Assembly (NCBI GenBank): GCA_003153355.1
Contig: PLYH01000005.1
Coordinates: 97,810 to 161,809 of the forward strand
Length of the DNA: 64,000 nucleotides
DNA from: Candidatus Peregrinibacteria bacterium
GTDB taxonomy: Bacteria; Patescibacteriota; Gracilibacteria; UBA1369
Direction of reading: 5' to 3'
Shown: piece by piece, positions 1 through 64,000 of the stretch
Numbering within the stretch: position 1 is the stretch's first letter
Layout: each line of letters opens with the position of its first letter
Program-made: the position numbers and the translations under genes
The notes under the pieces: generated by a model
What the model was told of the DNA's origin: nothing
What the model saw: only the letters and a program-made list of their open reading frames with translations
Databases searched by the model: none

Positions 1-873
<873 letters not shown>

Positions 874-888
874 TTAACATAGGATGCA

Positions 889-2169
889 ATGTACACCAAA
901 GTAGATCTGGACAAAAAGCACATCGTGGTTTTAGGCGGAGGCTATTGCGGCCTGCGCGTAGCCAAAATATTGTCGAAAAAACTTGAAAAATATCCGGACT
1001 ATCAGGTGATTTTAGTTGATAAGAAAAAAATTCATCTTTATGCGTCTGATCTTTATGAAATTGCCACGGCCTATTACCCAAAAGTTACCCAGGCCTGTTT
1101 GCGCGAACTTTCCGGCAGCATCACCATTCCATTTGATGAGGTCCTCAAGGGCTCAAACTCCTGTTTTCTCCGTGATAATGTCACAAGCATTAATTACTCC
1201 AGAAAGACCGTTACTTTCAAAAATTCCGGAGAAATTCCGTTTGAATATCTGGTCGTTACCCTGGGAGCAGTAACAAATTTTTACAATCTTCCAGGCGTTA
1301 AGGAAAACTCTTTCCCGCTCAAAACGATTGAAGACGGCATGGCTTTGGAATGCCATTTTGAACAGACTTTCCGGGAACGCAGCGAAAAAAACATCCATAC
1401 GCCGTTTCACATCGTCGTTGGAGGAGGAGGATTTACGGGTGTTGAATATGCCTGTGAGATCCCTGGATTCATCAAAAAACTGAGCAAGAAATACAAATTT
1501 GATCCGGTTGAAGTTAAAGTTACGGTCGTTCAGGGCGGTCCGGAAATGGTCGGACTGGGACTGGAGGTTTCCGTGCTCACGATGAAAAGATTTAAAGATC
1601 TTGGAATTGATGCTGTGTGCAGTACCCGCATTACCGGATATGCCGATAACCAGCTGGAAGTTTCGAATAAGGACGGCACGAATAAACGTCAGATTCCTGC
1701 GGAAATTTTGGTATGGACCGCCGGCATCGAGCCGAACCCTTTGCTGAAAGATTTTCCGATTCTTCATGAAAGCGGCTGTCTTGATGTTGAGTCTAATCTG
1801 GAAGCGACGCACTACCCGAAAGTTTATGCCGGCGGAGACAATGCCGCGGTATTTGACGTCACGCATCACAGCATGCTGCCGAAACTGGGCTTGCTGGCTG
1901 TACAACAGGCACCGGTCATTGCCCACAACATCTGGGCGGACATCACGGGAAAGGAACAAAAAGCTTACGTTCCAAAATTCAAAGGATTCATCATTGCTTT
2001 GGGCGGCAAATTTTTTATTTATCATAAAGAAAAACAGACCAGTATGGGATTTTTCCAGTGGATCAAAAGACGCAAATTCGATTTCTGGTATTTCCGTTCC
2101 CTGCTGCCTTTCATGAAAGCTCTGAAAAAATGGTGGAAAACAGAAAATATTTTTGTTCAAAACGATTAA
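889..2169 (+). CDS. Type II NADH dehydrogenase (NDH-2), FAD-dependent
   Basis: A 426-residue pyridine nucleotide-disulfide oxidoreductase of the NDH-2 type. These are single-subunit, non-proton-pumping enzymes that pass electrons from NADH to a membrane quinone. The first dinucleotide fold for FAD is at residues 11-28 (VVLGGGYCG). The second, for NADH, is around residues 176-190 (VVGGGGFTGVE). The late FAD contact motif is VYAGGDNAA. The C-terminal stretch is rich in Trp, Phe, Lys and Arg (FFQWIKRRKFDFWYF), as expected of the amphipathic helices that bind NDH-2 to the membrane face. No CxxC disulfide motif of the thioredoxin-reductase type was seen. No other respiratory genes are nearby. A related oxidoreductase with another acceptor cannot be excluded. 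Confidence 0.85.
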   Translation: MYTKVDLDKKHIVVLGGGYCGLRVAKILSKKLEKYPDYQVILVDKKKIHLYASDLYEIATAYYPKVTQACLRELSGSITIPFDEVLKGSNSCFLRDNVTSINYSRKTVTFKNSGEIPFEYLVVTLGAVTNFYNLPGVKENSFPLKTIEDGMALECHFEQTFRERSEKNIHTPFHIVVGGGGFTGVEYACEIPGFIKKLSKKYKFDPVEVKVTVVQGGPEMVGLGLEVSVLTMKRFKDLGIDAVCSTRITGYADNQLEVSNKDGTNKRQIPAEILVWTAGIEPNPLLKDFPILHESGCLDVESNLEATHYPKVYAGGDNAAVFDVTHHSMLPKLGLLAVQQAPVIAHNIWADITGKEQKAYVPKFKGFIIALGGKFFIYHKEKQTSMGFFQWIKRRKFDFWYFRSLLPFMKALKKWWKTENIFVQND

Positions 2170-2182
2170 TTTTTTAAAATTT

Positions 2183-2611
2183 ATGACTCAAGAACCTTCA
2201 AAAAATTCAGCACCGCCTCCCGGTGACAGTTCAAAACTTCTGGCTTACAAGAATGAAGACATCAGCGCCGAAACCCAGGCGATGCTCAATAAACCGATTG
2301 AACATCCCGAAGAGCTTGATGCCAAGGATCGTGAATTTTTGGTTATGCTTATGGATAAAATCGACAAGGGAGAAATCGATCTGTACCGTCCTTCAACGCT
2401 TTTGAATTATGCGGTCTATGACAAGCTCGACGAAAAATCCAAAGGCAAAGCCGATTTTGACGCACTCAACCTGCTCGGAACGATCCGCGACATCCGCAGG
2501 TTATGGAATACCGGAGAGCGCAATACCTACCAAATCGAAAATCTTACCCACCGCATCCGCGTGACCAAAGAACGGATCGAGGAACTCGGCGGCGATATTT
2601 ATATTATTTAG
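2183..2611 (+). CDS. Hypothetical protein, 142 aa, lineage-specific
   Basis: I do not recognise this family. The frame is open from 2153, but the ATG at 2183 is preferred because it lies 13 bases after the stop of the upstream gene. The product is hydrophilic and has no signal peptide or membrane helix. A Pro/Ser/Lys-rich N-terminus leads into a helical body, with a conserved-looking acidic segment LDAKDREFLVMLMDKIDKGE and a final basic helix. It follows the NADH dehydrogenase closely and precedes a larger coiled-coil protein by 9 bases. Together with the gene at 4444, these three unknown genes may form one transcription unit. Confidence 0.75.
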   Translation: MTQEPSKNSAPPPGDSSKLLAYKNEDISAETQAMLNKPIEHPEELDAKDREFLVMLMDKIDKGEIDLYRPSTLLNYAVYDKLDEKSKGKADFDALNLLGTIRDIRRLWNTGERNTYQIENLTHRIRVTKERIEELGGDIYII

Positions 2612-2620
2612 TTTTTTCCT

Positions 2621-4360
2621 ATGACAGAAACAACGAACAACACTCCGCAGCCCGGTTCTGACATCGAAAAAAAACTCGGCATTGACCAGATCCAGGACGC
2701 TGAAAAGCGCGAGATCGTCAAAACTTATTTTGAAAAAACGCTTACGCCGGACCAGCGCGCGGGCCTGATCCACGAAAAAGCCAAGTCTGATCTTTCCAAA
2801 CTGAAACAGCAGATCGATTCTTTAAACCAGCGGCATGCATCGGTTGAAGAGTTCATTCAGGAGATCATCACCACGATGCAGAAAGATGTTTTGGAACGTG
2901 ATTTGAATGACGGTTATGTTGAAAACGGTTCCGAACAAGGAAGCTACGTCGATTATTTCATGAATCTTTGCGGATTCGGCGGAGGCATCGATCCTCCGGC
3001 GGGCTGGGAAAAATATAAAGACAAAGGTTTTAAAATGGACTGGGACGATCTGGCTACGTGGAATTACTGCATCGATAAAGTTAAAAACGTGATCCGTTCA
3101 GTTCCGGCGAATGTGAAGCGGGAGACCAGGACCCAATTCGCGAAAGATTTTATGACGGCTTACGCCCAGGCGATCGACAGCTATGATCAGGCTTTTGAAA
3201 ATTTTGACATGGGTGAAATCAATGAACCCGAACAAAAAATCATGAAAGAACAGCCGTATCTTTTAAATTTCAATGCGTGGCTCGCACAGAAAGGCATGAA
3301 AATGGAGGACGTGACGTATCAGTACAGCAAGATGGACACGAAAGCGATTCTTGATACCAAGTCCAAACTGGAAGGCGATAAAAAAAATCTCGGTGCTTAT
3401 CCGAAAGCGCAGCAGGATTACTATACCCAGCAGATTCAGAACATCGAAGGTTTTGCTTTGAACAATCCGGCGCAGGCCCAGGAACAGCTTGCGAATCTGG
3501 AAAAGGACATGGGGGCGATGACGGCGTTTGTTGCTTTTGGCACAGAGGTTTTTGGAGCCGACCCGACAAAAAAAAGTGAAGGTTTGTACAAAAAATTCAA
3601 TGATTTCAAAAGTAAATACAGTGATTTTGACGACAAATTTTCCGGGCAGATCGACGACCTGCAAAAAAAATACACAGACACCGTCGTGAAGATCGACGCA
3701 GAAAAAGATCCACAAAAACGTTTAGTGCTCATGGACTTAACCGGCGAACTAAAAACAACCAAGGACAAGATCGATTTTGATATGGTGAAGGCTTCGGAAG
3801 ACAGCGCCAAAAAACTTGATGAAGCCAACAAAAATAAAAAAGCAGAAGAAGATAAAGCTAAAACTGAAGAAACGGCCGCAGCAGCGGCTGAAACACCTGC
3901 GGAAAAGCCGGGGTTTTTGGATCAGGCGGTTCTGGGAGATTCCAAACTCGGGGATATGGTAAAAAAACTGGCTAAAGATATTCCGTTGATCGGAAGCTTT
4001 ATTTTAGGAGCATTTTTGTCAAAGAGCACGCTGGAAAAACTGGGCATCAAGGGCCCCACCAGTCTGGACGGATTTTTTGAAGCCAACGGAACTCCAAAAA
4101 CTCCGGAGCAGTTGAAAGAGATTGAATCAAAAGCAAAAGGTATTTTGAAAGATCAATTTAAGATTGAAACTACGGCTGAACTGGATACGCTTTCCAAGAC
4201 TACGGTCAAAGATTTTCTGAAGAAAAAACCGGATAATTTTGATCAGAAACGGTATGACGCTTTCACCGCGGCTCTGAAGAAAAACGGCGCAACGGATAGC
4301 ATTAGCGACAAAAAAGTTTTTGAATTCGTTCTTCTGAAAACTGAAGAATGGAAGTCTTAA
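2621..4360 (+). CDS. Large hypothetical coiled-coil protein, 579 aa
   Basis: Family not recognised. The product is mostly charged helix with several probable coiled coils (roughly residues 40-75, 230-300 and 340-430). A low-complexity Lys/Glu/Ala linker near residues 405-430 leads to one hydrophobic segment (IPLIGSFILGAFLS) near residue 455. The C-terminal part is hydrophilic again (KTPEQLKEIESKAKG). There is no signal peptide, so a cytoplasmic protein tethered by one central hydrophobic segment is one reading. A helical bundle that buries it is another. Its start ATG at 2621 is 9 bases after the preceding stop, which suggests co-transcription. The size and helical content suggest a scaffold or structural role, but this is inference only. 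Confidence 0.8.
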   Translation: MTETTNNTPQPGSDIEKKLGIDQIQDAEKREIVKTYFEKTLTPDQRAGLIHEKAKSDLSKLKQQIDSLNQRHASVEEFIQEIITTMQKDVLERDLNDGYVENGSEQGSYVDYFMNLCGFGGGIDPPAGWEKYKDKGFKMDWDDLATWNYCIDKVKNVIRSVPANVKRETRTQFAKDFMTAYAQAIDSYDQAFENFDMGEINEPEQKIMKEQPYLLNFNAWLAQKGMKMEDVTYQYSKMDTKAILDTKSKLEGDKKNLGAYPKAQQDYYTQQIQNIEGFALNNPAQAQEQLANLEKDMGAMTAFVAFGTEVFGADPTKKSEGLYKKFNDFKSKYSDFDDKFSGQIDDLQKKYTDTVVKIDAEKDPQKRLVLMDLTGELKTTKDKIDFDMVKASEDSAKKLDEANKNKKAEEDKAKTEETAAAAAETPAEKPGFLDQAVLGDSKLGDMVKKLAKDIPLIGSFILGAFLSKSTLEKLGIKGPTSLDGFFEANGTPKTPEQLKEIESKAKGILKDQFKIETTAELDTLSKTTVKDFLKKKPDNFDQKRYDAFTAALKKNGATDSISDKKVFEFVLLKTEEWKS

Positions 4361-4387
4361 TACTGCCGTTTAGGCGCTTGCAGGCGT

Positions 4388-4416
4388 TTGCGGAAAGAGA
4401 GAGAATAGTGTATAAT
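4388..4416 (+). promoter_or_regulatory. Promoter for the gene at 4444
   Basis: TTGCGG (4388-4393), a 17-base spacer and a perfect TATAAT (4411-4416) lie downstream of the previous stop codon. They support the ATG at 4444 rather than the open frame beginning at 4348. Confidence 0.6.
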
Positions 4417-4443
4417 TATATAAGTTCAATAAGCCAAAAAATC

Positions 4444-5109
4444 ATGGCTGACGACATCAAAATCAGTAGCGGAAATAGCCAATCAGCGGCGGGACAGACT
4501 CCTCCTGCGAACCAGCAAACCGGCTCACAACCTGCGGGAGATCAATTGAATCCCGTGATAGATTTGCGGAATATGGATCAGAAGCCTGCTCAAAATGCGG
4601 CAACTGTTCCGCCAGCTTCATCTGCTGCGCCTGCGGCACAAACTCCGGCAGCCGCGGTTCCAGCGCCCGCACCTGCACAGGGACGCCGCGCCAGCTCCAG
4701 TTCATTTTTGCTCGGCGAAGAGGACGAAAGCGCGCCTGCTCCAATTCAGGAGAAATATTCCATTCCTTCCGTGGTCACGGAAAAATTCCCTGACCTGATT
4801 CAGCTCATCAAACAGACCGAATCGATGAATGACGAAGAACGGGATTACTGGTTCCAGATTCTTCCGATCATGACTGAGGATCAGATTAAGAAATTCCGCG
4901 ATATTCTGGTGAATGAAAAATCCCAACTGACCAACCTGGATCAGGAATATGAACAGGAACTCACCAAACTCAATGAAAAACATATGATCGAATGGAAAGA
5001 GTTTGAAACAAAAGAGAAACGCAAAACACTCACCACTGCTGAACAGACTTCAAAGCAAAATGAGCAGTCTGAACAGGAAGCGCTTTTGAAACGGTTAAGT
5101 CAGATTTAA
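4444..5109 (+). CDS. Hypothetical protein with Ala/Pro-rich N-terminus and coiled-coil C-terminus, 221 aa
   Basis: Not a family I can name. Residues 1-85 are disordered-looking and rich in Ala, Pro, Gln and Ser. A short acidic segment follows (LLGEEDES). A folded helical part begins near residue 100 (KFPDLIQLIKQTESMNDEE) and a highly charged coiled coil covers about residues 150-215 (QEYEQELTKLNEKHMIEWKE). The ATG at 4444 is chosen over an upstream in-frame start because a promoter with TATAAT at 4411-4416 lies between them. It is convergent with the sortase gene, whose stop is 17 bases away. There is no signal peptide or membrane helix. Confidence 0.75.
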   Translation: MADDIKISSGNSQSAAGQTPPANQQTGSQPAGDQLNPVIDLRNMDQKPAQNAATVPPASSAAPAAQTPAAAVPAPAPAQGRRASSSSFLLGEEDESAPAPIQEKYSIPSVVTEKFPDLIQLIKQTESMNDEERDYWFQILPIMTEDQIKKFRDILVNEKSQLTNLDQEYEQELTKLNEKHMIEWKEFETKEKRKTLTTAEQTSKQNEQSEQEALLKRLSQI

Positions 5110-5125
5110 TACGCATCGGGGCCCC

Positions 5126-6208
5126 TTATGTGGTTCCGTTCGGATTTGAAATCGGCCTGGCAAATACGACCAGGCGTTTTAAGTTTGTGCCGACCGGCGT
5201 GCAGGTAATAAGGGTTAGACGGTTTTCGCCTGCTTGGGTAAGTACATCAATTTTATCGGGCGTGACGACTTCTGTGTTATAGACCTGATAAAAATACTGT
5301 TTTTGATCATGGTAAACGATCACCGTATCGCCGATGACGACTTCATGAAGCAATGCGAATACGTCTTTAAAGCGGCCCGGATCCCAGCTGAAATAGGAGC
5401 TGTGGCCGGTGATGACCACGTTGCCGTTTTCTCCGGGATAAGCCGTTCCGGGATAATGGACAACGCCGTCACGGAGCGCATTCTGGATATCGGATTCGAG
5501 AGCTCCCCAATCATGTTTGATGAGGTTGGCGTCGCTGATTCTGACGATTGGGACGTTGCGGTTGATGCGGGGAATAATGACGCGGTCGTCTGGCGGAGCT
5601 ATCGTCATATCCAGATAAGGAATCTGTTTTTTGCTCTGGCCCGCTGTTGCCGCAATTGGAAGAGGCTGCTGGGTTCCTCCGCCTGCGGGATGCACCAGAT
5701 TTTGGACGATTGGATTGGTCTGGACAACGCCGCGAAGCTGATTGAGTTTATCAACGAAAAGCGTTCCGTAAGCGTTGAAGTTGATAATAAAAAAGAGCAC
5801 GGTAAAAATGAGCGCCGAAGTGGCGAGCCATTCCAAAGTGTTCCAGATTTTGGAGCTGATAGAACTTTTTGCTGCCGGCGCGGAACCTGAAACTGAAGAC
5901 TGATTGTTTGAGTCGGCGACCGGACCCGGATTTTTTCCCAAATTCTTGAGCACTTCATGCGCGGCATGCGGAACCTGGACTCCGAGCTGGAAAGACCCGG
6001 CTTTATCCTCGGCCTGATCCTGCTTGGTGACTTTGATGAGCGGGCTTGGATCGGTGGTGATGGAATCGCCGGCCTTAGGATTGCCAGCAATTTGAGCATT
6101 CACATTAAAACTCTGCGGATTTTTTTGATCTTCCAAATGACCTGCCTGAATAGCAATCTGTTTGGTTCGCTGCGGGCTCTTTTTTTTTGAGTTTTTTTTT
6201 GCTGCCAT
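5126..6208 (-). CDS. Membrane-anchored sortase, class D/E-like
   Basis: A cysteine transpeptidase that would attach or polymerise surface proteins outside the membrane. The 360 residues start with a long basic and polar cytoplasmic region (about 1-125). A transmembrane helix follows at about 130-150 (ALIFTVLFFIINF), then the extracellular sortase barrel. The triad is visible: His269 in VITGHSSYF, Cys336 in LTLITCTPVG and Arg345 in NLKRLVVF. The TLITCTP context resembles classes D/E rather than housekeeping class A. The N-terminal cytoplasmic extension is longer than usual. Two runs of A on the coding strand near codons 4-12 are possible slippage sites. The gene has its own promoter in the gap after mnmA. 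A candidate substrate tail (LASSG) is found in the protein at 16578. Confidence 0.88.
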   Translation of the reverse strand: MAAKKNSKKKSPQRTKQIAIQAGHLEDQKNPQSFNVNAQIAGNPKAGDSITTDPSPLIKVTKQDQAEDKAGSFQLGVQVPHAAHEVLKNLGKNPGPVADSNNQSSVSGSAPAAKSSISSKIWNTLEWLATSALIFTVLFFIINFNAYGTLFVDKLNQLRGVVQTNPIVQNLVHPAGGGTQQPLPIAATAGQSKKQIPYLDMTIAPPDDRVIIPRINRNVPIVRISDANLIKHDWGALESDIQNALRDGVVHYPGTAYPGENGNVVITGHSSYFSWDPGRFKDVFALLHEVVIGDTVIVYHDQKQYFYQVYNTEVVTPDKIDVLTQAGENRLTLITCTPVGTNLKRLVVFARPISNPNGTT

Positions 6209-6257
6209 TGAAAATGAAGCGAAATTGATGAGCGCCGTCCTTATTCTTGTTCCTTTT

Positions 6258-6286
6258 ATTATAGCTCACCTTGGCCTTTGAAACAA
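6258..6286 (-). promoter_or_regulatory. Promoter for the sortase gene
   Basis: On the minus strand, TTGTTT (6286-6281), a 17-base spacer and TATAAT (6263-6258) lie in the gap between mnmA and the sortase gene. The predicted leader is about 40 bases, with no clear Shine-Dalgarno site. Confidence 0.6.
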
Positions 6287-6290
6287 TGTT

Positions 6291-7445
6291 TTAAGCCTCA
6301 ATGATACCGCCTCCCGCGACTTTTTCGCCTTCATAAAAAACCACGGACTGGCCGGGCGTTACGGCACGCTGGGCAAGATCAAAATCTAGGGAGACTTTCA
6401 AATTGCCGGGATTTTCCGCGGGAATCGTGCGCATCGTGACGGGCTGCAGGAGCGAACGGTAGCGGATGCGTGCATGATAGCGGCGTTCGTTATGGCCGGT
6501 TTTTTGGCCGTCGATGAAATTCAACGAGTTGGCATGGCAAGCTTTCACCAGAAGATCTTTTGCTCTTCCGACAATCAGGGCGTTGCTTTCCTTATCCAAT
6601 TTAATAACGTACCAGGGATTACCTTCCTGATCGGGCATGTCTTTGATTCCGCCGATCTCCAGCCCTTTGCGCTGGCCGACTGTATAAAACGGCAGACCTT
6701 TATGCGTTCCGATGGTCCGGCCTTCCGTGGTGATGATCGGTCCGGACTCGAACTTTTTATTTTGGAGATAGCGCTTCAGAAACGGACCGTGATTCCCTTC
6801 CGGAAAAAAACAGAGATTCTGACTTTCTTTCTGGTCGTTGACTTCGGGGATGCCGTATTTTTTGGCCATTTCACGGACTTCGGTTTTGGTAAAATCGCCG
6901 AGCGGAAAAAGAATATGTTTCAGCTTTTCCTGATTCAAAACATAGAGGAAATAACTCTGATCTTTCATTTTATCTTTGGCGGTCCAGAGTTCATACGATT
7001 CGCTGCCGTCGGGATTTTCCACCGTCACTTTGCGCGCGTAGTGGCCTGTGGCGACATAATCGGCTCCAAGCTCCTTCATCTTTTCCAGAAAAAGTCCGAA
7101 TTTGACGTTACGGTTGCATTCGATGCAGGGATTTGGGGTCAGTCCCTTCCCGTACTCTTCAACAAAAAAATCCACGACGTTGGTTTTAAAAGCCTCTTCA
7201 AAGTTCAAAACGTAAAAAGGAATGCCAATTTTTGCCGCGAGCTGCCGGGTCTTGGTCAAACCTTCCAGGGTGCAGCATTTGTTCTGGGGGAATTTCTGGC
7301 TTTCCGCTTCGTCAAATACGGTCGGATCCGTCCAGAATTTTAAATGGATGCCGATGACGTCATAGCCTTGTTCTTTGAGGAGACAGGCCGTTACGGATGA
7401 ATCGACTCCGCCTGACATTCCCACTAAAACTTTCTTCTTGATCAT
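6291..7445 (-). CDS. mnmA: tRNA-specific 2-thiouridylase MnmA
   Basis: Thiolates U34 in the tRNAs for Lys, Glu and Gln, using ATP and persulfide sulfur. It is a cytoplasmic protein of 384 residues, a normal length. The ATP pyrophosphatase loop SGGVDSS is at residues 11-17. The nucleophile region NPCIECN holds Cys110, which aligns with the conserved catalytic cysteine. The second cysteine is in SQNLCFF. Other family signatures are ATGHYAR, KDQSYFLY and the beta-barrel C-terminus with GQRKGL. An additional Cys-Cys pair sits at residues 57-58. It is divergent from the RelA/SpoT gene across about 90 bases. Confidence 0.96.
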   Translation of the reverse strand: MIKKKVLVGMSGGVDSSVTACLLKEQGYDVIGIHLKFWTDPTVFDEAESQKFPQNKCCTLEGLTKTRQLAAKIGIPFYVLNFEEAFKTNVVDFFVEEYGKGLTPNPCIECNRNVKFGLFLEKMKELGADYVATGHYARKVTVENPDGSESYELWTAKDKMKDQSYFLYVLNQEKLKHILFPLGDFTKTEVREMAKKYGIPEVNDQKESQNLCFFPEGNHGPFLKRYLQNKKFESGPIITTEGRTIGTHKGLPFYTVGQRKGLEIGGIKDMPDQEGNPWYVIKLDKESNALIVGRAKDLLVKACHANSLNFIDGQKTGHNERRYHARIRYRSLLQPVTMRTIPAENPGNLKVSLDFDLAQRAVTPGQSVVFYEGEKVAGGGIIEA

Positions 7446-7472
7446 GTGATGGTCATAAGGATGAGCAAATCG

Positions 7473-7501
7473 TTGACTTCACTTTGTTTTTATGCCATAC
7501 T
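7473..7501 (+). promoter_or_regulatory. Promoter for the RelA/SpoT gene
   Basis: TTGACT (7473-7478), a 17-base spacer and CATACT (7496-7501) preceded by TGC (an extended -10). It overlaps the in-frame TTG at 7484, which therefore cannot be the translation start. It supports the ATG at 7538. Confidence 0.65.
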
Positions 7502-7537
7502 CCATATACTCTAGCAAGGGAATTTTACGAAAGCTTT

Positions 7538-9940
7538 ATGGAACAGAAACAAGCTCTCATTACAGCCCTCCGCAACGATTTTGGTCTGGATATTGACGCC
7601 GTGGTGCACGACGTGGAACGTTATCTGCCCGGCTTCAACGAAAAAAAATTCCGTGAATCTTTTTATTTTGCGGCCAAGGCTCACGAAGGCCAGTTCCGTA
7701 AGGAAAACAAACCTTACATCATCCACCCGTTTGAAACGGTGCGAATCCTGGTTTCGCTCCACGCCGATGAGGATACGCTCATTGCGGCTTTTATGCACGA
7801 CGTTCCGGAAGACACGGAACACACCATCGAGGAGATTGAAACGAAGTTCGGGAAAAAGATCGCCTTTCTGGTGAACGGCGTGACCAAACTCGCCAAGGTG
7901 CATTACAGCAACGACATGGCAGGCCGCCAGGTTGAATCACTTAAAAAACTTTTCCTTTATACGGCCGCGGATCCACGCATCATTTTAATTAAGCTTGCCG
8001 ACCGTCTGCATAACATGCGGACGCTTCAATACATTGATAAGCCGGAAAAGCGCACCCGCATCGCACGCGAAACGCTGGAAATTTTCGTGCCGGTCGCAAA
8101 CCTCCTGGGCATTGAAGAACTGAAAGCTGAACTGGAAGATTTATGCTTCCGCTATTTAATGCCTGATGAATATGAAAGCATTTTTGACCGCATGCAGCGA
8201 AGCAGAGAAAAGAACAAAAAAGTCATGGAGGAAACCGTTGAGATGGTCAACAAAGAGTTTGAAAAATCCCATATTAAGGCCGTGATGTACGGCAGACAAA
8301 AAAACCTTTACGGCATTTATAAAAAGATCGTTTCGCAGGGCAAACGCATGGATGAACTCGACGATTTCATCGCTTTGCGCATTTTAGTTTCGGAACGCGA
8401 AGATTGTTATAAGGTTCTGGGAATTCTGCATACGCTTTTTAAGCCGAAGCCGGGCAAGTTTAAAGATTACATCGCGGTTCCAAAGGTGAACGGCTATCAA
8501 AGCCTGCACACGACGGTTTTCGGCCTCAAAGGTATTATTACGGAATTCCAAATCAGAACGCATCAGATGCATCTTGAGGCGGAATACGGAACGTCGGCAC
8601 GCTATTTTGAGAATCAGAATGCTAAAGGAAAAAATCATCACGATCTTGAGGACAAACGCTCCAACTGGATGGAGAAGATCCGCGAAATGGAGCAGGCCCA
8701 GCGGCCTCAGGAATCTTTCATCGACAATTTAAAAGGAGACATTTTACAGGACCGCATCATTGCTTTTACGCCGCTGGGCGAACCGATTGATCTTCCGCTC
8801 GAGGCAACCTGCGTGGATTTTGCATATTCAGTTCATACTGAAGTAGGCCACCGGGCTTTAAAAGCCGATGTGAACGGAGAAATCGTTCCAATCACGACAA
8901 CACTCAATACCGGAGACATCGTGCGCATCATTACGTCCGACCGCGCCAAAGGTCCGAACCGCGAATGGCTGTTCTTTGCCAAAACCAACAGCGCCAAAAA
9001 CAAGATCCGCGAATATTTCCAGAAAGAGTCCAAAGAATCAAAAATTCATCTTGGACGGCAGCTGCTGCAAAAAGAGTTTGACCGCGCGGGCCTTGGCATC
9101 ATTCGTTCGATACCGCAGAAAAAAATCCGGGAAATTTCAGAGAAATTTCCGGAGCTTAATGTCAAAAACTTTGATGACGTTCTTACGTCGATCGGTGAAG
9201 GTTCTCTCGGAACGCTGGATCTGATGCATTCGCTTTTTCCAGTTCACGACTCCATTAATGGTTCCCGCCATTCAGTGCTGGAATTTTTAAGGCTCAGTCC
9301 GCAGCGTCAACGGACCCATGTGAACGTCAAAATTTATTTTAACGAAGACCGACCGGGCCAGATGCAAAGTCTGCTCAATATTATTTCCAAATTCAACATT
9401 AACATTTTGATCACGAAGGGTTATCTGTCGCTTTTCCGCCGGGTGTTTTTATGTAAATTCGTTCTGGAAATCGATAATTTCCAGCAGTTGTCCGAACTGT
9501 TTGAAAATTTCGAACACGTTCCGGGCGTTCAAAGGGTGGAACGTCAATTCTGGAAACGCAAGCTGGCATTTTTACTCGTCAGCATGTTTACGTTTTCGTT
9601 ATGGGTCGTCCATCCGTTCATCATGAACCTGGCCAAGAACGAACTGCTCCTGAATCCGGATTCGATTCTTCCGTCGCTCTTCCAGTATTTCAGCTTTTTC
9701 ATGCTCTTTCTGGGCGTTTTCATTTTGAAATCGCTGAGCCACCGCAGTTTTCCCGAACTGCGTGAAACGACGGCTTATTGGATTATGTCATTTTTGTTAA
9801 CGGCGTTCGCGCTCGTGACATTTTTCGGTGAGATTTATTTTTTGAAATTAAATTTCAACTGGGTTTTTGTTTTCGGTATGATACTGCTGATCATGGCCTA
9901 TCAGATCGCAGAGTATATCTACGCGAATGATCGAGGCTAA
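7538..9940 (+). CDS. Bifunctional (p)ppGpp synthetase/hydrolase (RelA/SpoT) with C-terminal membrane domain
   Basis: Makes and degrades the alarmone (p)ppGpp. From the ATG at 7538 the product has 800 residues. The HD hydrolase is at about 35-200 with all key residues present: His49 (KAHEGQ), His87-Asp88 and Glu91-Asp92 (HDVPEDT), and Asp155 (LADRLHN). The synthetase follows, with GRQKNLYGIYKK, DDFIALRI, VNGYQSLHTT and EFQIRT, so both activities look intact. A TGS domain follows (FTPLGEPIDLP), then a helical region and an ACT-like domain (VNVKIYFNEDRPGQM). The last 129 residues (DNA 9551-9937) are unusual: they form about four hydrophobic helices (KLAFLLVSMF, FFMLFLGVFILK, FLLTAFALVTFF, VFVFGMILLIMAY). 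Typical long RSH proteins are soluble and end with ACT, so this copy should be membrane-attached. Confidence 0.93.
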   Translation: MEQKQALITALRNDFGLDIDAVVHDVERYLPGFNEKKFRESFYFAAKAHEGQFRKENKPYIIHPFETVRILVSLHADEDTLIAAFMHDVPEDTEHTIEEIETKFGKKIAFLVNGVTKLAKVHYSNDMAGRQVESLKKLFLYTAADPRIILIKLADRLHNMRTLQYIDKPEKRTRIARETLEIFVPVANLLGIEELKAELEDLCFRYLMPDEYESIFDRMQRSREKNKKVMEETVEMVNKEFEKSHIKAVMYGRQKNLYGIYKKIVSQGKRMDELDDFIALRILVSEREDCYKVLGILHTLFKPKPGKFKDYIAVPKVNGYQSLHTTVFGLKGIITEFQIRTHQMHLEAEYGTSARYFENQNAKGKNHHDLEDKRSNWMEKIREMEQAQRPQESFIDNLKGDILQDRIIAFTPLGEPIDLPLEATCVDFAYSVHTEVGHRALKADVNGEIVPITTTLNTGDIVRIITSDRAKGPNREWLFFAKTNSAKNKIREYFQKESKESKIHLGRQLLQKEFDRAGLGIIRSIPQKKIREISEKFPELNVKNFDDVLTSIGEGSLGTLDLMHSLFPVHDSINGSRHSVLEFLRLSPQRQRTHVNVKIYFNEDRPGQMQSLLNIISKFNINILITKGYLSLFRRVFLCKFVLEIDNFQQLSELFENFEHVPGVQRVERQFWKRKLAFLLVSMFTFSLWVVHPFIMNLAKNELLLNPDSILPSLFQYFSFFMLFLGVFILKSLSHRSFPELRETTAYWIMSFLLTAFALVTFFGEIYFLKLNFNWVFVFGMILLIMAYQIAEYIYANDRG

Positions 9941-9970
9941 AAAGCCCTTATCCTTAAATCCTGTTCCTGT

Positions 9971-10972
9971 ATGCAAAGAAGCTCAAATCTGACGGGCTAT
10001 GCAGCCGGTCTTTTGGCATCATTTTTCTGGGGGATTCATTCGGTCATCATCCGCCATTTAACCGAACAAGTCATCAGTCCTTATCTTATTGCAGGGCTTC
10101 GTTTGTATATCGGGACCCTGACGCTTTTCCTGATTATCGGCATTGAACGGCTCTTCCATTTTAAAAAAAAGCGCGAACCGATGAAGTTTACATTCAACAC
10201 TTTTTTTTGGATCGCTGCATTGAGCCTGGGCATTAACTTTCTTTTCTTCCAGTCCGGCCTGCAATATACCCTGGCGTCGGACGCCAATCTTATCCAGAAT
10301 TTTTCTCCGGTGGCTGTGCTTATCATCAGTACTATTTTTCTGACCCACCGCATTAAAGAGATCGCACCGAATAAAATTTTCTGGACGAAAGTTTTTCAGA
10401 TCGTGCTGATCGGATCCATCGGAGCGTCGCTGGTGCTGGTGAACGATTCCAACAATAAAATAGTTTCCGACGATTCAAAACTCTTCGGGGATTTTCTGGA
10501 GTTCGCGGGCATGATTTTCTTTTCCGTTTTCGTCATTTGCAGCAGCGAATATTCCAAAATCGAAAAAAACATCCCGAGTCTTGATGTCACGATGGTTACA
10601 TTAGCCGTTGCAGCACTGCCAGTGACGCTGTTTGTTCCTTTCGGAGAGCTTGCCAAACTGAATGCACAGCAATGGGGCGAGATTATTTTCATCGGCGTCT
10701 TTTCCACGGGAGTGGCTTACTGGCTCTGGCATATTGCGTCCAAACGCTTAAATGTCATTCCTCTGACTTTGAACCTGGTATATATCGGAATTATTACGGT
10801 TCTAAGCGAAGTTTTGTTCCTTCATATAGCCCTGGATTGGGAGTTTATTCTTGGAGGTGTTTTGATGATCATCGCTTCCGTCGCAGCCGAGATTATTAAC
10901 CTCCAGGCCAAAGGCTATAATGCACTACGTAATGGAGCTCAAAAAGACACAGAAGCAGGGCCTCTATCTTAG
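9971..10972 (+). CDS. EamA/DMT-family transporter
   Basis: A drug/metabolite-type permease of 333 residues with about ten membrane helices arranged as two five-helix EamA repeats. The first repeat opens with the typical GLLASFFWGIHSVIIRHL. The end of the first repeat has IGSIGASLVLVND. The second repeat begins near FLEFAGMIFFSVFVICSSEYS. The substrate cannot be predicted. It starts 30 bases after the RelA/SpoT stop on the same strand and could be co-transcribed. A stretch between the first helices is Lys/Arg-rich (FHFKKKREP), consistent with a cytoplasmic loop. Confidence 0.88.
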   Translation: MQRSSNLTGYAAGLLASFFWGIHSVIIRHLTEQVISPYLIAGLRLYIGTLTLFLIIGIERLFHFKKKREPMKFTFNTFFWIAALSLGINFLFFQSGLQYTLASDANLIQNFSPVAVLIISTIFLTHRIKEIAPNKIFWTKVFQIVLIGSIGASLVLVNDSNNKIVSDDSKLFGDFLEFAGMIFFSVFVICSSEYSKIEKNIPSLDVTMVTLAVAALPVTLFVPFGELAKLNAQQWGEIIFIGVFSTGVAYWLWHIASKRLNVIPLTLNLVYIGIITVLSEVLFLHIALDWEFILGGVLMIIASVAAEIINLQAKGYNALRNGAQKDTEAGPLS

Positions 10973-11019
10973 GTGGACGTTTGAATTTTTTAGCGCTATT
11001 ATGGAAATGAAGGGAAATC

Positions 11020-11048
11020 TTGACAAAAATCGATTTTATCCTTATAGT
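11020..11048 (+). promoter_or_regulatory. Near-consensus promoter for the unknown gene at 11090
   Basis: A perfect TTGACA (11020-11025), a 17-base spacer and TATAGT (11043-11048). It is one of the best sigma-70-type promoters in the window. Transcription should begin near 11055. Confidence 0.75.
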
Positions 11049-11089
11049 TTGCGTCCCTTTCTGTTTTAGTGAATAAAATAGCAAGAACT

Positions 11090-12811
11090 ATGCCTCCAGA
11101 GATACAACAACCAGACGCTGATCCTCCTGTTTTAATGCCTCATGGCCATGCCAGAATTGATGAGATGTGCCAAACTTCAGATGCTTCTAAAGTTTGTACG
11201 AACATCGAGGGCCAGTGGTGGATATCAGTTTCTTCTCCGAAGTGCCGCAGGGTCCGACGGGAGGTTCGACAGGAAATAAGAGATTGTGTTACCTCAACTA
11301 TGGGTCCGGCGCTCGACGCTCCCTCATTTGAAGATAAGGAAGGTGCAGCAGCTGCGAACATTGTTCCTCACGACAGGCCAAGTTCCCCTCCGGGCAACGG
11401 AAGCGAAAATGGCGGTGGCAACGGAGACGGCGGCGGTGGTAAACGAAAAAAAAGTTCGGGAGAACACGCTGCGACGCTTGAAAGCGGAGAAACCATGGTT
11501 ATGCCAACCGATGACGTTAAAAAAGCGGTGGAACTTTTAGAAGAGGATACTGGCATTGTAGTCGAAACACCGACGCTTTTTCCAACATCAAAAAACCAGC
11601 GGGAATACCGTCAACGTTTGTTCCCTCCACTCTTAAAGACTCTTTATGAAATGCAGCAAAAACCTGAACTGCATGCTATTAAGGATGTTAAAGAATTTTA
11701 TGCTTTTCAAGCGGAAGACGATGCTTATAAAGCCGGAGAGATTACTGTAGCCAATCTAGCCGTGATGTACGGATTCACGGGAGAGGACGGTAAAATCGAC
11801 GTGACCAAACTTTTTTGTTCAACAAAAGGGGAATTTCGTCGCAAAAAAAGTATTGAGTTTGCTCCCGGTAACGGCGAGTTCAGCCGTGATTTGCGCGAAA
11901 CCCGCAAAGAGCATTACATCAGCGCGCGTATGCGTTACCTCATCAAGGGTCAGGCTGGGAATGGCAGGGTAACAAATGGAAAATACGATTGGGCGGAAGA
12001 AGAAGCGAAACGTGAAGCGGAAAAACTGCCGAAGCACCTTGATCCTTACATTACTTCCGTAGATTTGATCGATAAATTTGTGGAGAAAGGACAGCAGCGA
12101 GGCATTAATGCCTTGAAAGCGGATATCTGTTTCACTCCCGAAAAATTCTTTGAAGCTACGGGCATTGAACCGAATTCAGCGGATTTTATTTATATGAATC
12201 TGGCCATGGACCGCTTATCTGATCTGAGTGCAGCATTGCAGAATATGAAATATTTGGCCAAATTGGACAAAACCACTCAGTTCCTGTTCGGCTTTTATGC
12301 GCCGTTTTCACCGAATACTGACAGTTTTTCTAAAAATGCCAATATTCCTGAATTTGCAGCTTTTGATCCAACGCTCCGCGATATTCGTCAACGATGGATA
12401 GGGTTAGACCGTTCTCAGACAATCTGTAATATTATGGCTGATTTGAATGTGATGCGTTTCAAAACGACGCGAGTTGCAGAACATGAATACGAAGTGTACA
12501 GCGTCCATTGCATCGTTGAGCCTGCAGCGGTGCTCCGCGAAGATCAAAAATATGCTTTCTTACAGACTTATGATTTCAAAGATGAAGAACTGAACACTCT
12601 CCGCGATGATGTCTTCAGCGGTAAGATTGAGGATGATGAACTCGTCGGTTTCCCTGAACGCCAGAACGTCGTGCTGATCGCGGGTGAAATCACCAAACCG
12701 ATTGACGGTTCGGAATTTGCGAAATACACGAAAAAAATCAAAGACAGAGATTCGGAAAAAGAGGTTCCGCCATTGGATAAACACGATGGAGATCCAGATT
12801 CCGACAAATAA
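11090..12811 (+). CDS. Hypothetical protein with Gly-rich linker, 573 aa
   Basis: No family recognised. The ATG at 11090 is taken as the start; a GTG seven codons earlier (11069) is also possible given the promoter ending at 11048. Residues 1-90 are polar with three Cys (MCQTSDASKVCTN, SSPKCRR). Residues about 100-130 are a Gly/Asn-rich linker followed by KRKKSSG. The remaining 440 residues are hydrophilic and mixed helix/strand, with no signal peptide or membrane helix. They include FPPLLKTLYEMQQKPELH and a segment near residue 370 rich in acidic residues (IEPNSADFIYMNLAMDRL). The C-terminus is acidic and disordered-looking. The strong promoter suggests an abundant product. It is convergent with the HisA-like gene. 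Confidence 0.78.
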   Translation: MPPEIQQPDADPPVLMPHGHARIDEMCQTSDASKVCTNIEGQWWISVSSPKCRRVRREVRQEIRDCVTSTMGPALDAPSFEDKEGAAAANIVPHDRPSSPPGNGSENGGGNGDGGGGKRKKSSGEHAATLESGETMVMPTDDVKKAVELLEEDTGIVVETPTLFPTSKNQREYRQRLFPPLLKTLYEMQQKPELHAIKDVKEFYAFQAEDDAYKAGEITVANLAVMYGFTGEDGKIDVTKLFCSTKGEFRRKKSIEFAPGNGEFSRDLRETRKEHYISARMRYLIKGQAGNGRVTNGKYDWAEEEAKREAEKLPKHLDPYITSVDLIDKFVEKGQQRGINALKADICFTPEKFFEATGIEPNSADFIYMNLAMDRLSDLSAALQNMKYLAKLDKTTQFLFGFYAPFSPNTDSFSKNANIPEFAAFDPTLRDIRQRWIGLDRSQTICNIMADLNVMRFKTTRVAEHEYEVYSVHCIVEPAAVLREDQKYAFLQTYDFKDEELNTLRDDVFSGKIEDDELVGFPERQNVVLIAGEITKPIDGSEFAKYTKKIKDRDSEKEVPPLDKHDGDPDSDK

Positions 12812-12828
12812 TTTCAAGCGGTGACAAA

Positions 12829-13548
12829 CTAGTCTGCCACCGCATCCAGGGCCTGCTGAACGCTCAGGATTCTTTCGTAAAAAGCTTTGCCGATGATGGC
12901 GCCTGTCGCGCCTATTTTTTTGAGCAGCTGCAGATGTTTGGGTTCGGAAATTCCGCCGGAGACATAGATTTTCAGATCTTTGCCCGTGATTAAAAACAGA
13001 CGGTCTACTTCATCATAGTTGGGATGGATGAGAGTTCCTTCGCTGCGTTCATCTTTATAAACGATCTCTTTCACGCCCAGCGGAATAAGTTTTTCCGCAA
13101 AATCCACGACATCAATCGGTTCACCATCGGATGTTTTGCCGTCACCGACAACTCCGGGACCTTTGGCCTGGATTTCCACGATCACTTTTTCAGCGCCAAA
13201 TGTTTTGACGGCTTCGCCAATAATATTGAGTACAAACGGCCGCAAGACCACCTTGGACGCTCCCCTTTCAAAAGCAATTTTCATGTCTTCCGGACTGGAA
13301 AAACTCGCTTCGACCTGCAAAGGAATTTTTACCGCTCCTGAAATATTCTTGATGATGCCGTGCTGGACGAAACGGTTTTCCTGGCGGCTGTTCAAATCTA
13401 CGATGTGCAGTTTTTGGGCACCACCTCTTTCAAAATACTGGGCCATTTCCACCGGGCTTTTAAAATAGGTGCTTTTTTGTTCATAGCTGCCTTTGTAAAG
13501 CGCCACGCATTCTCCGTTCATAACGTAAATGGCCGGAATAATTTCCAT
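12829..13548 (-). CDS. HisA-like TIM-barrel protein, probably not a canonical HisA
   Basis: At 239 residues the length and overall pattern match HisA (ProFAR isomerase), for example the start EIIPAI and the C-terminal phosphate site YVSGGISEPKHL with AIIGKAF. However, the first catalytic Asp of IPAID is Tyr8 here. The N-terminal phosphate loop, normally VGGGIR, reads VEASFSS. The second catalytic Asp region is kept (YKDERSEGT in place of YTDISRDGT). No other histidine genes are in the window. I infer a paralogue with a changed reaction or a regulatory role. It lies 14 bases downstream of ychF on the same strand and may be in an operon with ychF-cdaR-cdaA. Confidence 0.75.
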   Translation of the reverse strand: MEIIPAIYVMNGECVALYKGSYEQKSTYFKSPVEMAQYFERGGAQKLHIVDLNSRQENRFVQHGIIKNISGAVKIPLQVEASFSSPEDMKIAFERGASKVVLRPFVLNIIGEAVKTFGAEKVIVEIQAKGPGVVGDGKTSDGEPIDVVDFAEKLIPLGVKEIVYKDERSEGTLIHPNYDEVDRLFLITGKDLKIYVSGGISEPKHLQLLKKIGATGAIIGKAFYERILSVQQALDAVAD

Positions 13549-13562
13549 ATTCGGTCGGGAAA

Positions 13563-14651
13563 TTAGTTGTTAAATCTGAAATGCATAATGTCGCCGTCTT
13601 TCACGACGTACTCTTTGCCTTCCGTCCGCATGAAGCCTTTTTCTTTGGCTGCAGCCTCGCTTCCGACCGCCACGAAATCTTTATACGCTATGGTTTCGGC
13701 GCAGATATATCCTTTTTCAAAATCCGTGTGGATGACGCCAGCGGCCTGCGGACCTTTATCGCCCAGGTGGATGGTCCACGCGCGGACTTCTTTCACGCCC
13801 GCCGTGAAATAAGTAATAAGACCCAATGTTTCATACGCTGCACGGATGAGGCCGTTCAGACCGGTCTCTTTTAAACCAAGATCCTGCAGAAACATTTTAG
13901 CTTCTTCATCGCTTAGCGCGCCGAGTTCCTCCTCAATTTTCGCGGAAATGGGAATAACTTTCTGGTTTGGTTTAAGCGCAAGATTTTTTTTGAAGACTTC
14001 AACGTCAAAATCCTTGGCTTCGTTTTCGCTGACGTTGGCGATGTACAGAAGCGGTTTGGCGGTCAAAAGATGAAGGTCGCGGATATCGGTTTGTTCTTCG
14101 TCCGTGAATTCGGCATCGATAACTTTTTTGCCTTCCGTAAGCATTCTTTCAACTCTTTCCACCAATGTGGCATACTGGACTTTTTTCTTATCTCCTGACT
14201 TCGCATCGCTTTTGGCTTTTGCAAGACGTTTTTGGACCGTCTGCAGATCGGCAAGAATCAGTTCTGTTTCCAGAATTTCCATGTCGCGTTTGGGATCAAC
14301 GTTGCCGTGAACATGAATGACGTTGCCGTCGCTGAACACGCGTACGACTTGGGCGATGGCGTCGCACTCACGGATGTGCGCAAGGAACTGGTTCCCTAAT
14401 CCTTCACCTTCGCTGGCACCTTTTACCAACCCGGCAATATCAACAAACTCCACGATCGCCGGAATTGTTTTTTCGGGATGCACGAGTTCAACCAGTTTCT
14501 GCAAACGTTCATCAGGAACTTCCACGACCCCCACGTTGGGATCGATCGTGCAGAAAGGATAGTTTGCGGCCATGGCGCTTTTGGATTTGGTGAGGGCGTT
14601 AAAAAGTGTTGATTTTCCGACATTGGGGAGTCCGACAATACCGATTTTCAT
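13563..14651 (-). CDS. ychF: Ribosome-binding ATPase/GTPase YchF (Obg-like)
   Basis: A universally conserved P-loop NTPase of the Obg family that binds ribosomes and hydrolyses ATP. It has 362 residues, the standard length. G1 is [14 protein letters not shown] near residues 7-20. The switch/G3 is [19 protein letters not shown]. The base-specificity motif is NVSENE instead of NKxD, which fits the ATP preference of this subfamily. The coiled coil is in the middle ([20 protein letters not shown]) and the C-terminal TGS-like domain ([12 protein letters not shown]) ends with [10 protein letters not shown]. Upstream on the same strand, 3 bases away, is cdaR. Confidence 0.96.
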
Positions 14652-14654
14652 AAA

Positions 14655-15581
14655 CTAAGGGGCGGTTAAAGAAATCAGAACAGCATTGGGCTGTGAATCA
14701 GGAAATGAAATATCCTGGGGAAGAATGAGCTTGGCTTTGATTGGTATGGTTGAATTCTTGAGCGTATCGAGTGAAACAGGTTCCGTGGAGATGCTGTCGA
14801 CGTTGTTCAGCACGTCTTCTTTCCCCTGGATGATAACGGTTGCCGGAGTAACCAGCAATTTTTTCGACATGGTGACAAGATCCATCGAACCCTGCAGATC
14901 CGGTTTGACCACTACTGTTTTCTGCTGGAGATCCTGACTGATCGTGACCTCAACGGTCACCTGCTCGGGGCTCCAGGTTATATTTTTGAGCGATGAAGCC
15001 GCGGCGGGAAGCTGGAGTTGAATATTTTCTTTGAAGTTCGTGCTTTCAGTGCCGTCGAGCTTAATATCCGCTTCAATGTCACTCAGTTTATCCAATAAAC
15101 TTTTTCCTCCGGTTACCGTAACCGTCTGCGGCGTGACCTGGACATCCTGGGCGCTGTAGCCCTTGGCCGGGTTTCCAACCACCACTGTTTTCACTTTCAA
15201 ATCTTTTTGAGTAATTGGTTCCAATACAACGTGCACATCGGCCGGATCGACTTTCAAAATCGTGACCTGACTGTTTTTGGAAGTCGCCGCGAGCGGAAGA
15301 ATCTGATCACCTTCCTTGGCGTTTTGCAGATCCACGGAAATATCAAAATCATCGGCCGTAAGATTTTTGATCATGCTCTGGTCGGCCTGGATGCGGATCG
15401 TGGCTTTGCCGAGATCGTTCGTGACGGTCATATCGGGAGGAACATTGACGGCGTGAATGTCGATCTGTTCCGGGAACTGGTAAGAATTATTTTCAATCCC
15501 GACCACGAAAAACCATAAAACGATCGCAGAAACGAGCGCTAAAATTTTGAGTTCCCAGTTTTTTAGTATTTTATTGCTCAT
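14655..15581 (-). CDS. cdaR: YbbR-domain protein, CdaA regulator (CdaR)
   Basis: Membrane-anchored extracytoplasmic protein that controls the diadenylate cyclase CdaA in other bacteria. The 308 residues have one N-terminal transmembrane helix (KILALVSAIVLWFFVVGIENN). About three YbbR repeats follow, each with the run from a proline-containing strand to a VTITG-like strand, for example VQVTPQTVTVTGGKSLLDKL and LLVTPATVIIQGKEDVLNNV. Its start overlaps the last codons of cdaA (ATGAG context), indicating translational coupling. It is the expected partner gene for cdaA. Confidence 0.9.
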   Translation of the reverse strand: MSNKILKNWELKILALVSAIVLWFFVVGIENNSYQFPEQIDIHAVNVPPDMTVTNDLGKATIRIQADQSMIKNLTADDFDISVDLQNAKEGDQILPLAATSKNSQVTILKVDPADVHVVLEPITQKDLKVKTVVVGNPAKGYSAQDVQVTPQTVTVTGGKSLLDKLSDIEADIKLDGTESTNFKENIQLQLPAAASSLKNITWSPEQVTVEVTISQDLQQKTVVVKPDLQGSMDLVTMSKKLLVTPATVIIQGKEDVLNNVDSISTEPVSLDTLKNSTIPIKAKLILPQDISFPDSQPNAVLISLTAP

Positions 15582-16423
15582 GCTTTTTTCTTTTTATGGC
15601 GTTGGGGTTTCAAGAATTCGGTCAATAAAGTTTGGAGGCGGTGAGGAGAAATTCCCTGGTCCAAATGGCCGTTCTGGGCGTAGGAAATCGTGCCTTTTTC
15701 TTCCGAAATAACGATGACTTTGGCATCGGAGTTTTCGGAAAGCCCGAGCGCTGCTTTGTGGCGCGTTCCAAATGCTTGAGGATAACTTTTGAATGAGTGC
15801 GGCAACACGCACGATGCCGCCAATAGGATGCCGTCATTGATAATAATTGCTCCGTCATGGAGCGGTGAGCGGTTCATGAAAATACTGATGATGAGCTCTT
15901 TGGAGATTTTTGCATTCAAAGGAATTCCGGTATCCACGTACTCTTTGAGGGTTATTGAATTTTTCAGGACGATCAGCGCTCCAATTTTCTGTTTACTCAT
16001 GTAATCGCACGATTCGACGATATTGTTGATCTGGGCTGTAAGTTCTTTTTCTTTTTGAGATAACGGAATTTTGGTGAGGCCGATCCGTTCCAGGGCCATA
16101 CGAAGTTCCTGCTGAAAAATAACCGGGATGGCTACGAGCACCACGGTGAAAAATCTGTCAAGAATCCAGCCCAAAGTGACCAGCTGCAAAGCTCTGCTTA
16201 AGGCGAAAACAAATCCGATGATCACGAGCCCCACCAAAATATTGACGGCCCGAGTTCCCTTCAGCAGCAAAAAAATGTAGTAGAAAAGAACGGAAACAAG
16301 CAGAATATCAATGATGACCTGCGCAGGAGAAAAATTCATCAGCAGCAGATTTTCCCAAAATCCTTGAGCTGAGTGTTCAATAAACAAAACTGCGTCCGCG
16401 ATCCATTTGCTGAAAATATCCAT
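15578..16423 (-). CDS. cdaA: Diadenylate cyclase CdaA (c-di-AMP synthase)
   Basis: Condenses two ATP into cyclic di-AMP at the membrane. The ATG at 16423 is preferred; the open frame reaches a TTG at 16471 that would add 16 residues. The product is 281 residues with three N-terminal membrane helices (IIDILLVSVLFYYIFLLL, AVNILVGLVIIGFVFALS, FFTVVLVAIPVIFQQELR). The cytoplasmic DAC domain has the catalytic DGA motif (SPLHDGAIIINDG) and the ATP-binding GTRHKAALGLSE, where the usual RHR is RHK. The C-terminus ends in a basic tail. The N-terminal extension before the first helix is about 30 residues longer than usual. Confidence 0.92.
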   Translation of the reverse strand: MDIFSKWIADAVLFIEHSAQGFWENLLLMNFSPAQVIIDILLVSVLFYYIFLLLKGTRAVNILVGLVIIGFVFALSRALQLVTLGWILDRFFTVVLVAIPVIFQQELRMALERIGLTKIPLSQKEKELTAQINNIVESCDYMSKQKIGALIVLKNSITLKEYVDTGIPLNAKISKELIISIFMNRSPLHDGAIIINDGILLAASCVLPHSFKSYPQAFGTRHKAALGLSENSDAKVIVISEEKGTISYAQNGHLDQGISPHRLQTLLTEFLKPQRHKKKKA

Positions 16424-16520
16424 ATCTATAGAAAGCTCATTGCTATGCGGCACAAGTGTAGCGTGAGCCAAAGCTTAGAACAAGCTTAATATCAGGAAAA
16501 AACTCCAGCGGGAAAGAATT

Positions 16521-16549
16521 TTTAAAAACCCCGGTGTAATTCCGGGGTT
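16521..16549 (-). terminator. Rho-independent terminator of the cupredoxin-like gene
   Basis: AACCCCGG and CCGGGGTT form an 8-bp stem around a 7-base loop, followed on the minus strand by a run of T. It lies 29 bases after the stop of the gene at 16578. Confidence 0.8.
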
Positions 16550-16577
16550 TATTGTTCAATGACTTTGCGGGTCAGTC

Positions 16578-17603
16578 TTATTTTTTGTTTGTTTTTTTGT
16601 TGGATTTCTTGGATTTTCCAAGCTTTCTGCGGTTGAGGAAAAGGGTCAGGGCAAACATGCCTCCATAGACGTAATCTTCGGGTCCGGAGCTTGCAAGTTT
16701 TCCTTTATATACCGGCTTTATAGCCATGGATGCAGATGCAGCCGTTGCTGCTTGTTCTGCGGCCGCTGTCATGGCTGGCTGTTGTGCGGCTGCAGATGCA
16801 GGTGCCTGTGCGGCTGTTGCGGCGCTTCCGATATTGCTCAAACTTGCGCTTAAGGACTGATATGCTGCGTTATGAAGATCCGCCGCTGAAGGTGCCGGAG
16901 CTGATGCGCTGTTCGGATAGGTAGTGTCGGGTTCTGTTAATGGCGGAGGAATAACGGCCTGTTCAGTTGCAGCCTGGGTTTGCGGTGTCTGTACGGCTGA
17001 AGTATCATTTGTTCCGGTAGAAGTTGTTCCGCCGAGACCGAATGAAGATCCTGCGCCGAATCCGCTCAAAATTTGTTCGGTGCTTGGTGCTGCTGGAGTT
17101 CCCACAATGATATAACCCTTCATTTGAGGATCAAAGCTGCTCTGATAAGAAAATGATCCCCCGTCATTAAAGGCGTAGGTGAAGCTGTCGCCAGGGTTTA
17201 GCGTCGAGCTGGTGAAATTATCGCCGACAACATTATGAGGCACTGTGTCCTGATTGGTCCAAACGACTGTTGTTCCAGGTGTAATACTGATGGTCGCAGG
17301 CTGGAAAGAATAATTGGAAATGGCAACCTGCTGGGTATCTCCGGTTTGCGTAGTCATGCCCTGTGTGCCGGATTGCATTGAACTTGAACCGAGTATATCC
17401 GTACGGACTTCAACCGGTTCCTGAATCCAATAAGCAATGTATGCCGCAAAGCCCACGACGAGCAAAGCTGCCACGACTTTGATTTTGGTTCCGACCGTGA
17501 CTTCTTCCTCCTGGGTCTCCTGATTTTCGTTTTCAGGATTTACCGGCGTTTGGGCCTGATTTTGATCTTCGTTTTTATTGAAGAATTTTTTGAAGAGATC
17601 CAT
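16578..17603 (-). CDS. Membrane protein with degenerate cupredoxin-like domain and sortase-like tail
   Basis: 341 residues. A polar Gln/Asn/Glu-rich N-terminus and a transmembrane helix (VVAALLVVGFAAYIAYWI, about 43-60) are followed by an external plastocyanin-like domain (about 95-170), starting SFQPATISITPGTTVVWTN. The first copper ligand is present (His in VPHNV). The second cluster, usually Y-x-C-x-x-H-P-x-M, reads YQSSFDPQMKG, so the Cys and second His are lost. An Ala/Gln/Thr/Ser-rich low-complexity stalk runs to about residue 300. The C-terminus is LASSGPE, a short hydrophobic stretch (YVYGGMFALTLFL) and a basic tail (NRRKLGKSKK). This resembles a sortase sorting signal of the LAxTG kind. 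It could be a wall-attached stalk protein rather than a copper carrier. Confidence 0.75.
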   Translation of the reverse strand: MDLFKKFFNKNEDQNQAQTPVNPENENQETQEEEVTVGTKIKVVAALLVVGFAAYIAYWIQEPVEVRTDILGSSSMQSGTQGMTTQTGDTQQVAISNYSFQPATISITPGTTVVWTNQDTVPHNVVGDNFTSSTLNPGDSFTYAFNDGGSFSYQSSFDPQMKGYIIVGTPAAPSTEQILSGFGAGSSFGLGGTTSTGTNDTSAVQTPQTQAATEQAVIPPPLTEPDTTYPNSASAPAPSAADLHNAAYQSLSASLSNIGSAATAAQAPASAAAQQPAMTAAAEQAATAASASMAIKPVYKGKLASSGPEDYVYGGMFALTLFLNRRKLGKSKKSNKKTNKK

Positions 17604-17638
17604 AGTTTTTTGTGTTAGTTTTATTTATAAATCTTTAC

Positions 17639-17667
17639 ATTTTAGCATAATTTGAATATTTCTTGAA
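17639..17667 (-). promoter_or_regulatory. Promoter for the cupredoxin-like gene
   Basis: On the minus strand, TTCAAG (17667-17662), a 17-base spacer and TAAAAT (17644-17639) preceded by TGC (extended -10). It is divergent from the lon promoter. Confidence 0.5.
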
Positions 17668-17788
17668 GGCGCGGAGGGCTAGATGAAGCCTAATCCTCTT
17701 TGCAAATTCAAAAAATGTTTTTTAATTACACATTTGGCGGCGGATAACTCATGAAAGCTCTTACTTGCTAGAATTTTTTGCTGTTTCT

Positions 17789-17797
17789 TGCTATAAT
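17789..17797 (+). promoter_or_regulatory. Extended -10 promoter for lon
   Basis: TGC followed by a perfect TATAAT (17792-17797), 23 bases before the lon ATG. No good -35 box is seen, which an extended -10 can compensate for. No CIRCE-type inverted repeat is visible in the 217-base gap. Confidence 0.6.
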
Positions 17798-17820
17798 AGT
17801 AGGAATTTTTATTTTTACGC

Positions 17821-20322
17821 ATGCCACTTCCAATCGATCAAATCAACGGAGCCGCCGAGTACAAATTACCTGAGAAAATTTCCGTGGTGCCGGTGAAAGA
17901 TCTGGTGATTTTTCCTTCGATGGTCGTTTCCGTATACGTCAAAAACGGCCCGCTCGTCGAAGCCGTCCAAAAAGCCATGAACGAAAAAGAGCTCATCGGT
18001 CTTTTTACGCAAATCAATCCGGTCAAACCTGTTCCTCCGGCGGACAACCTTTATAGAGTAGGAACGGCGGCGGCGGTGCTCCAGGTTATTAAAGGCACGG
18101 GTGCTGACGCAATGGTCCTGGTGGAAGGCATCAACAGAATCAATTTTCAGGAAATTACCCAAACTGAACCGTATCTTAAAACCAGCGTGACGATGGTTGC
18201 CAAAAACCATGAAGCGAATCTGGAAGCTGAAGCACTGATGGGCGACGTCAAAGATCTCATCGTAAAAGTTTCCAAAGGCGGAAAAACTTTGCCTGATGAA
18301 CTGATCATGGGACTAGACAATATTACCGATCCTGAAGAGCTCGCCGATCTGGCCTCTTCATATTTAACCCTCGAAGTGAAACGCAAACAGGCGCTTCTGG
18401 AAATTGAAAAGCTGGACGACCGGCTGAAAAAAATCGTGGAGTATCTGAACAAAGAGCTTCTGCTCCAGGAAATCCGCAAAAAAATCCATACGGACATCAA
18501 TAAAGAGGTCGATAAATCCGAACGCGACTATCTTTTACGCCAGGAACTGAAAGCCATCAAAAAAGAACTCGGCGACAAGGATGGAGTAAGCGGCATTCCG
18601 GGGATGGAAGGCATGGACAACCAGGGCGACATTCAAGAGCTCCAAAAACGCATTGCCGATGCCAAAATGCCAGCCGAAGTTGAAAAAATCGCCACCGGCG
18701 AATTGGAACGTCTGAAGAAAATTTTTCCGTTCTCACCTGAATTCGGCGTGGCGCGCACTTATATTGAATGGTTGTGCGATATGCCTTGGGATAAAAGTTC
18801 CGATGCCAAAGTTGACGTTAAAAAAGCCCGTAAAATTCTGGATGAGGATCATTATGGCCTCCAGAAAATCAAAGAGCGCATCCTGGAATATCTTTCGGTG
18901 TATCAACTGAAAGGTTCTCCGGGTGCAACCATTCTGTGTTTTGTCGGACCTCCGGGTGTTGGTAAAACTTCACTGGGACGTTCGATCGCGCGCGCGCTGG
19001 GACGTTCATTCATCCATACTTCGCTGGGCGGCATCCGAGACGAAGCCGATATCCGCGGCCACCGCAGGACTTACGTCGGGGCGATGCCGGGCCGCATTCT
19101 TCAAAGCATCAAACGCGCCGAGTTTAACGATCCGGTATTTATGCTTGATGAGATCGATAAAATCGGACGGGACTTTCAGGGTGATCCTTCAGCCGCGCTT
19201 TTAGAAGCACTGGATCCGGAACAGAATTTCGCTTTTACCGATCATTACCTTGATGTGCCTTTCAACCTGAGCAAAGTGTTGTTCGTGACGACGGCAAACA
19301 TTCTGGACCCGATACCGCCGGCGCTTCTGGACCGCATGGAGATCATTGAACTTGCCGGTTATACCGAAGAAGAAAAACTGATCATCGCCCATAAATATCT
19401 TCTTCCAAAACAGCAAAATCTGAACGGTCTGGAAAAATTCCCTTTTACGATGACCGATGAAGCCATGACGAAAATCATCCGCGCGTACACGTTTGAAGCG
19501 GGTCTGCGCGAGCTTGAACGAGAGATTGCTTCGATCTGCCGCAAGGTCGCCAAAAAAATGATCGAAAACAAAAAAATCACCACACAGGTCGGCGTGAAAG
19601 ACGTTCAGGAGTTTTTGGGCGTTGAAAAAGTCGATTACGAGATGGCTGAAGCAAAAGACATGGTCGGCGTCGCAACGGGCCTGGCCTGGACGCCCGTTGG
19701 AGGCGACATTATTTTTATCGAAGCCGCGCTCATGAAGGGCAGCAAAAATCTTATCCTCACCGGGAATCTGGGTGAAGTGATGGAAGAGTCCGCGCGGACC
19801 GCTTTGAGTTTCATCCGCAGTAATGCCGCACATTTTGGAGTTAAGGACGATCTGTTTGAAAAACACGATATTCATATCCACGTGCCGGAAGGCGCCACAC
19901 CAAAAGACGGTCCTTCGGCGGGCATTACGATCTGCACAGCCCTGGTTTCGCTTCTCACCAACCAGAAGGTGCGCCGCAACGTGGCCATGACCGGAGAAAT
20001 TACTTTAACCGGCCGCATTTTGCCGATCGGAGGACTCAAAGAGAAAATTCTGGCCGCAAAACGCGCACAAATCAAAAATATTCTCATTCCAGAACGCAAC
20101 AAAAAGGATCTGGCAGATATTCCGGAACATCTTTTGAAAGGTCTCACCATTACCTGCGTGAAAAATTTCGATGAAGTCTTGAAGCTCGCGCTGATCCACG
20201 AAAAGAAAACCGTTTCAGTAAAATCACCGGTTTCGAAAAAAGAACTGAAATTGGAAACAAAAGTTTTCCCCATTGGAAAAGATAAAAAGAAAATCAGTGT
20301 AAAAATAGTGAAGTTAAGGTAA
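17821..20322 (+). CDS. lon: ATP-dependent protease Lon
   Basis: Cytoplasmic AAA+ serine protease that degrades misfolded and regulatory proteins. The 833 residues are slightly longer than the 780-820 that is common. The N-terminal substrate-binding domain begins with VVPVKDLVIFPSMVVSVYV. A coiled-coil region follows. The AAA+ module has Walker A GPPGVGKTS (about 376-384), Walker B VFMLDEIDKIG and an arginine-rich sensor region. The proteolytic domain has the Ser-Lys dyad: Ser699 in PKDGPSAGI and the Lys near 740 in GGLKEKILAAKR. The C-terminus has a basic extension of about 30 residues (KKELKLETKVFPIGKDKKK). It has its own extended -10 promoter. Confidence 0.97.
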   Translation: MPLPIDQINGAAEYKLPEKISVVPVKDLVIFPSMVVSVYVKNGPLVEAVQKAMNEKELIGLFTQINPVKPVPPADNLYRVGTAAAVLQVIKGTGADAMVLVEGINRINFQEITQTEPYLKTSVTMVAKNHEANLEAEALMGDVKDLIVKVSKGGKTLPDELIMGLDNITDPEELADLASSYLTLEVKRKQALLEIEKLDDRLKKIVEYLNKELLLQEIRKKIHTDINKEVDKSERDYLLRQELKAIKKELGDKDGVSGIPGMEGMDNQGDIQELQKRIADAKMPAEVEKIATGELERLKKIFPFSPEFGVARTYIEWLCDMPWDKSSDAKVDVKKARKILDEDHYGLQKIKERILEYLSVYQLKGSPGATILCFVGPPGVGKTSLGRSIARALGRSFIHTSLGGIRDEADIRGHRRTYVGAMPGRILQSIKRAEFNDPVFMLDEIDKIGRDFQGDPSAALLEALDPEQNFAFTDHYLDVPFNLSKVLFVTTANILDPIPPALLDRMEIIELAGYTEEEKLIIAHKYLLPKQQNLNGLEKFPFTMTDEAMTKIIRAYTFEAGLRELEREIASICRKVAKKMIENKKITTQVGVKDVQEFLGVEKVDYEMAEAKDMVGVATGLAWTPVGGDIIFIEAALMKGSKNLILTGNLGEVMEESARTALSFIRSNAAHFGVKDDLFEKHDIHIHVPEGATPKDGPSAGITICTALVSLLTNQKVRRNVAMTGEITLTGRILPIGGLKEKILAAKRAQIKNILIPERNKKDLADIPEHLLKGLTITCVKNFDEVLKLALIHEKKTVSVKSPVSKKELKLETKVFPIGKDKKKISVKIVKLR

Positions 20323-20355
20323 AATTGCTCTCAGTATTCCCTTAACCGAGGCCTT

Positions 20356-20901
20356 ATGGATTATTCTTTTTTTACCGGACTTTTAGGTTCGCTCGTTTTA
20401 GTCGCGGGAGCCGCGTGGCCGGTCCCAAAAGGGAAAGTCCATCCCACAAAGTCGGTAAAAAACTGGTTGTTTTTAGTCGGCGGATTCATTATGCTTCTTT
20501 ATTCGATCCTGGGATATTTGAACGGAGGCCAGATCTTTTTCGTCTTCCTGGAACTTTTGGTGGGGATTGCAAGCATCATGATGATGCTGAATTTAAACGA
20601 TGTTATTGATACGGTGGTCATCACCTTGAGCGGTTTGGTTTTTATTATCTGGTCGCTGTATCTTTTTCAAGGCTACAACACCATTTTCTTTATCGTCGGG
20701 CTGACGGGCATCGGGCTCGGCTATGCATTTGAAATAGGCACGCTGCGCAGAGATATTGCCTTAACTTTAGGAAGCGCGATTATTGCCCTGTTCAGTTATC
20801 TGGAGGCAAGCTGGGTCTTTTTCTGGCTGAATGTTTTCTTTGCGATTTTTTCCGCCTACTATCTTTACAAAAATCTGCGGCACCGCAAAAACGGCAAATA
20901 A
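20356..20901 (+). CDS. Hypothetical integral membrane protein, 181 aa
   Basis: Family not recognised. Almost the whole chain is hydrophobic, with six or seven short membrane helices, for example FTGLLGSLVLVAGAAWPV, FLVGGFIMLLYSILGYL, FIVGLTGIGLGYAFEIG and VFFWLNVFFAIFSAYYLY. The inward loops carry Lys/Arg (PKGKVHPTKSVKN, LRRDI), and the C-terminus ends in a basic stretch. The ATG at 20356 is preceded at a normal distance by GAGG, one of the few Shine-Dalgarno-like sites in this window. It follows lon by 33 bases and may share its transcript. It might be a transporter of the small PnuC-like or SemiSWEET-like size class, but nothing in the sequence proves this. Confidence 0.8.
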   Translation: MDYSFFTGLLGSLVLVAGAAWPVPKGKVHPTKSVKNWLFLVGGFIMLLYSILGYLNGGQIFFVFLELLVGIASIMMMLNLNDVIDTVVITLSGLVFIIWSLYLFQGYNTIFFIVGLTGIGLGYAFEIGTLRRDIALTLGSAIIALFSYLEASWVFFWLNVFFAIFSAYYLYKNLRHRKNGK

Positions 20902-20919
20902 CAGCGGCTGGCGGTTGCC

Positions 20920-22185
20920 TCATGTATCGATCAACAGCAATTTGATGGTGTTTTCGACGTCGGTGATGTTGTTGAAGTGAGGATAGACCAGGATGTGATG
21001 CAGCCTGCGCAGGTTGTAGAAGAGCAGGCTGTGCATATTGTTATTGATGACGATTTTCGCTTCTTCGGCTTTGAGAAATTTGGTGATGCCGATGAAATCG
21101 AATTTTTTGAACGGGAAAGGTTTGCTGTGAAAAGCGGAAATTTTACCGTCGGCAACGTCGACAAAAATATAAAACTTGGTTTCTTCAAGAGTTGTAGCGA
21201 CCTCAGATTTGAGGCCGTTGTCGTTTTTGACCGGAACCGCGACGCGGACTTTATTGGTTTGCGGAACATCGACGAAGAGCGAAAAATCTTTAAGCTGCGA
21301 ATCGAGACTGGAGATTTTTTCTTTGAGCAGGTTGAGGTCGTTGCGGATGTCTTTGGTCTCCACGAAAGGATTAATCTCTAGAAACGCTTCGCCGAAAATA
21401 TATGTGCCTGCGCGGCGCATGCGGATATTCTGGACCTTTTTGACGATTCTGGATTTGGTCATAATAGTCTGTTCAACTTTATTGAGAAGTTCCTGATCGT
21501 CGAAATAATCGAGCAGGAAAAACAAAGATTCCTTGCCGCTTTCCAGACCCACTTTCAAAATAAGCAGAGAAAGAACAATACCGATTGCGCCTTCCAGATA
21601 AGGAATCTTGAAATAGCTGGCAGCAATGCCGATAGCGACGGGAATTTCTGAAATAACATCCGAACGTTTGTCTTTCGCGCTGTCGATGAGCGAGAGCGAA
21701 TGAATTTTTTTGCCCGTTTTCATCAGATAGTAGGAAAGGTGAAGTGAAACAAGAACCGTGACCGCGACCTGTCCCGCGGCCAGAAGATAGCCGCTGCTTT
21801 GTTCGAGAACAAAAAGACGATTCATGCTGTCACCAAGCACTTCAAACCCCATGTAGATGATCAGGAGCGACGCTAAAAAAGCCGCGAAACTTTCGGTTTT
21901 GTAGTAGCCGTATTTAAAACCTTTATCCGCATTCCGCTGGCTCATTTTGAGTCCGATGTAACTGGCGATTAGACCAAGAACGTCTGAAAAACTGGCCACT
22001 GCATCGGCTAGCAATACTACGATGCCGGTGGTAAGGCCGACGATTGCCTTCATGATTGCCAACAGCATAATTTCGCCCATCGCCATGAGCGCGATTCTGG
22101 TGCCAAGCTGCAGATCTTCGTCTCCGGTTTTCTGGAGACGCTTTGGGTCTGCGGTTTTTGGTTGTTTTTTTGATTGTTGGGGCAT
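20920..22185 (-). CDS. CDF-family metal transporter with C-terminal NifX-like domain
   Basis: 421 residues. The start is the ATG at 22185, directly downstream of a TATAAT on the minus strand. A basic N-terminus leads to the six-helix cation diffusion facilitator core, with metal-site motifs in helix 2 (LLADAVASFSDVLG) and helix 5 (SLIDSAKDKRSDVISE). The usual HxxxD of zinc CDFs is replaced by DxxxD, closer to Mn/Fe-type members. A cytoplasmic CDF tail follows (VKKVQNIRMRRAGTYIFGE). The last 110 residues resemble the dinitrogenase iron-molybdenum cofactor (NifX/NifB-like) fold: VRVAVPVKNDNGLKSEVA, FYIFVDVADGKISAF, FLKAEEAKIVINNNMHSL. The substrate is unknown. The appended domain suggests metal-cluster or metal-loaded regulation. 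Confidence 0.82.
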   Translation of the reverse strand: MPQQSKKQPKTADPKRLQKTGDEDLQLGTRIALMAMGEIMLLAIMKAIVGLTTGIVVLLADAVASFSDVLGLIASYIGLKMSQRNADKGFKYGYYKTESFAAFLASLLIIYMGFEVLGDSMNRLFVLEQSSGYLLAAGQVAVTVLVSLHLSYYLMKTGKKIHSLSLIDSAKDKRSDVISEIPVAIGIAASYFKIPYLEGAIGIVLSLLILKVGLESGKESLFFLLDYFDDQELLNKVEQTIMTKSRIVKKVQNIRMRRAGTYIFGEAFLEINPFVETKDIRNDLNLLKEKISSLDSQLKDFSLFVDVPQTNKVRVAVPVKNDNGLKSEVATTLEETKFYIFVDVADGKISAFHSKPFPFKKFDFIGITKFLKAEEAKIVINNNMHSLLFYNLRRLHHILVYPHFNNITDVENTIKLLLIDT

Positions 22186-22191
22186 CTTTTT

Positions 22192-22224
22192 ATTATACCA
22201 TTTTTTTGGCTCCAGTGGTACACT
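22192..22224. promoter_or_regulatory. Back-to-back extended -10 promoters, probably giving leaderless transcripts
   Basis: On the minus strand TGG-TATAAT (22200-22192) ends 6 bases before the CDF ATG at 22185. On the plus strand TGG-TACACT (22216-22224) ends 6 bases before the ATG at 22231. In both directions the expected start of transcription falls on or next to the A of ATG. Neither side has a convincing -35 box. Confidence 0.55.
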
Positions 22225-22230
22225 TTGGCC

Positions 22231-22878
22231 ATGATTTCTCCCTGTTATTTCATTGATCTGGACACTCAGGAAGCCTTTGCGGGATCCGGTGGTTTTTTGG
22301 CTTCCAGTTCGCAAAAAAATGAGGTTTTTATTGATCCGGAGACTTTCAGGAACAATCTGAAGCTTTTGACGAAGCATGCGGTTCGTCAGGGATGGAAGAT
22401 TTTGTCGCCGATTGAAGTTTACGACGAAGACGAAAAAAAACCGGCAAAAACACCGGCGGGGTTATCGACCCATTGCAAACGGGGCAGCAAAGAAGCAAAA
22501 AAAATCAAAGAAACTACCGTGCGCGGGGCATACACCATGGCAAAAACTCAAAAATTTTCCGTGGCGGCATACAAGAAAATTCTCAAAAAACACTCGCAGC
22601 TGGTGTTTGAAAAGTACGGTTACGATGTTTTGAAAAATCCTCATTTTTTAAAAATGCTGAAAGCCGGCGGAATCAAGACCTGCATGCTTTACGGCGTTGC
22701 ACTGGATTACGGGCTGGAAGCTCTGGCTCTCAAACTTTTACGATCGGGGTTTAAAGTTTATATTCCCGTGGATGCGGTGAAAGCGATCAATGAAGAAAAC
22801 CGCAGAATGGCGCTCGTTGAATTACGCCGCTACGGAGCGGAAATGTGGAATACGGAATTTATCATCAAAAACACATGA
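22231..22878 (+). CDS. Nicotinamidase/isochorismatase-like protein lacking the catalytic Cys
   Basis: 215 residues with the fold pattern of cysteine hydrolases of the PncA/isochorismatase group. The first Asp motif is FIDLDTQEAF. A HC-x-x-GS-like segment is present (STHCKRGSKEA). The conserved Lys strand region is VFEKYGYDVLKNP. The nucleophile region, usually GVATDYCV, reads GVALDYGLEAL, so the cysteine has become glycine. The following strand is FKVYIPVDAVKAI. It may therefore be a non-catalytic or altered member. The ATG at 22231 is preferred over upstream in-frame starts because a probable leaderless promoter abuts it. Its TGA stop overlaps the ATG of the NUDIX gene, indicating coupling and a shared pathway, perhaps NAD(P) turnover. 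Confidence 0.72.
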   Translation: MISPCYFIDLDTQEAFAGSGGFLASSSQKNEVFIDPETFRNNLKLLTKHAVRQGWKILSPIEVYDEDEKKPAKTPAGLSTHCKRGSKEAKKIKETTVRGAYTMAKTQKFSVAAYKKILKKHSQLVFEKYGYDVLKNPHFLKMLKAGGIKTCMLYGVALDYGLEALALKLLRSGFKVYIPVDAVKAINEENRRMALVELRRYGAEMWNTEFIIKNT

Positions 22879-23351
22879 ACGACGACATCCAGGAACAATC
22901 GGAACGGATTTTCGGCAGAGGGGGCAAAAGACCGACGGTTGGATGCGACTGCGTGATTCTGATGCAGCGTGAGGGCATGTGGTGGGTGCTGCTCATAGAG
23001 CGCGGCCATGGACCTTATAAAGGGCGATGGGCCCTTCCGGGCGGCTTTATGGAGTGGGGAGAAAGCTGCGATCAGGCGGCAGCGCGCGAACTTTTGGAAG
23101 AGACCTCGCTCAATAACGTTGATTTGAAACTCTTAGGAGTGTTTTCAAAACCCGGCCGCGATCCGCGGGGAACAATCGTCTCAGTTTCTTATATCGGAAC
23201 CGTGGATGCTGCGTCCGCTTCCAAAGCAACGGGCGGCGATGATGCGGTCCGCGCTGAATGGTTTCCTTTAAACCAGACGCCCGAACTTGCCTTTGACCAT
23301 GGCGATATTTTGGCTTCAGCAAAATACTATTTGAACTCCGGCAAGCTCTAA
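22875..23351 (+). CDS. NUDIX hydrolase, ADP-ribose pyrophosphatase-like
   Basis: Hydrolyses a nucleoside diphosphate linked to another moiety, in the cytoplasm. The ATG at 22875 overlaps the preceding stop (ATGA). The 158 residues contain a full Nudix box, GGFMEWGESCDQAAARELLE followed by ET, with the metal-binding REx2EE core intact. The downstream GRDPRGTIVSVSYIG segment resembles ADP-ribose-type NUDIX proteins. The early segment VGCDCVILMQREGMWWVLLI gives the first strand. The pairing with a nicotinamidase-like gene suggests salvage or clean-up of NAD-derived compounds. An 8-oxo-dGTP or other substrate is possible. Confidence 0.88.
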   Translation: MNDDIQEQSERIFGRGGKRPTVGCDCVILMQREGMWWVLLIERGHGPYKGRWALPGGFMEWGESCDQAAARELLEETSLNNVDLKLLGVFSKPGRDPRGTIVSVSYIGTVDAASASKATGGDDAVRAEWFPLNQTPELAFDHGDILASAKYYLNSGKL

Positions 23352-23361
23352 ATTTTTTCCG

Positions 23362-23380
23362 AAAAAAGATTCGAAAATCC
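23362..23380 (-). terminator. Weak hairpin plus T-run at the end of the putative RNA array
   Basis: Read on the minus strand, GATT-TTCG-AATC is followed by TTTTTT. The stem is short, so this is only a candidate 3' end for the RNA transcribed leftward from about 24603. Confidence 0.35.
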
Positions 23381-23430
23381 CGTTGCAGCTTAGGCCGCAC
23401 CGGGTAAAACTTTTTTACGTTGAGGATTTT

Positions 23431-23706
23431 TATCCCCCTCGAATTTCTGAAACAAAAAGATACTAACCACAACAACGATAAGGAGTTGCGAACAATTACA
23501 TGTGAGTGTCCGAAGACGAAACGTCAGGATACCTGTTCTTTGAATGACTTCAAAACCCATCAAATAAAGACAAGCACGGGAACACTTAGCTGGGCGCTGA
23601 TGTTACCGACCCTTAATATATTCAGAAAATCGAGGGAGGGAGCTGTCTTGAGGACTGAGGGTCAAAATGAACTGACCAAAGCTCAGTCCGAAGACAGCTC
23701 TCTCCC
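23431..23706 (-). repeat. RNA-array module copy C
   Basis: The long hairpin lies at 23706-23634. On the minus strand its arms are GGGAG, GAGCTGTCTT and GGACTGAG against CTCAGTCC, AAGACAGCTC and CTCCC, with an inner GGTCA/TGACC. A GTC-UUCG-GAC hairpin lies at 23517-23508. The tail GAGGGGGAT pairs with a nearby ATCCTC. Confidence 0.6.
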
Positions 23707-23760
23707 GCGATTACTTTTGCTGATTTTCAAAAAACAATTTTTTGCGGACTGAAAAATTTT

Positions 23761-24160
23761 CAGTCCCCCTTAAACTTGACGAGGCAGATTTCAAACATCT
23801 GAACATCTTGGAAATTATTGGTTTCCTCGATAGTCACTTATCGCATTCCATCACTGAAATACAACAGTACCTCTCTCATTTACCGGCATCTTGCGTCTGA
23901 ACCAAAGAACCGAAGTTCCATGAAACAAAAAACGAGGCGTCGATACATGAAGCTCAATCTCTTTTCTCTGCAGCCTGGTCTTTTAGACCCGCCAAGCGAA
24001 AGAAATAAGCACGCTAAGAACCTGGGGGACTCTTAGACGCGGTTTTACTCTCCATCGCGCAAAGCCTAAGGAGGAAGCTGTCAAGGATCTCAAGTATGAA
24101 ACCGACCATATCAATATAACCGATTTGATCAATACCTAAGGTCTTTGACAGCTTTCTCCC
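23761..24160 (-). repeat. RNA-array module copy B
   Basis: The long hairpin lies at 24160-24070, with outer arms GGAGAAAGCTGTCAA and TTGACAGCTTCCTCC. A GAAC-UUCG-GTTC hairpin lies at 23918-23907. The tail AGGGGGACTG (23770-23761) leads into a strong hairpin pairing GGACTGAAAA with TTTTCAGTCC. Confidence 0.6.
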
Positions 24161-24220
24161 TACCTTTGCAATCCGTTTGGAAAGCTTTATTTTGATTTTT
24201 TAAAGAACAATTTTTTATTT

Positions 24221-24564
24221 TAGTCCCCTGAGCGGAGGACCGAACATCGAACCCAAAAGAGAATATGAAATTTCTTTCGTGGAAATGTCCGAAGACATTG
24301 TCCGAAGTGTGTCGGCGAATAAAGTTTGATCCAAAGCCGAAGCGATGAAAGCAAAACTTCATGATGTCGAAACAGTTCATTCGATCTCTTTCTTTAAGCA
24401 CCTGATCTCCAAGCCCATCAAGTGTTGAAGAGAAAGCATACGGAGGAGTTCTGGGAGAACTCTCCAAATGATCCGATCCTACAAACTCAGGAGGAATCTG
24501 CCTAAGACTCTATAACTGATGATGGTGGGACCATGCAGTAGCAAAGTTCCAGGCAGGTTTCTCC
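24221..24564 (-). repeat. RNA-array module copy A (promoter-proximal)
   Basis: The long hairpin lies at 24564-24490, with outer arms GGAGAAACCTGCCT and AGGCAGATTCCTCC and a tip of ATGG-TCCCA-CCAT. An AATGTC-UUCG-GACATT hairpin lies at 24299-24284. The tail AGGGGACTAA is at 24229-24220. Confidence 0.6.
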
Positions 24565-24609
24565 GGAGGTTGAGGTTTTTCTGATTGTCAAAAATCACTA
24601 TTTCCTTAA

Positions 24610-24639
24610 ATTCTATCATATAAAACAAATATCTGTCAA
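24610..24639 (-). promoter_or_regulatory. Strong leftward promoter of the RNA array
   Basis: On the minus strand, a perfect TTGACA (24639-24634), an 18-base spacer and TAGAAT (24615-24610) preceded by TGA (an extended -10). No protein gene lies downstream in this direction before the convergent NUDIX gene. Confidence 0.75.
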
Positions 24640-24762
24640 TACTCAGGGGTGACTTTTTTGATAGACTAAAAGTCGGATTGATCTTTTAAGCGGATTCGGG
24701 TAACTTTTCACTGCAATTTTCGCGTGGGCACGCGGTTTCAAATAGGCTGAAAAATTCAACGT

Positions 24763-24837
24763 GCCGGGATAGCTCATTGGTAGAGCGCTGCCCTGAAGAG
24801 GCAGGCGTACTCAGTTCGATTCTGAGTCTCGGCACCA
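24763..24837 (+). tRNA. tRNA-Phe (anticodon GAA)
   Basis: A full cloverleaf. The acceptor pairs GCCGGGA with TCTCGGC, the D arm is GCTC/GAGC, and the anticodon arm is CTGCC-CTGAAGA-GGCAG with GAA. The T arm is CTCAG-TTCGATT-CTGAG. The discriminator A and CCA are encoded. The SLH gene at 24867 starts 29 bases downstream. Confidence 0.96.
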
Positions 24838-24866
24838 AAAAAAACTCAATTTAATAAAAATAGAAT

Positions 24867-26738
24867 ATGTTCAAAAGGAAATATCTTGGACTGGCAGCGG
24901 TTTTGTTGTCGGTTATTGGTTTTCGAATTGCTTCGGCCATAAACTGGAACAGTTTGATTTCCGATCAGCAAAGCTATTTTGAACAGGTCCAGGTGAAGCC
25001 GGACAAAGGACAAAGCTATACCGATAAAGTTTTCGGAACAACCGTCAAAAGACTGACTGACAGCAAGGCCGACGGCATCAACGGAATGGTTCCGGACTAT
25101 TCCAAACGACAGGCCTGGAATATGGACGGAAGCCTGATGATGTTACGGGATGCGGATGGGAATGCCTATCTTTTTGACGGCAAGACATACGCTTTTATGA
25201 AAAAACTTGATGGAGTAGGAGGCGAAGATGTTTTCTGGAGTCCTACCGTGACAAACGAAATCTGGTACAATGATGGGAACACTTTTACAAAATATAATGT
25301 GGACAGCGGCGTGTCTTCTCCGATTTTTCAATTCAGCGATTACGATTTCGCCGACACGAAAGGTGAAGGAAACTTAAGCCGCGACGGACATTACTATGCC
25401 GTAGCCGGGCAAACGTACAATCAAACGACGGGAGAAACTACTTATAAAGATCTGGTTCTTCTTGATGTAACGGCAAAAAAAATCGTGAATAAATTGGCGT
25501 TGCCTGCGGTGCTCGACGGGTTTGACTGGGTTTCTGTTTCGCCTTTGGGAAACTACATCGTCGTGGATTACGCCAATGACGGTACAACCGCTTTTCACGG
25601 CGTGGAAGTTTATGACAGAAATTTTAAACTCCAGTGGCGCAAGCCGATTGGGGCAGGCCACAGCGATCTGGGGGTCGATGAAAACGGAAAAGAGTTTTTG
25701 ATGATGGATTATTACAATTCAGACAGCAACGTCACCCAAATAAAAAAGTTTGATCTGGCGAGCGGTACGGAAACGGTTTTATTGGAATTGTCTCCGGTTT
25801 TTGACATGCACGAATCATGCAGAAATTCCCAATTACCAGGATGGTGTCTGGTCAGTACTTTTGACTATGTCCAAAAATTAACGGCAAGTTCCGGTGACTG
25901 GCTCCCGTTTGAAAATGAAGTCTTCCTGCTCAAAACAGACGGCAGTAAGACTGTCAAAAGGCTCGCACATCATTACAGCAGGAGATATTCCCCTGCTACG
26001 CCAGACAGCGACACCAGTAATTATTTTGCCGAACCCCATGCCACGATCAGCCCGGACGGCAGTAAAGTTATTTTTGCGAGCAACTGGGAACAAGATATTG
26101 GCGCTACCAATTCCGTGGACACGTATCTGATTGATTTAGGAAGTACTCAGTCGGCCGCTAATCCGCCGCTGGCAAGCCCTTCACCTCCCGCACCGGCACC
26201 GGCGCCATCGCCCTCGCCCGTAAGCGGTCAGATTTTTACAGACGTTCAGGCCGGCGATGTCGGCTCCGATGCCATCCAATATTTAAAAGATAATCAAATC
26301 GTTGCGGGTTATTCGGACGGCTCCTTCCGCCCAGACCAACCGATCAACAGGGCCGAGTTCGTAAAAATAGTAGTGGGCATGGTGTTGAAAAAATCCGGCG
26401 CTCTGCTCGACAGTGATTTTAGTTTAAACGGGATTGCGTTCAGCGATGCTGAAAACGGACAATGGTATATCCCTTATTTACGGAAAGCCGTTTCATCAAT
26501 GCTGATAGCAGGTTATCCGGACGGAACCTTCCAGCCGGCGAAACAGATATCTTTCGTTGAAGCCGCCAAAATACTGGTCGTGGCCAAAGGCACAGCCGCA
26601 ACAAGCTCCTCAATCTGGTATGAACCGTATGTGAATGTATTGAAGCAGTATAACGCCGTCCCCAGTTCGGTAACGCAGATGGGACAGCAAATCACCAGAA
26701 GAGAAATGGCTGAGATGATTTATTTGCTCAATAAATGA
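24867..26738 (+). CDS. Exported beta-propeller-like protein with C-terminal SLH domains
   Basis: 623 residues with an N-terminal signal sequence (YLGLAAVLLSVIGFRIASA). Residues about 45-430 form a TolB/WD40-like propeller of short repeats, seen as recurring strand pairs such as NMDGSLMMLRDADGNAYLF, DVFWSPTVTNEIWYND, WVSVSPLGNYIVVDYA and ATISPDGSKVIFASNW. A Pro/Ala/Ser linker (about 437-450) leads to three SLH modules: FTDVQAGDVGSDAIQYLK with AGYSDGSFRPDQPINRAEF, then FSDAENGQWYIPYLRKAV with AGYPDGTFQPAKQISFVEA, then a weaker third. SLH modules normally bind secondary cell-wall polymer. It is probably an S-layer-associated surface protein. Its TGA stop overlaps the ATG of the next gene, so the two are translated together. 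Confidence 0.87.
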   Translation: MFKRKYLGLAAVLLSVIGFRIASAINWNSLISDQQSYFEQVQVKPDKGQSYTDKVFGTTVKRLTDSKADGINGMVPDYSKRQAWNMDGSLMMLRDADGNAYLFDGKTYAFMKKLDGVGGEDVFWSPTVTNEIWYNDGNTFTKYNVDSGVSSPIFQFSDYDFADTKGEGNLSRDGHYYAVAGQTYNQTTGETTYKDLVLLDVTAKKIVNKLALPAVLDGFDWVSVSPLGNYIVVDYANDGTTAFHGVEVYDRNFKLQWRKPIGAGHSDLGVDENGKEFLMMDYYNSDSNVTQIKKFDLASGTETVLLELSPVFDMHESCRNSQLPGWCLVSTFDYVQKLTASSGDWLPFENEVFLLKTDGSKTVKRLAHHYSRRYSPATPDSDTSNYFAEPHATISPDGSKVIFASNWEQDIGATNSVDTYLIDLGSTQSAANPPLASPSPPAPAPAPSPSPVSGQIFTDVQAGDVGSDAIQYLKDNQIVAGYSDGSFRPDQPINRAEFVKIVVGMVLKKSGALLDSDFSLNGIAFSDAENGQWYIPYLRKAVSSMLIAGYPDGTFQPAKQISFVEAAKILVVAKGTAATSSSIWYEPYVNVLKQYNAVPSSVTQMGQQITRREMAEMIYLLNK

Positions 26739-28120
26739 AAAAATATTTTCAGTTGATCCGATCACAATGGATTGAACTGGTTCTGACCGCCGGGGCGGTT
26801 CTTGCTGCAACCGTCATTCTTGCGGCTCCTGCTATCTATAACGGATTTCCGCTGGTGTTTGCCGATACGATCGATTATCTCGCCGCCGCTCTAAAATTTT
26901 CTCCTCCGTATTACCGACAGTTCGGTTATGGAATATTTATCGCGATGACTTCTTTGAAAGGAACCAGTTTATGGCTGGTTGTTCTGGCGCAATCGTTTAT
27001 TTTGAGTGCCTTGATCTTCAGCGTTGTCCGGCGGTTCATCAAAAACAAACCGTACTTTTTTCATGTGGTGATTGTTTTACTGCTGGTGTTGTTTACCGGA
27101 GTCGGCTGGTTTTCCAGCCAGCTCATGCCAGACATCCTGACGGCGATGATGATTCTCATCATTTATATTTTCTTCACGGCAAGACTTCAATGGTTTCATT
27201 ATCTTTTCTTGCTGCCGCTTTTTTTGATTATTCTGATGAGCCACTCCGCCAACTTCCTGATCGCGATGCTGGTACTGGTCACGGTTGCCGCATATTTCTT
27301 ATTACGGAAAAAGAAACTTCCGGATTTTAAAACCTATGCCGTGAAATTTCTGGTTTTATTTTTTGTATCGATTTTTGCCACAGGTTTGCTTTCATACATC
27401 AACGAGAAAACTTTCGGACGGTGGGCCGTGAATCCCGGATCGCACGTTTTTCTGATGGCAAGGCTTGATGAAAGCGGGATATTGAAAGATTTTCTGCTGC
27501 AGAATTGCCGTTCGCACCAATATACGCTCTGTTCTTTCCAGGATCAGCTGCCGACCGATGCCAACAATTTTATGTGGGGTCCGAACACTCCGCATAAACT
27601 TTACGGGTGGGAAGCGGTTCGTCCGGAATATGAAGAAATCATCGGAAAAGCGTTTTCAACTCCGGCCTACTGGGGAACTTTTATTTCGGACAGCGCGTAC
27701 CGCGTAGCGCTGCTTTTTTCTCATAACGGGTTGGACAGTTTTGGCGCTTATAACCTTGATTCTCCCGAAGGATCCAGCATTTATGCGCTCATCCAGAATT
27801 ATGCTCCTCAGGAGCTTTCCCAATTCATGGCCGCGCAGCAGTTCACCTACAATCTTAAGCTGCCGGCAACGGTATCTACGATTTATTTCCCGGTGGTGAT
27901 TTTGTCCATTCTGTTCATCATTTATTTTTTCAGGAAGTATAAAATTCCCAATGAACTAAAATTCTTTGCGCTCATCATTGTGCTTGGGGTGGTCTACAAT
28001 CTGATCGTGATGGGTTCACTTTCGGGATCTTTTGACCGCTACAACTCGCGCGTGATCTGGCTTCTTCCTTTTTTGGTTTTAATCTTGATGTTTTCAAAAA
28101 AGTCCAAGAAACAGGAATAG
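26735..28120 (+). CDS. Polytopic membrane protein, possibly GT-C-type glycosyltransferase
   Basis: 461 residues with about ten membrane helices. The first external loop after helix 1 has FADTIDYLAAALKF. An acidic residue in that position is typical of GT-C glycosyltransferases using lipid-linked sugars. A soluble segment of about 130 residues lies between helices (INEKTFGRWAVNPGSHVF to QELSQFMAAQQFTYN), followed by three closing helices. No sequence signature fixes the family, so the glycosyltransferase call is tentative. The 4-base ATGA overlap with the upstream SLH gene suggests a role in the same surface structure, such as glycosylation of S-layer proteins. Confidence 0.65.
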   Translation: MKKYFQLIRSQWIELVLTAGAVLAATVILAAPAIYNGFPLVFADTIDYLAAALKFSPPYYRQFGYGIFIAMTSLKGTSLWLVVLAQSFILSALIFSVVRRFIKNKPYFFHVVIVLLLVLFTGVGWFSSQLMPDILTAMMILIIYIFFTARLQWFHYLFLLPLFLIILMSHSANFLIAMLVLVTVAAYFLLRKKKLPDFKTYAVKFLVLFFVSIFATGLLSYINEKTFGRWAVNPGSHVFLMARLDESGILKDFLLQNCRSHQYTLCSFQDQLPTDANNFMWGPNTPHKLYGWEAVRPEYEEIIGKAFSTPAYWGTFISDSAYRVALLFSHNGLDSFGAYNLDSPEGSSIYALIQNYAPQELSQFMAAQQFTYNLKLPATVSTIYFPVVILSILFIIYFFRKYKIPNELKFFALIIVLGVVYNLIVMGSLSGSFDRYNSRVIWLLPFLVLILMFSKKSKKQE

Positions 28121-28142
28121 ATTCGCCGGATCTTCATAAAAA

Positions 28143-28151
28143 TGATATAAA
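28143..28151 (+). promoter_or_regulatory. Extended -10 promoter for the FAD-Rieske gene
   Basis: TGA followed by TATAAA (28146-28151), 25 bases before the ATG at 28177. No clear -35 box. Confidence 0.45.
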
Positions 28152-28176
28152 GAGATGTATTCATTATTGTTCGTGA

Positions 28177-29712
28177 ATGCTTCAACGCAACAATATTTCC
28201 AGTACTGAATCGGTATGGGGAAAAATCAAAACATCCTCTTTTCGAGCAGTCAAAAAAAACCTGACGGCGGATGTTTGCATTATGGGCAGCGGAATCACGG
28301 GACTTACCGCGGCGTATTTATTAAGTAAAGCCGGGAAAAAAGTCATCGTCATTGATAAAGGCGGAATAGCTGACGGTGAAACTGCTTATACGACCGCCCA
28401 TCTGACCTATGTTTTGGACGACAAATATTTTGAACTGGAAAAAATTCACGGACCCGACAAGATCCGTTTGGTTTTAAAAAGCCATTCCGACGCCATCGAC
28501 CGCATTGAAGACATCTGCGTAAAGGAAAAAATCGACTGTGATTTTGCGAGAGTTGACGGGGACTTGTTCCTCAGCGGAAATGACGACAAAAAAGGCGAAG
28601 AAATCCTGGATCTTGAATTGCAGACCATGAAAAAACTGGGCCGCAATGATGTGAAAAAGATCGACGAGAAAACGAAAGAAAATTCTCTCGGAACTCATTT
28701 GCGGTTTCCAAAACAGGCGCAGTTCCATCCTTTAAAATATTTATCGGGACTTATTAAAATTATTCAAAAGCACGGCGGCGAAATTTATGAAAAAAGTCAG
28801 GCCAAAGATATTCAGGAAGATCATGAAGGAGTCGTCGTTGAACTGGAGAACGGATGTACTATCCGCGCTGAAACGGCAGTCATCGCAACGCATGTTCCTT
28901 TCAATGACCGGTTTAAGATGCACCTTAAACAAGCCGCATACCGGACCTATGTGATTGCCGGCGAAATTCCAAAAAATTCCGTTGAAAAAAGTTTGTACTG
29001 GGATACCGAAGCTCCGTATCATTATATTCGTTTGGTGAACAAATCGAGCGCCGGCGCTCAAGATTTTTTGATGGTGGGAGGCGAAGATCACAAAACCGGA
29101 CAGGATGACGAATGCGGCGAAAAATTCCAGAATCTCCGTGAATGGACTCAGAAAAATTTCCCGATGATGAAACGTGCTTCGCTGCAATGGTCCGGGCAGA
29201 TCATCCAGACGATGGACGGTCTGGCTTTCATCGGATTAAATCCGGGGAATAAACGCATTTATATAGGAACAGGATACTCAGGTTCAGGCATGACATACGG
29301 AACGATCGCCGGATCGATGCTTACGGATTTAATTTTTGGAAAAGAAAATTCACTGGCCCAGCTTTATCATCCCGCGCGTAAGACCGTCAAAGCGCTTGGG
29401 CGGTTTATGAAAGAAAGCATCAACGTTGCAGAACAGTATGCGGGAGGAATGGCAACGGGCAGCGATGTAACATTGAAAGATCTGACCCCGGGAAGCGGCA
29501 TCGTGGTTGCCGAGGGTCTGAAAAAAATTGCGGTTTATAAAGAAAAGACCGGCAAAATTTGTAAATTTTCAGCGGTTTGTCCGCATCTGGGATGCATCGT
29601 GAAATGGAATAACGCCGAATCCACGTGGGATTGTCCCTGCCACGGTTCCCGGTTTGAAGCGCACGGAAAAGTTCTGAACGGCCCGGCTCCGACAGATCTG
29701 GAAACGCTTTAA
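28177..29712 (+). CDS. FAD-dependent oxidoreductase (DAO family) with C-terminal Rieske [2Fe-2S] domain
   Basis: 511 residues. The N-terminal FAD fold is at about 30-60 (CIMGSGITGLTAAYLL, then VIVIDKGG). A glycine/D-amino-acid-oxidase-like substrate domain follows. The second FAD contact is near RIYIGTGYSGSGMTYGT. The last 90 residues form a Rieske module with both cluster motifs, CPHLGC and CPCHGSRF, so Cys-x-His and Cys-x-x-His ligands are all present. This architecture is known in Bacillus-type proteins such as YhfW. The substrate is unknown. It acts in the cytoplasm, since no signal peptide is seen. It has its own promoter and is convergent with the unknown gene at 29751. Confidence 0.9.
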   Translation: MLQRNNISSTESVWGKIKTSSFRAVKKNLTADVCIMGSGITGLTAAYLLSKAGKKVIVIDKGGIADGETAYTTAHLTYVLDDKYFELEKIHGPDKIRLVLKSHSDAIDRIEDICVKEKIDCDFARVDGDLFLSGNDDKKGEEILDLELQTMKKLGRNDVKKIDEKTKENSLGTHLRFPKQAQFHPLKYLSGLIKIIQKHGGEIYEKSQAKDIQEDHEGVVVELENGCTIRAETAVIATHVPFNDRFKMHLKQAAYRTYVIAGEIPKNSVEKSLYWDTEAPYHYIRLVNKSSAGAQDFLMVGGEDHKTGQDDECGEKFQNLREWTQKNFPMMKRASLQWSGQIIQTMDGLAFIGLNPGNKRIYIGTGYSGSGMTYGTIAGSMLTDLIFGKENSLAQLYHPARKTVKALGRFMKESINVAEQYAGGMATGSDVTLKDLTPGSGIVVAEGLKKIAVYKEKTGKICKFSAVCPHLGCIVKWNNAESTWDCPCHGSRFEAHGKVLNGPAPTDLETL

Positions 29713-29750
29713 TTTTTACGCAGATCGCACTCGGGCTCACACCGTTGCGG

Positions 29751-30524
29751 TTATTTGTCTTTGTAGATTTTTTCGTTGGGGACCATTTCCAGAAACGCCA
29801 GATTTTGCGCGCTCATCAGGTCTTTGTATTCCTGGCCTCCGGCTTTGAATAAATTGATGACGAAGGTCTGGTCTTCATCATTCTCTCCACCTTCGTACTC
29901 AAGATTTTCATTATCGCTGAGGTCAAAAATTTTCTGAACGAGTTCTTTCAGATCTTTGCATCCAGTTTTTTGAAGAATTTCCGCCAATTTTTGCTTTTTC
30001 AAAGGAATGGTAATAAGAATGTCGTCGGGGATTTCGATCGCTTCGAAAATGACCGGCGGATTATCCGCCATGAGCCCTGCCCTGACCATAATTTCCGCGG
30101 TTGAGTCGTGCGTCAGCTTGATTGCAGATTCGGTAGGAGGGAGCAAAGTACGACGGCTTTCTTTTGGGGCTTTGGCCCTTGGATTATATTTCCTCATCAA
30201 CTCGAGATATTCTTCCGGAAACTCTTCCTCACTGCATCCTTCAAGGTAGGAAATGGTTACTGTTTTGTTTGAAGGTCGATAGATGCATTTTGCAATGCCG
30301 AGTTTTGCAAACCCTTTGAGTGTATTAAAATCTTCATACCCCTCAGCACCCTCAACCTGCGGATCTTTTTCGAAATGCAAATAAATTTCCCAGTCCGGCC
30401 TTGAAGGATCGATCTCTTCAAGTTCGCATTTGTTTTTATTTTCAAGATCATCGAAGAGCGAATCAACATCATCACCGATTTCTCCCAGATTTTCGCCTGC
30501 TGAAGGCAGTCCTTGTCTCGCCAT
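29751..30524 (-). CDS. Hypothetical acidic protein, 257 aa
   Basis: No family recognised. The product is soluble and strongly acidic, with no signal peptide or membrane helix. The N-terminal 40 residues look disordered (GEIGDDVDSLFDDLENKNK). A mixed alpha/beta region follows (DWEIYLHFEKDP, IAKCIYRPSNKTVTISYL), then a basic linker (YNPRAKAPKESRR). The C-terminal region is ILITIPLKKQKLAEILQKTG plus a second acidic tail (NENLEYEGGENDEDQ). A good promoter precedes it (30547-30576). Its base composition is like its neighbours. Confidence 0.75.
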   Translation of the reverse strand: MARQGLPSAGENLGEIGDDVDSLFDDLENKNKCELEEIDPSRPDWEIYLHFEKDPQVEGAEGYEDFNTLKGFAKLGIAKCIYRPSNKTVTISYLEGCSEEEFPEEYLELMRKYNPRAKAPKESRRTLLPPTESAIKLTHDSTAEIMVRAGLMADNPPVIFEAIEIPDDILITIPLKKQKLAEILQKTGCKDLKELVQKIFDLSDNENLEYEGGENDEDQTFVINLFKAGGQEYKDLMSAQNLAFLEMVPNEKIYKDK

Positions 30525-30546
30525 ACTTTTGATTGAAAGGAGGCCA

Positions 30547-30576
30547 ATATTAACAATATTCTGCCCGGATTGTCAA
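30547..30576 (-). promoter_or_regulatory. Promoter for the acidic hypothetical gene
   Basis: On the minus strand, a perfect TTGACA (30576-30571), an 18-base spacer and TAATAT (30552-30547) preceded by TGT (extended -10). The predicted leader is about 16 bases. Confidence 0.65.
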
Positions 30577-30651
30577 TCCACGGGGCCTTCAACTTGTTTT
30601 TTGGCTTAATAAAGACTAAAGTTGGCTTACCTTTGGACATTTCTGATGCAT

Positions 30652-31413
30652 ATGAAAAAATCCAGTTCCTTACTTATTTTGATCCTGGTTGTCGGGCTTG
30701 GCACTGTCGCTACCTACAGCATTGTTAAAGAAATCCGCAACGCTAAGGAGAGTGTTCCGCCGGCGGTGGATCTTTCGACTTTTGAAACTCAGCAAAAGAA
30801 CGGCTCTTCATCGATGCATGCCACTCAGCAAACTCTTCCAACCGAACTTAATTTAGCCATGACATTCTATCCGCAGGCTCCTTTCGGCGACTGGGGCATG
30901 CCATGGCAGGAAGCTTGTGAAGAAGCCAGTATTTTGCTGGTTTCCGATGCTTATTATCATCATAACTGGACGCGCGAACAGTTCCGCGATCAGATTTTGG
31001 CCCTCGTAGATTGGGAAAATAAAATCTTTGGCGATTATAAAAACACGAACGCCAAACAGATTGCTCAGATGCTCCATGATGATTTGGGACTGAAGAGTGT
31101 GATTCATAGCAATCCGACTTTTGAAGATGTTCAAAAAATTCTGGCGCAGGGACACCTTATCGTGATGCCGTTTGCCGGAAGATTGATCGGGAATCCTTTT
31201 TACACCAACGGCGGACCGGACTACCATGTGATGGTCATCAAAGGCTACAAAACCGGTCAAAAAGTCATTACAGAGGACGTGGGCACGTCGCACGGCGAAG
31301 ATTATGTTTATCCCTGGGCTACGCTGCAGAACGCAAATCATGATTACATGGTGCCGATCCAGAACGGAGCCAAAGTCATGATTGAAGTGCTGCCTCCATC
31401 AATCGGATTTTAA
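30652..31413 (+). CDS. Membrane-anchored C39-like cysteine peptidase family protein
   Basis: 253 residues from the ATG at 30652; an ATG two codons earlier (30646) is equally possible. The N-terminal helix SSLLILILVVGLGTVATYSI is a signal anchor. The external domain has the Peptidase_C39_2 pattern. The catalytic Cys region is WQEACEEASILLV, the His region is GPDYHVMVIKGY and the late Asp/Asn region is ITEDVGTSHGEDYVYPW. Such proteins are papain-like and often lie in cell-envelope contexts. The substrate is not predictable. It precedes a flippase gene by 21 bases on the same strand. Confidence 0.8.
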   Translation: MKKSSSLLILILVVGLGTVATYSIVKEIRNAKESVPPAVDLSTFETQQKNGSSSMHATQQTLPTELNLAMTFYPQAPFGDWGMPWQEACEEASILLVSDAYYHHNWTREQFRDQILALVDWENKIFGDYKNTNAKQIAQMLHDDLGLKSVIHSNPTFEDVQKILAQGHLIVMPFAGRLIGNPFYTNGGPDYHVMVIKGYKTGQKVITEDVGTSHGEDYVYPWATLQNANHDYMVPIQNGAKVMIEVLPPSIGF

Positions 31414-31434
31414 TTTTTTGTACTGACTGACTTC

Positions 31435-32778
31435 ATGACTCCGCTGCCGAATCCAAGTTTGAATCTGTTGGGAAGGAAAATCGCTTTTTCGACGATCGTC
31501 CAGTATGCGGGAAAAGCTGTGCAGCTCGTGATTTCCGCAATCAGTCTGAAAATCATTTCCAATTTTTTAAGCCAGGATGGATACGGCGTCTATGCGTCAA
31601 TCACCGAATACGCGCTGTTTTTTTCTACGGTTGCCAACCTGGGAATTTTCGGCAATGTTGTGCGGTTAATGGCCGACCGACCGGATGACGGGAACGTTTT
31701 TTTAAACGCGCTGGTGCTGCGGGCAGTGACCGGAATCTTTTTTTTCGCTATCACAGTGGCGGTTTGCATTCTCAACGGAAGCGGCACCATGTTTGTTGTG
31801 GGAACGGCGTTGTTTTGCAGCGGACTGTTTTTTGATTTCGTGACTTCAGTGTGCGATGGCGCGCTGCAGACGAACTATTTAATGGGCCGGGCCACGGTCG
31901 CTTTGGTCGCCGGAAGAATCGTGAACCTTGGTGTTCTTTTTTGGATGGTGCGGCACTTTGGCGGCCTGCAGGGAGCAGGAAACGGCGGGTTTGATGCTTT
32001 GCAGCAGTTCTGGGTACTCAGCGCCACGATGCTGGGAAGTTTGCTGACCTGCGGACTGAGTCTGTTTTTTGTCGGTCAAAAAATAAAACTCAACTGGCAA
32101 ATCCAGAGCGCGACGATGCTGAAATTTTTTAAAGTCAGTCTCCCCTACGGCGTTATTTTTATCCTCAATAATCTGTACTTCCGTTTTATTCCCGATTATC
32201 TGGCGCACCACTTTTTGAGCGACGCGGATTTTGGAAGCTTCAACATTTCTTTCCGCATCAGCGAAGTTTTGAGTCTGGCGTCAACGTTTCTGATGTTTTC
32301 GGCATTGCCGGGTCTGACGGAATATATTGACGGAGACCATTATGATAAAGCGCTCAAACTTTTTAAGTCGCTGCAAAAACTTCTGATTGGAGCGGGGCTG
32401 GTGCTGGTTGTTGTCGGATCACTGATCGGTTCGCGAGTGGTGGCTTTGCTGACGCATGAAAAATACAATATTCCTCAGTTGTGGTTCGTGCTGCCAATGA
32501 TGCTCGTTCTTGCCGCGATCTCTTACGGCTATGATCTGGTTTTTCTGACGCTTTTCGCTTTGGACGAGGACGTGTGGTTTTTGAAACGGGAATTTCTGGC
32601 TTTGCTGTTTGCTGGAATTTTCTTTGGTCTGACTTTTGCGGCTTCATCCCAGACCATGCAGATGTTTTTGATTATTTTCGGAGCGATCGTCGGAGAATCC
32701 ACGATGGTTGTGCTGGGTTTTATGAAGATCCGGAAGGTTTTTCAAGGTCAAAAGGCCGTAACCGTGGAGGAAACGTAA
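31435..32778 (+). CDS. Wzx/MATE-like polysaccharide flippase
   Basis: 447 residues with about 12 to 14 membrane helices and the pattern of the oligosaccharide flippase superfamily. The amphipathic start (LGRKIAFSTIVQYAGKAVQLV) is followed by early repeats containing GYGVYASITEYALFF, then long helices such as VLVVVGSLIGSRVVALLTHE and MMLVLAAISYGYDLVFLTLF. It would move lipid-linked sugars across the membrane for surface polysaccharide or glycoprotein synthesis. No glycosyltransferases with clear motifs flank it, apart from the tentative one at 26735. It ends 79 bases before tRNA-Gly. Confidence 0.82.
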   Translation: MTPLPNPSLNLLGRKIAFSTIVQYAGKAVQLVISAISLKIISNFLSQDGYGVYASITEYALFFSTVANLGIFGNVVRLMADRPDDGNVFLNALVLRAVTGIFFFAITVAVCILNGSGTMFVVGTALFCSGLFFDFVTSVCDGALQTNYLMGRATVALVAGRIVNLGVLFWMVRHFGGLQGAGNGGFDALQQFWVLSATMLGSLLTCGLSLFFVGQKIKLNWQIQSATMLKFFKVSLPYGVIFILNNLYFRFIPDYLAHHFLSDADFGSFNISFRISEVLSLASTFLMFSALPGLTEYIDGDHYDKALKLFKSLQKLLIGAGLVLVVVGSLIGSRVVALLTHEKYNIPQLWFVLPMMLVLAAISYGYDLVFLTLFALDEDVWFLKREFLALLFAGIFFGLTFAASSQTMQMFLIIFGAIVGESTMVVLGFMKIRKVFQGQKAVTVEET

Positions 32779-32857
32779 AAAATATTGAAATCCAGCCCGG
32801 TTTCGGGTAAATTTCTTTGGCAATCAGGTTTGCGTGCTTTCAAAAGTGCGCGTGCGA

Positions 32858-32934
32858 GCGGGTGTAGCTCAGTTGGCTAGAGCGCAACCTTGCCAAGGTT
32901 GAGGTCAGGGGTTCGAGCCCCCTTACCCGCTCCA
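32858..32934 (+). tRNA. tRNA-Gly (anticodon GCC)
   Basis: Acceptor GCGGGTG with TACCCGC, D arm GCTC/GAGC, anticodon arm CAACC-TTGCCAA-GGTTG with GCC, T arm CAGGG-GTTCGAG-CCCCC with close pairing, discriminator T and encoded CCA. The accessory block with metal-resistance genes starts just downstream. Confidence 0.96.
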
Positions 32935-32942
32935 AATACTTT

Positions 32943-32968
32943 ATGGCTTATTTAAGCCATTTTTTTGT
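32943..32968 (+). terminator. Terminator after tRNA-Gly
   Basis: An ATGGCTTA-TT-TAAGCCAT stem followed by seven T. The same GGCTT/AAGCC core recurs in other hairpins of the window (33458 and 63788). Confidence 0.8.
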
Positions 32969-33041
32969 TATTCCCTAAGCGGGCGGGTGGCTTTTTTAAA
33001 AATATGGTACGATTCTTAATAAGATTCCTAAAAAAGCAATT

Positions 33042-33398
33042 ATGGATATTAAAAATATTCTTATATATTTTTTTGTTGGCGGCATAGTTACGACCCTCAT
33101 AGTCGCCTTGGAAGAAAGTGGCCTGAGGATTTGGTCAGGCTTAGCTGCTTTAATGCCAGTTTTTACCCTCGTTTCGTATTTTTTTATCGGCTCATCCCAG
33201 GGAGGAAAAGCACTGAGTCAGCACGCATGGTTTGTCCTAGTAGGAACATTGGTCTCATGGGTTCCTTATATGTTGACGGTAGCATTACTTTCTCCACACA
33301 TGGAGACGACTAAAGCCATTGGAATAGGGCTGGGTGTGTTTTTTATTTTGGCAACCATTTTTGTCATTATTGTACAGAGATATAATCTTTTTCAATAA
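33042..33398 (+). CDS. Small integral membrane protein, DUF3147/GlpM-like
   Basis: 118 residues with four membrane helices: ILIYFFVGGIVTTLIVAL, GLAALMPVFTLVSYFFIG, FVLVGTLVSWVPYMLTVALL and AIGIGLGVFFILATIFVII. The size, the glycine/proline pattern and the helix-2 motif LAALMPVFTLVSY resemble the small GlpM/DUF3147 group, whose function is poorly known. That match is from memory of the pattern only. It is the first gene after tRNA-Gly and its 3' flank carries the repeated element described below. Confidence 0.75.
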   Translation: MDIKNILIYFFVGGIVTTLIVALEESGLRIWSGLAALMPVFTLVSYFFIGSSQGGKALSQHAWFVLVGTLVSWVPYMLTVALLSPHMETTKAIGIGLGVFFILATIFVIIVQRYNLFQ

Positions 33399-33430
33399 GG
33401 AACTGTGATCCATATTCTCGTACAGCTTCC

Positions 33431-33456
33431 CATAAGGAGCTCCAAGAACTTTTAGA
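33431..33456 (+). repeat. Dispersed 3'-flank repeat, copy 1 (3' half)
   Basis: It shares 24 identical bases with copy 3 at 35729-35768 (core AAGGAGCTCCAAGAAC). It lies between a stop codon and a hairpin. Confidence 0.7.
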
Positions 33457-33457
33457 T

Positions 33458-33480
33458 GGCTTACGTAAGCCGTTTTATTT
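33458..33480 (+). terminator. Terminator-like hairpin after the DUF3147-like gene
   Basis: The perfect palindrome GGCTTACGTAAGCC is followed by GTTTTATTT. Confidence 0.6.
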
Positions 33481-33519
33481 AAAATTGCAAAGTTGCCGGA
33501 TGTGGTAAACTGTGAAGTA

Positions 33520-33525
33520 TATAAT
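33520..33525 (+). promoter_or_regulatory. -10 box for the DUF3494-SLH gene
   Basis: A perfect TATAAT 16 bases before the TTG start at 33542. The -35 region is poor. The short distance supports the TTG as the true start. Confidence 0.5.
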
Positions 33526-33541
33526 TTAACCCAATAAATAT

Positions 33542-34969
33542 TTGAAAAAGTTTAATAAGAATCCAATAGTAGCTGTATTAGCTATTTCCTTTGTGCTCGG
33601 TCTCATCGGGCCAATTGCTGCGTTCGCGGCAGGTCCAGCAACGGTAAATCTTGGATCAGCGGGTAATTTCGTGATTCTGGCAAAGTCAGGAATCTCAACT
33701 ACCGGATCCACCTCAATTACCGGAGATATTGGAGTGAGTCCAATCACCGCGAGTGCCATAACTGGATTTGGATTAACAATGGATGTGTCGAATACATCTT
33801 CTACATCAGCTCAAGTGACCGGAAAAGTATATGCAGCCGACTATACTAATCCTACTCCAACTACAATGACCGCGGCTGTAAGCGACATGCAAACTGCGTA
33901 CACCGATGCCGCTGGACGGACGTTACCTACTGCTACTGAATTGGGTGCCGGAAATATTGGTGGGATGACACTCGCTCCGGGACTTTATAAATGGGGTACC
34001 AGTGTGACAATACCAACAGATGTCACCCTCTCGGGCGGACCAAATGATGTCTGGATCTTCCAGATAGGACAAAATCTCACCATGAGTTCCGCTACTCACG
34101 TTGTCCTGAGCGGGGGTGCCCAGGCTGCTAACATCTTCTGGCAGGTCGCAGGACAAACGACAATTGGAACGACGTCTGTGTTCAATGGAAATATATTGGA
34201 TCAAACAGCGATTGTGCTGAATACCGGTGCGACGCTGAACGGCAGAGCACTCGCACAGACCGCAGTGACGTTGGATTCAAACATTGTTACCAAGCCAACT
34301 GCTGCTCCGGCACCTACACCAAATCCAACGCCAAGTCCGTCGCCATCACCGACACCTTCTCCAAATCCAACACCAAGTCCATCGCCATCGCCTTCTCCCG
34401 CACCTTCAAACCTATGCGCTGGATTCACTGATGTGACTGCTAATGATCCAAGCTGTCCAGCCATCACTTATGTTAAGACCATGGGGGCTGAAACCGGAAA
34501 TCCTGACGGCACTTTTGCACCGAACTCGCTTGTGCAGCGCGACCAAGTGGCCAAAATTGTTCTGCAAACTTTCAACAAATTCGATAACACTGTCGATTAT
34601 TGCAAAGGAGTAAATCCATTCCCGGATGTTACACCAAGCGATTGGTCATTCCAATATATCTGTCGCGGCAAACAACTCGGCATGATTACAGGTTATAAAG
34701 GTGGAGCCGATGCAGGATATTATCGTCCGGTGCGCAACGTTGACCGTGCGGAATTTCTCGCTTTGCTTCTGAGAAATTTAACCGGAATGCCAAATGTCTC
34801 TCTGCCGAATTACAGTGATGTGGCAACGAATCAGTGGTACGCCGTTTATGCAAAGTACTCTTATGACAACAAATTATTCCCTGCTCCGTCTCTTTATCCG
34901 ACGAATTCCACATTGAGAATTGAAGTTGCAAAAGTTATTTATCAACTTCATACCTTAGGAAAAATCTAA
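33542..34969 (+). CDS. Exported DUF3494 (ice-binding-type) protein with SLH domains, TTG start
   Basis: 475 residues. The TTG at 33542 gives a textbook signal peptide (MKKFNKNPIVAVLAISFVLG ... AAFA). Residues about 30-245 follow the DUF3494 beta-solenoid pattern: NLGSAGNFVILAKSGIST, TSITGDIGVSPITASAITG, a helix around TAAVSDMQTAYTDAAGR, then TLAPGLYKWGTSVTIPTDVT and NDVWIFQIGQNLTMSSATHV. A Pro/Ser/Thr repeat linker follows (about 250-290). SLH-type modules then begin with CAGFTDVTANDPSCPAITYV, with Cys pairs that could form disulfides. DUF3494 proteins include antifreeze and ice-adhesion proteins, but many bind other ligands. The SLH part would fix it to the cell wall. Confidence 0.88.
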   Translation: MKKFNKNPIVAVLAISFVLGLIGPIAAFAAGPATVNLGSAGNFVILAKSGISTTGSTSITGDIGVSPITASAITGFGLTMDVSNTSSTSAQVTGKVYAADYTNPTPTTMTAAVSDMQTAYTDAAGRTLPTATELGAGNIGGMTLAPGLYKWGTSVTIPTDVTLSGGPNDVWIFQIGQNLTMSSATHVVLSGGAQAANIFWQVAGQTTIGTTSVFNGNILDQTAIVLNTGATLNGRALAQTAVTLDSNIVTKPTAAPAPTPNPTPSPSPSPTPSPNPTPSPSPSPSPAPSNLCAGFTDVTANDPSCPAITYVKTMGAETGNPDGTFAPNSLVQRDQVAKIVLQTFNKFDNTVDYCKGVNPFPDVTPSDWSFQYICRGKQLGMITGYKGGADAGYYRPVRNVDRAEFLALLLRNLTGMPNVSLPNYSDVATNQWYAVYAKYSYDNKLFPAPSLYPTNSTLRIEVAKVIYQLHTLGKI

Positions 34970-34988
34970 CAAACTAACAGAGTTAGGA

Positions 34989-35030
34989 AAAGAGCTCTTT
35001 CATTAATCAAGGAAGGGCTCTTTCGATTTT
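34989..35030 (+). terminator. Terminator of the DUF3494-SLH gene
   Basis: A 13-bp stem with a few G-T pairs (34989-35001 with 35011-35023) and a 9-base loop, then CGATTTT, 20 bases after the stop codon. Confidence 0.7.
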
Positions 35031-35032
35031 AG

Positions 35033-35051
35033 TTTGAACATCGTGCCATAA
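35033..35051 (+). repeat. Dispersed 3'-flank repeat, copy 2 (5' half)
   Basis: TTTGAACATCGTGCCATAA differs by one base from the same part of copies at 35729 and 40537. Confidence 0.7.
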
Positions 35052-35119
35052 AGATTGTGGAGAAACTTTTGAATTGTTAAAATATGATTATATTCACTGA
35101 AAAATATAAAAAAACTTCT

Positions 35120-35728
35120 ATGAGAAAAATTATTACGACGACATTTGTAACCTTGGACGGGGTGATGCAGGCGCCGGGAGGGCCTGATGAAGACAGAACG
35201 GGCGGTTTTGCCTATGGTGGATGGTCTTTCAACTATTGGGATGACATGATGGGCAACGTTATGAGTGAGTTCATGAAGCTTCCTTTTGAACTTCTTTTGG
35301 GAAGACGAACGTATGATATTTTTGCAGCATATTGGCCTCACGCGAAAGAAGATTCGAGTGTGGCGGTGCCGTTCAACGCTACGAGAAAATATGTTGTTTC
35401 CCATTCGCAGATGGAGCTTTCGTGGAATAATTCCATGCTTATCACCGGAGATGTTGTTGCTGAGATTAAAAAACTTAAAGCAATGGACGGGCCGGATCTT
35501 TGGATTCATGGCAGTGGAAATCTGATTCAGACTCTGCTTGAAAATAACTTAATTGACGTTATGCATGTGTGGATTTTTCCCCTTACGGTTGGGAATGGCA
35601 AACGTTTGTTTGCGGAAGGTACGCAAACCGAAAATTTTAAACTTGTTGGATCAAAAGTCTCCACGACTGGAGTGGTTATTGCTACTTTTGAACCGAAGGA
35701 AAAACTTGTGGTAAGGCCAAGGTCTTAG
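35120..35728 (+). CDS. Dihydrofolate reductase/RibD C-terminal-like protein
   Basis: 202 residues from the ATG at 35120; an in-frame ATG at 35084 would add 12 residues without family similarity. The fold pattern is that of the RibD_C/YyaP-YwjB group of NADPH-binding proteins. It has the start KIITTTFVTLDGVMQAPG, the middle LLGRRTYDIFAAYWP, and then DLWIHGSGNLIQTLLENNLIDVMHV is followed by FPLTVGNGKRLF. In the family these are reductase-like proteins of unknown substrate, often in accessory regions. Its 3' flank carries the repeated element. It is not a true FolA. Confidence 0.87.
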   Translation: MRKIITTTFVTLDGVMQAPGGPDEDRTGGFAYGGWSFNYWDDMMGNVMSEFMKLPFELLLGRRTYDIFAAYWPHAKEDSSVAVPFNATRKYVVSHSQMELSWNNSMLITGDVVAEIKKLKAMDGPDLWIHGSGNLIQTLLENNLIDVMHVWIFPLTVGNGKRLFAEGTQTENFKLVGSKVSTTGVVIATFEPKEKLVVRPRS

Positions 35729-35768
35729 TTTGAACATCGCGCCATAAGGAGCTCCAAGAACTTTTAAA
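35729..35768 (+). repeat. Dispersed 3'-flank repeat, copy 3 (complete)
   Basis: It combines both halves: TTTGAACATCGCGCCATAA joined to GGAGCTCCAAGAACTTTTA. It begins directly after the TAG stop of the RibD-like gene. Confidence 0.75.
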
Positions 35769-35769
35769 C

Positions 35770-35789
35770 GCTTTAATAAAGCCATTTTT
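35770..35789 (+). terminator. Terminator-like hairpin before csoR
   Basis: GCTTT-AAT-AAAGC followed by CATTTTTG. Confidence 0.45.
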
Positions 35790-35814
35790 GTTCATTTTAC
35801 TTTCTTCATATATA

Positions 35815-35835
35815 TACCTATACTGGGTATAGGTA
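35815..35835 (+). promoter_or_regulatory. CsoR operator palindrome
   Basis: TACCTATAC-TGG-GTATAGGTA is a perfect inverted repeat (9-bp arms, 3-base centre) 16 bases before the csoR start. It overlaps TATA-like promoter sequence, as expected for copper-relieved autorepression of csoR and copB. Confidence 0.75.
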
Positions 35836-35851
35836 ATTTAATATTTTATTT

Positions 35852-36127
35852 ATGATTGACCCATTCAAGGAAAAAACTTTGGCACGTCTCAAAAAAGCAA
35901 AAGGGCAAGTGGAAGGAATCGTCAAAATGGTGGAAGAAGAGAAGTATTGTGTCGATATCATTACGCAGGTTTTGGCACTAGAAGGAAGCCTTAAGGCTGT
36001 TTCGCATCTTATTCTGGAAAGCCATATGAATACTTGCGGAACAAAACACTTAGCTTCCAACGATCCTCAAAAAAAGGAAAAGTTTATTCGAGAAATTTTG
36101 AAAATTGTTGAATTTACCAACCGTTAA
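35852..36127 (+). CDS. csoR: CsoR-family copper-sensing repressor
   Basis: A 91-residue all-helical metal-sensing repressor of the CsoR/RcnR/FrmR family. The Cu(I) ligand set Cys-His-Cys is present: Cys in EEKYCVDII, and His plus Cys in ESHMNTCGTKH. This favours copper sensing over formaldehyde or nickel. The N-terminal helix has the family pattern ARLKKAKGQVEGIVKMVEEE. It binds DNA as a tetramer and releases it on copper binding. A perfect palindrome lies just upstream and copB follows 9 bases downstream, so the repressor most likely controls its own operon. Confidence 0.92.
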   Translation: MIDPFKEKTLARLKKAKGQVEGIVKMVEEEKYCVDIITQVLALEGSLKAVSHLILESHMNTCGTKHLASNDPQKKEKFIREILKIVEFTNR

Positions 36128-36136
36128 TTTGTTGTT

Positions 36137-38275
36137 ATGAATATTTCCGAACAAATCTATTCCTGCCCGATGCATCCTAACGTTCAGCAGGATAAACCGG
36201 GGATGTGCCCCGAATGTGGTATGAATTTGTTGCCGGTGAAGAGAAAAAAAGCTGCACCTATGGATCATTCAATGTCCGGTCATGATATGCACGAGATGAA
36301 AGAAGGTCTTAATAAACATGAGGGTCATAACGTCAACATGTTTGCAAAGAAATTTTGGGTCAGCCTTTTTTTGACTTTGCCTGTGGTTCTTTATTCGGAC
36401 TTGCCGCATGACCTTATCAAATGGAGTGCACCTGTTTTCCCCGGATCACAGTATTTGGGATTCGTTTTGGGATCGTTCGTGTTTTTTTATGGAGGATGGG
36501 TGTTTTTGGTAGGTGCTTGGCGTGAACTTCGGGCAAAACTTCCGGGTATGATGACGCTTATTGCCGTTGCTATAAACGCAGCGTACTGGTTTAGCGTGTA
36601 TGCGACATTCTTCGACCCGGGACACACGCTTTACTGGGAACTCACGAGTCTTATCACCATTATGCTCCTGGGCCATTGGATGGAAATGAGAGCAGTCCAA
36701 GGGGCTCAGGGAGCTTTGAAAGAGCTTTCCAAACTTTTGCCAGATCAAGCGGAGGTTGTTATCGGAGATAAGACGAAAATTGTTGCATTGGAAGAACTCA
36801 AAGTTGGAGATATTGTTTTGGTTCGACCCGGAGGAAAAATCCCTGCTGATGGAAATGTTACCGAAGGGAAATCCGATGTGAATGAATCGATGGTCACAGG
36901 TGAATCAAAGCCTGTTGGAAAAAATGTTGGGAATGAGGTCATTGCTGGAACTATCAATTCAGACGGAATGCTCAAGATTAAAGTCGCCAAAATCGGGGAA
37001 AATACTTTTCTTGCGGGTGTAAAAAGGCTTATTGCTGAAGCACAGGCCTCAAAATCGCGACTACAAATGCTTTCGGACCGCGCGGCATTTTATCTCACTA
37101 TTATTGCTATAACGGCGGGTGCTGTAACGTTTGGTACATGGATGTATTTGGGAGCAGGTTTAGTATTTTCGATTGAAAGATTGGTTGCCGTGCTCGTGAT
37201 TGCTTGTCCGCACGCTTTAGGATTAGCTGTGCCGCTTGTGGCGTCGATTTCAACGACTATGGCTGCCAGGAACGGCCTTCTTATTAAACAGCGCCTGGCC
37301 TTGGAAGCAGCCCGTGAAGTTGATGTGGTTTTATTTGATAAAACCGGAACGTTAACAAAGGGCGAATACGGCGTTGAAAAAATCTGGTCTGTTCAGGCAA
37401 AAGATGAGCAGGAGGTTTTACAGCTTGCAGCATCGGTTGATGCTCATTCCGAACATTTTATAGCCCGCGCCATTGTGGAAGAAGCGAAGCTGAAAAAGTT
37501 GGCCCTGACGGATGTGAAAGATTTTGGACGTATTCCGGGGAAAGGTGTTAAAGCCCTTTTAGACGGGAAAGAGATCGCTATCGGAAGTTTAAGTTTGGTT
37601 GAAGAGTATAAAGCTATCCTTCCCGAAAATATTAAAAATGAAATTGATGTTGAAAGTAAAAAAGGGAAAACTGTGATTTTTGTTCTCGAAGGAAAAAATA
37701 TTGCCGGAGCTTTAGCTTTAGGAGATGTGATCCGCGAAGAGTCACGTGAAGCGATTAAGGCTTTGAAGGCCCAAGGAGTAAAAGTTGCGATGATTACGGG
37801 TGACAGCGACGAAGTGGCAAAGTGGGTTGCTTTGGACCTTGATATCGATGAATATTTTGCAAAAGTACTTCCTGATCAAAAGGCGGCAAAGGTAAAATTG
37901 CTTCAATCAAAGGGGCAGAAAGTTGCCATGGTTGGTGATGGAATCAATGATGCGCCTGCTCTCACCCAGGCTGACCTTGGTATTGCCATTGGAGCCGGGA
38001 CAAACGTTGCGATTGAATCTGCGGGTATTATCCTGGTAAAAAATGACCCGAGAGATATTGTGAAGATCATCAGGCTTTCTAAACTCACATACACCAAGAT
38101 GATTCAAAACCTCTTCTGGGCTACTGGATATAATGCGATTGCATTGCCTTTGGGAGCTGGTGTGTTTGCTTCTTATGGGATTTTGATGCAGCCAGCGTTT
38201 GCAGCTATTTTTATGTCATTGAGCACCGTGATTGTTTCCATTAACGCGGTTCTTCTCAAGAATAAAAAATTATAA
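36137..38275 (+). CDS. copB: CopB-type copper-exporting P1B ATPase with heavy-metal-binding N-terminus
   Basis: 712 residues. The N-terminal heavy-metal-binding domain is [20 protein letters not shown] (residues about 9-28). A His/Met-rich segment follows ([14 protein letters not shown]). There are eight membrane helices, with the ion-path motif CPH in [14 protein letters not shown] rather than CPC. Actuator motif: VTGES. Phosphorylation motif: DKTGTLT. Nucleotide domain: the HP-like motif is [10 protein letters not shown]. Hinge: [14 protein letters not shown]. The CPH type is associated with Cu(I)/Cu(II)/Ag export (CopB). It is directly downstream of csoR and precedes two exported Met/His-rich proteins. 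Confidence 0.95.
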
Positions 38276-38300
38276 TAATTTTATTTCTTAATTTTTATGT

Positions 38301-38942
38301 ATGAAAAAAACACTCTTCGCATCAATTTTTATATTCACACTTGCTCTCCAAACCCCCGTGTTTGCACAAGGGATGATGGGACAACTCAATACTTATAACA
38401 TGATGGGCTCAAACCAAAATCTGACGGGAAGCACTCAAAGCACCGACCAGACCGCAGCTGACGAAGCAGCCGGCAAAGACATCTGGAATAAATTGCAGGC
38501 AAAACAGGTCGATTGTAAAAGTCTGACTGACGATAATTATGATGTCCTTGGTGATTATTTCATGGGATTAATGGCTGGCGGGAGCCACGCTTCAATGAAT
38601 GACAGCATGGTCCGGATGATGGGTGCCGATGGCGAAAAACAGATGCATGTTGCTATGGGCAAAAGATTAAGCGGTTGCGATACAAATGCCGCTTTTCCCG
38701 AACAATACCAACAGTTTTCTTCCCAAATGCCGATGATGGGAGGATTCAATAATCAAAATTTTCCAATGATGAGGGGCGGTTTTAATTCTCAATACTCTCC
38801 ATGGAATGGCAACATGATGGGCGAAAACGGATTCCCTGAAATCGCTGTCGTTTCTTCGATAAGCTTGCTTCTTGTCTGGACTGTTCTTATTCTTTCGATT
38901 GCAGCTTTGGTTCGTTATTTAAAAAGTTCCAAAAGAAAATAA
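38301..38942 (+). CDS. Exported Met-rich membrane-anchored protein, probable copper-binding accessory
   Basis: 213 residues. A signal peptide is followed by the mature start QGMMGQLNTYNMMG. A helical domain follows (WNKLQAKQVDCKSLTDDNYD) with a Met/His-rich segment, FMGLMAGGSHASMNDSMVRM then MGADGEKQMHVAMGKRLSGC. A Met/Asn-rich linker and a C-terminal membrane helix (VVSSISLLLVWTVLILSIAAL) with a basic tail complete it. Met-x-x-Met and His clusters suggest Cu(I) binding outside the membrane. It sits 25 bases after copB in the csoR operon. The family is unnamed to me; the copper role is inferred from composition and position. Confidence 0.75.
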   Translation: MKKTLFASIFIFTLALQTPVFAQGMMGQLNTYNMMGSNQNLTGSTQSTDQTAADEAAGKDIWNKLQAKQVDCKSLTDDNYDVLGDYFMGLMAGGSHASMNDSMVRMMGADGEKQMHVAMGKRLSGCDTNAAFPEQYQQFSSQMPMMGGFNNQNFPMMRGGFNSQYSPWNGNMMGENGFPEIAVVSSISLLLVWTVLILSIAALVRYLKSSKRK

Positions 38943-38969
38943 GCGCTGTAATCATTTTCCACCTTTCCC

Positions 38970-39521
38970 ATGAAAAAGCCTCCAGTCACCGCCATTGTCA
39001 TCCTCGCGATTTTCGGAATTTTCACCGGCTTTATCGTTTATCTTTCATATAATCCCCCGCCAGGACCTTACGACAAAATGTCGAGCCGGGATTTAGCGCA
39101 GGTGTGCATGGCAAGTGAAGGAACTGTTTTACACATTCATTCGCATCTTACGATCATCGCCAACAAGCAGACGCTCACTGTCCCCGCGGAAATAGGCATT
39201 GATGCTCAAAACAACTGCATTCATCCTTTACATACCCATGACGACAGCGGAATCATTCACATTGAATCGCCGGTTCAAAAAGATTTCATTCTCGGCGATT
39301 TCTTCGAAGTATGGGGTATGACGTTCAATCAGAATCAAATTCTGGACAATAAAACCGATGCTAATCATGGCCTCAAAATCTCCGTGAACGGCAAAGAGTC
39401 CGGTGATTTTGAAAATACCGTTTTGAAAGATCATGCAGACATCGTCATCGATTATTACAATCTCAAAGACGGGCCTGATCCATTGCCAAAACCTTTTGAC
39501 TGGAGCACGGCGCAGGTTTAG
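38970..39521 (+). CDS. Exported His-rich domain protein, 183 aa
   Basis: The N-terminal signal anchor is VTAIVILAIFGIFTGFIVYL. The external domain is a small beta fold with His clusters, HIHSHLTIIANKQTLTVPAE and IHPLHTHDDSGIIHIESP, then FILGDFFEVWGMTF and a final VLKDHADIVIDYY. I have seen this arrangement in hypothetical secreted proteins of other bacteria and archaea, but know no established function. The histidines could bind Cu or Zn. It lies between the Met-rich protein and the CDF gene, so a metal role is likely by context. Confidence 0.75.
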   Translation: MKKPPVTAIVILAIFGIFTGFIVYLSYNPPPGPYDKMSSRDLAQVCMASEGTVLHIHSHLTIIANKQTLTVPAEIGIDAQNNCIHPLHTHDDSGIIHIESPVQKDFILGDFFEVWGMTFNQNQILDNKTDANHGLKISVNGKESGDFENTVLKDHADIVIDYYNLKDGPDPLPKPFDWSTAQV

Positions 39522-39550
39522 TACTATAAGCAGTTCACACCAATTAAAAT

Positions 39551-40498
39551 ATGAAAGATACTGACCACAATCATGGACACACCCATGGAACCATCGATGC
39601 CTCACTTTTCACGTCTCAAAAAGGGCTTCAGGCTGTTATGTCTTCTTCACTTGTTCTTTTTTTAGGTTCTCTCTTCCAGCTTATTGTCGTATTACTTTCC
39701 GGAAGCGTTTCTCTTCTTTCCGATACCATTCATAATTTTGGCGATGCTGCGACGGCTATTCCATTGAGCATTGCTTTCCTGATGGGCAGAAAAAAGCCGA
39801 CGAAACGTTTTACCTATGGTTACGGAAAAGTGGAAGATCTTGCAGGTGTCAGTATTCTTTTTTTTATGCTGGCCAGCGCTTTTTATGCCGCCTATGTTTC
39901 AATCCAGCGTTTATTTCATCCGTATACCGTAACGCACTTATGGATTGTAGGAGTGGCTTCAATCATGGGCTTCGCAATTAATGAAGGCGCAGCTGTTTTT
40001 CGCATAAAAGTGGGAAAACAAATTCATAGCGAGGCTCTCATCACAGATGGCAAACACGCACGCACGGATGGATTCACAAGTCTGGCTGTTCTTATCGGGG
40101 CACTGGGTTCTTATTTTGGTTTTCCGATCGTTGATCCTATTGTCGGATTATTCATATCAGCTCTCATTCTTCACACGGTATGGGAATCGGGGAAAGAAGT
40201 TTTTACCAGAATGCTGGATGGCGTTGATCCTTCGATTGTTGAACAGGTGAAAGACGCAGCACGGGCAGTTCATGAAGTAAAATCCGTAACGGAAACTCGA
40301 GTCCGGTGGCTTGGACATACTTTGCATGCAGAAATAAATATTGCCATTGATCCGAAGCTATCAATCGAAGAAGGTCATAATATTGCTCAAAAGGTTCATC
40401 ATGAATTGGAGGATCATTTACCTCATTTATCTCATATCGTCATTCACGTTGACCCTATTGGTGCTTCAGGAGAAAAACACCATCACGAGCATTCTTAA
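39551..40498 (+). CDS. CDF-family zinc/cation efflux transporter (CzcD/ZitB-like)
   Basis: 315 residues. The His-rich N-terminus (DTDHNHGHTHG) precedes six membrane helices. Both transport-site motifs are present as HxxxD: LLSDTIHNFGDAATA in helix 2 and DGKHARTDGFTSLAV in helix 5. The C-terminal cytoplasmic metal-binding domain (VHEVKSVTETRVRWLGHTLH) is complete, and a His-rich tail (EKHHHEHS) closes the protein. These features suggest Zn2+ (or Co/Cd) export by proton antiport. It is the last gene of the metal block. It differs from the other CDF protein at 20920, which has a NifX-like tail and no HxxxD. Confidence 0.92.
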   Translation: MKDTDHNHGHTHGTIDASLFTSQKGLQAVMSSSLVLFLGSLFQLIVVLLSGSVSLLSDTIHNFGDAATAIPLSIAFLMGRKKPTKRFTYGYGKVEDLAGVSILFFMLASAFYAAYVSIQRLFHPYTVTHLWIVGVASIMGFAINEGAAVFRIKVGKQIHSEALITDGKHARTDGFTSLAVLIGALGSYFGFPIVDPIVGLFISALILHTVWESGKEVFTRMLDGVDPSIVEQVKDAARAVHEVKSVTETRVRWLGHTLHAEINIAIDPKLSIEEGHNIAQKVHHELEDHLPHLSHIVIHVDPIGASGEKHHHEHS

Positions 40499-40536
40499 TT
40501 CCTGCAAAAGAACTCACGACCCTGCCACGACTTTAA

Positions 40537-40553
40537 TTTGAACATCGCGCCAT
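40537..40553 (+). repeat. Dispersed 3'-flank repeat, copy 4 (5' half)
   Basis: TTTGAACATCGCGCCAT, identical to the start of the copy at 35729, 39 bases after the CDF stop. Confidence 0.7.
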
Positions 40554-40573
40554 TTGGATCCAATGGCTTTTTG
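40550..40573 (+). terminator. Terminator after the CDF gene
   Basis: CCATT-TGGATCC-AATGG followed by CTTTTT; the loop holds a BamHI-like palindrome. Confidence 0.5.
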
Positions 40574-40581
40574 GATTCTGC

Positions 40582-40905
40582 TTATGCAGCATCTCGATCT
40601 ATTTTTTCATCACTCATTGGTTCAGCCAGGGCGTTATCGTTTTTTGGTTTTGCCTCCATGGATCTGATGAGCCGTTTTGTTCTTTGCAAGTCTTCACGTA
40701 TTTCCGTGATTTCGTGGTGCTTGAGGTCACTGATGTTGTCGAGCAAAGTCATGCAGCGGTTGTGGATGTCGGTAAGTTTATCCGCCAAGGGACCGATTTT
40801 GTATTCAAGCATGTCCCGAAGTTTGTGGTCAATAGCTGACTCCACGGCTTCTTCTGCAGCTTCTTTGGCTACTCTTTTGATCTGGGAGAGAGATTCAGAG
40901 TCCAT
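40582..40905 (-). CDS. Small coiled-coil protein, 107 aa
   Basis: Family not recognised. The chain is a nearly continuous charged helix with heptad spacing (VAKEAAEEAVESAIDHKLRD, then MTLLDNISDLKHHEITEIRE), a basic segment (LQRTKRLIRSMEAKPKN) and an acidic end. There is no signal peptide. It is the last gene of a probable leftward unit with the membrane protein at 41009 and the large SLH protein at 41429. A structural or adaptor role is possible but not shown. Confidence 0.65.
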   Translation of the reverse strand: MDSESLSQIKRVAKEAAEEAVESAIDHKLRDMLEYKIGPLADKLTDIHNRCMTLLDNISDLKHHEITEIREDLQRTKRLIRSMEAKPKNDNALAEPMSDEKIDRDAA

Positions 40906-41008
40906 ACAGTTTGGTGGTTAATCGTTCGGTCATCTCATAATTCTACGCCATTTCCCGGCGAAATTCCAGCTCTACTTGGGGAGCCAATGATGAATTTGGT
41001 CTAACTTA

Positions 41009-41410
41009 CTATTTCGTATCTAGCGGAGATTGCGCATCTTTCGGTGGTTCAACCTGTGCAGATGGTTCGTTTGGCGTTGATGCTCTCGGAGCAGGTGGAG
41101 TCGGTCGCGCCGGCCGCGGGATATGCGACATAATCGTTTCCATGGCAATATTATTTATTCTACCTCCAACCTTATTTTCAACGTAACCGATGGCTCTTCT
41201 TTTCATGGAGCTGATCGTCACATTAATTCCAATGAGGAAGAATAACGCCCCGACGATCCCAAGGATGACGGTTGTTTCCCAAACATTCGTGTTCGAGCTT
41301 ATTTGTGCATTTTGGCTGTTGGCGATTGTCGATGAAACTTGGGTAAATGAAAAATATGCCCCAACGAGTAATACAGCCCCGATCAATGCCATAATAATGC
41401 CGATTTTCAT
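41009..41410 (-). CDS. Small membrane protein with Pro-rich tail, 133 aa
   Basis: Two membrane helices (GIIMALIGAVLLVGAYFSF and TTVILGIVGALFFLIGINV) enclose an external loop rich in Ser/Asn/Gln (SSTIANSQNAQISSNTN). The cytoplasmic side is basic (SSMKRRAIGYVENK). The last 40 residues are a Pro/Ala/Ser tail (PRPARPTPPAPRASTP). I know no family. The ATG is 18 bases after the stop of the SLH gene on the same strand, so the two are probably co-transcribed. Confidence 0.7.
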   Translation of the reverse strand: MKIGIIMALIGAVLLVGAYFSFTQVSSTIANSQNAQISSNTNVWETTVILGIVGALFFLIGINVTISSMKRRAIGYVENKVGGRINNIAMETIMSHIPRPARPTPPAPRASTPNEPSAQVEPPKDAQSPLDTK

Positions 41411-41428
41411 AAAATTGATGTTAGGAGA

Positions 41429-44008
41429 CTAGTTGAAGATTGCGGTTATATTCAGAAGCGGATGGAGCGGATCTTTACCGATGTTCAACGTGCATGTTGG
41501 CGAAGTCGCAGAATTTGGAGCGACGGTGCAAGGCCCGGGTGCCCAATGGAACGTCGATGGTAAAGTGACAGGCAAGCCCGAGCTGTGGTTGGCTGCCGAT
41601 GCGGTTAAAGTAATTGGCGTCGGGTAAGAGGTATAAAAGTAGGTGCAAGTTATCGAGCCGCCGCTGCTGGTGGCAACGCACGTTGACGGAGAACTCGGCG
41701 CTTGATTAAGGATTGAAGGCGGGTGAGGCAAAGCCGTCGGCAAAGAGACTGTCACCTTGTCATCATTTACGCTGGCGTTCCTTTGAACAGCTAAATAAAG
41801 ACCGCAATCCGTCCTCGCAATATTCGGCGGGACGTAAAGATCGCAAGGCGCCAGAACAGCAGGTTTCTCACATTGTTCTGTCGCTGGATTATAAACGAAG
41901 GTATCAAGACATTTGTAGACCGCTTGAATCTCTCTTGATTTCGCTGCTCCACTCCAGTTCATTGAACAGTCCAGACTTGGTGTAGTGGAAGAAGCGAAAG
42001 AAGTATATATACAGCCATTTGATATTGCGAATGCATTGGAATTAACGAATGGCTGGATGTCTGTCCATTGATAAAAAATGGCATTTGGTATTACGGTGGC
42101 CGGAATCGCCGTCAATTTTATATGCGTGGTGGACGAAAGACTGGATGCGGAACATTGAGTCGTTGCAGGAAATGCGACTCCGGGTGATGTCGGACATCTT
42201 ATAATTCCGTTGGCAATACTTGTCGTAGGATCAACGGAAATGACGGTGTTTGCCGGTGCAATCAGCGGCGCATATACGCCGGGTGCCGTTTGTACGACTA
42301 TCTGAACTCTCAAATTAGAAGTCGCTGAAGCAGGTGCCGGCGGCTGATGCGAGAGGGCTGAGAGAAATTTTTGTGTTGCCAATACAGCCATTTTTGACAT
42401 TTCTCCACGTGTGACATTATCGTTTGGCGCAAAAGTTGTTGATGTCTTGCCGCTGACAATTCCGTTGGCAAAGGCAAAGTTTACATAATTTGCATACCAG
42501 GCCGATTGATCAACATCCGTGAAAGCAACATTTCCCCAATGGTCAAAAATATCGGATTGAGTGTTGTATGCATTTGCGGCTGCCGTCAAAAGAATTTTTA
42601 AAGCTTCGCCGCGGGTTATATTGCTGTTTGCCCTGAATGTTCCATCGGCATATCCGCCAACTATGCCTGCTTTTTGTGCAGCAGCAACATAGGAAGCAAA
42701 CCAGTCGCCGGCATGTACATCCTTGAAGGTCGGCGTCGCGCCAGCAGTCACTTGGTATCCAAATGTCAGCAATGCAATTTTAACCATTTCGGCGCGAGTC
42801 AGGTTTTGATCCGGAGCAAATGTCGTTGATGTTTTTCCTGATACGGCCCCCATGCTGTAAAGTTGTTGAATATAGGTTGAGGCCCAGCTGTTTGATGTAT
42901 CGGAAAATGGCGTTATTCCACCTCCTGCCGCATTACCGCTCTGAACACAATTTCCTGCGGCATCGCTCACATAGCCGTCCGGCACTGTTGTTTGGACACC
43001 GTCGATGTTCATGCACATGTCTGTTCCGCCCGTACTCATGGAAGTGCAATTTCCGGCAGCATCGCTCATATAGCCATCAGGTACTGTTGTTTGGACACCG
43101 TCGATATTCACGCACATGTCTGTTCCGCCCGTACTCATGGAAGTGCAATTTCCGGCAGCATCGCTCATATAGCCATCAGGTACTGTTGTTTGGACACCGT
43201 CGATGTTCACGCACATGTCTGTTCCGCCGGTTCCCGTTTCCGGCGCAGGATTAAAAGTGGCAATTGCGCCGGCCCAGGCCCATGTAGGAGTTGTGTATGT
43301 CCCGTTGATTGTCGCCTGAACTCCCTGATTGCCCGGAGCAAGGGTGGGCATTCTATCTTCAAAAACAGTTCTGATACCGGGAGCCATGGGAGTGAGGATT
43401 GAGGCTATTTCACTCTCTTCCGTAAAACTGTTCGTTTCTCCTGAAAAATTCGTATTGCCGCTGGCGGTTGTAATGCCGGCCACCGCCACTTCACCTGCAT
43501 TATAACCAGGCGTTGTTGTTCCTGAATCACCAAGCGTTGCAATGTCACCGGGAATTTGAGAATTAGGATAATTAGAATAGCCCGTGGTGTGCAGCGGATT
43601 CGATGGATCAACTCCCGAATATTCAACCAGGGTTAAAGTAGCCACGTCACCGGAGGCCTGATTTGGCAGGGTCCAAGTAGAAGGACCCGATTGTGAGTTG
43701 GCATTCGGGATATAATAAATGGCGGTCGTAATATTATTCGTGCCCGTGGTGGTGGAGCGCACACCGACGGCTAACTGCCAATCTGGTGTTGGCGGGGCAA
43801 TCGTTGTCGTTGGTTCTGCCATAATACCAACTATTGCCACTAAAAGATCACCTTGTGCGGTTGAATTCCCCCAAGTCGCGGAAACAGTATTCGTACTTCC
43901 ATCATTGGAACCGGTATTTGTCTGAACCCGGACAATAGCCGCTTGAGCAACGCCAAGGCTGAAGCCAAAGCTAAAAATAAACGCCAACGGCAAGAGATAT
44001 TTTTTCAT
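41429..44008 (-). CDS. Large exported SLH protein with 33-residue tandem repeats, 859 aa
   Basis: A signal peptide (LLPLAFIFSFGFSLGVAQA) is followed by a beta-rich domain of about 250 residues (residues about 20-255). Then come three near-identical 33-residue repeats of the form GGTDMCVNIDGVQTTVPDGY plus a tail with a second Cys. Three SLH modules follow (about 370-560): TPFSDTSNSWASTYIQQLYS with FAPDQNLTRAEMVKIAL, FKDVHAGDWFASYVAAAQKA with GYADGTF, and FTDVDQSAWYANYVNFAFAN. The C-terminal 290 residues contain beta domains with several Cys pairs. The internal position of the SLH modules, with folded parts on both sides, is less common than terminal SLH. It is probably a surface-layer or adhesin protein. 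Confidence 0.88.
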   Translation of the reverse strand: MKKYLLPLAFIFSFGFSLGVAQAAIVRVQTNTGSNDGSTNTVSATWGNSTAQGDLLVAIVGIMAEPTTTIAPPTPDWQLAVGVRSTTTGTNNITTAIYYIPNANSQSGPSTWTLPNQASGDVATLTLVEYSGVDPSNPLHTTGYSNYPNSQIPGDIATLGDSGTTTPGYNAGEVAVAGITTASGNTNFSGETNSFTEESEIASILTPMAPGIRTVFEDRMPTLAPGNQGVQATINGTYTTPTWAWAGAIATFNPAPETGTGGTDMCVNIDGVQTTVPDGYMSDAAGNCTSMSTGGTDMCVNIDGVQTTVPDGYMSDAAGNCTSMSTGGTDMCMNIDGVQTTVPDGYVSDAAGNCVQSGNAAGGGITPFSDTSNSWASTYIQQLYSMGAVSGKTSTTFAPDQNLTRAEMVKIALLTFGYQVTAGATPTFKDVHAGDWFASYVAAAQKAGIVGGYADGTFRANSNITRGEALKILLTAAANAYNTQSDIFDHWGNVAFTDVDQSAWYANYVNFAFANGIVSGKTSTTFAPNDNVTRGEMSKMAVLATQKFLSALSHQPPAPASATSNLRVQIVVQTAPGVYAPLIAPANTVISVDPTTSIANGIIRCPTSPGVAFPATTQCSASSLSSTTHIKLTAIPATVIPNAIFYQWTDIQPFVNSNAFAISNGCIYTSFASSTTPSLDCSMNWSGAAKSREIQAVYKCLDTFVYNPATEQCEKPAVLAPCDLYVPPNIARTDCGLYLAVQRNASVNDDKVTVSLPTALPHPPSILNQAPSSPSTCVATSSGGSITCTYFYTSYPTPITLTASAANHSSGLPVTLPSTFHWAPGPCTVAPNSATSPTCTLNIGKDPLHPLLNITAIFN
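42945..43230 (-). repeat. 99-bp tandem repeat (three copies) inside the SLH gene
   Basis: Period 99 bases (33 codons), with copies almost identical at the DNA level, encoding a Cys-flanked VPDGY-type motif. Near identity implies recent duplication or ongoing gene conversion. Confidence 0.9.
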
Positions 44009-44236
44009 ATTTTATTTTGAAAAAGGGTAAGTTTTTTTAATTTATTTAAATAAAAAAATCTTTACTTCCATGAAGTGCCGCCTGTTTCGGAATGCTGCTC
44101 GTCATTGTACAATTTCTCAAACCTAAACACAAAGTGAAATCACCTCATTCCATGAGGTTTCTTTTGGCTTTCCGTATAGCTTTTTATTCCTGAATCAGCA
44201 CCGCCAAACTGGCACTAAAGCCTTGCTTGGTCCCAT
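44009..44236. other. Intergenic region with one small hairpin
   Basis: It lies between the divergent SLH gene (leftward) and the lactate dehydrogenase gene (rightward). A perfect ACCTCAT-TCC-ATGAGGT hairpin followed by TTCTTTT is at 44142-44165. Otherwise only A/T-rich promoter-like sequence is seen and no gene. Confidence 0.4.
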
Positions 44237-44265
44237 TTGATACTTTAAGAAAAATATTGTATAAT
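44237..44265 (+). promoter_or_regulatory. Promoter for lactate dehydrogenase
   Basis: TTGATA (44237-44242), a 17-base spacer and TATAAT (44260-44265), with a second overlapping TATAAT at 44265-44270. It supports the ATG at 44290. Confidence 0.7.
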
Positions 44266-44289
44266 ATAATAAATAAACACACAAAATTT

Positions 44290-45240
44290 ATGCCAAAAGC
44301 CTGCACACTCCAATCGAATTTTCAGAATCAATTTAAGGTGTCAGTTATCGGCTGCGGAAATGTCGGCGCAACGGCGGCTTACGCGATGATGATTGAAGGA
44401 ACTCCGACGGAACTTGTGCTTATCGATCATAGTAAAGAAAGGGCCGAAGGTTTGCTGCTGGACTTTGAACATACGCTTTCTTTTTTGCCTTACACGAAAA
44501 TCACGGCCAGCGACGATTACGGTGCCTGCGCCAACTCGCAACTTATCTTTGTCACGGCCGGCGCAAAACAGATGGAAGGTGAAACGCGGCTTCAGCTCAT
44601 CGACAAAAACCGCAAAATTTTCCAGGAAATTATTCCCGCGCTTGCAAAAGTCGCCCCTCAAAGCATTTTAGTGATTGTGACTAATCCAGTGGATGTCTTA
44701 ACCTATGAAGCTTTGAAATTATCGGGGTTTCCGGAAAACCGCGTGTTTGGAACCGGCACGATGCTCGATACTTCACGACTGCGCTTTCACATCGGCGAAA
44801 AATTATGCTTGAATCCCCAGAGTATTCAGGCCTACGTTTTGGGAGAACACGGCGATACTTCCTTTCCGGTTTTCAGTTCTGCGAACGTGGCCGGAAAACC
44901 GCTTCTGGATTTTGACGGATTTACCAAAGAGATCGCCCAAGAGTGCTATGAAGAAACAAAAAACGCCGCATACCGCATTATTCATGACATCGGTTACACC
45001 TGCTATTCCATCGCCATCGTGATGCGCGAGATTATGAAACATATCTATCAGCACTCAAAAGTTGTCGTGCCTTTATCCGTGCGCGTGCATGATTATTGTG
45101 GCCAAAATGACGTGGCTTTGAGTGTTCCTTGCGTTTTGGACAGCAGCGGAATCGCCGACATCATCAAAGTTCCTCTCAACGAATTGGAACAGGAACAATT
45201 CGCAAAATCAGGAGACACCCTCCGAAAATACCTTCAATAA
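44290..45240 (+). CDS. ldh: L-lactate dehydrogenase
   Basis: Interconverts pyruvate and lactate with NADH; a fermentative cytoplasmic enzyme. The 316 residues from the ATG at 44290 (downstream of the promoter) match the LDH/MDH family length. NAD fold: VSVIGCGNVGATAAYAMM. The substrate-specificity residue is Gln in AGAKQMEGETR, which points to lactate rather than malate dehydrogenase (Arg there). Catalytic His: VLGEHGDTSFPVF. Substrate-binding Arg: DTSRLRF. NAD contact: VTNPVDVLTY. The loop Cys in NVAGKPLL is normal. It is a monocistronic gene with its own good promoter. Confidence 0.93.
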   Translation: MPKACTLQSNFQNQFKVSVIGCGNVGATAAYAMMIEGTPTELVLIDHSKERAEGLLLDFEHTLSFLPYTKITASDDYGACANSQLIFVTAGAKQMEGETRLQLIDKNRKIFQEIIPALAKVAPQSILVIVTNPVDVLTYEALKLSGFPENRVFGTGTMLDTSRLRFHIGEKLCLNPQSIQAYVLGEHGDTSFPVFSSANVAGKPLLDFDGFTKEIAQECYEETKNAAYRIIHDIGYTCYSIAIVMREIMKHIYQHSKVVVPLSVRVHDYCGQNDVALSVPCVLDSSGIADIIKVPLNELEQEQFAKSGDTLRKYLQ

Positions 45241-45391
45241 ATCCTAAAGCTTATTATCAACACCGATTGCTTCGGAAATATTTTTGAAGCCGTCTTTATG
45301 GAAGATGCAAAATGATCAGCAAACAAGATGCCATTGCCTTTTTCCGGCGAAAAGCATAATCTGCAGTTCATTCTCAATAATATTTACAAAT

Positions 45392-45757
45392 ATGATGAAT
45401 TCTCAACGGGGCAATAAATTCAGCGGGCGAAGCGGCGGCAAAAAATTCGGAGGCGGGAAAGATTTTGGCAAACGCAGTTTTGGCGGAGGCGGTGGAAGAG
45501 GTTTCAGCAGAGATTCGGGCAGACCGAGTATGCACAAAGCGATCTGCGATGAATGCGGCAACGAATGCGTCGTTCCTTTCAAACCGAACGGCGATAAGCC
45601 CGTATACTGCAACAACTGCTTTAAAAAGGGTGAAAGCGGACCTTCAAAGAAATTTGAGGGAAAAACTTTCAGCAAAAATTCCGGAGAATCCATGGGGAAA
45701 GATCAGTTTGAAATCCTCAACGCCAAGCTGGACAGGATCTTGAAGATGCTGGATTAA
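45392..45757 (+). CDS. Gly/Arg-rich small zinc-ribbon protein (CxxC-CxxC), 121 aa
   Basis: The start is at the tandem ATG-ATG at 45392. Residues 1-45 are rich in Gly, Arg, Phe and Lys (FGKRSFGGGGGRGFSRD), like RGG-type RNA-binding tails. A zinc ribbon with four Cys follows (KAICDECGNECVVPFKPN then KPVYCNNCFKKG). The C-terminus is a short amphipathic helix (QFEILNAKLDRILKMLD). Similar small CxxC-CxxC proteins are frequent in Patescibacteria genomes and are unnamed. Nucleic-acid binding is a reasonable inference, unproven. It has no close neighbour and sits between ldh and an acetyltransferase gene. Confidence 0.85.
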   Translation: MMNSQRGNKFSGRSGGKKFGGGKDFGKRSFGGGGGRGFSRDSGRPSMHKAICDECGNECVVPFKPNGDKPVYCNNCFKKGESGPSKKFEGKTFSKNSGESMGKDQFEILNAKLDRILKMLD

Positions 45758-45820
45758 GTCTTTTTCTCTGGATTTTTTTGACTTTTAGGACTATTGTGGT
45801 CTCCACTCACTTTAAAGATC

Positions 45821-46582
45821 ATGAGTCCAGCAGAAAGAGAACGTCGAATTTTTTCGGGAGCTCTGAAAGACGAGAAACCGAATATTAAGAGAATCATTGA
45901 TCCTTCTGAATTGACCGATCAAATTTTTTCTATGGAAGGCCAGGATATTCAAAAATTATCCGATGAGATCAGGGATAAAATTTTATGGGGCGTTTATAAT
46001 GATTACGGTACTTTATTGAAGGTTTCAGAAATGCGGGATGTGGAACACCTGGACGACAGCGATGAAAATGCCCAGTCTTTTAAAACGTTTTATCTGAAAG
46101 GTTTGCGTGAAGAGCCTTCGGCGTTCGGAAGCAGTTATGATATCGAAAGCAAGAAAACTCCGGAAGAGATGAAAGCGTTGTTAAGAGAAAGTCACGTTGT
46201 CGGGGTTAAATACAGCTTTGCCACCCCCAGTGGCAATCAAAAAGAAAATTTAGTCGGCATGGGCGCGCTCAAACGCGGAGAAGGCGTGCAGTCGCATATC
46301 GCCAACCTGGGAAAAGTTTACGTTCATCCCGCGCACAGAAAAAGATGGCTGGCGCACAATATCGTTACGCATCTGCTGGATAAGGCTCTGGAAGACGGCA
46401 TTGAACAGGTGCATTTGGTCGTAACCGCTTCGAACGTTTTTGCGATCGAATTTTATAAGAAACTGGGATTCATTCCGGGAAAAATGCACTATAAAGCCGT
46501 GAAAATAGAGGATGAATATTATGACTGGCTCCACATGGAATTGAGCATGCATGATTACAAACCGGAACAAACAAAAAAATAA
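45821..46582 (+). CDS. GNAT-family N-acetyltransferase
   Basis: 253 residues from the ATG at 45821; an upstream TTG at 45794 is less likely. The N-terminal 70 residues are a charged region outside the GNAT core (SPAERERRIFSGALKDEKPN). The acetyl-CoA fold covers about residues 85-245, with strand beta-4 LGKVYVHPAHRKRWLAHNIV and the C-terminal ASNVFAIEFYKKLGFIPG. The pyrophosphate loop, normally RxxGxG/A, reads RKRWLAHN, so it is weaker than usual. The substrate is unknown. It is followed 82 bases later by lgt on the same strand. Confidence 0.85.
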   Translation: MSPAERERRIFSGALKDEKPNIKRIIDPSELTDQIFSMEGQDIQKLSDEIRDKILWGVYNDYGTLLKVSEMRDVEHLDDSDENAQSFKTFYLKGLREEPSAFGSSYDIESKKTPEEMKALLRESHVVGVKYSFATPSGNQKENLVGMGALKRGEGVQSHIANLGKVYVHPAHRKRWLAHNIVTHLLDKALEDGIEQVHLVVTASNVFAIEFYKKLGFIPGKMHYKAVKIEDEYYDWLHMELSMHDYKPEQTKK

Positions 46583-46664
46583 CGGCGATTTACTTGCGAA
46601 AATGAATCTCATGAGGAATACTTTCGTCTGTCATTTTGCTTTTTAAAAAAGCTGAAAACAAAAT

Positions 46665-47465
46665 ATGAACCAGTGGTATTTCAATCCGATTCTGGCTCAG
46701 ATCGGCCCGGTGCAGATTCATTGGTACGGAATCATGTACGCGGTCGCCTTCGTGGTGGCTTATTTGTATCTTCATTATTCAAAACACGGGAAAAGCTTGC
46801 CGTTGGGCGAAGATCATAAAGATCTTTTTCTGGCTTTTGTGATCGGAGCCGTGCTGGTCGGCGGACGGCTCGGCTATGTTCTTTTTTACAATCTCCCCTA
46901 CTATCTTCAAAATCCTCTCAAAATTTTTGCGGTGTGGGAAGGCGGGATGTCTTTTCACGGAGGACTTTTGGCCGTTGCTGCAGTCACGATCTGGTTCAGC
47001 AAAAAACATAAGATCAAGCTTTTTGAACTGAGCGACGTGGAGTGCGCGGTGGCGCCGCTCGGTCTGTTTTTCGGAAGACTCGGAAATTTCATCAACGGCG
47101 AACTGTACGGACGCATCGCGCCGGCGGGTTCGCAATTGTGTCTTTATTTCCCGAACGATCCGCAAAACTGCCGTTATCCTTCACAGCTTTTCGAGGCTCT
47201 TTTTGAAGGGCTGCTGCTTTTTTTGGTGCTCTGGCTGGTGAGGAAAAAATATCCGAAGAAACCCGGCATGGTGAGCTGCGCCTTCCTGTTTTTTTACGGA
47301 ATCTTCAGATTCTTCATTGAATTTTTCCGCGAGCCGGATCCGCAGATCGGATTTTTTCCCGGGGGTTTCACCGAAGGACAGCTGCTCTGTTTTGCGATGA
47401 TCCTGATCAGCATTTTCATGGGGTTCATGATCGGAAAACAGAAAAGTTCCTCAAAAAAATCCTGA
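46665..47465 (+). CDS. lgt: Prolipoprotein diacylglyceryl transferase Lgt
   Basis: Transfers diacylglycerol from phosphatidylglycerol to the lipobox Cys of prolipoproteins at the membrane. The 266 residues hold seven membrane helices. The family signature is complete: GRLGNFINGELYGR with the catalytic-region Arg, Asn and Glu. The N-terminal segment IGPVQIHWYGIMYAVAFVVA and the HGG motif (GGMSFHGGLLA) are both conserved. The C-terminal part has FRFFIEFFREPDPQIGFF. It shows that the organism makes lipoproteins. A shared bidirectional terminator separates it from pnp. Confidence 0.96.
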   Translation: MNQWYFNPILAQIGPVQIHWYGIMYAVAFVVAYLYLHYSKHGKSLPLGEDHKDLFLAFVIGAVLVGGRLGYVLFYNLPYYLQNPLKIFAVWEGGMSFHGGLLAVAAVTIWFSKKHKIKLFELSDVECAVAPLGLFFGRLGNFINGELYGRIAPAGSQLCLYFPNDPQNCRYPSQLFEALFEGLLLFLVLWLVRKKYPKKPGMVSCAFLFFYGIFRFFIEFFREPDPQIGFFPGGFTEGQLLCFAMILISIFMGFMIGKQKSSSKKS

Positions 47466-47471
47466 TCAAAA

Positions 47472-47508
47472 AAAACCGGCAAGCTCTTTTGGAGACTGTG
47501 CCGGTTTT
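47472..47508. terminator. Bidirectional terminator between lgt and pnp
   Basis: A 10-bp stem AAAACCGGCA / TGCCGGTTTT with a 17-base loop. T-rich sequence follows on both strands (eight T on the minus strand). It serves convergent lgt and pnp. Confidence 0.85.
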
Positions 47509-47552
47509 GTATTTGAATGTGGTTTCGTACTGCAGGCTGGCCGAAATTCTGA

Positions 47553-49739
47553 TTAGAATCTGCGTCTTGGCGGTCCGGCCGGACGTGGCGGACGTGAAGG
47601 CATTCCGTTATCTTCAGCGCCTTCAGGACGAGGCAGGAGCACTTTATGGGAAAGGTTGTAGCGGCCCTGGTCATCAATTTCCATAAGTTTCACTTTGAGC
47701 GTGTCGCCCAATGTTACTACGTCTTCAACTTTGTCCACACGGGCCCAGGCGAGCTGTGAAATGTGAACCAAGCCGTCTTTTCCAGGGAGGAATTCAACGA
47801 ATGCGCCGAAGTCCATAACTTTCACGACTTTACCTTCAAATTCGTCGCCGACTTTGGGCTGGTAGGTCAAACGCTTGATCCATTCGACGGCTTTGTTGCC
47901 GCTTTCCTGGTCTTTCGCGGTGATGACGACCAAACCGTCCTGTTCAATGTCGATCTCCACTCCGCATTCAGCGGTAATCTTCTGAATGGTTTCACCGCCC
48001 TTGCCGATGACCACCTTGATCAGTTCAGGTGCGATCTTCATGTGCATGATAAGCGGAGCATATTTGGAAAGTTTCTCGTTCGGTTTTGGAATGGTCTGGA
48101 GCATTTCATAGAGGATCTGTTCGCGGGCTTGTTTTGCACGTTCGAGAGCTTCACGCATCACATCAATGGTAAGACCTTTCACTTTAATATCCATCTGAAG
48201 GGCGTTGATGCCTTGGTGCGTACCTGTGACTTTAAAATCCATGTCTCCGGCAAAATCTTCCATTCCCTGGATGTCGGTAAGAATTTTGTAACCCTGGTTG
48301 ATGTCCTTGTTCTTGGAAACCAAACCCATGGCAATACCGGCAACCGGTCTAATAATCGGAACGCCCGCGTGCATGAGTGAAAGCGTTGATCCGCATACCG
48401 AAGCCATTGAACTTGAACCGTTACAGCTCATGATTTCCGATACGACCCAGATGGTGTATGGAAAATCTTCTTTGCTTGGAAGCACAGGAATGAGTGAGCG
48501 TTCAGCAAGATCACCGTGACCGATGTCGCGGCGGGAAGGGCCGCGGAGCGGCTTGATTTCTCCGACCGAAAACGGGGGGAAATTATAGTGATGCATGTAG
48601 CGCTTCACAATGTCTTCATCCATGGTGTCCACGATTTGCGCGGAGCCCGGTGAACCGAGCGTCGTAATACTCAAAGCCTGTGTCTCGCCGCGCTGGAAAA
48701 GCGCAGATCCATGAGGTCTCGGCAGAATGCCGACGCTGCAGCTGATCGGACGGATTTCATCGATTTTGCGGCCGTCCAAACGCTGTTCTTTTTCCAGAAT
48801 GTTGGCACGCATATTTTTTTCGAGCATTCCGTTGAGTGTTTCGTTGAGCTGTCTTTTGGACATTATCTTCGCTTCAATCTGCTCCTTATATTTATCCGCG
48901 AGCATGTCCTCGATTTTGTGAACTTTATCTTTCACTTCGCCTTTGGTCTTGCCGGAAACTTCGTCCATCATGGCTTTTGTTACGCTTTCTTCCACAGCCT
49001 TTTTGGCTTCTTCTGAAACCGGAGCCATGATCGGTTCGCGGTCCGGTTTTTTGTAAATCGCTTTAAACTCTTCCTGAAGCGCGCAGATTTTTTTGATTTC
49101 AACGTGAGCCATTTCAAGAGCCTGCAGTATAATGTCTTCAGGAACTTCCTTTGATGCAGCTTCAACCATGGTGATGGCTTCGGCTGTTCCGGCTACCACT
49201 AAATCCAGACGGCCTTCTTCAATCTGTTTATAGGTTGGATTGATGACAAGAATTTCCCGGTCGCCGTCTTTCACAAGACCGACGCGTACAGCTCCGACCG
49301 GACCCTGGAAAGGCATTCCTGAAATACACAAAGCCGCTGAAGCGGCAATAAGCGCCGTTGTCCCCGGTTCAACTTCCAGATCGGCGGAAAGAACGTCACA
49401 AATCAGCTGAACATCGTTGATGATGCCCTTTGGAAAGAGCGGCCGGATCGGACGGTCAATCAGACGTGAGTTCAAAACTGCGCGTTCGGAAGGTCTTCCT
49501 TCGCGTTTTACGAAACGGCTGCCTTTGATTTTTCCCGCGGCGTAATATTTTTCTTCGTAGTCGACCATCATCGGGAAAAAGTCCGTGCCTTCACGAACTC
49601 CGCCCATCATGGCGCTGGCGAAAACCACCGTGTCGCCAAGAGAAACCGTGACGGCTCCGTGCGACTGGTTCGCTAAAATTCCGGTTTCGATTTTGAGGAC
49701 GCGACCGGCAAGATCCATTGTAAATGTTTTGTTCTCCAT
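47553..49739 (-). CDS. pnp: Polyribonucleotide nucleotidyltransferase (PNPase)
   Basis: A 3'-5' phosphorolytic exoribonuclease. The 728 residues have the full domain order. First RNase PH-like domain (1-220): VSLGDTVVFASAMMGG. Helical linker. Second RNase PH domain: RRDIGHGDLAERSLIPVLP with the catalytic Asp region TDIQGMEDFAGDMDFKV. Then KH (IKVVIGKGGETIQKITAECG) and S1 (GKVVKVMDFGAFVEFLPGKD). The tail is Pro/Arg-rich (PSRPPRPAGPPRRRF). The gene is downstream of rpsO on the same strand, the widely conserved order. The intergenic region contains hairpins that may serve autoregulation. Confidence 0.97.
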   Translation of the reverse strand: MENKTFTMDLAGRVLKIETGILANQSHGAVTVSLGDTVVFASAMMGGVREGTDFFPMMVDYEEKYYAAGKIKGSRFVKREGRPSERAVLNSRLIDRPIRPLFPKGIINDVQLICDVLSADLEVEPGTTALIAASAALCISGMPFQGPVGAVRVGLVKDGDREILVINPTYKQIEEGRLDLVVAGTAEAITMVEAASKEVPEDIILQALEMAHVEIKKICALQEEFKAIYKKPDREPIMAPVSEEAKKAVEESVTKAMMDEVSGKTKGEVKDKVHKIEDMLADKYKEQIEAKIMSKRQLNETLNGMLEKNMRANILEKEQRLDGRKIDEIRPISCSVGILPRPHGSALFQRGETQALSITTLGSPGSAQIVDTMDEDIVKRYMHHYNFPPFSVGEIKPLRGPSRRDIGHGDLAERSLIPVLPSKEDFPYTIWVVSEIMSCNGSSSMASVCGSTLSLMHAGVPIIRPVAGIAMGLVSKNKDINQGYKILTDIQGMEDFAGDMDFKVTGTHQGINALQMDIKVKGLTIDVMREALERAKQAREQILYEMLQTIPKPNEKLSKYAPLIMHMKIAPELIKVVIGKGGETIQKITAECGVEIDIEQDGLVVITAKDQESGNKAVEWIKRLTYQPKVGDEFEGKVVKVMDFGAFVEFLPGKDGLVHISQLAWARVDKVEDVVTLGDTLKVKLMEIDDQGRYNLSHKVLLPRPEGAEDNGMPSRPPRPAGPPRRRF

Positions 49740-49915
49740 AAAAAATGAGAGGTTAAGCTATAATATGCACGAGCATGGCTCGTGCTGTTCCCCTCTCAAG
49801 GCTTTGGCCCAAGTAACAAGTTTGAAAAGATAAACGCTTTAGCTTATCTCCTCGAACCTGTAACTTGTGGCTCCGAGCGGCTTGATAAGGGATATGGTTT
49901 GTTAAAATCTAAAAC
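49740..49915 (-). promoter_or_regulatory. Structured rpsO-pnp intergenic leader
   Basis: The 176 bases hold no gene but two clear inverted repeats: GCACGAGC-CAT-GCTCGTGC on the minus strand, and a nested structure pairing ACAAGTT with AACTTGT around AGATAA/TTATCT. In other bacteria the pnp leader hairpins are cut by RNase III for autocontrol; the same role here is inferred. A TATTAT box on the minus strand lies 20 bases before the pnp start. Confidence 0.55.
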
Positions 49916-50179
49916 TTATTTGCGGAGTTTGAGTTTTCCCACGAGTTCTTCGTAGTTATCTTTTTCATTCAAACGCAGATACTGCAGGAGCTTGCGGCGT
50001 TTGCCGACCATCATCAAAAGGCCGCGGCGGGAATGGTTATCCTTCGGGTGCTCTTCAAGGTGGCTTGAAAGTTGATTGATTCTTTCGGTAAGAACAGCAA
50101 TTTGTACTTGAGGCGATCCGGTATCTTTTGGGTGGAGTGCGTAATTCTTGATAACCTTTTTCTTTTCGGTACGTTTCAT
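49916..50179 (-). CDS. rpsO: 30S ribosomal protein S15
   Basis: A primary 16S rRNA-binding protein of the small subunit platform. The 87 residues are the normal length. Signatures: [19 protein letters not shown] and the rRNA-contact helix [20 protein letters not shown] with LLQYL, all intact. It is the first gene of the leftward rpsO-pnp pair. The start ATG at 50179 is preceded by T-rich sequence without a strong Shine-Dalgarno site. Confidence 0.97.
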
Positions 50180-50295
50180 CGAAGTGGTTAAAGTTAAAAA
50201 AGTTCGGCTTATAATGTACCAAATCCATCGCTGCTTGGCAAGTAGATATTTCTACGTTATGATGTCTGGGATTTTGCAGTGTTTTGAGCTTAACC

Positions 50296-51231
50296 ATGAA
50301 TTACCGCCAGATTATTGGGGAAGCATGGAATTTTACGCAGGAGAATAAGAAACTTATTGTCTGGTACGCCTTTATTCCCTCCTTTCTGGGGACTTTGGTG
50401 GGCGTGGGCTATTTAGTATATCAATTTTACGCTTTTAAAAGCTCCGCACTGTTCGATAACTGGTCGGAAAGTTTTACAGTGGTTGCGTTGAAAGCGATTT
50501 TTGATGCCCTGAAATCCAACATGGGGAGCATTGTGCCGATCACCATCGCAGCCGTCATTCTGGCCCTGATGTATTTTTTTCTTCCGCCGATTACCGACGG
50601 AGCCATGATCCAGCTCATCGCCAGAAAAAAAAGCGGTCAGGACGTAAGAATCCGCGACGGTTTAAAATTCGGGTTGAATTATTTTCTTCCATTGTTCAGT
50701 TATTCGCTGGTGAACAGGACTTTTAATATCGTTTCGCTGTTTTGGGAAGCGGGCTTTGTACTGCGAAACCTGGGACCGGATACGTTTGTAGCCCTGAGTC
50801 CGGTTTTGATTCCTTTGTCCATCGTGAGTCTTCTTTTTATGATGATGTTCGCGTTTGCCGAATATTATATCGTGATCGACGATACTCACATGGCTCAATC
50901 CATGGCTAAAAGCTCGGTGCTTGTGTTCAAGCACTGGGGAAAAACCTTCAGAATCAGCACGCTGATGTTTTTGATCGGCATCCGCATTTTGGTGCAGATC
51001 GTTTTTGTACTTTTAGTGCCCCTGGTTGTCCTGGTCGGTATTTTTTACTTCGCAGCTTCCACGCTTCCTGACGTGGGTTTGTGGATCGGCGGCGGGCTGG
51101 GCGTTGCCGCACTCTTTTTTGCTTCTTATTTAGGCGCGATCGTTCATGTTTTTACGACGACCGTCTGGGTTTTTGCATTTCTGGATCTTACTACGACTCC
51201 GGAGATTAATGCCCGCGGAGAAACTGTATAA
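50296..51231 (+). CDS. Hypothetical polytopic membrane protein, 311 aa
   Basis: Starts at the ATG at 50296 (an upstream TTG at 50284 is less likely). About six membrane helices are seen, for example FIPSFLGTLVGVGYLVY, IVPITIAAVILALMYFFL, LSIVSLLFMMMFAFAEYYIV and LVQIVFVLLVPLVVLVGIFY. Between helices 2 and 3 is a conserved-looking loop PPITDGAMIQLIARKKSGQD. That layout resembles unnamed DUF975/DUF4013-like membrane proteins, but I cannot assign a family. Its last 26 bases overlap the end of the convergent PAS gene. Confidence 0.75.
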   Translation: MNYRQIIGEAWNFTQENKKLIVWYAFIPSFLGTLVGVGYLVYQFYAFKSSALFDNWSESFTVVALKAIFDALKSNMGSIVPITIAAVILALMYFFLPPITDGAMIQLIARKKSGQDVRIRDGLKFGLNYFLPLFSYSLVNRTFNIVSLFWEAGFVLRNLGPDTFVALSPVLIPLSIVSLLFMMMFAFAEYYIVIDDTHMAQSMAKSSVLVFKHWGKTFRISTLMFLIGIRILVQIVFVLLVPLVVLVGIFYFAASTLPDVGLWIGGGLGVAALFFASYLGAIVHVFTTTVWVFAFLDLTTTPEINARGETV

Positions 51232-51940
51232 ACGTACTGGCCGGAAAAAGATTTTCGCCCTGGTCTAAGAGATTCTTGTCGGCAAGGAACCTGTTCTGCT
51301 GGCTGTCTTTGTCGTTCATGATTTTTTTACCTTTTGGTACAACGGCCGGCGCCGGCGCAGACGCAGGTTTTTTATCCTGATTCTGCTGTTGATCCGGCTG
51401 GACAGTACTGGTGATGTCCTTGCTTGCAATAGCGATTGAATCAACATTTCCATTCACGATGATCGGGAATAATGAACCGATATGAAGATGATATTCACCG
51501 CTTTTATCGCGTAAACGGTAGGGTCCTACCATAGTGACCGGCTTTTTATTTTGGATCACTTTCCCGAACGCCCCCAGGAAGGTTGATAAATCGTCGGGAT
51601 GGATCATCAGGAAAAAGATCTGGTGCTGGAGCTCATCGGGCTTGTAGCCTAAATTGCTTTCCACATTCCAGCTCGAGAATTTGATCGTACCGTCAACGTT
51701 CATCACAAAAACAGGGTCTTCTTCATTGTTGACGATTTTGCGGTAGCTTTGTTCATCGTACTGAGCAGATTTTACATCGATGGATTCAGTCACGCTGCTG
51801 CCGGGATCGATGACATCCGTTTTCAATTCCTTCTGCCCACCGTTTGATCCAAAGAAAAAGAGCAGGGTTGACATGGAAATCACAAACAGGGCCACAGCCA
51901 CCATAATTACATGCTTATTTTGTTTGATATATTGCAACAT
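51206..51940 (-). CDS. Membrane-anchored single PAS-domain protein
   Basis: 244 residues. An N-terminal helix (VIMVAVALFVISMSTLLFFF) is followed by a polar linker and a PAS fold at about 70-175: RKIVNNEEDPVFVMNVDGTI, SNLGYKPDELQHQIFFLMIH, PDDLSTFLGAFG, PYRLRDKSGEYHLHIGSLFP. The tail is low-complexity with Gln/Lys/Pro. No kinase, GGDEF or other output domain is attached. It may sense a ligand or pass a signal to a partner by contact. Whether the PAS lies inside or outside depends on helix orientation. The basic N-terminus (QYIKQNKH) would place the PAS outside. Confidence 0.8.
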   Translation of the reverse strand: MLQYIKQNKHVIMVAVALFVISMSTLLFFFGSNGGQKELKTDVIDPGSSVTESIDVKSAQYDEQSYRKIVNNEEDPVFVMNVDGTIKFSSWNVESNLGYKPDELQHQIFFLMIHPDDLSTFLGAFGKVIQNKKPVTMVGPYRLRDKSGEYHLHIGSLFPIIVNGNVDSIAIASKDITSTVQPDQQQNQDKKPASAPAPAVVPKGKKIMNDKDSQQNRFLADKNLLDQGENLFPASTFIQFLRGH

Positions 51941-52070
51941 TGTTTTTTTATTTTTTATCAGATGAGATAGACGTTTTTTCGTTGTATTATGTTATTTTAG
52001 AATATTTAATTTATTTTGTCAATCACCTTCCCCGAGTTTTTTATCATGTGTTCAGCTGTTTTAAGCTGCT

Positions 52071-52098
52071 TTGATTTTATTAATAAATATGGTATAAT
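52071..52098 (+). promoter_or_regulatory. Promoter for the cNMP-binding gene
   Basis: TTGATT (52071-52076), a 16-base spacer and TATAAT (52093-52098) preceded by TGG (extended -10), 39 bases before the ATG. Confidence 0.65.
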
Positions 52099-52137
52099 TA
52101 TATAAAACAGCAAAAATACACTAAAACACACAAATAT

Positions 52138-52599
52138 ATGCCAACTATGCCAAATCCATCGGATACCCTTTCCATTCTGCCGATTCTTAAAAAGATTCCG
52201 CTTTTATCCGAGCTCAATGAGGATGATCATAAAGAGATCATCAAGCATATTGAGATGCAGTATTTTCCTGCTCATCAGGTTGTTTTCAAGGAAGGCGATC
52301 CCGGTGATGCGGTCTATATTATAAAGAGAGGTGTCGTGCGCATTTACCATCCTGGAGCAAATCCGGTTGAAGACCAGGAGGTTGCTATGCTCGGAGACAA
52401 CGATGTTTTCGGTGAAATGGCTATTATTTCTGAAAAACCCCGCAACGCCAGCGCACAGACCATGGAAGAAAGTGAAGTTTTCGTCCTTAAAAAGGAGGAT
52501 TTCATCCAATTGGTCAGCTCAAACCCAAATATGGCAAGCCGCATCAGCAGTGAATTTCTGAAACGGTTTAAGATCAACCTTCAGGGTAAACCGGAATAG
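52138..52599 (+). CDS. Stand-alone cyclic nucleotide-binding domain protein, 153 aa
   Basis: The cNMP-binding fold fills almost the whole protein: ILKKIPLLSELNEDDHKEII, VVFKEGDPGDAVYIIKRGVV, and the phosphate-binding cassette FGEMAIISEKPRNASAQT with the Glu, Arg and small residues expected for ligand contact. No helix-turn-helix or kinase part follows, only a helix (SRISSEFLKRFKINL). It starts at 52138 or at an in-frame ATG three codons later. It could be a small soluble sensor or an inhibitor subunit. The partner is unknown, and no adenylate cyclase is in the window. It has a good promoter and is followed by a DUF3307 gene. Confidence 0.87.
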   Translation: MPTMPNPSDTLSILPILKKIPLLSELNEDDHKEIIKHIEMQYFPAHQVVFKEGDPGDAVYIIKRGVVRIYHPGANPVEDQEVAMLGDNDVFGEMAIISEKPRNASAQTMEESEVFVLKKEDFIQLVSSNPNMASRISSEFLKRFKINLQGKPE

Positions 52600-52633
52600 T
52601 TTTACGTCTGATTCTGTTCATCTGTCTTGAGCC

Positions 52634-53323
52634 ATGTTCCACCTCTACGTTTTCATTTATCTCCTGCTCGCCCATCTTCTGGCTGATTTTATTTTCCAGA
52701 CGGATGCATTGGTTGCCTGGAAACAGAAAAGCTGGAAAGGCGTTTTTGTCCACAGCCTTATTTTGTTCGCGGTAAGCTTGGCTTTGTTTTGGCCGTTTTG
52801 GCTTGAAGGGGCATCCGGCTCAAGACTTGGGTCATTTTGGGAGAATATGAATTTATGGGGGATAGCGATTCTTTTGCTGAATGCCGGTCTGCATTTTTTG
52901 ATGGATTCGGACAAAATCCGCAAAGAAAAGAAAAATCATCAATATGTAAAAATGTTCTTCGTTGACCAGTTTTTCCATGTTGCGGTCATTGCAGTGATGA
53001 CGTTGGCGATCGGATACTTATATACTTTTTCTTATTCAACCGGCCTGTATGCGCTTTACACGCGCTGCGGTGCGGATTCCACGTGCGGACTTATGACTTT
53101 TTTTACGGAATTTTTGCCGTTGGCGCTTTATCTGATCGCCGCGATTTTGAGCACTTCCGTCTATGAAATCGTGAAATACCAGTTTGCGAGGCAACTAGGT
53201 ACTCATTCCAGGATGAAGTTTGATTATAAAAAAATGTTTGTCAGACTGATTGTTTTGAGTCTGATTTTTGCATTCTTCATGTTTTTTTGGGGACCGCATA
53301 TTGCGATGACGTTCTGGAAATAA
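52634..53323 (+). CDS. DUF3307-family membrane protein
   Basis: 229 residues with about five membrane helices. The family pattern is in the first helix, FIYLLLAHLLADFIFQTD, with conserved His and Asp, followed by WKGVFVHSLILFAVSLALFW, and then LHFLMDSDKIRKEKK and MFFVDQFFHVAVIAVM with His/Asp in the membrane helices. The arrangement of His-x-x-x-Asp residues suggests a membrane metal site or hydrolase-like centre, but the function is unknown. It follows the cNMP protein by 34 bases and may be co-transcribed. Confidence 0.8.
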   Translation: MFHLYVFIYLLLAHLLADFIFQTDALVAWKQKSWKGVFVHSLILFAVSLALFWPFWLEGASGSRLGSFWENMNLWGIAILLLNAGLHFLMDSDKIRKEKKNHQYVKMFFVDQFFHVAVIAVMTLAIGYLYTFSYSTGLYALYTRCGADSTCGLMTFFTEFLPLALYLIAAILSTSVYEIVKYQFARQLGTHSRMKFDYKKMFVRLIVLSLIFAFFMFFWGPHIAMTFWK

Positions 53324-53403
53324 GTTTTCACGTCAGGGCGAACGGGCTTGTGTTTTTTGGCTTTGCTTTGTAGAATTGAGCTCGTTGTTTTGATGTGAAT
53401 CTT

Positions 53404-55824
53404 ATGCCCATTTATAACCCGCGCGAAACTGAAGCCAAATGGCAGAGACGCTGGGAAGACGCCAAACTGTATACGACGAACCTTGAAGACTTTTCAAAGC
53501 CGAAATATTTTAATTTGGTGATGTTCCCGTATCCGTCCGGAGACAAACTTCACATCGGTCACTGGTATAACTACGCGCCTGCGGATTCATGGGGGCGTTA
53601 TATGCGCATGCGCGGAGCGAATGTTTTTGAACCGCAGGGGTTTGACAGTTTTGGGCTGCCCGCGGAAAATTATGCGATCAAAACCGGCGTGCATCCGAAC
53701 ATCAGCATTGCGCAGAATGTTCAGTACATGCAAAAACAACTGCACGAAATGGGAACGATGTATGACTGGGATAAAATGGTCGTGACTTCCGATGAAGAAT
53801 ATTATCAATGGACGCAGTGGATTTTTCTGCAGCTGTATAAAAAAGGTCTGGCATACCGAAAAAATGCACCGGTGAACTGGTGCCCGCAGGATCAGACGGT
53901 CTTGGCCAACGAACAGGTCGTGGACGGAAGATGTGAACGCTGCAAAGCCGAAGTGACGAAACGCGATTTAACGCAGTGGTTTTTTAAGATCCGGGATTAT
54001 GCGGAAAGATTGTTGAATTTTGATGGACTGGACTGGCCTCAAAAAACGATGCTGATGCAGCAGCACTGGATCGGCAGGAGCGAAGGCAGCGAGGTTGTTT
54101 TTGAACTATGCGACAAAGAAGGAAAAACGAACGGAAAATCAGTAACCGTGTTTACCACTCGGGCTGATACGCTGTTCGGTGCGACTTATATGGTTTTGGC
54201 TCCCGAACATTCTTTAGTTTTGGAAATTACCACGAAAGAACACCGCCGCAATGTTGAAGAGTATATTGAAAAAACCAAGAAGGAGACTGACATTGCACGC
54301 AGTGCCGAAGACCGCGAAAAAACAGGTGTATTTACCGGCGCATACGCGGTGAACCCGGTGAACGGCGAAGTGATTCCGGCATGGATCGGCGACTATGTTT
54401 TGGTTACTTACGGGACCGGCGCGGTGATGGCGGTTCCTGCACACGATGAACGTGATTTTGCGTTCGCAAAAAAATATCAGCTGCCGATCGTTGAAGTCAT
54501 CCGTCCCCAAAAAAGCGAAACGACTTTACCTCATACTCCCTATACTGAAGCAGGAGTCTTAACAAATTCGGAAAAGTTCGACGGTTTGAATTCTGAAGAA
54601 GCGCGAAAAAAAATCACGGAGTTTTTGATGAAAAAAAATTCAGGGAAATTCGTAGTGAATTATAAACTGCGCGACTGGCTGATTTCGCGCCAGCGTTATT
54701 GGGGTGCGCCCATTCCGATCATCTACTGCGAGAAATGCGGCGAGGTTCCGGTTCCTGAAGCAGACCTTCCGGTTGAGTTGCCGAGAGATGTTGATTTCAC
54801 TCCCAAGGGCGACGGCAAATCTCCGCTGAATACGGTGGAATCTTTTGTGAATACCAAATGTCCGAAATGCGCGGGTCAGGCGAAACGCGAAGTCGATACC
54901 ATGGACACGTTCGTGGATTCGAGCTGGTACTTTTTGCGCTATCCTTCGGCAAAAATGAGCGACAAGCCTTTTGATAAAGAGATGACGAAATACTGGCTGC
55001 CGGTGGATATGTATATCGGCGGTCCGGAACATGCGTGCATGCATCTTTTATACGCGCGGTTTATTACGATGGTTTTGCACGACATGAAGCACATCGATTT
55101 TGATGAACCTTTTAAAAAGTTGGTGCATCAGGGCATGATCACCAAAGACGGTGCCAAAATGTCGAAATCAAAAGGCAACGTGGTGAGCCCGGACCAGTTC
55201 GTGGAAAAATATGGCAGCGATGTTTTTCGCATGTATCTGATGTTTATGGGTCCGTTCACCGAAGGCGGCGACTGGAACGACCAAGGCATTACCGGCATCG
55301 CGCGGTTTGTGGAAAGATTTTATGTTTTGATGCGTTCGAAAGATAAAGTCGCAAATAAAGAAGAGCTGGACCGGGCAGTTCATAAAACCATCAAAAAGAT
55401 TACTCAGGACATTGAAAATTTTCAATTCAACACCGCCGTTGCAGCGCTGATGGAGTTCGTGAACACCGCCAACAAAACAGGCATTGATCATGAAAGCCAG
55501 CTGGTTATGACCAGGCTGATTGCGCCGCTGGCGCCCCATTTGGCTGAACAGATCTGGGAAGAGCTCGGAGGGAAATTCAGCATTGTTGACCATAGCTGGC
55601 CGGCCTTTGATCCAAAACTGATTGTTGAAACGCAACTCGTGCTTCCGGTACAGGTGAACGGAAAATTGCGCGGGCAGATTTCCGTTGCCATTGACGAGAA
55701 AAAAGAAACAATTCTGGAACTCGCCAAAAAAGATGCGGGCGTTGTCCGTCACATCGAAGGAAAAACTCTGGTGAAAGAGATTTACGTGCAGGGAAAACTT
55801 GTGAGTTTTGTTGTTCGGGATTAA
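53404..55824 (+). CDS. leuS: Leucyl-tRNA synthetase
   Basis: Charges tRNA-Leu. From the ATG at 53404 the product is 806 residues (an upstream GTG at 53395 is possible but less likely). Class I motifs: HIGH in YPSGDKLHIGHWYNYAPADS and KMSKS in TKDGAKMSKSKGNVVSP. The editing (CP1) domain has the conserved TTRADTLFGATYMV and the Asp in VPAHDERDFAFAKKY. A zinc-type CxxC pair (VNWCPQDQTVLAN, with CERCKAEV) and a second CEKCGE/CPKCAG set are present. The tRNA-binding C-terminal domain ends with VNGKLRGQISV. The pilin gene begins 9 bases after the stop. Confidence 0.97.
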   Translation: MPIYNPRETEAKWQRRWEDAKLYTTNLEDFSKPKYFNLVMFPYPSGDKLHIGHWYNYAPADSWGRYMRMRGANVFEPQGFDSFGLPAENYAIKTGVHPNISIAQNVQYMQKQLHEMGTMYDWDKMVVTSDEEYYQWTQWIFLQLYKKGLAYRKNAPVNWCPQDQTVLANEQVVDGRCERCKAEVTKRDLTQWFFKIRDYAERLLNFDGLDWPQKTMLMQQHWIGRSEGSEVVFELCDKEGKTNGKSVTVFTTRADTLFGATYMVLAPEHSLVLEITTKEHRRNVEEYIEKTKKETDIARSAEDREKTGVFTGAYAVNPVNGEVIPAWIGDYVLVTYGTGAVMAVPAHDERDFAFAKKYQLPIVEVIRPQKSETTLPHTPYTEAGVLTNSEKFDGLNSEEARKKITEFLMKKNSGKFVVNYKLRDWLISRQRYWGAPIPIIYCEKCGEVPVPEADLPVELPRDVDFTPKGDGKSPLNTVESFVNTKCPKCAGQAKREVDTMDTFVDSSWYFLRYPSAKMSDKPFDKEMTKYWLPVDMYIGGPEHACMHLLYARFITMVLHDMKHIDFDEPFKKLVHQGMITKDGAKMSKSKGNVVSPDQFVEKYGSDVFRMYLMFMGPFTEGGDWNDQGITGIARFVERFYVLMRSKDKVANKEELDRAVHKTIKKITQDIENFQFNTAVAALMEFVNTANKTGIDHESQLVMTRLIAPLAPHLAEQIWEELGGKFSIVDHSWPAFDPKLIVETQLVLPVQVNGKLRGQISVAIDEKKETILELAKKDAGVVRHIEGKTLVKEIYVQGKLVSFVVRD

Positions 55825-55833
55825 AATAACCTC

Positions 55834-56610
55834 ATGCTTCAAAAGAAAAAACAAACACGTTCCTTTTTTACGATTGTGCGTCCGGGTTTTACGCTTGCTG
55901 AAATGATTCTGGTGATTGCCCTCACCTTGTTTTTGATGACGGTGACGGCGCAAGGGTTTGCCAATTCCGCTTCGCAGTTCAGTTTTGTAAATGTGGACCA
56001 GAGAGTTCAGGACATGATTCTTTCTGCCAGGAGTTTAGCCATCAGCGGAAAGGCGCAGATCGATTATACTGATTTTGATAAAGACGGATGTAAAGATGCC
56101 GTGACCACGCCGAGTCTGCCCTGTTTAGGCGATGACTATGTTACTCCCGCGAATTACGGAGTTGATTTCAGAGATACTGCTGACGTGAGCGGTAATCATA
56201 CGTATACGGTTACGGAATTTGCCGATAATCATGTTCCGAATCCATGCGCTGCTCCACCGTGCGGGCTGGAAGGTCAGTTTGATTATAAACCGACTCCAAC
56301 CCTTGCTGATTACCAACACGGATATGATATTCAGCTTGATCAATATGTTTTAACGCCGGGAACAAAACTGATTATTCCGGGCGGTCCGGCCGCTGCCAGC
56401 ACCACTGTTGAATCAACAATTTTATTTTCGCCGATTTTTGCCGATGCCAGTTTTAATCCGCCTCTTTCGCCGGCAGATGATCCTTTCTTTAAATTCGGAG
56501 TTTCACAATCCAGCGGAACGACGATGATCCGCAAACGCTGTTATCAGATCCATAAACTCGCGGGCATCAGCGATCCGGTCACTACAAGCACCAACCCTAC
56601 CTGTCCGTAA
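55834..56610 (+). CDS. Type IV pilin-like/pseudopilin, 258 aa
   Basis: The prepilin signature is present after a basic leader: RPGFTLAEMILVIALTLFLM, with cleavage after Gly and Glu at mature position 5. The hydrophobic N-terminal helix continues into an amphipathic helix (SFVNVDQRVQDMILSARSLA). The C-terminal globular domain is beta-rich and contains Cys residues (DGCKDAVTTPSLPCLGDD, PCAAPPCG). It is the first of three linked genes of this type. No pilus ATPase, platform or prepilin peptidase is in the window, so the assembly machinery must be elsewhere. It could be a minor pilin or a type II secretion pseudopilin. Confidence 0.85.
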   Translation: MLQKKKQTRSFFTIVRPGFTLAEMILVIALTLFLMTVTAQGFANSASQFSFVNVDQRVQDMILSARSLAISGKAQIDYTDFDKDGCKDAVTTPSLPCLGDDYVTPANYGVDFRDTADVSGNHTYTVTEFADNHVPNPCAAPPCGLEGQFDYKPTPTLADYQHGYDIQLDQYVLTPGTKLIIPGGPAAASTTVESTILFSPIFADASFNPPLSPADDPFFKFGVSQSSGTTMIRKRCYQIHKLAGISDPVTTSTNPTCP

Positions 56611-56613
56611 CTC

Positions 56614-57324
56614 ATGAAGAAAAACTCTCAAAAATTCAGAAGAGGTGAATCGCTGGTGGAAGTGATTATGGCTATTTTTGTGGTCGCGCTCGGCGCATCC
56701 GTCGCAACTTCGCTCATTATTTCCGCGCTGCAGTCCAATGAGTTCAGCCGCGACAATCTGATCGCCCTGAATCTTGCTGCGGAAGGGATTGAAGCGATGC
56801 GGTCAATCCGCGACGCCAACTGGCTCAAATTCAGTTACGACAAACAGAACTGCTGGAATATGATGCCTAACGTCACCAACTGCCAGGACCCTGCGGCAAC
56901 CACCATTGCTGCAACGAACAGCACGACAAACTACACCGTTGATCTTGGTTTAAATAAAAATCTTTATGACTGGGGGCTTGCACCAGTTTCTTCGATACTT
57001 AATCTTAATATGCCGGGCACGGGCAGTGATCCGTTCCAGCTTTGGTATTACGATATTGATTCATCTGACGGATCTGGCAGTCATGACATGCTGGCTTCTT
57101 TGTCTGCGGCGGGTGGAACAAAAAATGGCAGTTCATCTTTTTACCGGATGATCCAGGTGAGTTATCCGACTTCGGGTCCCTCCTCCTGCGATCCTGCAAC
57201 CGGAAAAAGCTGCGAAGAAATGGCCGTAACTTCCACAGTGCAATGGCGTGCCCAGGGTGTGGTGCACCAGGTCGTTTTAAATACCGAACTGACCGATTAT
57301 CAAAAAATAAAAGTTAAGTCATGA
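56614..57324 (+). CDS. Type IV pilin-like/pseudopilin, 236 aa
   Basis: It starts 3 bases after the stop of the preceding pilin gene. Prepilin signature RRGESLVEVIMAIFVVALGA, with Gly at the cleavage point and Glu at position 5, although Phe1 is replaced by Glu. A long helix follows (NLIALNLAAEGIEAMRSIRD), then a globular part with Cys pairs (DKQNCWNMMPNVTNC and PSSCDPATGKSCEE). The pattern is close to PilV/GspI-type minor pilins. Its TGA stop overlaps the ATG of the next gene, which supports ordered translation of the three pilins. Confidence 0.82.
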   Translation: MKKNSQKFRRGESLVEVIMAIFVVALGASVATSLIISALQSNEFSRDNLIALNLAAEGIEAMRSIRDANWLKFSYDKQNCWNMMPNVTNCQDPAATTIAATNSTTNYTVDLGLNKNLYDWGLAPVSSILNLNMPGTGSDPFQLWYYDIDSSDGSGSHDMLASLSAAGGTKNGSSSFYRMIQVSYPTSGPSSCDPATGKSCEEMAVTSTVQWRAQGVVHQVVLNTELTDYQKIKVKS

Positions 57325-58535
57325 AAAATCTGATGAAACCAAAACCTGATTCCCGTTTTGAAGCTTTCACTCTGGTGGAAGTGCTCATTGCTGCGACGAT
57401 TTTTACGATCGTAAGCCTTATCGCCATCAATGTTTTCGTGAATGTGATCCGCATCCAGCGCAGGGTGCAGCTTGAGAACGCGATTTATGAAGACGCGCGC
57501 GTGATGATGGAACGCATTTCCCGCGAGGTGCGCGAAAATACGGTTGATTATGAAGAGTACTATAATAAAGCGTTGAAACAGGAGCTGCCTTTCGCAAGTA
57601 ATTCGACACTGAACGGCAAAAACCCTTACGGCTGGCGATACGGATGCTATGCGCAAAGATTTTATAATCCCGGTGCAGCCAGCGGACCTTACGACGGAGG
57701 ATTTGGCGCTTATTGCAGTGTTCCTCCTCTTGGAGATCCAGCATTAAATCCCGACTGCATCATTGATAAAACTTCTCTTGATATTAATACCGGACAAAAT
57801 CCTTATGAGGGCAATATTGCAAAATCTGATTCGACGACAGCCAATGCTTTTTGTGATGATGTTTTCGGAAATAGCACAAGCAATACTTGCGGTGCCCTTG
57901 ATACTATTACGAACCGCAATGAACAAAATGAACTTTATCTCATCAGTGCCGACGGATCGCAAAAAACTTTTTTTGCTTTGAAAGCTTCAACTGCTCCTGA
58001 GCTTCCGAACTGGCCGAATGGAGAACATGCTTTAGCACTGCTTCGTTTAAGCGGCCAGGACAGCGACCATGACGGCGTTATTGAAACCTGGCGCGATGAC
58101 TCAGGTACAGCATGCAATGCAGCTACTGGAAATAAGTTTTGCTGTTCGAGCGGTTTTGATTGCAAGGATGCTGACATTCCTTTTTCAACAAGCAGCATTG
58201 AAAATACTTTAAACTATAAAGCCAGCAATAATTATATCGGTTTTATCCCGATCAGCCCTACCAGAACGAATATTGTTTCGTTGAAATTTTTCGTGGCTCC
58301 GCTTGAAGATCCGCGCAAAGCTTTTGCGGAAACGGACCCGACATTGAGCATCCAGCAACAGCCGCATGTGACGATTGTGCTTACAGTTCAACCTTCCCAA
58401 GCCTCTTTGTCCGGTTATAACGGCGATGTTCCTTCCGTGACGATTCAAACTACGGTCACGAGCCGCGTTTACAATGAAGTCAAGAGTTACTATACTTTGG
58501 CTTCGCAGGCTAATGGCATATGCGAGTCATACTAA
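57321..58535 (+). CDS. Type IV minor pilin-like protein (PilW/GspJ-like), 404 aa
   Basis: Prepilin signature EAFTLVEVLIAATIFTIVSL, where the residue before Phe is Ala instead of Gly. That is a rarer but tolerated peptidase site. The long helix RRVQLENAIYEDARVMMERI and SREVRENTVDYEEYY are typical of PilW/GspJ. The remaining 320 residues are a large polar domain with many Cys (GYGC-like, YCSVPP, CGALD, CCSSGFDCKD). The gene overlaps the preceding one by ATGA and its end overlaps rsmI by 4 bases tail to tail. Confidence 0.82.
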   Translation: MKNLMKPKPDSRFEAFTLVEVLIAATIFTIVSLIAINVFVNVIRIQRRVQLENAIYEDARVMMERISREVRENTVDYEEYYNKALKQELPFASNSTLNGKNPYGWRYGCYAQRFYNPGAASGPYDGGFGAYCSVPPLGDPALNPDCIIDKTSLDINTGQNPYEGNIAKSDSTTANAFCDDVFGNSTSNTCGALDTITNRNEQNELYLISADGSQKTFFALKASTAPELPNWPNGEHALALLRLSGQDSDHDGVIETWRDDSGTACNAATGNKFCCSSGFDCKDADIPFSTSSIENTLNYKASNNYIGFIPISPTRTNIVSLKFFVAPLEDPRKAFAETDPTLSIQQQPHVTIVLTVQPSQASLSGYNGDVPSVTIQTTVTSRVYNEVKSYYTLASQANGICESY

Positions 58536-59251
58536 TCGGTGGAACCGTTGTCATTTGTGTCGGACGATTCTGAGTTTCCATTGCCTTTTCTGGACTCCGA
58601 TCCAAGCATGATAACGAACTCCCCTTTCGGATTTTTTTTCTGGAAATGTTCCAGAGCCTGTCCGGTTGTTCCCCGGAAAAACTCTTCGTAGATTTTGGTG
58701 AGTTCGCGCGCGACGACCATGGTGCGTCCCGGAAATTTCTGGGCGAATTCAGTAAGCGTTTTCATAATGCGGTGCGGCGATTCGTAAAAAATAATGGTGC
58801 GTTCTTCATCCTTGAAAGTTTCGAGCATGGTCTGGCGACCCTTTTTCATCGGTAAAAATCCCAGATATAAAAACTGATGCGTCGGCAGTCCGGAAGCTGA
58901 CAGCGCGGTCAAAAACGCCGACGGCCCCGGAATAGGAATAACCTGAATGCCGGCTTCAATGGCGGCTTTAACGAGGACATAACCCGGATCTGAAATTCCC
59001 GGAGTGCCGGCGTCCGAAACGAGCGCGATGTTTTTTCCTTCCTTCAAAATTTGCAGCAGCTGAATGAGTTTACGGTCATCGCTCCATGCATGAAAACTAA
59101 TCGTGGGTTTTTGGATTTCGTATTTCTGAAGCAGGATCTGAACGTGGCGCGTATCTTCCGCGGCGATGTAATCGGCTTCTTTGAGCGTGCGGATGGCGCG
59201 AAGCGTGATGTCTTCAAGATTTCCGATGGGTGTGGCGACGATATAAAGCAT
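58532..59251 (-). CDS. rsmI: 16S rRNA 2'-O-methyltransferase RsmI (C1402)
   Basis: Methylates the 2'-O of C1402 in 16S rRNA. The ATG at 59251 is chosen because the open frame upstream to 59482 lies inside tsaB and has no family similarity. The product is 239 residues. The tetrapyrrole-methylase fold shows MLYIVATPIGNLEDITLRAI, AEDTRHVQILLQKY, SFHAWSD, ALVSDAGTPGISDPGYVLVK (SAM site) and IIFYESPHRIMKTL. The C-terminus is a low-complexity Ser/Asn/Asp tail. It follows tsaB by 14 bases on the same strand. Confidence 0.95.
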   Translation of the reverse strand: MLYIVATPIGNLEDITLRAIRTLKEADYIAAEDTRHVQILLQKYEIQKPTISFHAWSDDRKLIQLLQILKEGKNIALVSDAGTPGISDPGYVLVKAAIEAGIQVIPIPGPSAFLTALSASGLPTHQFLYLGFLPMKKGRQTMLETFKDEERTIIFYESPHRIMKTLTEFAQKFPGRTMVVARELTKIYEEFFRGTTGQALEHFQKKNPKGEFVIMLGSESRKGNGNSESSDTNDNGSTD

Positions 59252-59265
59252 TTGAGTGGAAAAAA

Positions 59266-59937
59266 TTATACGAAGACCGGCTTTTTGCTTTGAGTGATGT
59301 GCGGTTTTTGCAGATAGAGCGGCTTGGCCAGCTTCAGGGATTTTTTTGATGTCTTGAGAAGTTCTTCCGCGGCGTGCCCAAAAGTTTTGAGTTCTTTTGG
59401 AGTTACAAAACGCGCGGAAATTTTCTGTGCTTTGAAAAGTTTTTTCAGTGCCGCCAGCTCCTGCGGTTTCATTTCCGTGCAAATGTATTTCAATCCTGTT
59501 TTTTTAAAGATGATCGGAAAATTTTTGAGTTCGATGAGTTTTTCCTTTTTGGATTGAGGCAGGGCAAGCGCAATATAATCGCCGCCGCCTTTTACAACAA
59601 CTGCGGTCTTGTTCAAAAACTTTTTACCGATCTGCGTGCGGATGCATTCAAAAACGCCGGAGGTTCTGATCGGGCTGCCCGTGCTCCATGCCAGAGCGTT
59701 CGCAACCGTTACTCCGATGCGGAGGCCCGTGAAAGGGCCCGGCCCGGTAACGACGAAAATTTCTGTGATGTCTTGCCAGCGGTTTTTCGTTTTTTTGAGA
59801 AGAGCCTGAATTGCCGGCAGAATTTTTTCAGCTTCGTCCTTATTGCTGATCCAGGATTTTTCCGCGAGAAGTTTGCCGTTTTTTAAAAGCGCGGCGGACG
59901 TTCGCTGGGTTGCCGAATTGATGGCTACGGTAAGCAT
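59266..59937 (-). CDS. tsaB: tRNA t6A biosynthesis protein TsaB
   Basis: Partner of TsaD in threonylcarbamoyl-adenosine formation at A37 of tRNA. The 223 residues have the ASKHA fold without an active site. The start MLTVAINSATQRTSAALLKN, the family motif VTGPGPFTGLRIGVTVANAL, and the middle region with GDYIALALPQ are all present. The second half is diverged and shorter in motif content, as is normal for TsaB. It forms a leftward pair with rsmI. TsaD and TsaE are not in the window. Confidence 0.92.
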   Translation of the reverse strand: MLTVAINSATQRTSAALLKNGKLLAEKSWISNKDEAEKILPAIQALLKKTKNRWQDITEIFVVTGPGPFTGLRIGVTVANALAWSTGSPIRTSGVFECIRTQIGKKFLNKTAVVVKGGGDYIALALPQSKKEKLIELKNFPIIFKKTGLKYICTEMKPQELAALKKLFKAQKISARFVTPKELKTFGHAAEELLKTSKKSLKLAKPLYLQKPHITQSKKPVFV

Positions 59938-60001
59938 CCGGATCTTTTGAGATTCGGGCGCATTATAAACGATAATGGAATGGCGGCAAATCTCGCCGGT
60001 G

Positions 60002-60310
60002 TTATTGCTGTCCTTTTTTCTTGCGGCGCTGCTCGTTGCGGACGATGTCGATGCGCTTTTTTTGCAAACCGATCACGGTACGCTGGAGATTGTGGATGAG
60101 TTCGTTCAGCTCTTTGAGCGAAGCTTTTTCCGCTTTTTTCATGTACTCCAGCAACTGCCTGCTTGCAGCCGCAAACAGCTTACTATCGCCTTTCGCAAGG
60201 TTCTGCAGTTTTACTTCCAGGCGCATGAAATGCGTTGGGCTTTTTTTCTTTTTGCTCCCGGCGTTTTGTTTATTCCCGCTGGGTTGTTCCTGAGGTATCG
60301 GTTTGAGCAT
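60002..60310 (-). CDS. Small basic coiled-coil protein, 102 aa
   Basis: No family recognised. The chain is strongly basic: a Gln/Ser/Lys-rich start (PQEQPSGNKQNAGSKKKK), then amphipathic helices (FMRLEVKLQNLAKGDSKLFA, SRQLLEYMKKAEKASLKELN) and a final basic helix (QRRKKKGQQ). It could bind nucleic acid. The frame lies between tsaB and the amidase gene on the same strand, with a short gap on each side, and no competing gene is present on the other strand. Treat it as probable. Confidence 0.6.
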   Translation of the reverse strand: MLKPIPQEQPSGNKQNAGSKKKKSPTHFMRLEVKLQNLAKGDSKLFAAASRQLLEYMKKAEKASLKELNELIHNLQRTVIGLQKKRIDIVRNEQRRKKKGQQ

Positions 60311-60355
60311 ATTGTTTTTTATTTTTGTTTTTGGAGTAAGGAGTCGCGTCAGACG

Positions 60356-63300
60356 TCAGTAAAGTTTTTGTACGTCCACTCCCTGATAATAGTATTTGAT
60401 GATATCGAGATAACTTTTTCCGGCCTGAGCCATGCCGAGCGAACCGCATCCGCTTAAACCAACGCCGTGGCCGCTCAGGGTTTTTCCGGCGCAATAAGGA
60501 TCAGGAACACTCACCAGATATGGCGTGTCCGTCCAGCCCCATACTTCTTCGGCGCTGCGGGTCCGTCCGTCATCGGAACTGAAATATGGAGTTTTAATCA
60601 ATTTGCCCAAATAGGTCACGACCTCTCCGGCAGTATCGGCAATGGCTCTTAAGGTGTTTGGAGAATACGCCTCGGAAACAAACCCGACATATTTTTGCGA
60701 CGTTTCCGGATCGTCTGTGAGATTATATGGAGCTCCAGGAAATTTTTGAGCGAGTCTTACATAGAACATGGCGTACGTGCGCGCGACGACAAGAATGGCT
60801 TTAATTTTTTCGTACGGCTGTGAATCTGCTATTTCGCCCGTGCCTTTCAGATAATCTTCAACGGTGAGTTCATTGATGGTCACGAGCTGGTTGTTGTACC
60901 AGTGCGGTTCCAAAACTCCGCGGAACTGATTATATACGATGCTCGGAGCTCCCGATGCGGGACGGCTCCAGTTTTGAATCTGCAAAATAGTACTGCCGTC
61001 CGGAACAAAACGAGGCGGTGCTGAAGCTGGAGATGTTAAATTTTGACCGACTGCCGTTATGACATACTGGTTATTGGCATAACTGACGGCGGCAGTTTGA
61101 TTTGCGTTGAAGCTGGTAAGGATTTTGCCGTTGCTTTCAAGATGGAAAGGTCCGTTACCGGTGATGACCGGGTTGCCCTGAAAACTGAGTCCGATCCTGA
61201 TTTTTGTGGTGACGCTCGCAGGCTGCTGTGTCGTGGCAGGCGGAGGTGTTGGCGACGGTGTCGTTGCTATCGGCTGGCCCGGTGCTGATGGAACAGGCTG
61301 CGTGACAGTTGATGGTTTCGTTACGCGTATGGAATAATTTCTGGCCTGCTGCAAAATATAGTTTGTTCCGATCTTCGGTTTGATCTGGAGCATATAGAAT
61401 CCTTCCTGCGCCGGAACGGTGAGCGTAAATGAAACATGGGCTGTTTCTCCCGGCGCGACCTGGTTTTGCTGCATGGTCGGTCCGGTGATGGCTACGTTCT
61501 TTATATTTTTGATTTCAAAATTAATGCTGTTTTGGCCGGCCTGGTTCCAGATCACTCCGCCGGCATTTTTAATGTCGAACCAGACGGTTTTCTGCTCACC
61601 GGCATTGAATGATGTTTCAACGCTGGTTCCCGCCAAAACGCCCTGATATAATTTTTCATAAACATACACATCGAATTCAGAACCTTTGTTTGTGAACCAT
61701 GAAATTCCTTCAATGAGCGGCGTGTAAAACTCTTTATAAGGTCCGATCTGTTTAGGACCTTTGATCTGGAAAACGATGTGGCCGGTGTCTCCGGGTTTTA
61801 CTTCTTGCTCCTGAAGGTTTCCCAAACGGTTTGAAGGCGTCAGCAAGAGCTTATTGACATGGTCGCGCGGCTCATCTGCTCCCAATGCAAAATGGTTCTG
61901 CCCGTCGCGCTCCCAGGTAATGTTGCCGGTGTTTTTGACGGCGACAGTGACTTGAGCCTGTTCACCGATTTTCAAAAACGGTTTCGGCAAGGTGATGCTT
62001 GCGATTTCATAATCAAAAACCGCAGGTTTCACCATCATCGGCATGCTCAGATATTTTTCTACTTTGGTCTTTCCGTCAATCATCGGGAAAACTTCCAAAG
62101 AGGTAAATCCTCCTTTATAACCCGCCTGGACATTCATTTTAAAGACCGCGCTCTGCCCGGGAGGAATGCTTCTTCCTGTAGAAGCTGAACGCACGACGCC
62201 TTTGTTCAGGAAAAAGTTGTTGGCATTGTCATCGCGGTTCATCGCAAAATAGGTATCCTGATTCCAGGTCGTCTGGCCGGTGTTTTTCAGTGTCATGACA
62301 ATATCCTGCGCCTGGCCGGGATCAAATTCATATAAAGGAATATCCTGGCTTACCTGAAAATCGTTCTGCTGATTCACCGCTAAATTCGCACCGCGATTGA
62401 TGATGGTCGATTTGAATCCGGTCTTGGCAGCCATGCGGATGGCCGGCAGCTGGGCGTAGAGTTTATCGCCGGGGCAGCTGGTGGACATGATGTCGCGGTG
62501 GCCCATGACATTGGGAAGATTCTGTCCGCGGAACATGGATACGCCGGTCGGATCGATGCTGTATTCCTGACTTTTCGCCTTAATCAATGCAACGAGCGAT
62601 TGAATAACGGGTTCCGGAACGTCGTTGTCCTGATAATCTCCAAGCACGGCGATGCCGATGGAACCGATGTTGCCCGGGCCCGCGTGCGCCCCCACGACGC
62701 CGTCGCCTCCGGCGCGTCCCTCGTAAATATTGCCCTGCTGGTCGATGATGTAGTTGTAGCCTATGTCGCCCCAGCCGCGAGAAACGGTATGGAAATAGTA
62801 AATGTCGCGGATGGCTTTCATCGGATCATTCAGATCCGTGGTACTGGCGGTGTGATGAATGATAATTTTGGTGACGCTTGCCGGAAACTGTTCGGGCCAG
62901 GTGTATTGATTGCCCTGAGCATCGGTACTGACCGTCCGGACGATTTTGAGTTCGTCGGCGAATTTGGTCTGGTAATCCGTTGACTCTCCGATCACGAGTG
63001 TCGGAGCCGGGTTGTTTGATTTATAAATGCGGAGGCTTTCATCGGCGCCCCATTCGGCGCGGGAAATAATATGAATACCGGAAAGATTGGTGCTCAGCGC
63101 GACATCATTGGATGTTGTTGAAGCAATGTTCGTGGAAGAGTTCGGAACCGATGCGGCATAGGCCGGGGTGTTCGGATTTGTAAGCGTGCTCGTGATAAGA
63201 CTGCCTTTGCCCTGCTGGATGCTTTGATTGGTGTGAGAGTTGATAAATGTGAACTGGAGATTCTGCACTATCGGAGCCAACTGGCCACCTTCTCCTTCAA

Positions 63301-63706
63301 GAACGACTTTATACTGAAAACTTTTGCTTGGGTTCACAGGAATGAACGCCGTGGGATGAAGAGGATTGGAATCTTCTTTGCCGTCGAGGTCTGGTTCCAG
63401 AATATACCAATCCGACCACTGTGCGCTTTTGCTTAAAGCGCCATCCGCCCCGAGGCTTGATCCGCTTTCTTCATCAAAACGCACAGAGAGCTGAGCCGAA
63501 CTGTTTCCGGGAAGATCCTGATCCCACTTTGCTCCGAGCGCGGTAAAAATCATCGGCGCCATTTTGACCGGAGAGAGGTAGGTTGAAGTTTTCAGCGATG
63601 AAAACGGAATGGAAGAAAGAGTTTGTGCGTTGGCGAGCGGACTGATGATAAGTCCGAATACCAGGACGATGGTTGCAATAATTTTTGTCGTCGTCTTTGA
63701 AGTCAT
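60356..63706 (-). CDS. Exported peptidoglycan amidase (PGRP)-SpoIID/LytB fusion, 1116 aa
   Basis: The ATG at 63706 gives a signal peptide (KIIATIVLVFGLIISPLANA); a GTG two codons earlier is possible. Residues about 55-160 are a beta domain. Residues about 213-430 are an amidase_2/PGRP domain, starting IHIISRAEWGADES. Its Zn ligands are visible: His286 or His287 in KIIIHHTAS, and His405 and Cys413 (numbered from the GTG) in VMGHRDIMSTSCPG. Four or so Ig-like repeats follow (about 450-800), typified by MTLKNTGQTTWNQDTYFAMN and VKNTGNITWERDGQNHFAL. After a Pro/Thr linker, a SpoIID domain fills about 885-1116. It has the catalytic-type Glu in PYEKIKAILVVARTYAM and the GHGVGLSGCGSLGMA end motif. 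In Bacillus, SpoIID cleaves glycans that an amidase has stripped. Here both could be on one chain, probably for division-site cell-wall splitting. Confidence 0.92.
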   Translation of the reverse strand: MTSKTTTKIIATIVLVFGLIISPLANAQTLSSIPFSSLKTSTYLSPVKMAPMIFTALGAKWDQDLPGNSSAQLSVRFDEESGSSLGADGALSKSAQWSDWYILEPDLDGKEDSNPLHPTAFIPVNPSKSFQYKVVLEGEGGQLAPIVQNLQFTFINSHTNQSIQQGKGSLITSTLTNPNTPAYAASVPNSSTNIASTTSNDVALSTNLSGIHIISRAEWGADESLRIYKSNNPAPTLVIGESTDYQTKFADELKIVRTVSTDAQGNQYTWPEQFPASVTKIIIHHTASTTDLNDPMKAIRDIYYFHTVSRGWGDIGYNYIIDQQGNIYEGRAGGDGVVGAHAGPGNIGSIGIAVLGDYQDNDVPEPVIQSLVALIKAKSQEYSIDPTGVSMFRGQNLPNVMGHRDIMSTSCPGDKLYAQLPAIRMAAKTGFKSTIINRGANLAVNQQNDFQVSQDIPLYEFDPGQAQDIVMTLKNTGQTTWNQDTYFAMNRDDNANNFFLNKGVVRSASTGRSIPPGQSAVFKMNVQAGYKGGFTSLEVFPMIDGKTKVEKYLSMPMMVKPAVFDYEIASITLPKPFLKIGEQAQVTVAVKNTGNITWERDGQNHFALGADEPRDHVNKLLLTPSNRLGNLQEQEVKPGDTGHIVFQIKGPKQIGPYKEFYTPLIEGISWFTNKGSEFDVYVYEKLYQGVLAGTSVETSFNAGEQKTVWFDIKNAGGVIWNQAGQNSINFEIKNIKNVAITGPTMQQNQVAPGETAHVSFTLTVPAQEGFYMLQIKPKIGTNYILQQARNYSIRVTKPSTVTQPVPSAPGQPIATTPSPTPPPATTQQPASVTTKIRIGLSFQGNPVITGNGPFHLESNGKILTSFNANQTAAVSYANNQYVITAVGQNLTSPASAPPRFVPDGSTILQIQNWSRPASGAPSIVYNQFRGVLEPHWYNNQLVTINELTVEDYLKGTGEIADSQPYEKIKAILVVARTYAMFYVRLAQKFPGAPYNLTDDPETSQKYVGFVSEAYSPNTLRAIADTAGEVVTYLGKLIKTPYFSSDDGRTRSAEEVWGWTDTPYLVSVPDPYCAGKTLSGHGVGLSGCGSLGMAQAGKSYLDIIKYYYQGVDVQKLY

Positions 63707-63787
63707 GAACACAGAATAATGATTACATTTCTTTATAACTCATGTATCTAGAAATTCTATCATTTTTTGGCGTGACATTCAATGGTT

Positions 63788-63809
63788 TTATGGCTTAGAA
63801 AAGCCATAA
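63788..63809. other. Perfect 9-bp hairpin
   Basis: TTATGGCTT-AGAA-AAGCCATAA, lying between the amidase gene (leftward) and a rightward promoter. No T-run on either side. It shares the ATGGCTT/AAGCCAT core with the tRNA-Gly terminator. Confidence 0.5.
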
Positions 63810-63811
63810 TT

Positions 63812-63840
63812 GTTTACTTAATTTTCAGTTGTGTTATAAT
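63812..63840 (+). promoter_or_regulatory. Rightward promoter near the window end
   Basis: GTTTAC (63812-63817), a 17-base spacer and TATAAT (63835-63840). It would drive whatever begins beyond the right edge. Confidence 0.45.
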
Positions 63841-63880
63841 CATCTTAAGGGGTGAATTGAGCAGTTTGCATTTCAAGACA

Positions 63881-63928
63881 AAAAGAGTATGATGAACCCG
63901 TTTTGGAGGCTTTCCTCCTTACTCTTTT
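63881..63928 (+). other. Structured leader with short open frame
   Basis: A stem AAAAGAGTA / TACTCTTTT encloses GGAGG-CTTT-CCTCC. A second stem GCACTT/AAGTGC lies at 63953-63972. A frame of 19 codons starts at 63889 inside it. It looks like the 5' region of a structured transcript; the rest is outside the window. Confidence 0.35.
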
Positions 63929-64000
63929 CACTTCCGTATTCTTGAGCGCACCGCACTTGTCACGATAAGTGCTCCGCATTTGCGGGGGTTTCATGTAGTA

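Follow-up and report, generated by a model that had tools for sequence, protein, structure and literature searches.

The minus strand of positions 23367-24639 of the window, by which we mean the whole 64,000-nucleotide stretch of Candidatus Peregrinibacteria DNA analyzed here, very probably encodes a new family of structured, stand-alone noncoding RNA. Compensatory base changes, a promoter of its own and the lack of a conserved open reading frame coincide at this locus, a combination that points to such an RNA, and we infer that the gene product is transcribed. The RNA lies between a NUDIX gene (PF00293) and tRNA-Phe (24763-24837), in a gap (23352-24762) that had been described as free of genes. 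Our analysis agrees: open reading frames on the sense strand are mostly near the lengths found in shuffled sequence, the longest being 112 aa with a TTG start against a shuffled mean of 68. Conservation of this frame was looked for in relatives and not found, and the frames overall are not conserved. In the direction of transcription only the convergent NUDIX gene comes next, as had also been claimed.

The sigma-70 type promoter, TTGACA-18-TAGAAT with an extended -10 element (TGA), is located at 24609-24639 on the minus strand. The initial annotation had singled it out as a strong leftward promoter, and it is kept across the homologous loci: a scripted search placed TTGACA-17/18-TANNNT ahead of the RNA in 10 of 11 loci, and TTGACT-17-TATTAT was identified by eye in the eleventh (G004). 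From the promoter position, transcription would start at about 24602; this would leave a putative A/U-rich 5' leader at 24565-24602 (minus strand). The usual order of elements is promoter, A/U-rich leader, module 1, module 2, 3' terminal hairpin and terminator, with an A-rich linker preceding the first hairpin (P1) of each module. As a single transcript, rather than processed pieces, the RNA would measure ~1.2 kb in this genome (G000) and roughly 0.55-1.2 kb in its module-bearing relatives.

Each module (~330-460 nt across genomes) is composed of the long P1 hairpin, two neighboring hairpins (P2 and P3) with mutually pairing loops, and further stems. P1 has a conserved base, reading UAGGGAG/CUCCCUA in most modules, and a conserved A.C mismatch. 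P2 has 9 base pairs and in most cases a CNCCA loop, and P3 has 6 base pairs and a loop starting UGGN'. The later stems include one capped by UUCG (G000, G003 and G009) or GCAA (G006, G008 and G012), together with a GGAAA-UUUCC hairpin. Module 1 (~400 nt; 24163-24564, minus strand throughout) begins with P1 (GGAGAAACCUGCC...GGCAGAUUCCUCC; 24490-24564), followed by P2 with CCCA in its loop (24446-24462) and P3 (24399-24424), whose loop contains UGGG and is able to pair with that of P2. It is supported by homologous first modules in other genomes and by a cmsearch match of the module 2 covariance model, R1 (G000:C6:122196-122380, window 24387-24571; E 1.6e-10). Module 2 (~420 nt; 23740-24162) is the best conserved, as seen in its covariation (alignment A8) and in its R1 match (G000:C6:121769-121975, window 23960-24166; E 9.6e-56), this module being a training sequence of the model. 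Its P1, with the conserved A.C mismatch, spans 24067-24162; P2 (CUAAGAGUCCCCCAGGUUCUUAG, loop CCCCA) spans 24014-24036, and P3 (GCUUGG...CCAGGC; 23973-23997) has a loop that pairs with the P2 loop. Further on are the UUCG-capped hairpin (helix 10; 23907-23919) and, near the 3' end of the module, a GGAAA-CCAAUAA-UUUCC hairpin (helix 14; 23810-23826).

The hairpin cores on the minus strand begin at 24564, 24162 and 23709, giving spacings of 402 and 453 nt. The initial annotation had read these as three diverged copies of one module about 405-455 bases apart; the spacing holds, but only two of the three are full modules. What had been taken for the third copy (copy A of that annotation) is a conserved 3' terminal hairpin domain (23631-23709, minus strand; alignment A7), the apical part of which, GGACUGAG...CUCAGUCCUCAAG, is conserved in 9 genomes. 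It is matched by its own covariance model, R2, at 23636-23704 in the window and in 9 of 353 genomes of the class. Its lower stem is P1-like, and it resembles a module only in this base of P1; searches with R1 and with R3 (a model of P2-P3) did not report it as a module. The supposed third copy may have arisen by decay of a third module, or it may have been added later as an extension. The 3' hairpin appears to be the constant element of the RNA and the modules accessory copies.

Directly behind the 3' hairpin of G007, G009, G010 and G011 there is a run of T, so that in these genomes the hairpin itself looks like a terminator, and the transcript of most relatives appears to end at, or shortly beyond, the 3' hairpin. 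In this genome only, a 3' extension of ~230 nt follows (23405-23630, minus strand), with weak P2/P3-like hairpins (CCCA, UGGG) that have no comparative support. Beyond it is a probable bidirectional intrinsic terminator (CCCGGUGC..GCAACGGG with a U-rich tail; 23367-23404, minus strand), which would probably serve both the RNA and the convergent NUDIX gene; it was assigned from sequence because its loop exceeds the length range of the terminator scan. Some relatives have further features in this region. In the 3' hairpin of G006 (L194:2264-2370), GGUUGCCUUUGG could pair with either CUCAAGGCAAC or the downstream CCAAAGGCAACC and so switch between two forms; a degenerate version is present in G008 and G012. 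Another small hairpin, with the loop CUGGUCA or similar, stands between the 3' hairpin and the T run in L193, L194, L195, L054 and L055, and in G001 it comes after the single hairpin of that locus.

That this is a structured RNA had been claimed from the window alone, with covariation named as the test, and covariation was found in every alignment (A3, A5, A7 and A8). In A8, which covers module 2 in six sequences with a structure from RNAalifold, 50 of 122 pairs show double changes, against a mean of 22 over 500 shuffles, none of which reached the observed number, and 8-14 when the partners were slid by 1-3 columns. The proportion of paired cells is 92.4%, a figure that leans towards the structure since this was derived from the same alignment; the double changes are therefore the stronger measure. 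Double changes also occur in 18 of 48 pairs of P1-P3 (A3) and in 12 of 23 pairs of the 3' hairpin (A7). These alignments are small (6-10 sequences), and G007 and G011 are nearly identical. As judged from them, the structure is conserved by compensation. G-U cells in A8 number 111 versus 21 A-C cells, an excess which identifies the minus strand as the RNA strand. The fold is far from chance, with folding z-scores of -10.9 for 23625-24602 and -11.7 for the G010 homologue (20 shuffles each).

The loop-loop contact between P2 and P3 is among the features that vary in a matched manner. Across ten modules (A5, covering P2, P3 and the contact), the first contact pair is C-G in 4, A-U in 3 and G-C in 3, and 97.5% of contact cells pair. 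Within G009 alone, module 1 uses GCCA/UGGC and module 2 CCCA/UGGG, the contact being matched within each module. Because it is matched inside the module, each module appears to fold independently. This contact also bears on whether the RNA regulates mRNAs by base pairing, through exposed loops or through the A-rich linkers between modules. A promoter and terminator of its own would suit such a regulator, as would the linkers before each P1; however, the best conserved loops are already occupied by the internal P2-P3 pairing, and the apical loops of P1 are variable, so that we regard this function as improbable.

The distribution of the RNA is narrow. Homologues were found in 10 other genomes of one family within the Peregrinibacteria lineage, two of them as reduced loci. 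In 59 related genomes, BLASTN picked out five members of the family whose loci share this layout (G003, G007, G009, G010 and G011); R1 recovered the same five among 353 class genomes and added G008 and G012. G006, as well as the reduced loci in G004 and G001, came to light when the region upstream of tRNA-Phe was inspected. A covariance model built from the copies had been proposed as a check, and homologues were indeed found in this way, with R1 built from modules of the module 2 type because MAFFT misaligned the module 1 copies. R3 weakly finds module 1 of G009, which is outside its training set (E 0.0087). Beyond the family, R1-R3 gave no strong match in the 353 class genomes, and across 380 genomes sampled from the phylum R2 and R3 scored strongly only in this genome. 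Several other matches were rejected: weak R3 matches outside the family (E 1e-3 to 0.05 in ~700 genomes) look like chance, and AT-rich BLAST matches at query positions 541-577 are of low complexity. A loose IUPAC pattern run over genome contigs returned at least 117 stretches, nearly all in GC-rich genomes. When 77 pattern and viral loci were rechecked with R1 (a set comprising pattern loci other than L060-L063 and L065-L110), only L111 and L115, on contigs of G011 and G010, held up, and the pattern matches on viral contigs were false.

Module number varies within the family. Eight genomes have two modules (G000, G003, G006, G007, G008, G009, G010 and G011), G012 has one, and G004 has none, keeping the promoter and 3' hairpin. 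G001 has lost the modules and retains the promoter and a single P1-like hairpin; G003 is without the 3' hairpin. Nothing of the RNA was found in G002 and G005. The full RNA is therefore dispensable in parts of the family. The tandem modules of G008 (L055:4130-4913) are 90% identical, including the leader GAAGATCATTGAAATGAAGG, and represent a recent tandem duplication of the whole unit; most other modules share 60-70% identity with one another. Palindromic hairpins, tandem duplication and the loss of modules in some relatives could also be read as a selfish or decaying repeat without function, such as the remnant of a mobile element or a hairpin array. Against this stand the compensatory changes across many helices and the conserved promoter; no second or dispersed copy was found in the same genome, and neither the phages and plasmids searched nor the rechecked viral loci gave a match. 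We consider a functionless repeat very improbable.

Comparison with known RNA classes found no counterpart. The absence of a recognized family, noted in the initial annotation, was borne out when the window and five homologous loci were searched against Rfam 15: no family reached its gathering threshold, and permissive thresholds returned only generic miRNA-type hairpins and chance matches. Literature on structured and noncoding RNAs of Peregrinibacteria, Patescibacteria and the Candidate Phyla Radiation, of which our coverage was incomplete, yielded no description of such an RNA. A riboswitch or other cis-acting leader was rejected, as the downstream gene is either convergent (in G000 and others) or co-directional with a promoter-like sequence of its own; a leader of the NUDIX gene is likewise ruled out by the convergent orientation of that gene. 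A T-box-like reading of the NCCA/UGGN loops was also discarded, given that module 1 of G007 and G011 uses CCC/GGG and that the contact is internal. A promoter of its own, high structure and a single locus per genome would suit a housekeeping RNA that has diverged strongly. RNase P RNA (RF00010, G000:C2:205853-206212) and tmRNA (RF00023, G000:C5:110329-110751) nevertheless have their matches elsewhere in this genome. There is no match to 6S RNA (RF00013) here, and 6S-like RNAs are present at other loci in family members carrying the modular RNA (G003, G007, G009, G010 and G011), making an identity with any of these three housekeeping RNAs barely credible. The 6S RNA candidates of these five genomes and of G015 score 37-46 bits, just under the Rfam gathering score; 6S RNA is probably under-detected in this lineage.

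The neighborhood of the RNA differs among genomes. A divergent tRNA-Phe lies upstream in G000, G001, G004, G006, G007, G008 and G012, and the G003 contig ends in a partial tRNA that is likely to be tRNA-Phe too. In G011 a 742-aa MFS/HEAT gene stands between the RNA and tRNA-Phe, the upstream neighbor in G010 is a methyltransferase gene, and the contig of G009 ends upstream. The gene downstream is convergent and encodes a NUDIX or SNase protein in G000, G003, G007, G009 and G011; in G001, G004, G006, G008 and G012 it is co-directional, encodes a cupredoxin-like protein and has a promoter-like sequence of its own. The product of the cupredoxin-like gene (L055:2849-3796, with the same placement in L054, L193, L194 and L195) is probably a membrane-anchored protein, and its Pfam matches fall just below cut-off. 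In the window, tRNA-Phe adjoins a gene (24867-26738) whose 623-aa product carries two S-layer homology domains. The RNA is constant while its neighbors change, which argues for a trans-acting product.

The neighbors also bear on whether this RNA could serve as an antitoxin, be it in a type III toxin-antitoxin system or in abortive infection. Tandem, loop-paired modules behind one promoter resemble in outline the antitoxin repeats of ToxIN, and like ToxI and CptI this RNA consists of tandem folded units with loop pairing. Type III repeats are tens of nucleotides long; the units here are ~400 nt, about ten times longer, and number only one or two. No toxin gene adjoins them: the NUDIX, SNase, cupredoxin-like, MFS, methyltransferase and SLH neighbors include no type III toxin. 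PADLOC returned an SNase+LTD model, a short match to the NUDIX protein and, for the MFS/HEAT protein, a weak match to CARF, and these do not suggest a defense system. An antitoxin role is thus highly improbable.

We propose instead that the RNA would be a trans-acting, multivalent scaffold or decoy, in which the repeated modules would bind an RNA-binding protein or ribonucleoprotein and module number would tune binding capacity. Taken by itself, this mechanism is a tentative proposal that draws on the layout of the RNA; the identity of the RNA and this mechanism, taken together, form a reading that we favor slightly. The CsrB/RsmZ and 6S RNA decoys serve as a working analogy only: they share a stand-alone promoter and terminator and repeated hairpins, but show no homology to this RNA, whose module is far more complex. 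The purine riboswitch similarly has two neighboring hairpins with pairing loops; the Peregrinibacteria RNA differs in having no enclosing helix and in its position, which offers no downstream gene for control in cis.

The main rival to a scaffold or decoy is an RNA-only assembly that folds by itself and oligomerizes via intermolecular kissing loops. Cryo-EM has shown ROOL, GOLLD and OLE to be homo-oligomers whose subunits are joined through kissing loops and A-minor contacts (PMC12286853), and in some hosts GOLLD lies within tRNA arrays (PMC12286853 and the references listed there). The Peregrinibacteria RNA recalls these ornate RNAs in its size, its noncoding nature, its many helices and its conserved loop-loop pairs, and the P2-P3 contact could equally link identical modules of two molecules. 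However, their covariance models gave no match at the locus, and it shows no similarity to their families. It also differs from them in consisting of zero to two repeated modules with a constant 3' hairpin and in being confined to one Patescibacteria family; a module number of 0-2 among relatives fits a strict stoichiometry poorly. We therefore consider such an assembly unlikely.

To our knowledge, large ornate RNAs are few, and function is known for only a minority of them. While large ornate noncoding RNAs are a known kind, this RNA is outside every described family and is distinct in its modular build; given its conservation and the lack of any Rfam counterpart, a functional RNA of a new kind is the probable identity. 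That it represents a categorically new large bacterial RNA, specific to one small-genome lineage of Patescibacteria and built as a constant 3' hairpin with tandem kissing-loop modules that fold independently and whose number sets the capacity of the whole, is in our judgment evenly balanced. The natural series of zero, one and two modules, together with the fixed 3' hairpin and the re-coded loop contacts, makes its structure and function directly testable without culture. An elaborate RNA is conserved here in a streamlined Patescibacteria genome, in which a noncoding kilobase is costly, and it could count as categorically new should it be shown to have a function or to act in a distinct way.

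Follow-up and report, generated by a model that had tools for sequence, protein, structure and literature searches.

RESULTS

Genes and features of the locus

The window, by which we mean the whole stretch of 64,000 nucleotides that was analyzed, comes from a Candidatus Peregrinibacteria genome of 1.46 Mb in 7 contigs (G000). Within it, three long hairpins occupy the 1.4 kb that separate a Nudix-like gene from tRNA-Phe. The top promoter-like site between positions 23000 and 25000 lies on the minus strand at 24639-24610 and is divergent from tRNA-Phe; given this promoter, the RNA should run leftwards through hairpin A, then hairpin B, and then hairpin C. The predicted noncoding RNA, its promoter, and its neighbors are as follows:

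Ends at 23351, plus strand: Nudix-like gene, named from its own sequence
23380 to 24603, minus strand: predicted noncoding RNA, approximate extent about 1.2 kb, from promoter and conservation
24610 to 24639, minus strand: RNA promoter TTGACA-18-TAGAAT, its -10 element preceded by TG; 11/12 matches, near-consensus
24763 to 24834, plus strand: tRNA-Phe (Rfam search), divergent neighbor, outside the RNA

The 5' end of the RNA was placed from the promoter position, and the 3' end is a guess by eye, prompted by T-rich DNA and a GC-rich hairpin around 23373-23404. Only short open reading frames (ORFs) are present in the region, and this, together with the many indels between the repeated units described below, argues against a protein product. 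We infer that such an RNA is transcribed, processed, and functional.

Compensatory change in the hairpins

A sequence-only reading of this DNA had placed hairpins at 24490-24564, 24070-24160, and 23634-23706 and had taken matched substitutions in their arms as direct evidence for selection on secondary structure rather than on sequence. The hairpins are indeed present there and fold far below dinucleotide shuffles, with z values (plus/minus strand) of -9.8/-8.7 for C, -6.8/-6.9 for B, and -5.1/-5.3 for A and with 0/200 shuffles folding as well as each of them. Their extents in the present analysis are as follows:

24486 to 24568, minus strand: unit A hairpin (strands S1 and S2), formerly copy A; fold z -5.3, arms aligned
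24066 to 24163, minus strand: unit B hairpin (S1 and S2), formerly copy B; fold z -6.9, covariation
23631 to 23709, minus strand: unit C hairpin, formerly copy C, orthologous to the relatives' terminal hairpin; fold z -8.7, 75.7 bits with covariance model R2 (a match by construction)

The inner arms read as they had been quoted, but the outer 3' arm given as TCCTCC is TCCCTCC in copy C, and the pairing reported for the inner stem of copy A is kept except at the first inner position, where C opposite A is a mismatch. When the window copies A, B, and C were considered alone, 6/20 stem positions were doubly changed (shuffle mean, 2.6; 21/2000 as high), which is suggestive but weak, because any three unlike hairpins appear compensated. 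The real evidence comes from orthologues. Across 11 unit hairpins taken from 5 genomes, the number of doubly changed cells was 26 (shuffle mean, 8.4; 0/2000), a figure that, like all the covariation counts given here, takes no account of kinship among the sequences. The five orthologues of hairpin B yielded 12 such cells (0/2000 shuffles), and compensation was not significant among the five orthologues of hairpin A alone (154/2000 shuffles). The earlier reading would have been contradicted by sister genomes that keep the sequence and lose the pairing; the relatives instead change both arms and keep the pairing. Covariation among orthologues thus bears out selection on structure, while the words "rather than on sequence" hold only in part, since most of the block GGAGARAGCTG is common to the hairpins and a mismatch of A opposite C is found in 11/11 unit hairpins.

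Unit plan, core, and terminal hairpin

Apparently, the hairpins do not stand alone: each forms the 5' part of a unit, and the three units belong to one large minus-strand RNA. The predicted RNA consists of tandem units, each about 350 to 400 nt long. As comparison of the units revealed, a long hairpin (S1 and S2) stands on the 5' side, two stem-loops follow as the core, and strand S3 comes on the 3' side. No core was recognizable in the third window unit (C), and hairpin C is not a simple third copy, its orthologue in the relatives being a separate hairpin in terminal position. A CRISPR array, with short near-identical repeats and unique spacers, was rejected, as the units are several hundred nucleotides long with 62% mean column identity. 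The core features of the window are as follows:

24374 to 24471, minus strand: unit A core with stem 1, stem 2, and loop-loop pairing; 26.2 bits with covariance model R1
24014 to 24036, minus strand: unit B core stem 1, whose loop CCCA (24023-24026) pairs with the stem 2 loop; covariation
23973 to 23997, minus strand: unit B core stem 2, whose loop CGGG (23988-23991) pairs with loop 1; covariation

The loop of stem 1 has five bases, four of which are paired to the longer loop of stem 2. In window unit B, 3/4 of these pairs are standard and the remaining one is A opposite C. In ten units from 8 genomes, 94.2% of the 190 cells of the core helices, loop-loop pairing included, were paired, and 33 doubly changed cells were counted (shuffle mean, 11.2; 0/500), with slid controls pairing at 49% or less. 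The first loop-loop pair was kept in 10/10 cores, as CG in 4, AU in 3, and GC in 3. In the terminal hairpin, 94.4% of cells were paired and 9/18 pairs were doubly changed (0/500 shuffles). Pair counts were taken from alignments other than A1, A2, A4, A6, and A9, of which A4 was misaligned and A9 contained a false G005 row. G004, which would not align, was left out of A5 (A4 minus G004); G011, nearly the same as G007, was omitted from A3, A5, and A10; and unit G006a was placed in A10 by position.

The pairings also bear on the strand. With the minus strand taken as the RNA, G-U cells outnumbered A-C cells 27:4 in the core helices and 9:3 in the terminal hairpin; the two were equal in the unit hairpins (17:17) because the invariant A opposite C supplies 11 of the 17 A-C cells. 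Folding energy favors neither strand. The plus strand was rejected as the RNA, since the promoter, the G-U/A-C asymmetry, and the T runs all point to the minus strand.

Three further observations concern the relatives. Two units of G008 (L056:1142-1894) are near-identical, leader included, which indicates that an entire unit was duplicated in tandem not long ago. In L056, L057, and L058, the 5' strand of the terminal hairpin, AGGUUGCC, has two possible downstream partners, and a shared-strand theme like that described in the next section may recur in the terminal unit there. Lastly, L056, L057, L058, L060, L061, and L044 share a small hairpin near the 3' end, before a T run or the contig end; its loop, similar to CUGGUCA, is conserved, and its arms vary and seem to pair.

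One strand with two alternative partners

RNAalifold, applied to two separate five-unit sets, paired the end of the hairpin 3' arm (S2) with the end of the unit and not with the 5' arm (S1). The sites of S3, the strand at the unit end, in the window are as follows:

24225 to 24240, minus strand: unit A S3, partner of S2; best site in 400 nt, 68/200 shuffles as good, position fits the other units
23766 to 23781, minus strand: unit B S3, closes the unit with S2; 0/200 shuffles as good, covariation
23434 to 23449, minus strand: unit C S3; 0/200 shuffles as good

The best complement of S2 within the next 400 nt was the unit end in 15/16 units, 256 to 260 nt off in 10/16; only in unit G003A did it fall elsewhere. 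At most 3/200 shuffles were as good in 9/16 units, compared with 9 to 177/200 in the other 7; 9 to 71/200 shuffles matched the S2-S3 complementarity in window unit A and in units G003B, G007A, G009A, G010A, and G008b. Over 15 units (G003A, having no S3 site, was excluded), the S2:S1 pairing showed 11 doubly changed cells over 8 positions (mean, 1.9; 0/5000). The S2:S3 pairing showed 34 over 14 positions (mean, 13.6; 0/5000), a count lowered by a one-base shift of the S3 of G007A. Both signals persisted in a set of 8 units, one from each genome, with counts of 16 against 5.9 for S2:S3 (0/5000) and 4 against 0.6 for S2:S1 (2/5000), and when whole strands were dealt out the corresponding values were 1/5000 and 19/5000. 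Selecting S3 by its complementarity to S2 favors pairing and helps these numbers. By covariation, then, S2 is one strand with two alternative partners, S1 and S3. Minimum-energy folds computed for 11 isolated units paired S2 to S3 in 8 cases and to S1 in 3, and blocking S1 cost 0 to 8.3 kcal/mol; in such folds the two states of S2 appear to differ little for the most part, with S2:S3 usually favored in a complete unit. An explanation of the invariant A opposite C, in which the C would pair with a G of S3, was also tried; by eye it fits window unit B, G007B, and G010B only and does not fit window unit A, G003B, G009B, or G008.

Mutually exclusive pairings raise the possibility of an attenuator or riboswitch-like leader, in which S1 and S3 compete for S2 and the S2:S3 pairing of the last unit, with a T run, sets termination versus readthrough into the next gene. 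The competition among S1, S2, and S3 is seen as covariation, and attenuation is the main rival to a stable, rRNA-like RNA because T runs follow the last S3 in several genomes: in G008, G012, G006, G004, and G001, a run of T5 to T7 starts no more than three bases after the last S3-like strand, with a same-strand gene beyond, and the last S3 of G003 is followed by TTTTTATTT. However, the gene downstream varies among the genomes and in the window is the Nudix-like gene on the opposite strand, and where same-strand genes lie downstream, an extended -10 promoter seems, by eye, to intervene. Moreover, internal units have no T run, and the most constant neighbor is the divergent tRNA. We regard attenuation as unlikely.

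boxA-like elements ahead of the hairpins

Each window unit carries one boxA-like element, 27 to 46 nt ahead of its hairpin. For scoring we used a 14-base consensus, which we take to represent boxA and which fits the leader of the host 23S rRNA gene, TTGTTCTTTAACAATT. The elements are as follows:

24584 to 24597, minus strand: unit A boxA-like element TGATTTTTGACAAT; 12/14 to the consensus, 2/500 shuffles
24197 to 24210, minus strand: unit B boxA-like element TTGTTCTTTAAAAA; 13/14, 0/500 shuffles, GTTCTTTAAAA fits GYTCTTTAANA
23724 to 23737, minus strand: unit C boxA-like element TTGTTTTTTGAAAA; 13/14, 0/500 shuffles

Over 11 hairpins from 5 genomes, no more than 6/500 shuffles scored as well in 8, those of the window included, and the match was unconvincing for G003B (73/500), G007A (185/500), and G007B (474/500). 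The published consensus GYTCTTTAANA is gamma-proteobacterial, according to the available text of its source (PMC5725501). This gamma-proteobacterial form has one exact match in the window, in unit B, against an expectation of 0.38 and with one match in 32/100 shuffles. A derived boxA pattern, composed after the sites had been seen, has just two exact matches in the whole genome, in unit B and in the 23S leader; with one mismatch allowed, there are 13 matches, compared with 8 for the reversed control. It is likely, as judged from these matches, that the elements are boxA. In the host, the 16S and 23S rRNA genes lie about 5 kb apart (L030, G000:C4:1-6241), separated by two tRNAs and apparent protein genes, one of the latter a zinc-ribbon-like ORF by eye. 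The 23S gene seems to be served by a promoter of its own, with a terminator-like hairpin and, after it, boxA.

Repeated boxA could also act in trans, as a sponge for NusB and S10 that titrates the antitermination factors and ties rRNA output to their supply. The presence of an element in every window unit and of the same element ahead of the host 23S gene would suit such a role. On the other hand, boxA is weak or absent ahead of 3/11 hairpins, though the core is kept in those units, and a sponge would have no need of the core. A sponge is quite improbable.

Distribution and orthologous loci

Orthologous loci were found in 12/13 genomes of one Candidatus Peregrinibacteria family, 9 of them with R3, the covariance model built from ten cores, and 3 reduced forms by eye (G001, G002, and G004). 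The matches of a DNA search that were taken as orthologues are those in G003, G007, G009, G010, and G011; the rest were short and AT-rich. The plan is the same in the relatives: a TTGAC(A/T) promoter is followed by one or two units, each having hairpin and core, and in most relatives the terminal hairpin comes last. A counterpart of the promoter with 10 or 11 of 12 matches precedes 12/12 loci; at most 5/300 shuffles held as good a site in 7/12 loci, and 15 to 56/300 did so in the other 5. A tRNA adjoins the RNA in 9/12 loci, the exceptions being G011, where tRNA-Phe is more than 2 kb off, and G009 and G010, without a tRNA on the stretch read. In G011 (L035), an ORF-rich stretch of more than 2 kb lies between tRNA-Phe and the RNA, which are adjacent in its close relative G007. 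On the 3' side of the RNA, a cupredoxin-like membrane protein gene was recognized by eye in five relatives (L056, L057, L058, L060, and L061), and a cupredoxin-like gene also occurs in the window at 16578-17603 on the minus strand, by eye and about 6 kb from the RNA.

The family matches of each model mostly include the rows from which it was built, and the R3 matches of all A10 rows are by construction; with that proviso, R1 (five unit-B cores) matched 9/13 family genomes and, falsely, G005 and 0/76 others of the order, R2 (terminal hairpin) matched 8/353 class genomes, all within the family, and R3 matched 9/13 family genomes with a best match of 5e-20 or better. Elsewhere in the class, R3 gave weak matches in 6/340 genomes (E values of 6.5e-5 to 0.008), of which L095 and L096 were read; the others are L097 and the matches in G039, G174, and G324. 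Among 379 genomes of the phylum, only the window's own genome and one match inside an ORF were returned; these large covariance searches used stricter filters, by which weak matches are lost. No credible match outside the family emerged from the class and phylum covariance searches, the weak class matches having been read in part. A scan of genome contigs for the core pattern returned 7 records from Candidatus Peregrinibacteria, Candidatus Gracilibacteria, a Patescibacteria group bacterium, and one, probably by chance, from Myxococcales (L070), which scores only 10.3 bits with R3. Also set aside as chance were L098 and L095, whose matches lie inside long ORFs, and L096, a single hairpin without the architecture. 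The R1 match in G005 is weak (21.9 bits) and lies in coding-like sequence, R3 finds none there, and no locus was found in that genome.

A palindromic element of a mobile or selfish kind, whether REP-like or an ornate RNA borne by a prophage, might have come to lie beside tRNA-Phe by chance. Its tRNA-adjacent position, the varying number of units, and the near-identical units of G008, as a recent duplication, are compatible with this. There is, however, a single locus per genome, the tRNA neighbor recurs in 9/12 loci, the promoter is conserved, and viral contigs contained no exact match of the core pattern. Such an element is very improbable here. Chance or DNA-level hairpins with no RNA function are scarcely credible, given the covariation in the core, terminal hairpin, and closing stem.

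Comparison with RNA families

Rfam 15, which presumably contains the OLE, GOLLD, and ROOL models, returned two tRNAs only at gathering score for the whole window. For the 1.56-kb region at E values up to 5, it returned the tRNA and miRNA, lncRNA, and CRISPR-repeat models far below cutoff, and for eleven relative loci at E values up to 0.1, tRNAs and subthreshold miRNA matches to hairpins; tmRNA models matched another part of L044. The microRNA-family matches, being far below cutoff, are those expected of any long hairpin. Neither an unrecognized RNase P RNA nor an unrecognized tmRNA accounts for the RNA, since genuine ones lie above cutoff elsewhere in the host genome, at C2:205853-206212 and C5:110329-110751, respectively. 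No description of the RNA turned up among paper listings from the open-license part of PubMed Central.

DISCUSSION

Proposed mechanism

Quite probably, the region encodes a large structured minus-strand RNA with a strong promoter and tandem units, in which S2 would be handed over between partners, boxA would allow readthrough, and a nuclease might cut the product. A stable, rRNA-like RNA is preferred because it accounts jointly for the promoter, the boxA-like elements, the stems, and the missing reading frames. In such an RNA, S1:S2 would pair first, during transcription, and once the unit is complete, S3 would displace S1 on lower S2 and so close the unit. The boxA-like elements would recruit NusB and S10 and thereby let the polymerase read through a long RNA that is untranslated and rich in hairpins, much as happens in rRNA operons. 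By analogy with pre-rRNA, we would guess that a double-strand-specific nuclease of the RNase III type cuts the upper hairpins and that the compact unit RNAs left after cutting serve as a scaffold or binding partner. More speculatively, this may be a new large class of bacterial RNA, with shared-strand units, transcription-timed folding, and boxA pacing, that works like a pre-rRNA assembly line for a nonribosomal RNA particle of ultra-small Patescibacteria, a suggestion that we offer tentatively and consider doubtful in this full form.

The locus apparently specifies a long noncoding RNA, new to RNA databases, that is built from repeated folded units and has to date been seen in a single family of tiny uncultured bacteria. 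Its shared-strand, tandem-unit plan is unusual for the large structured RNA classes. Patescibacteria have very small genomes, yet more than 1 kb is given here to a promoter-led, structured, apparently untranslated RNA. The RNA also offers a testable case of tandem, covarying, mutually exclusive pairings and, perhaps, of boxA use outside rRNA.

Comparison with known systems

In attenuators and the expression platforms of riboswitches, two strands compete for one. The predicted RNA is like them in the two mutually exclusive pairings of S2, both covarying, and unlike them in that the competition occurs in every unit, no regulated gene is constant, and internal units have no T run. With the leaders of rRNA operons, as far as the available text of PMC5725501 describes them, the RNA shares a strong promoter, a long stem whose 5' strand is closely preceded by a boxA-like element, and a stem that encloses a domain. 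It differs from them in that no rRNA lies inside, the 3' arm of the hairpin has two partners, and boxA is incomplete in some relatives.

In the portions of PMC12286853 available, OLE, ROOL, and GOLLD are long, highly structured RNAs without a protein, with covariation-backed loop-loop pairings and a poorly understood function; ROOL and GOLLD are often near tRNAs and are borne by phages and prophages, and ROOL can equal 16S rRNA in abundance. As far as that account goes, the predicted RNA is likewise long, structured, without a protein, and furnished with a covarying loop-loop pairing, and like ROOL and GOLLD it is usually beside a tRNA. Unlike OLE, ROOL, and GOLLD, it has tandem units, boxA-like elements, and a strand shared by hairpin and closing stem. 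In contrast to the phage- and prophage-borne ROOL and GOLLD, at least as the same partial text presents them (PMC12286853), it has a chromosomal tRNA neighbor and belongs to one bacterial family. Although no Rfam model places the RNA there, among ornate RNAs, so far as the available descriptions go, its closest resemblance is to ROOL or GOLLD.
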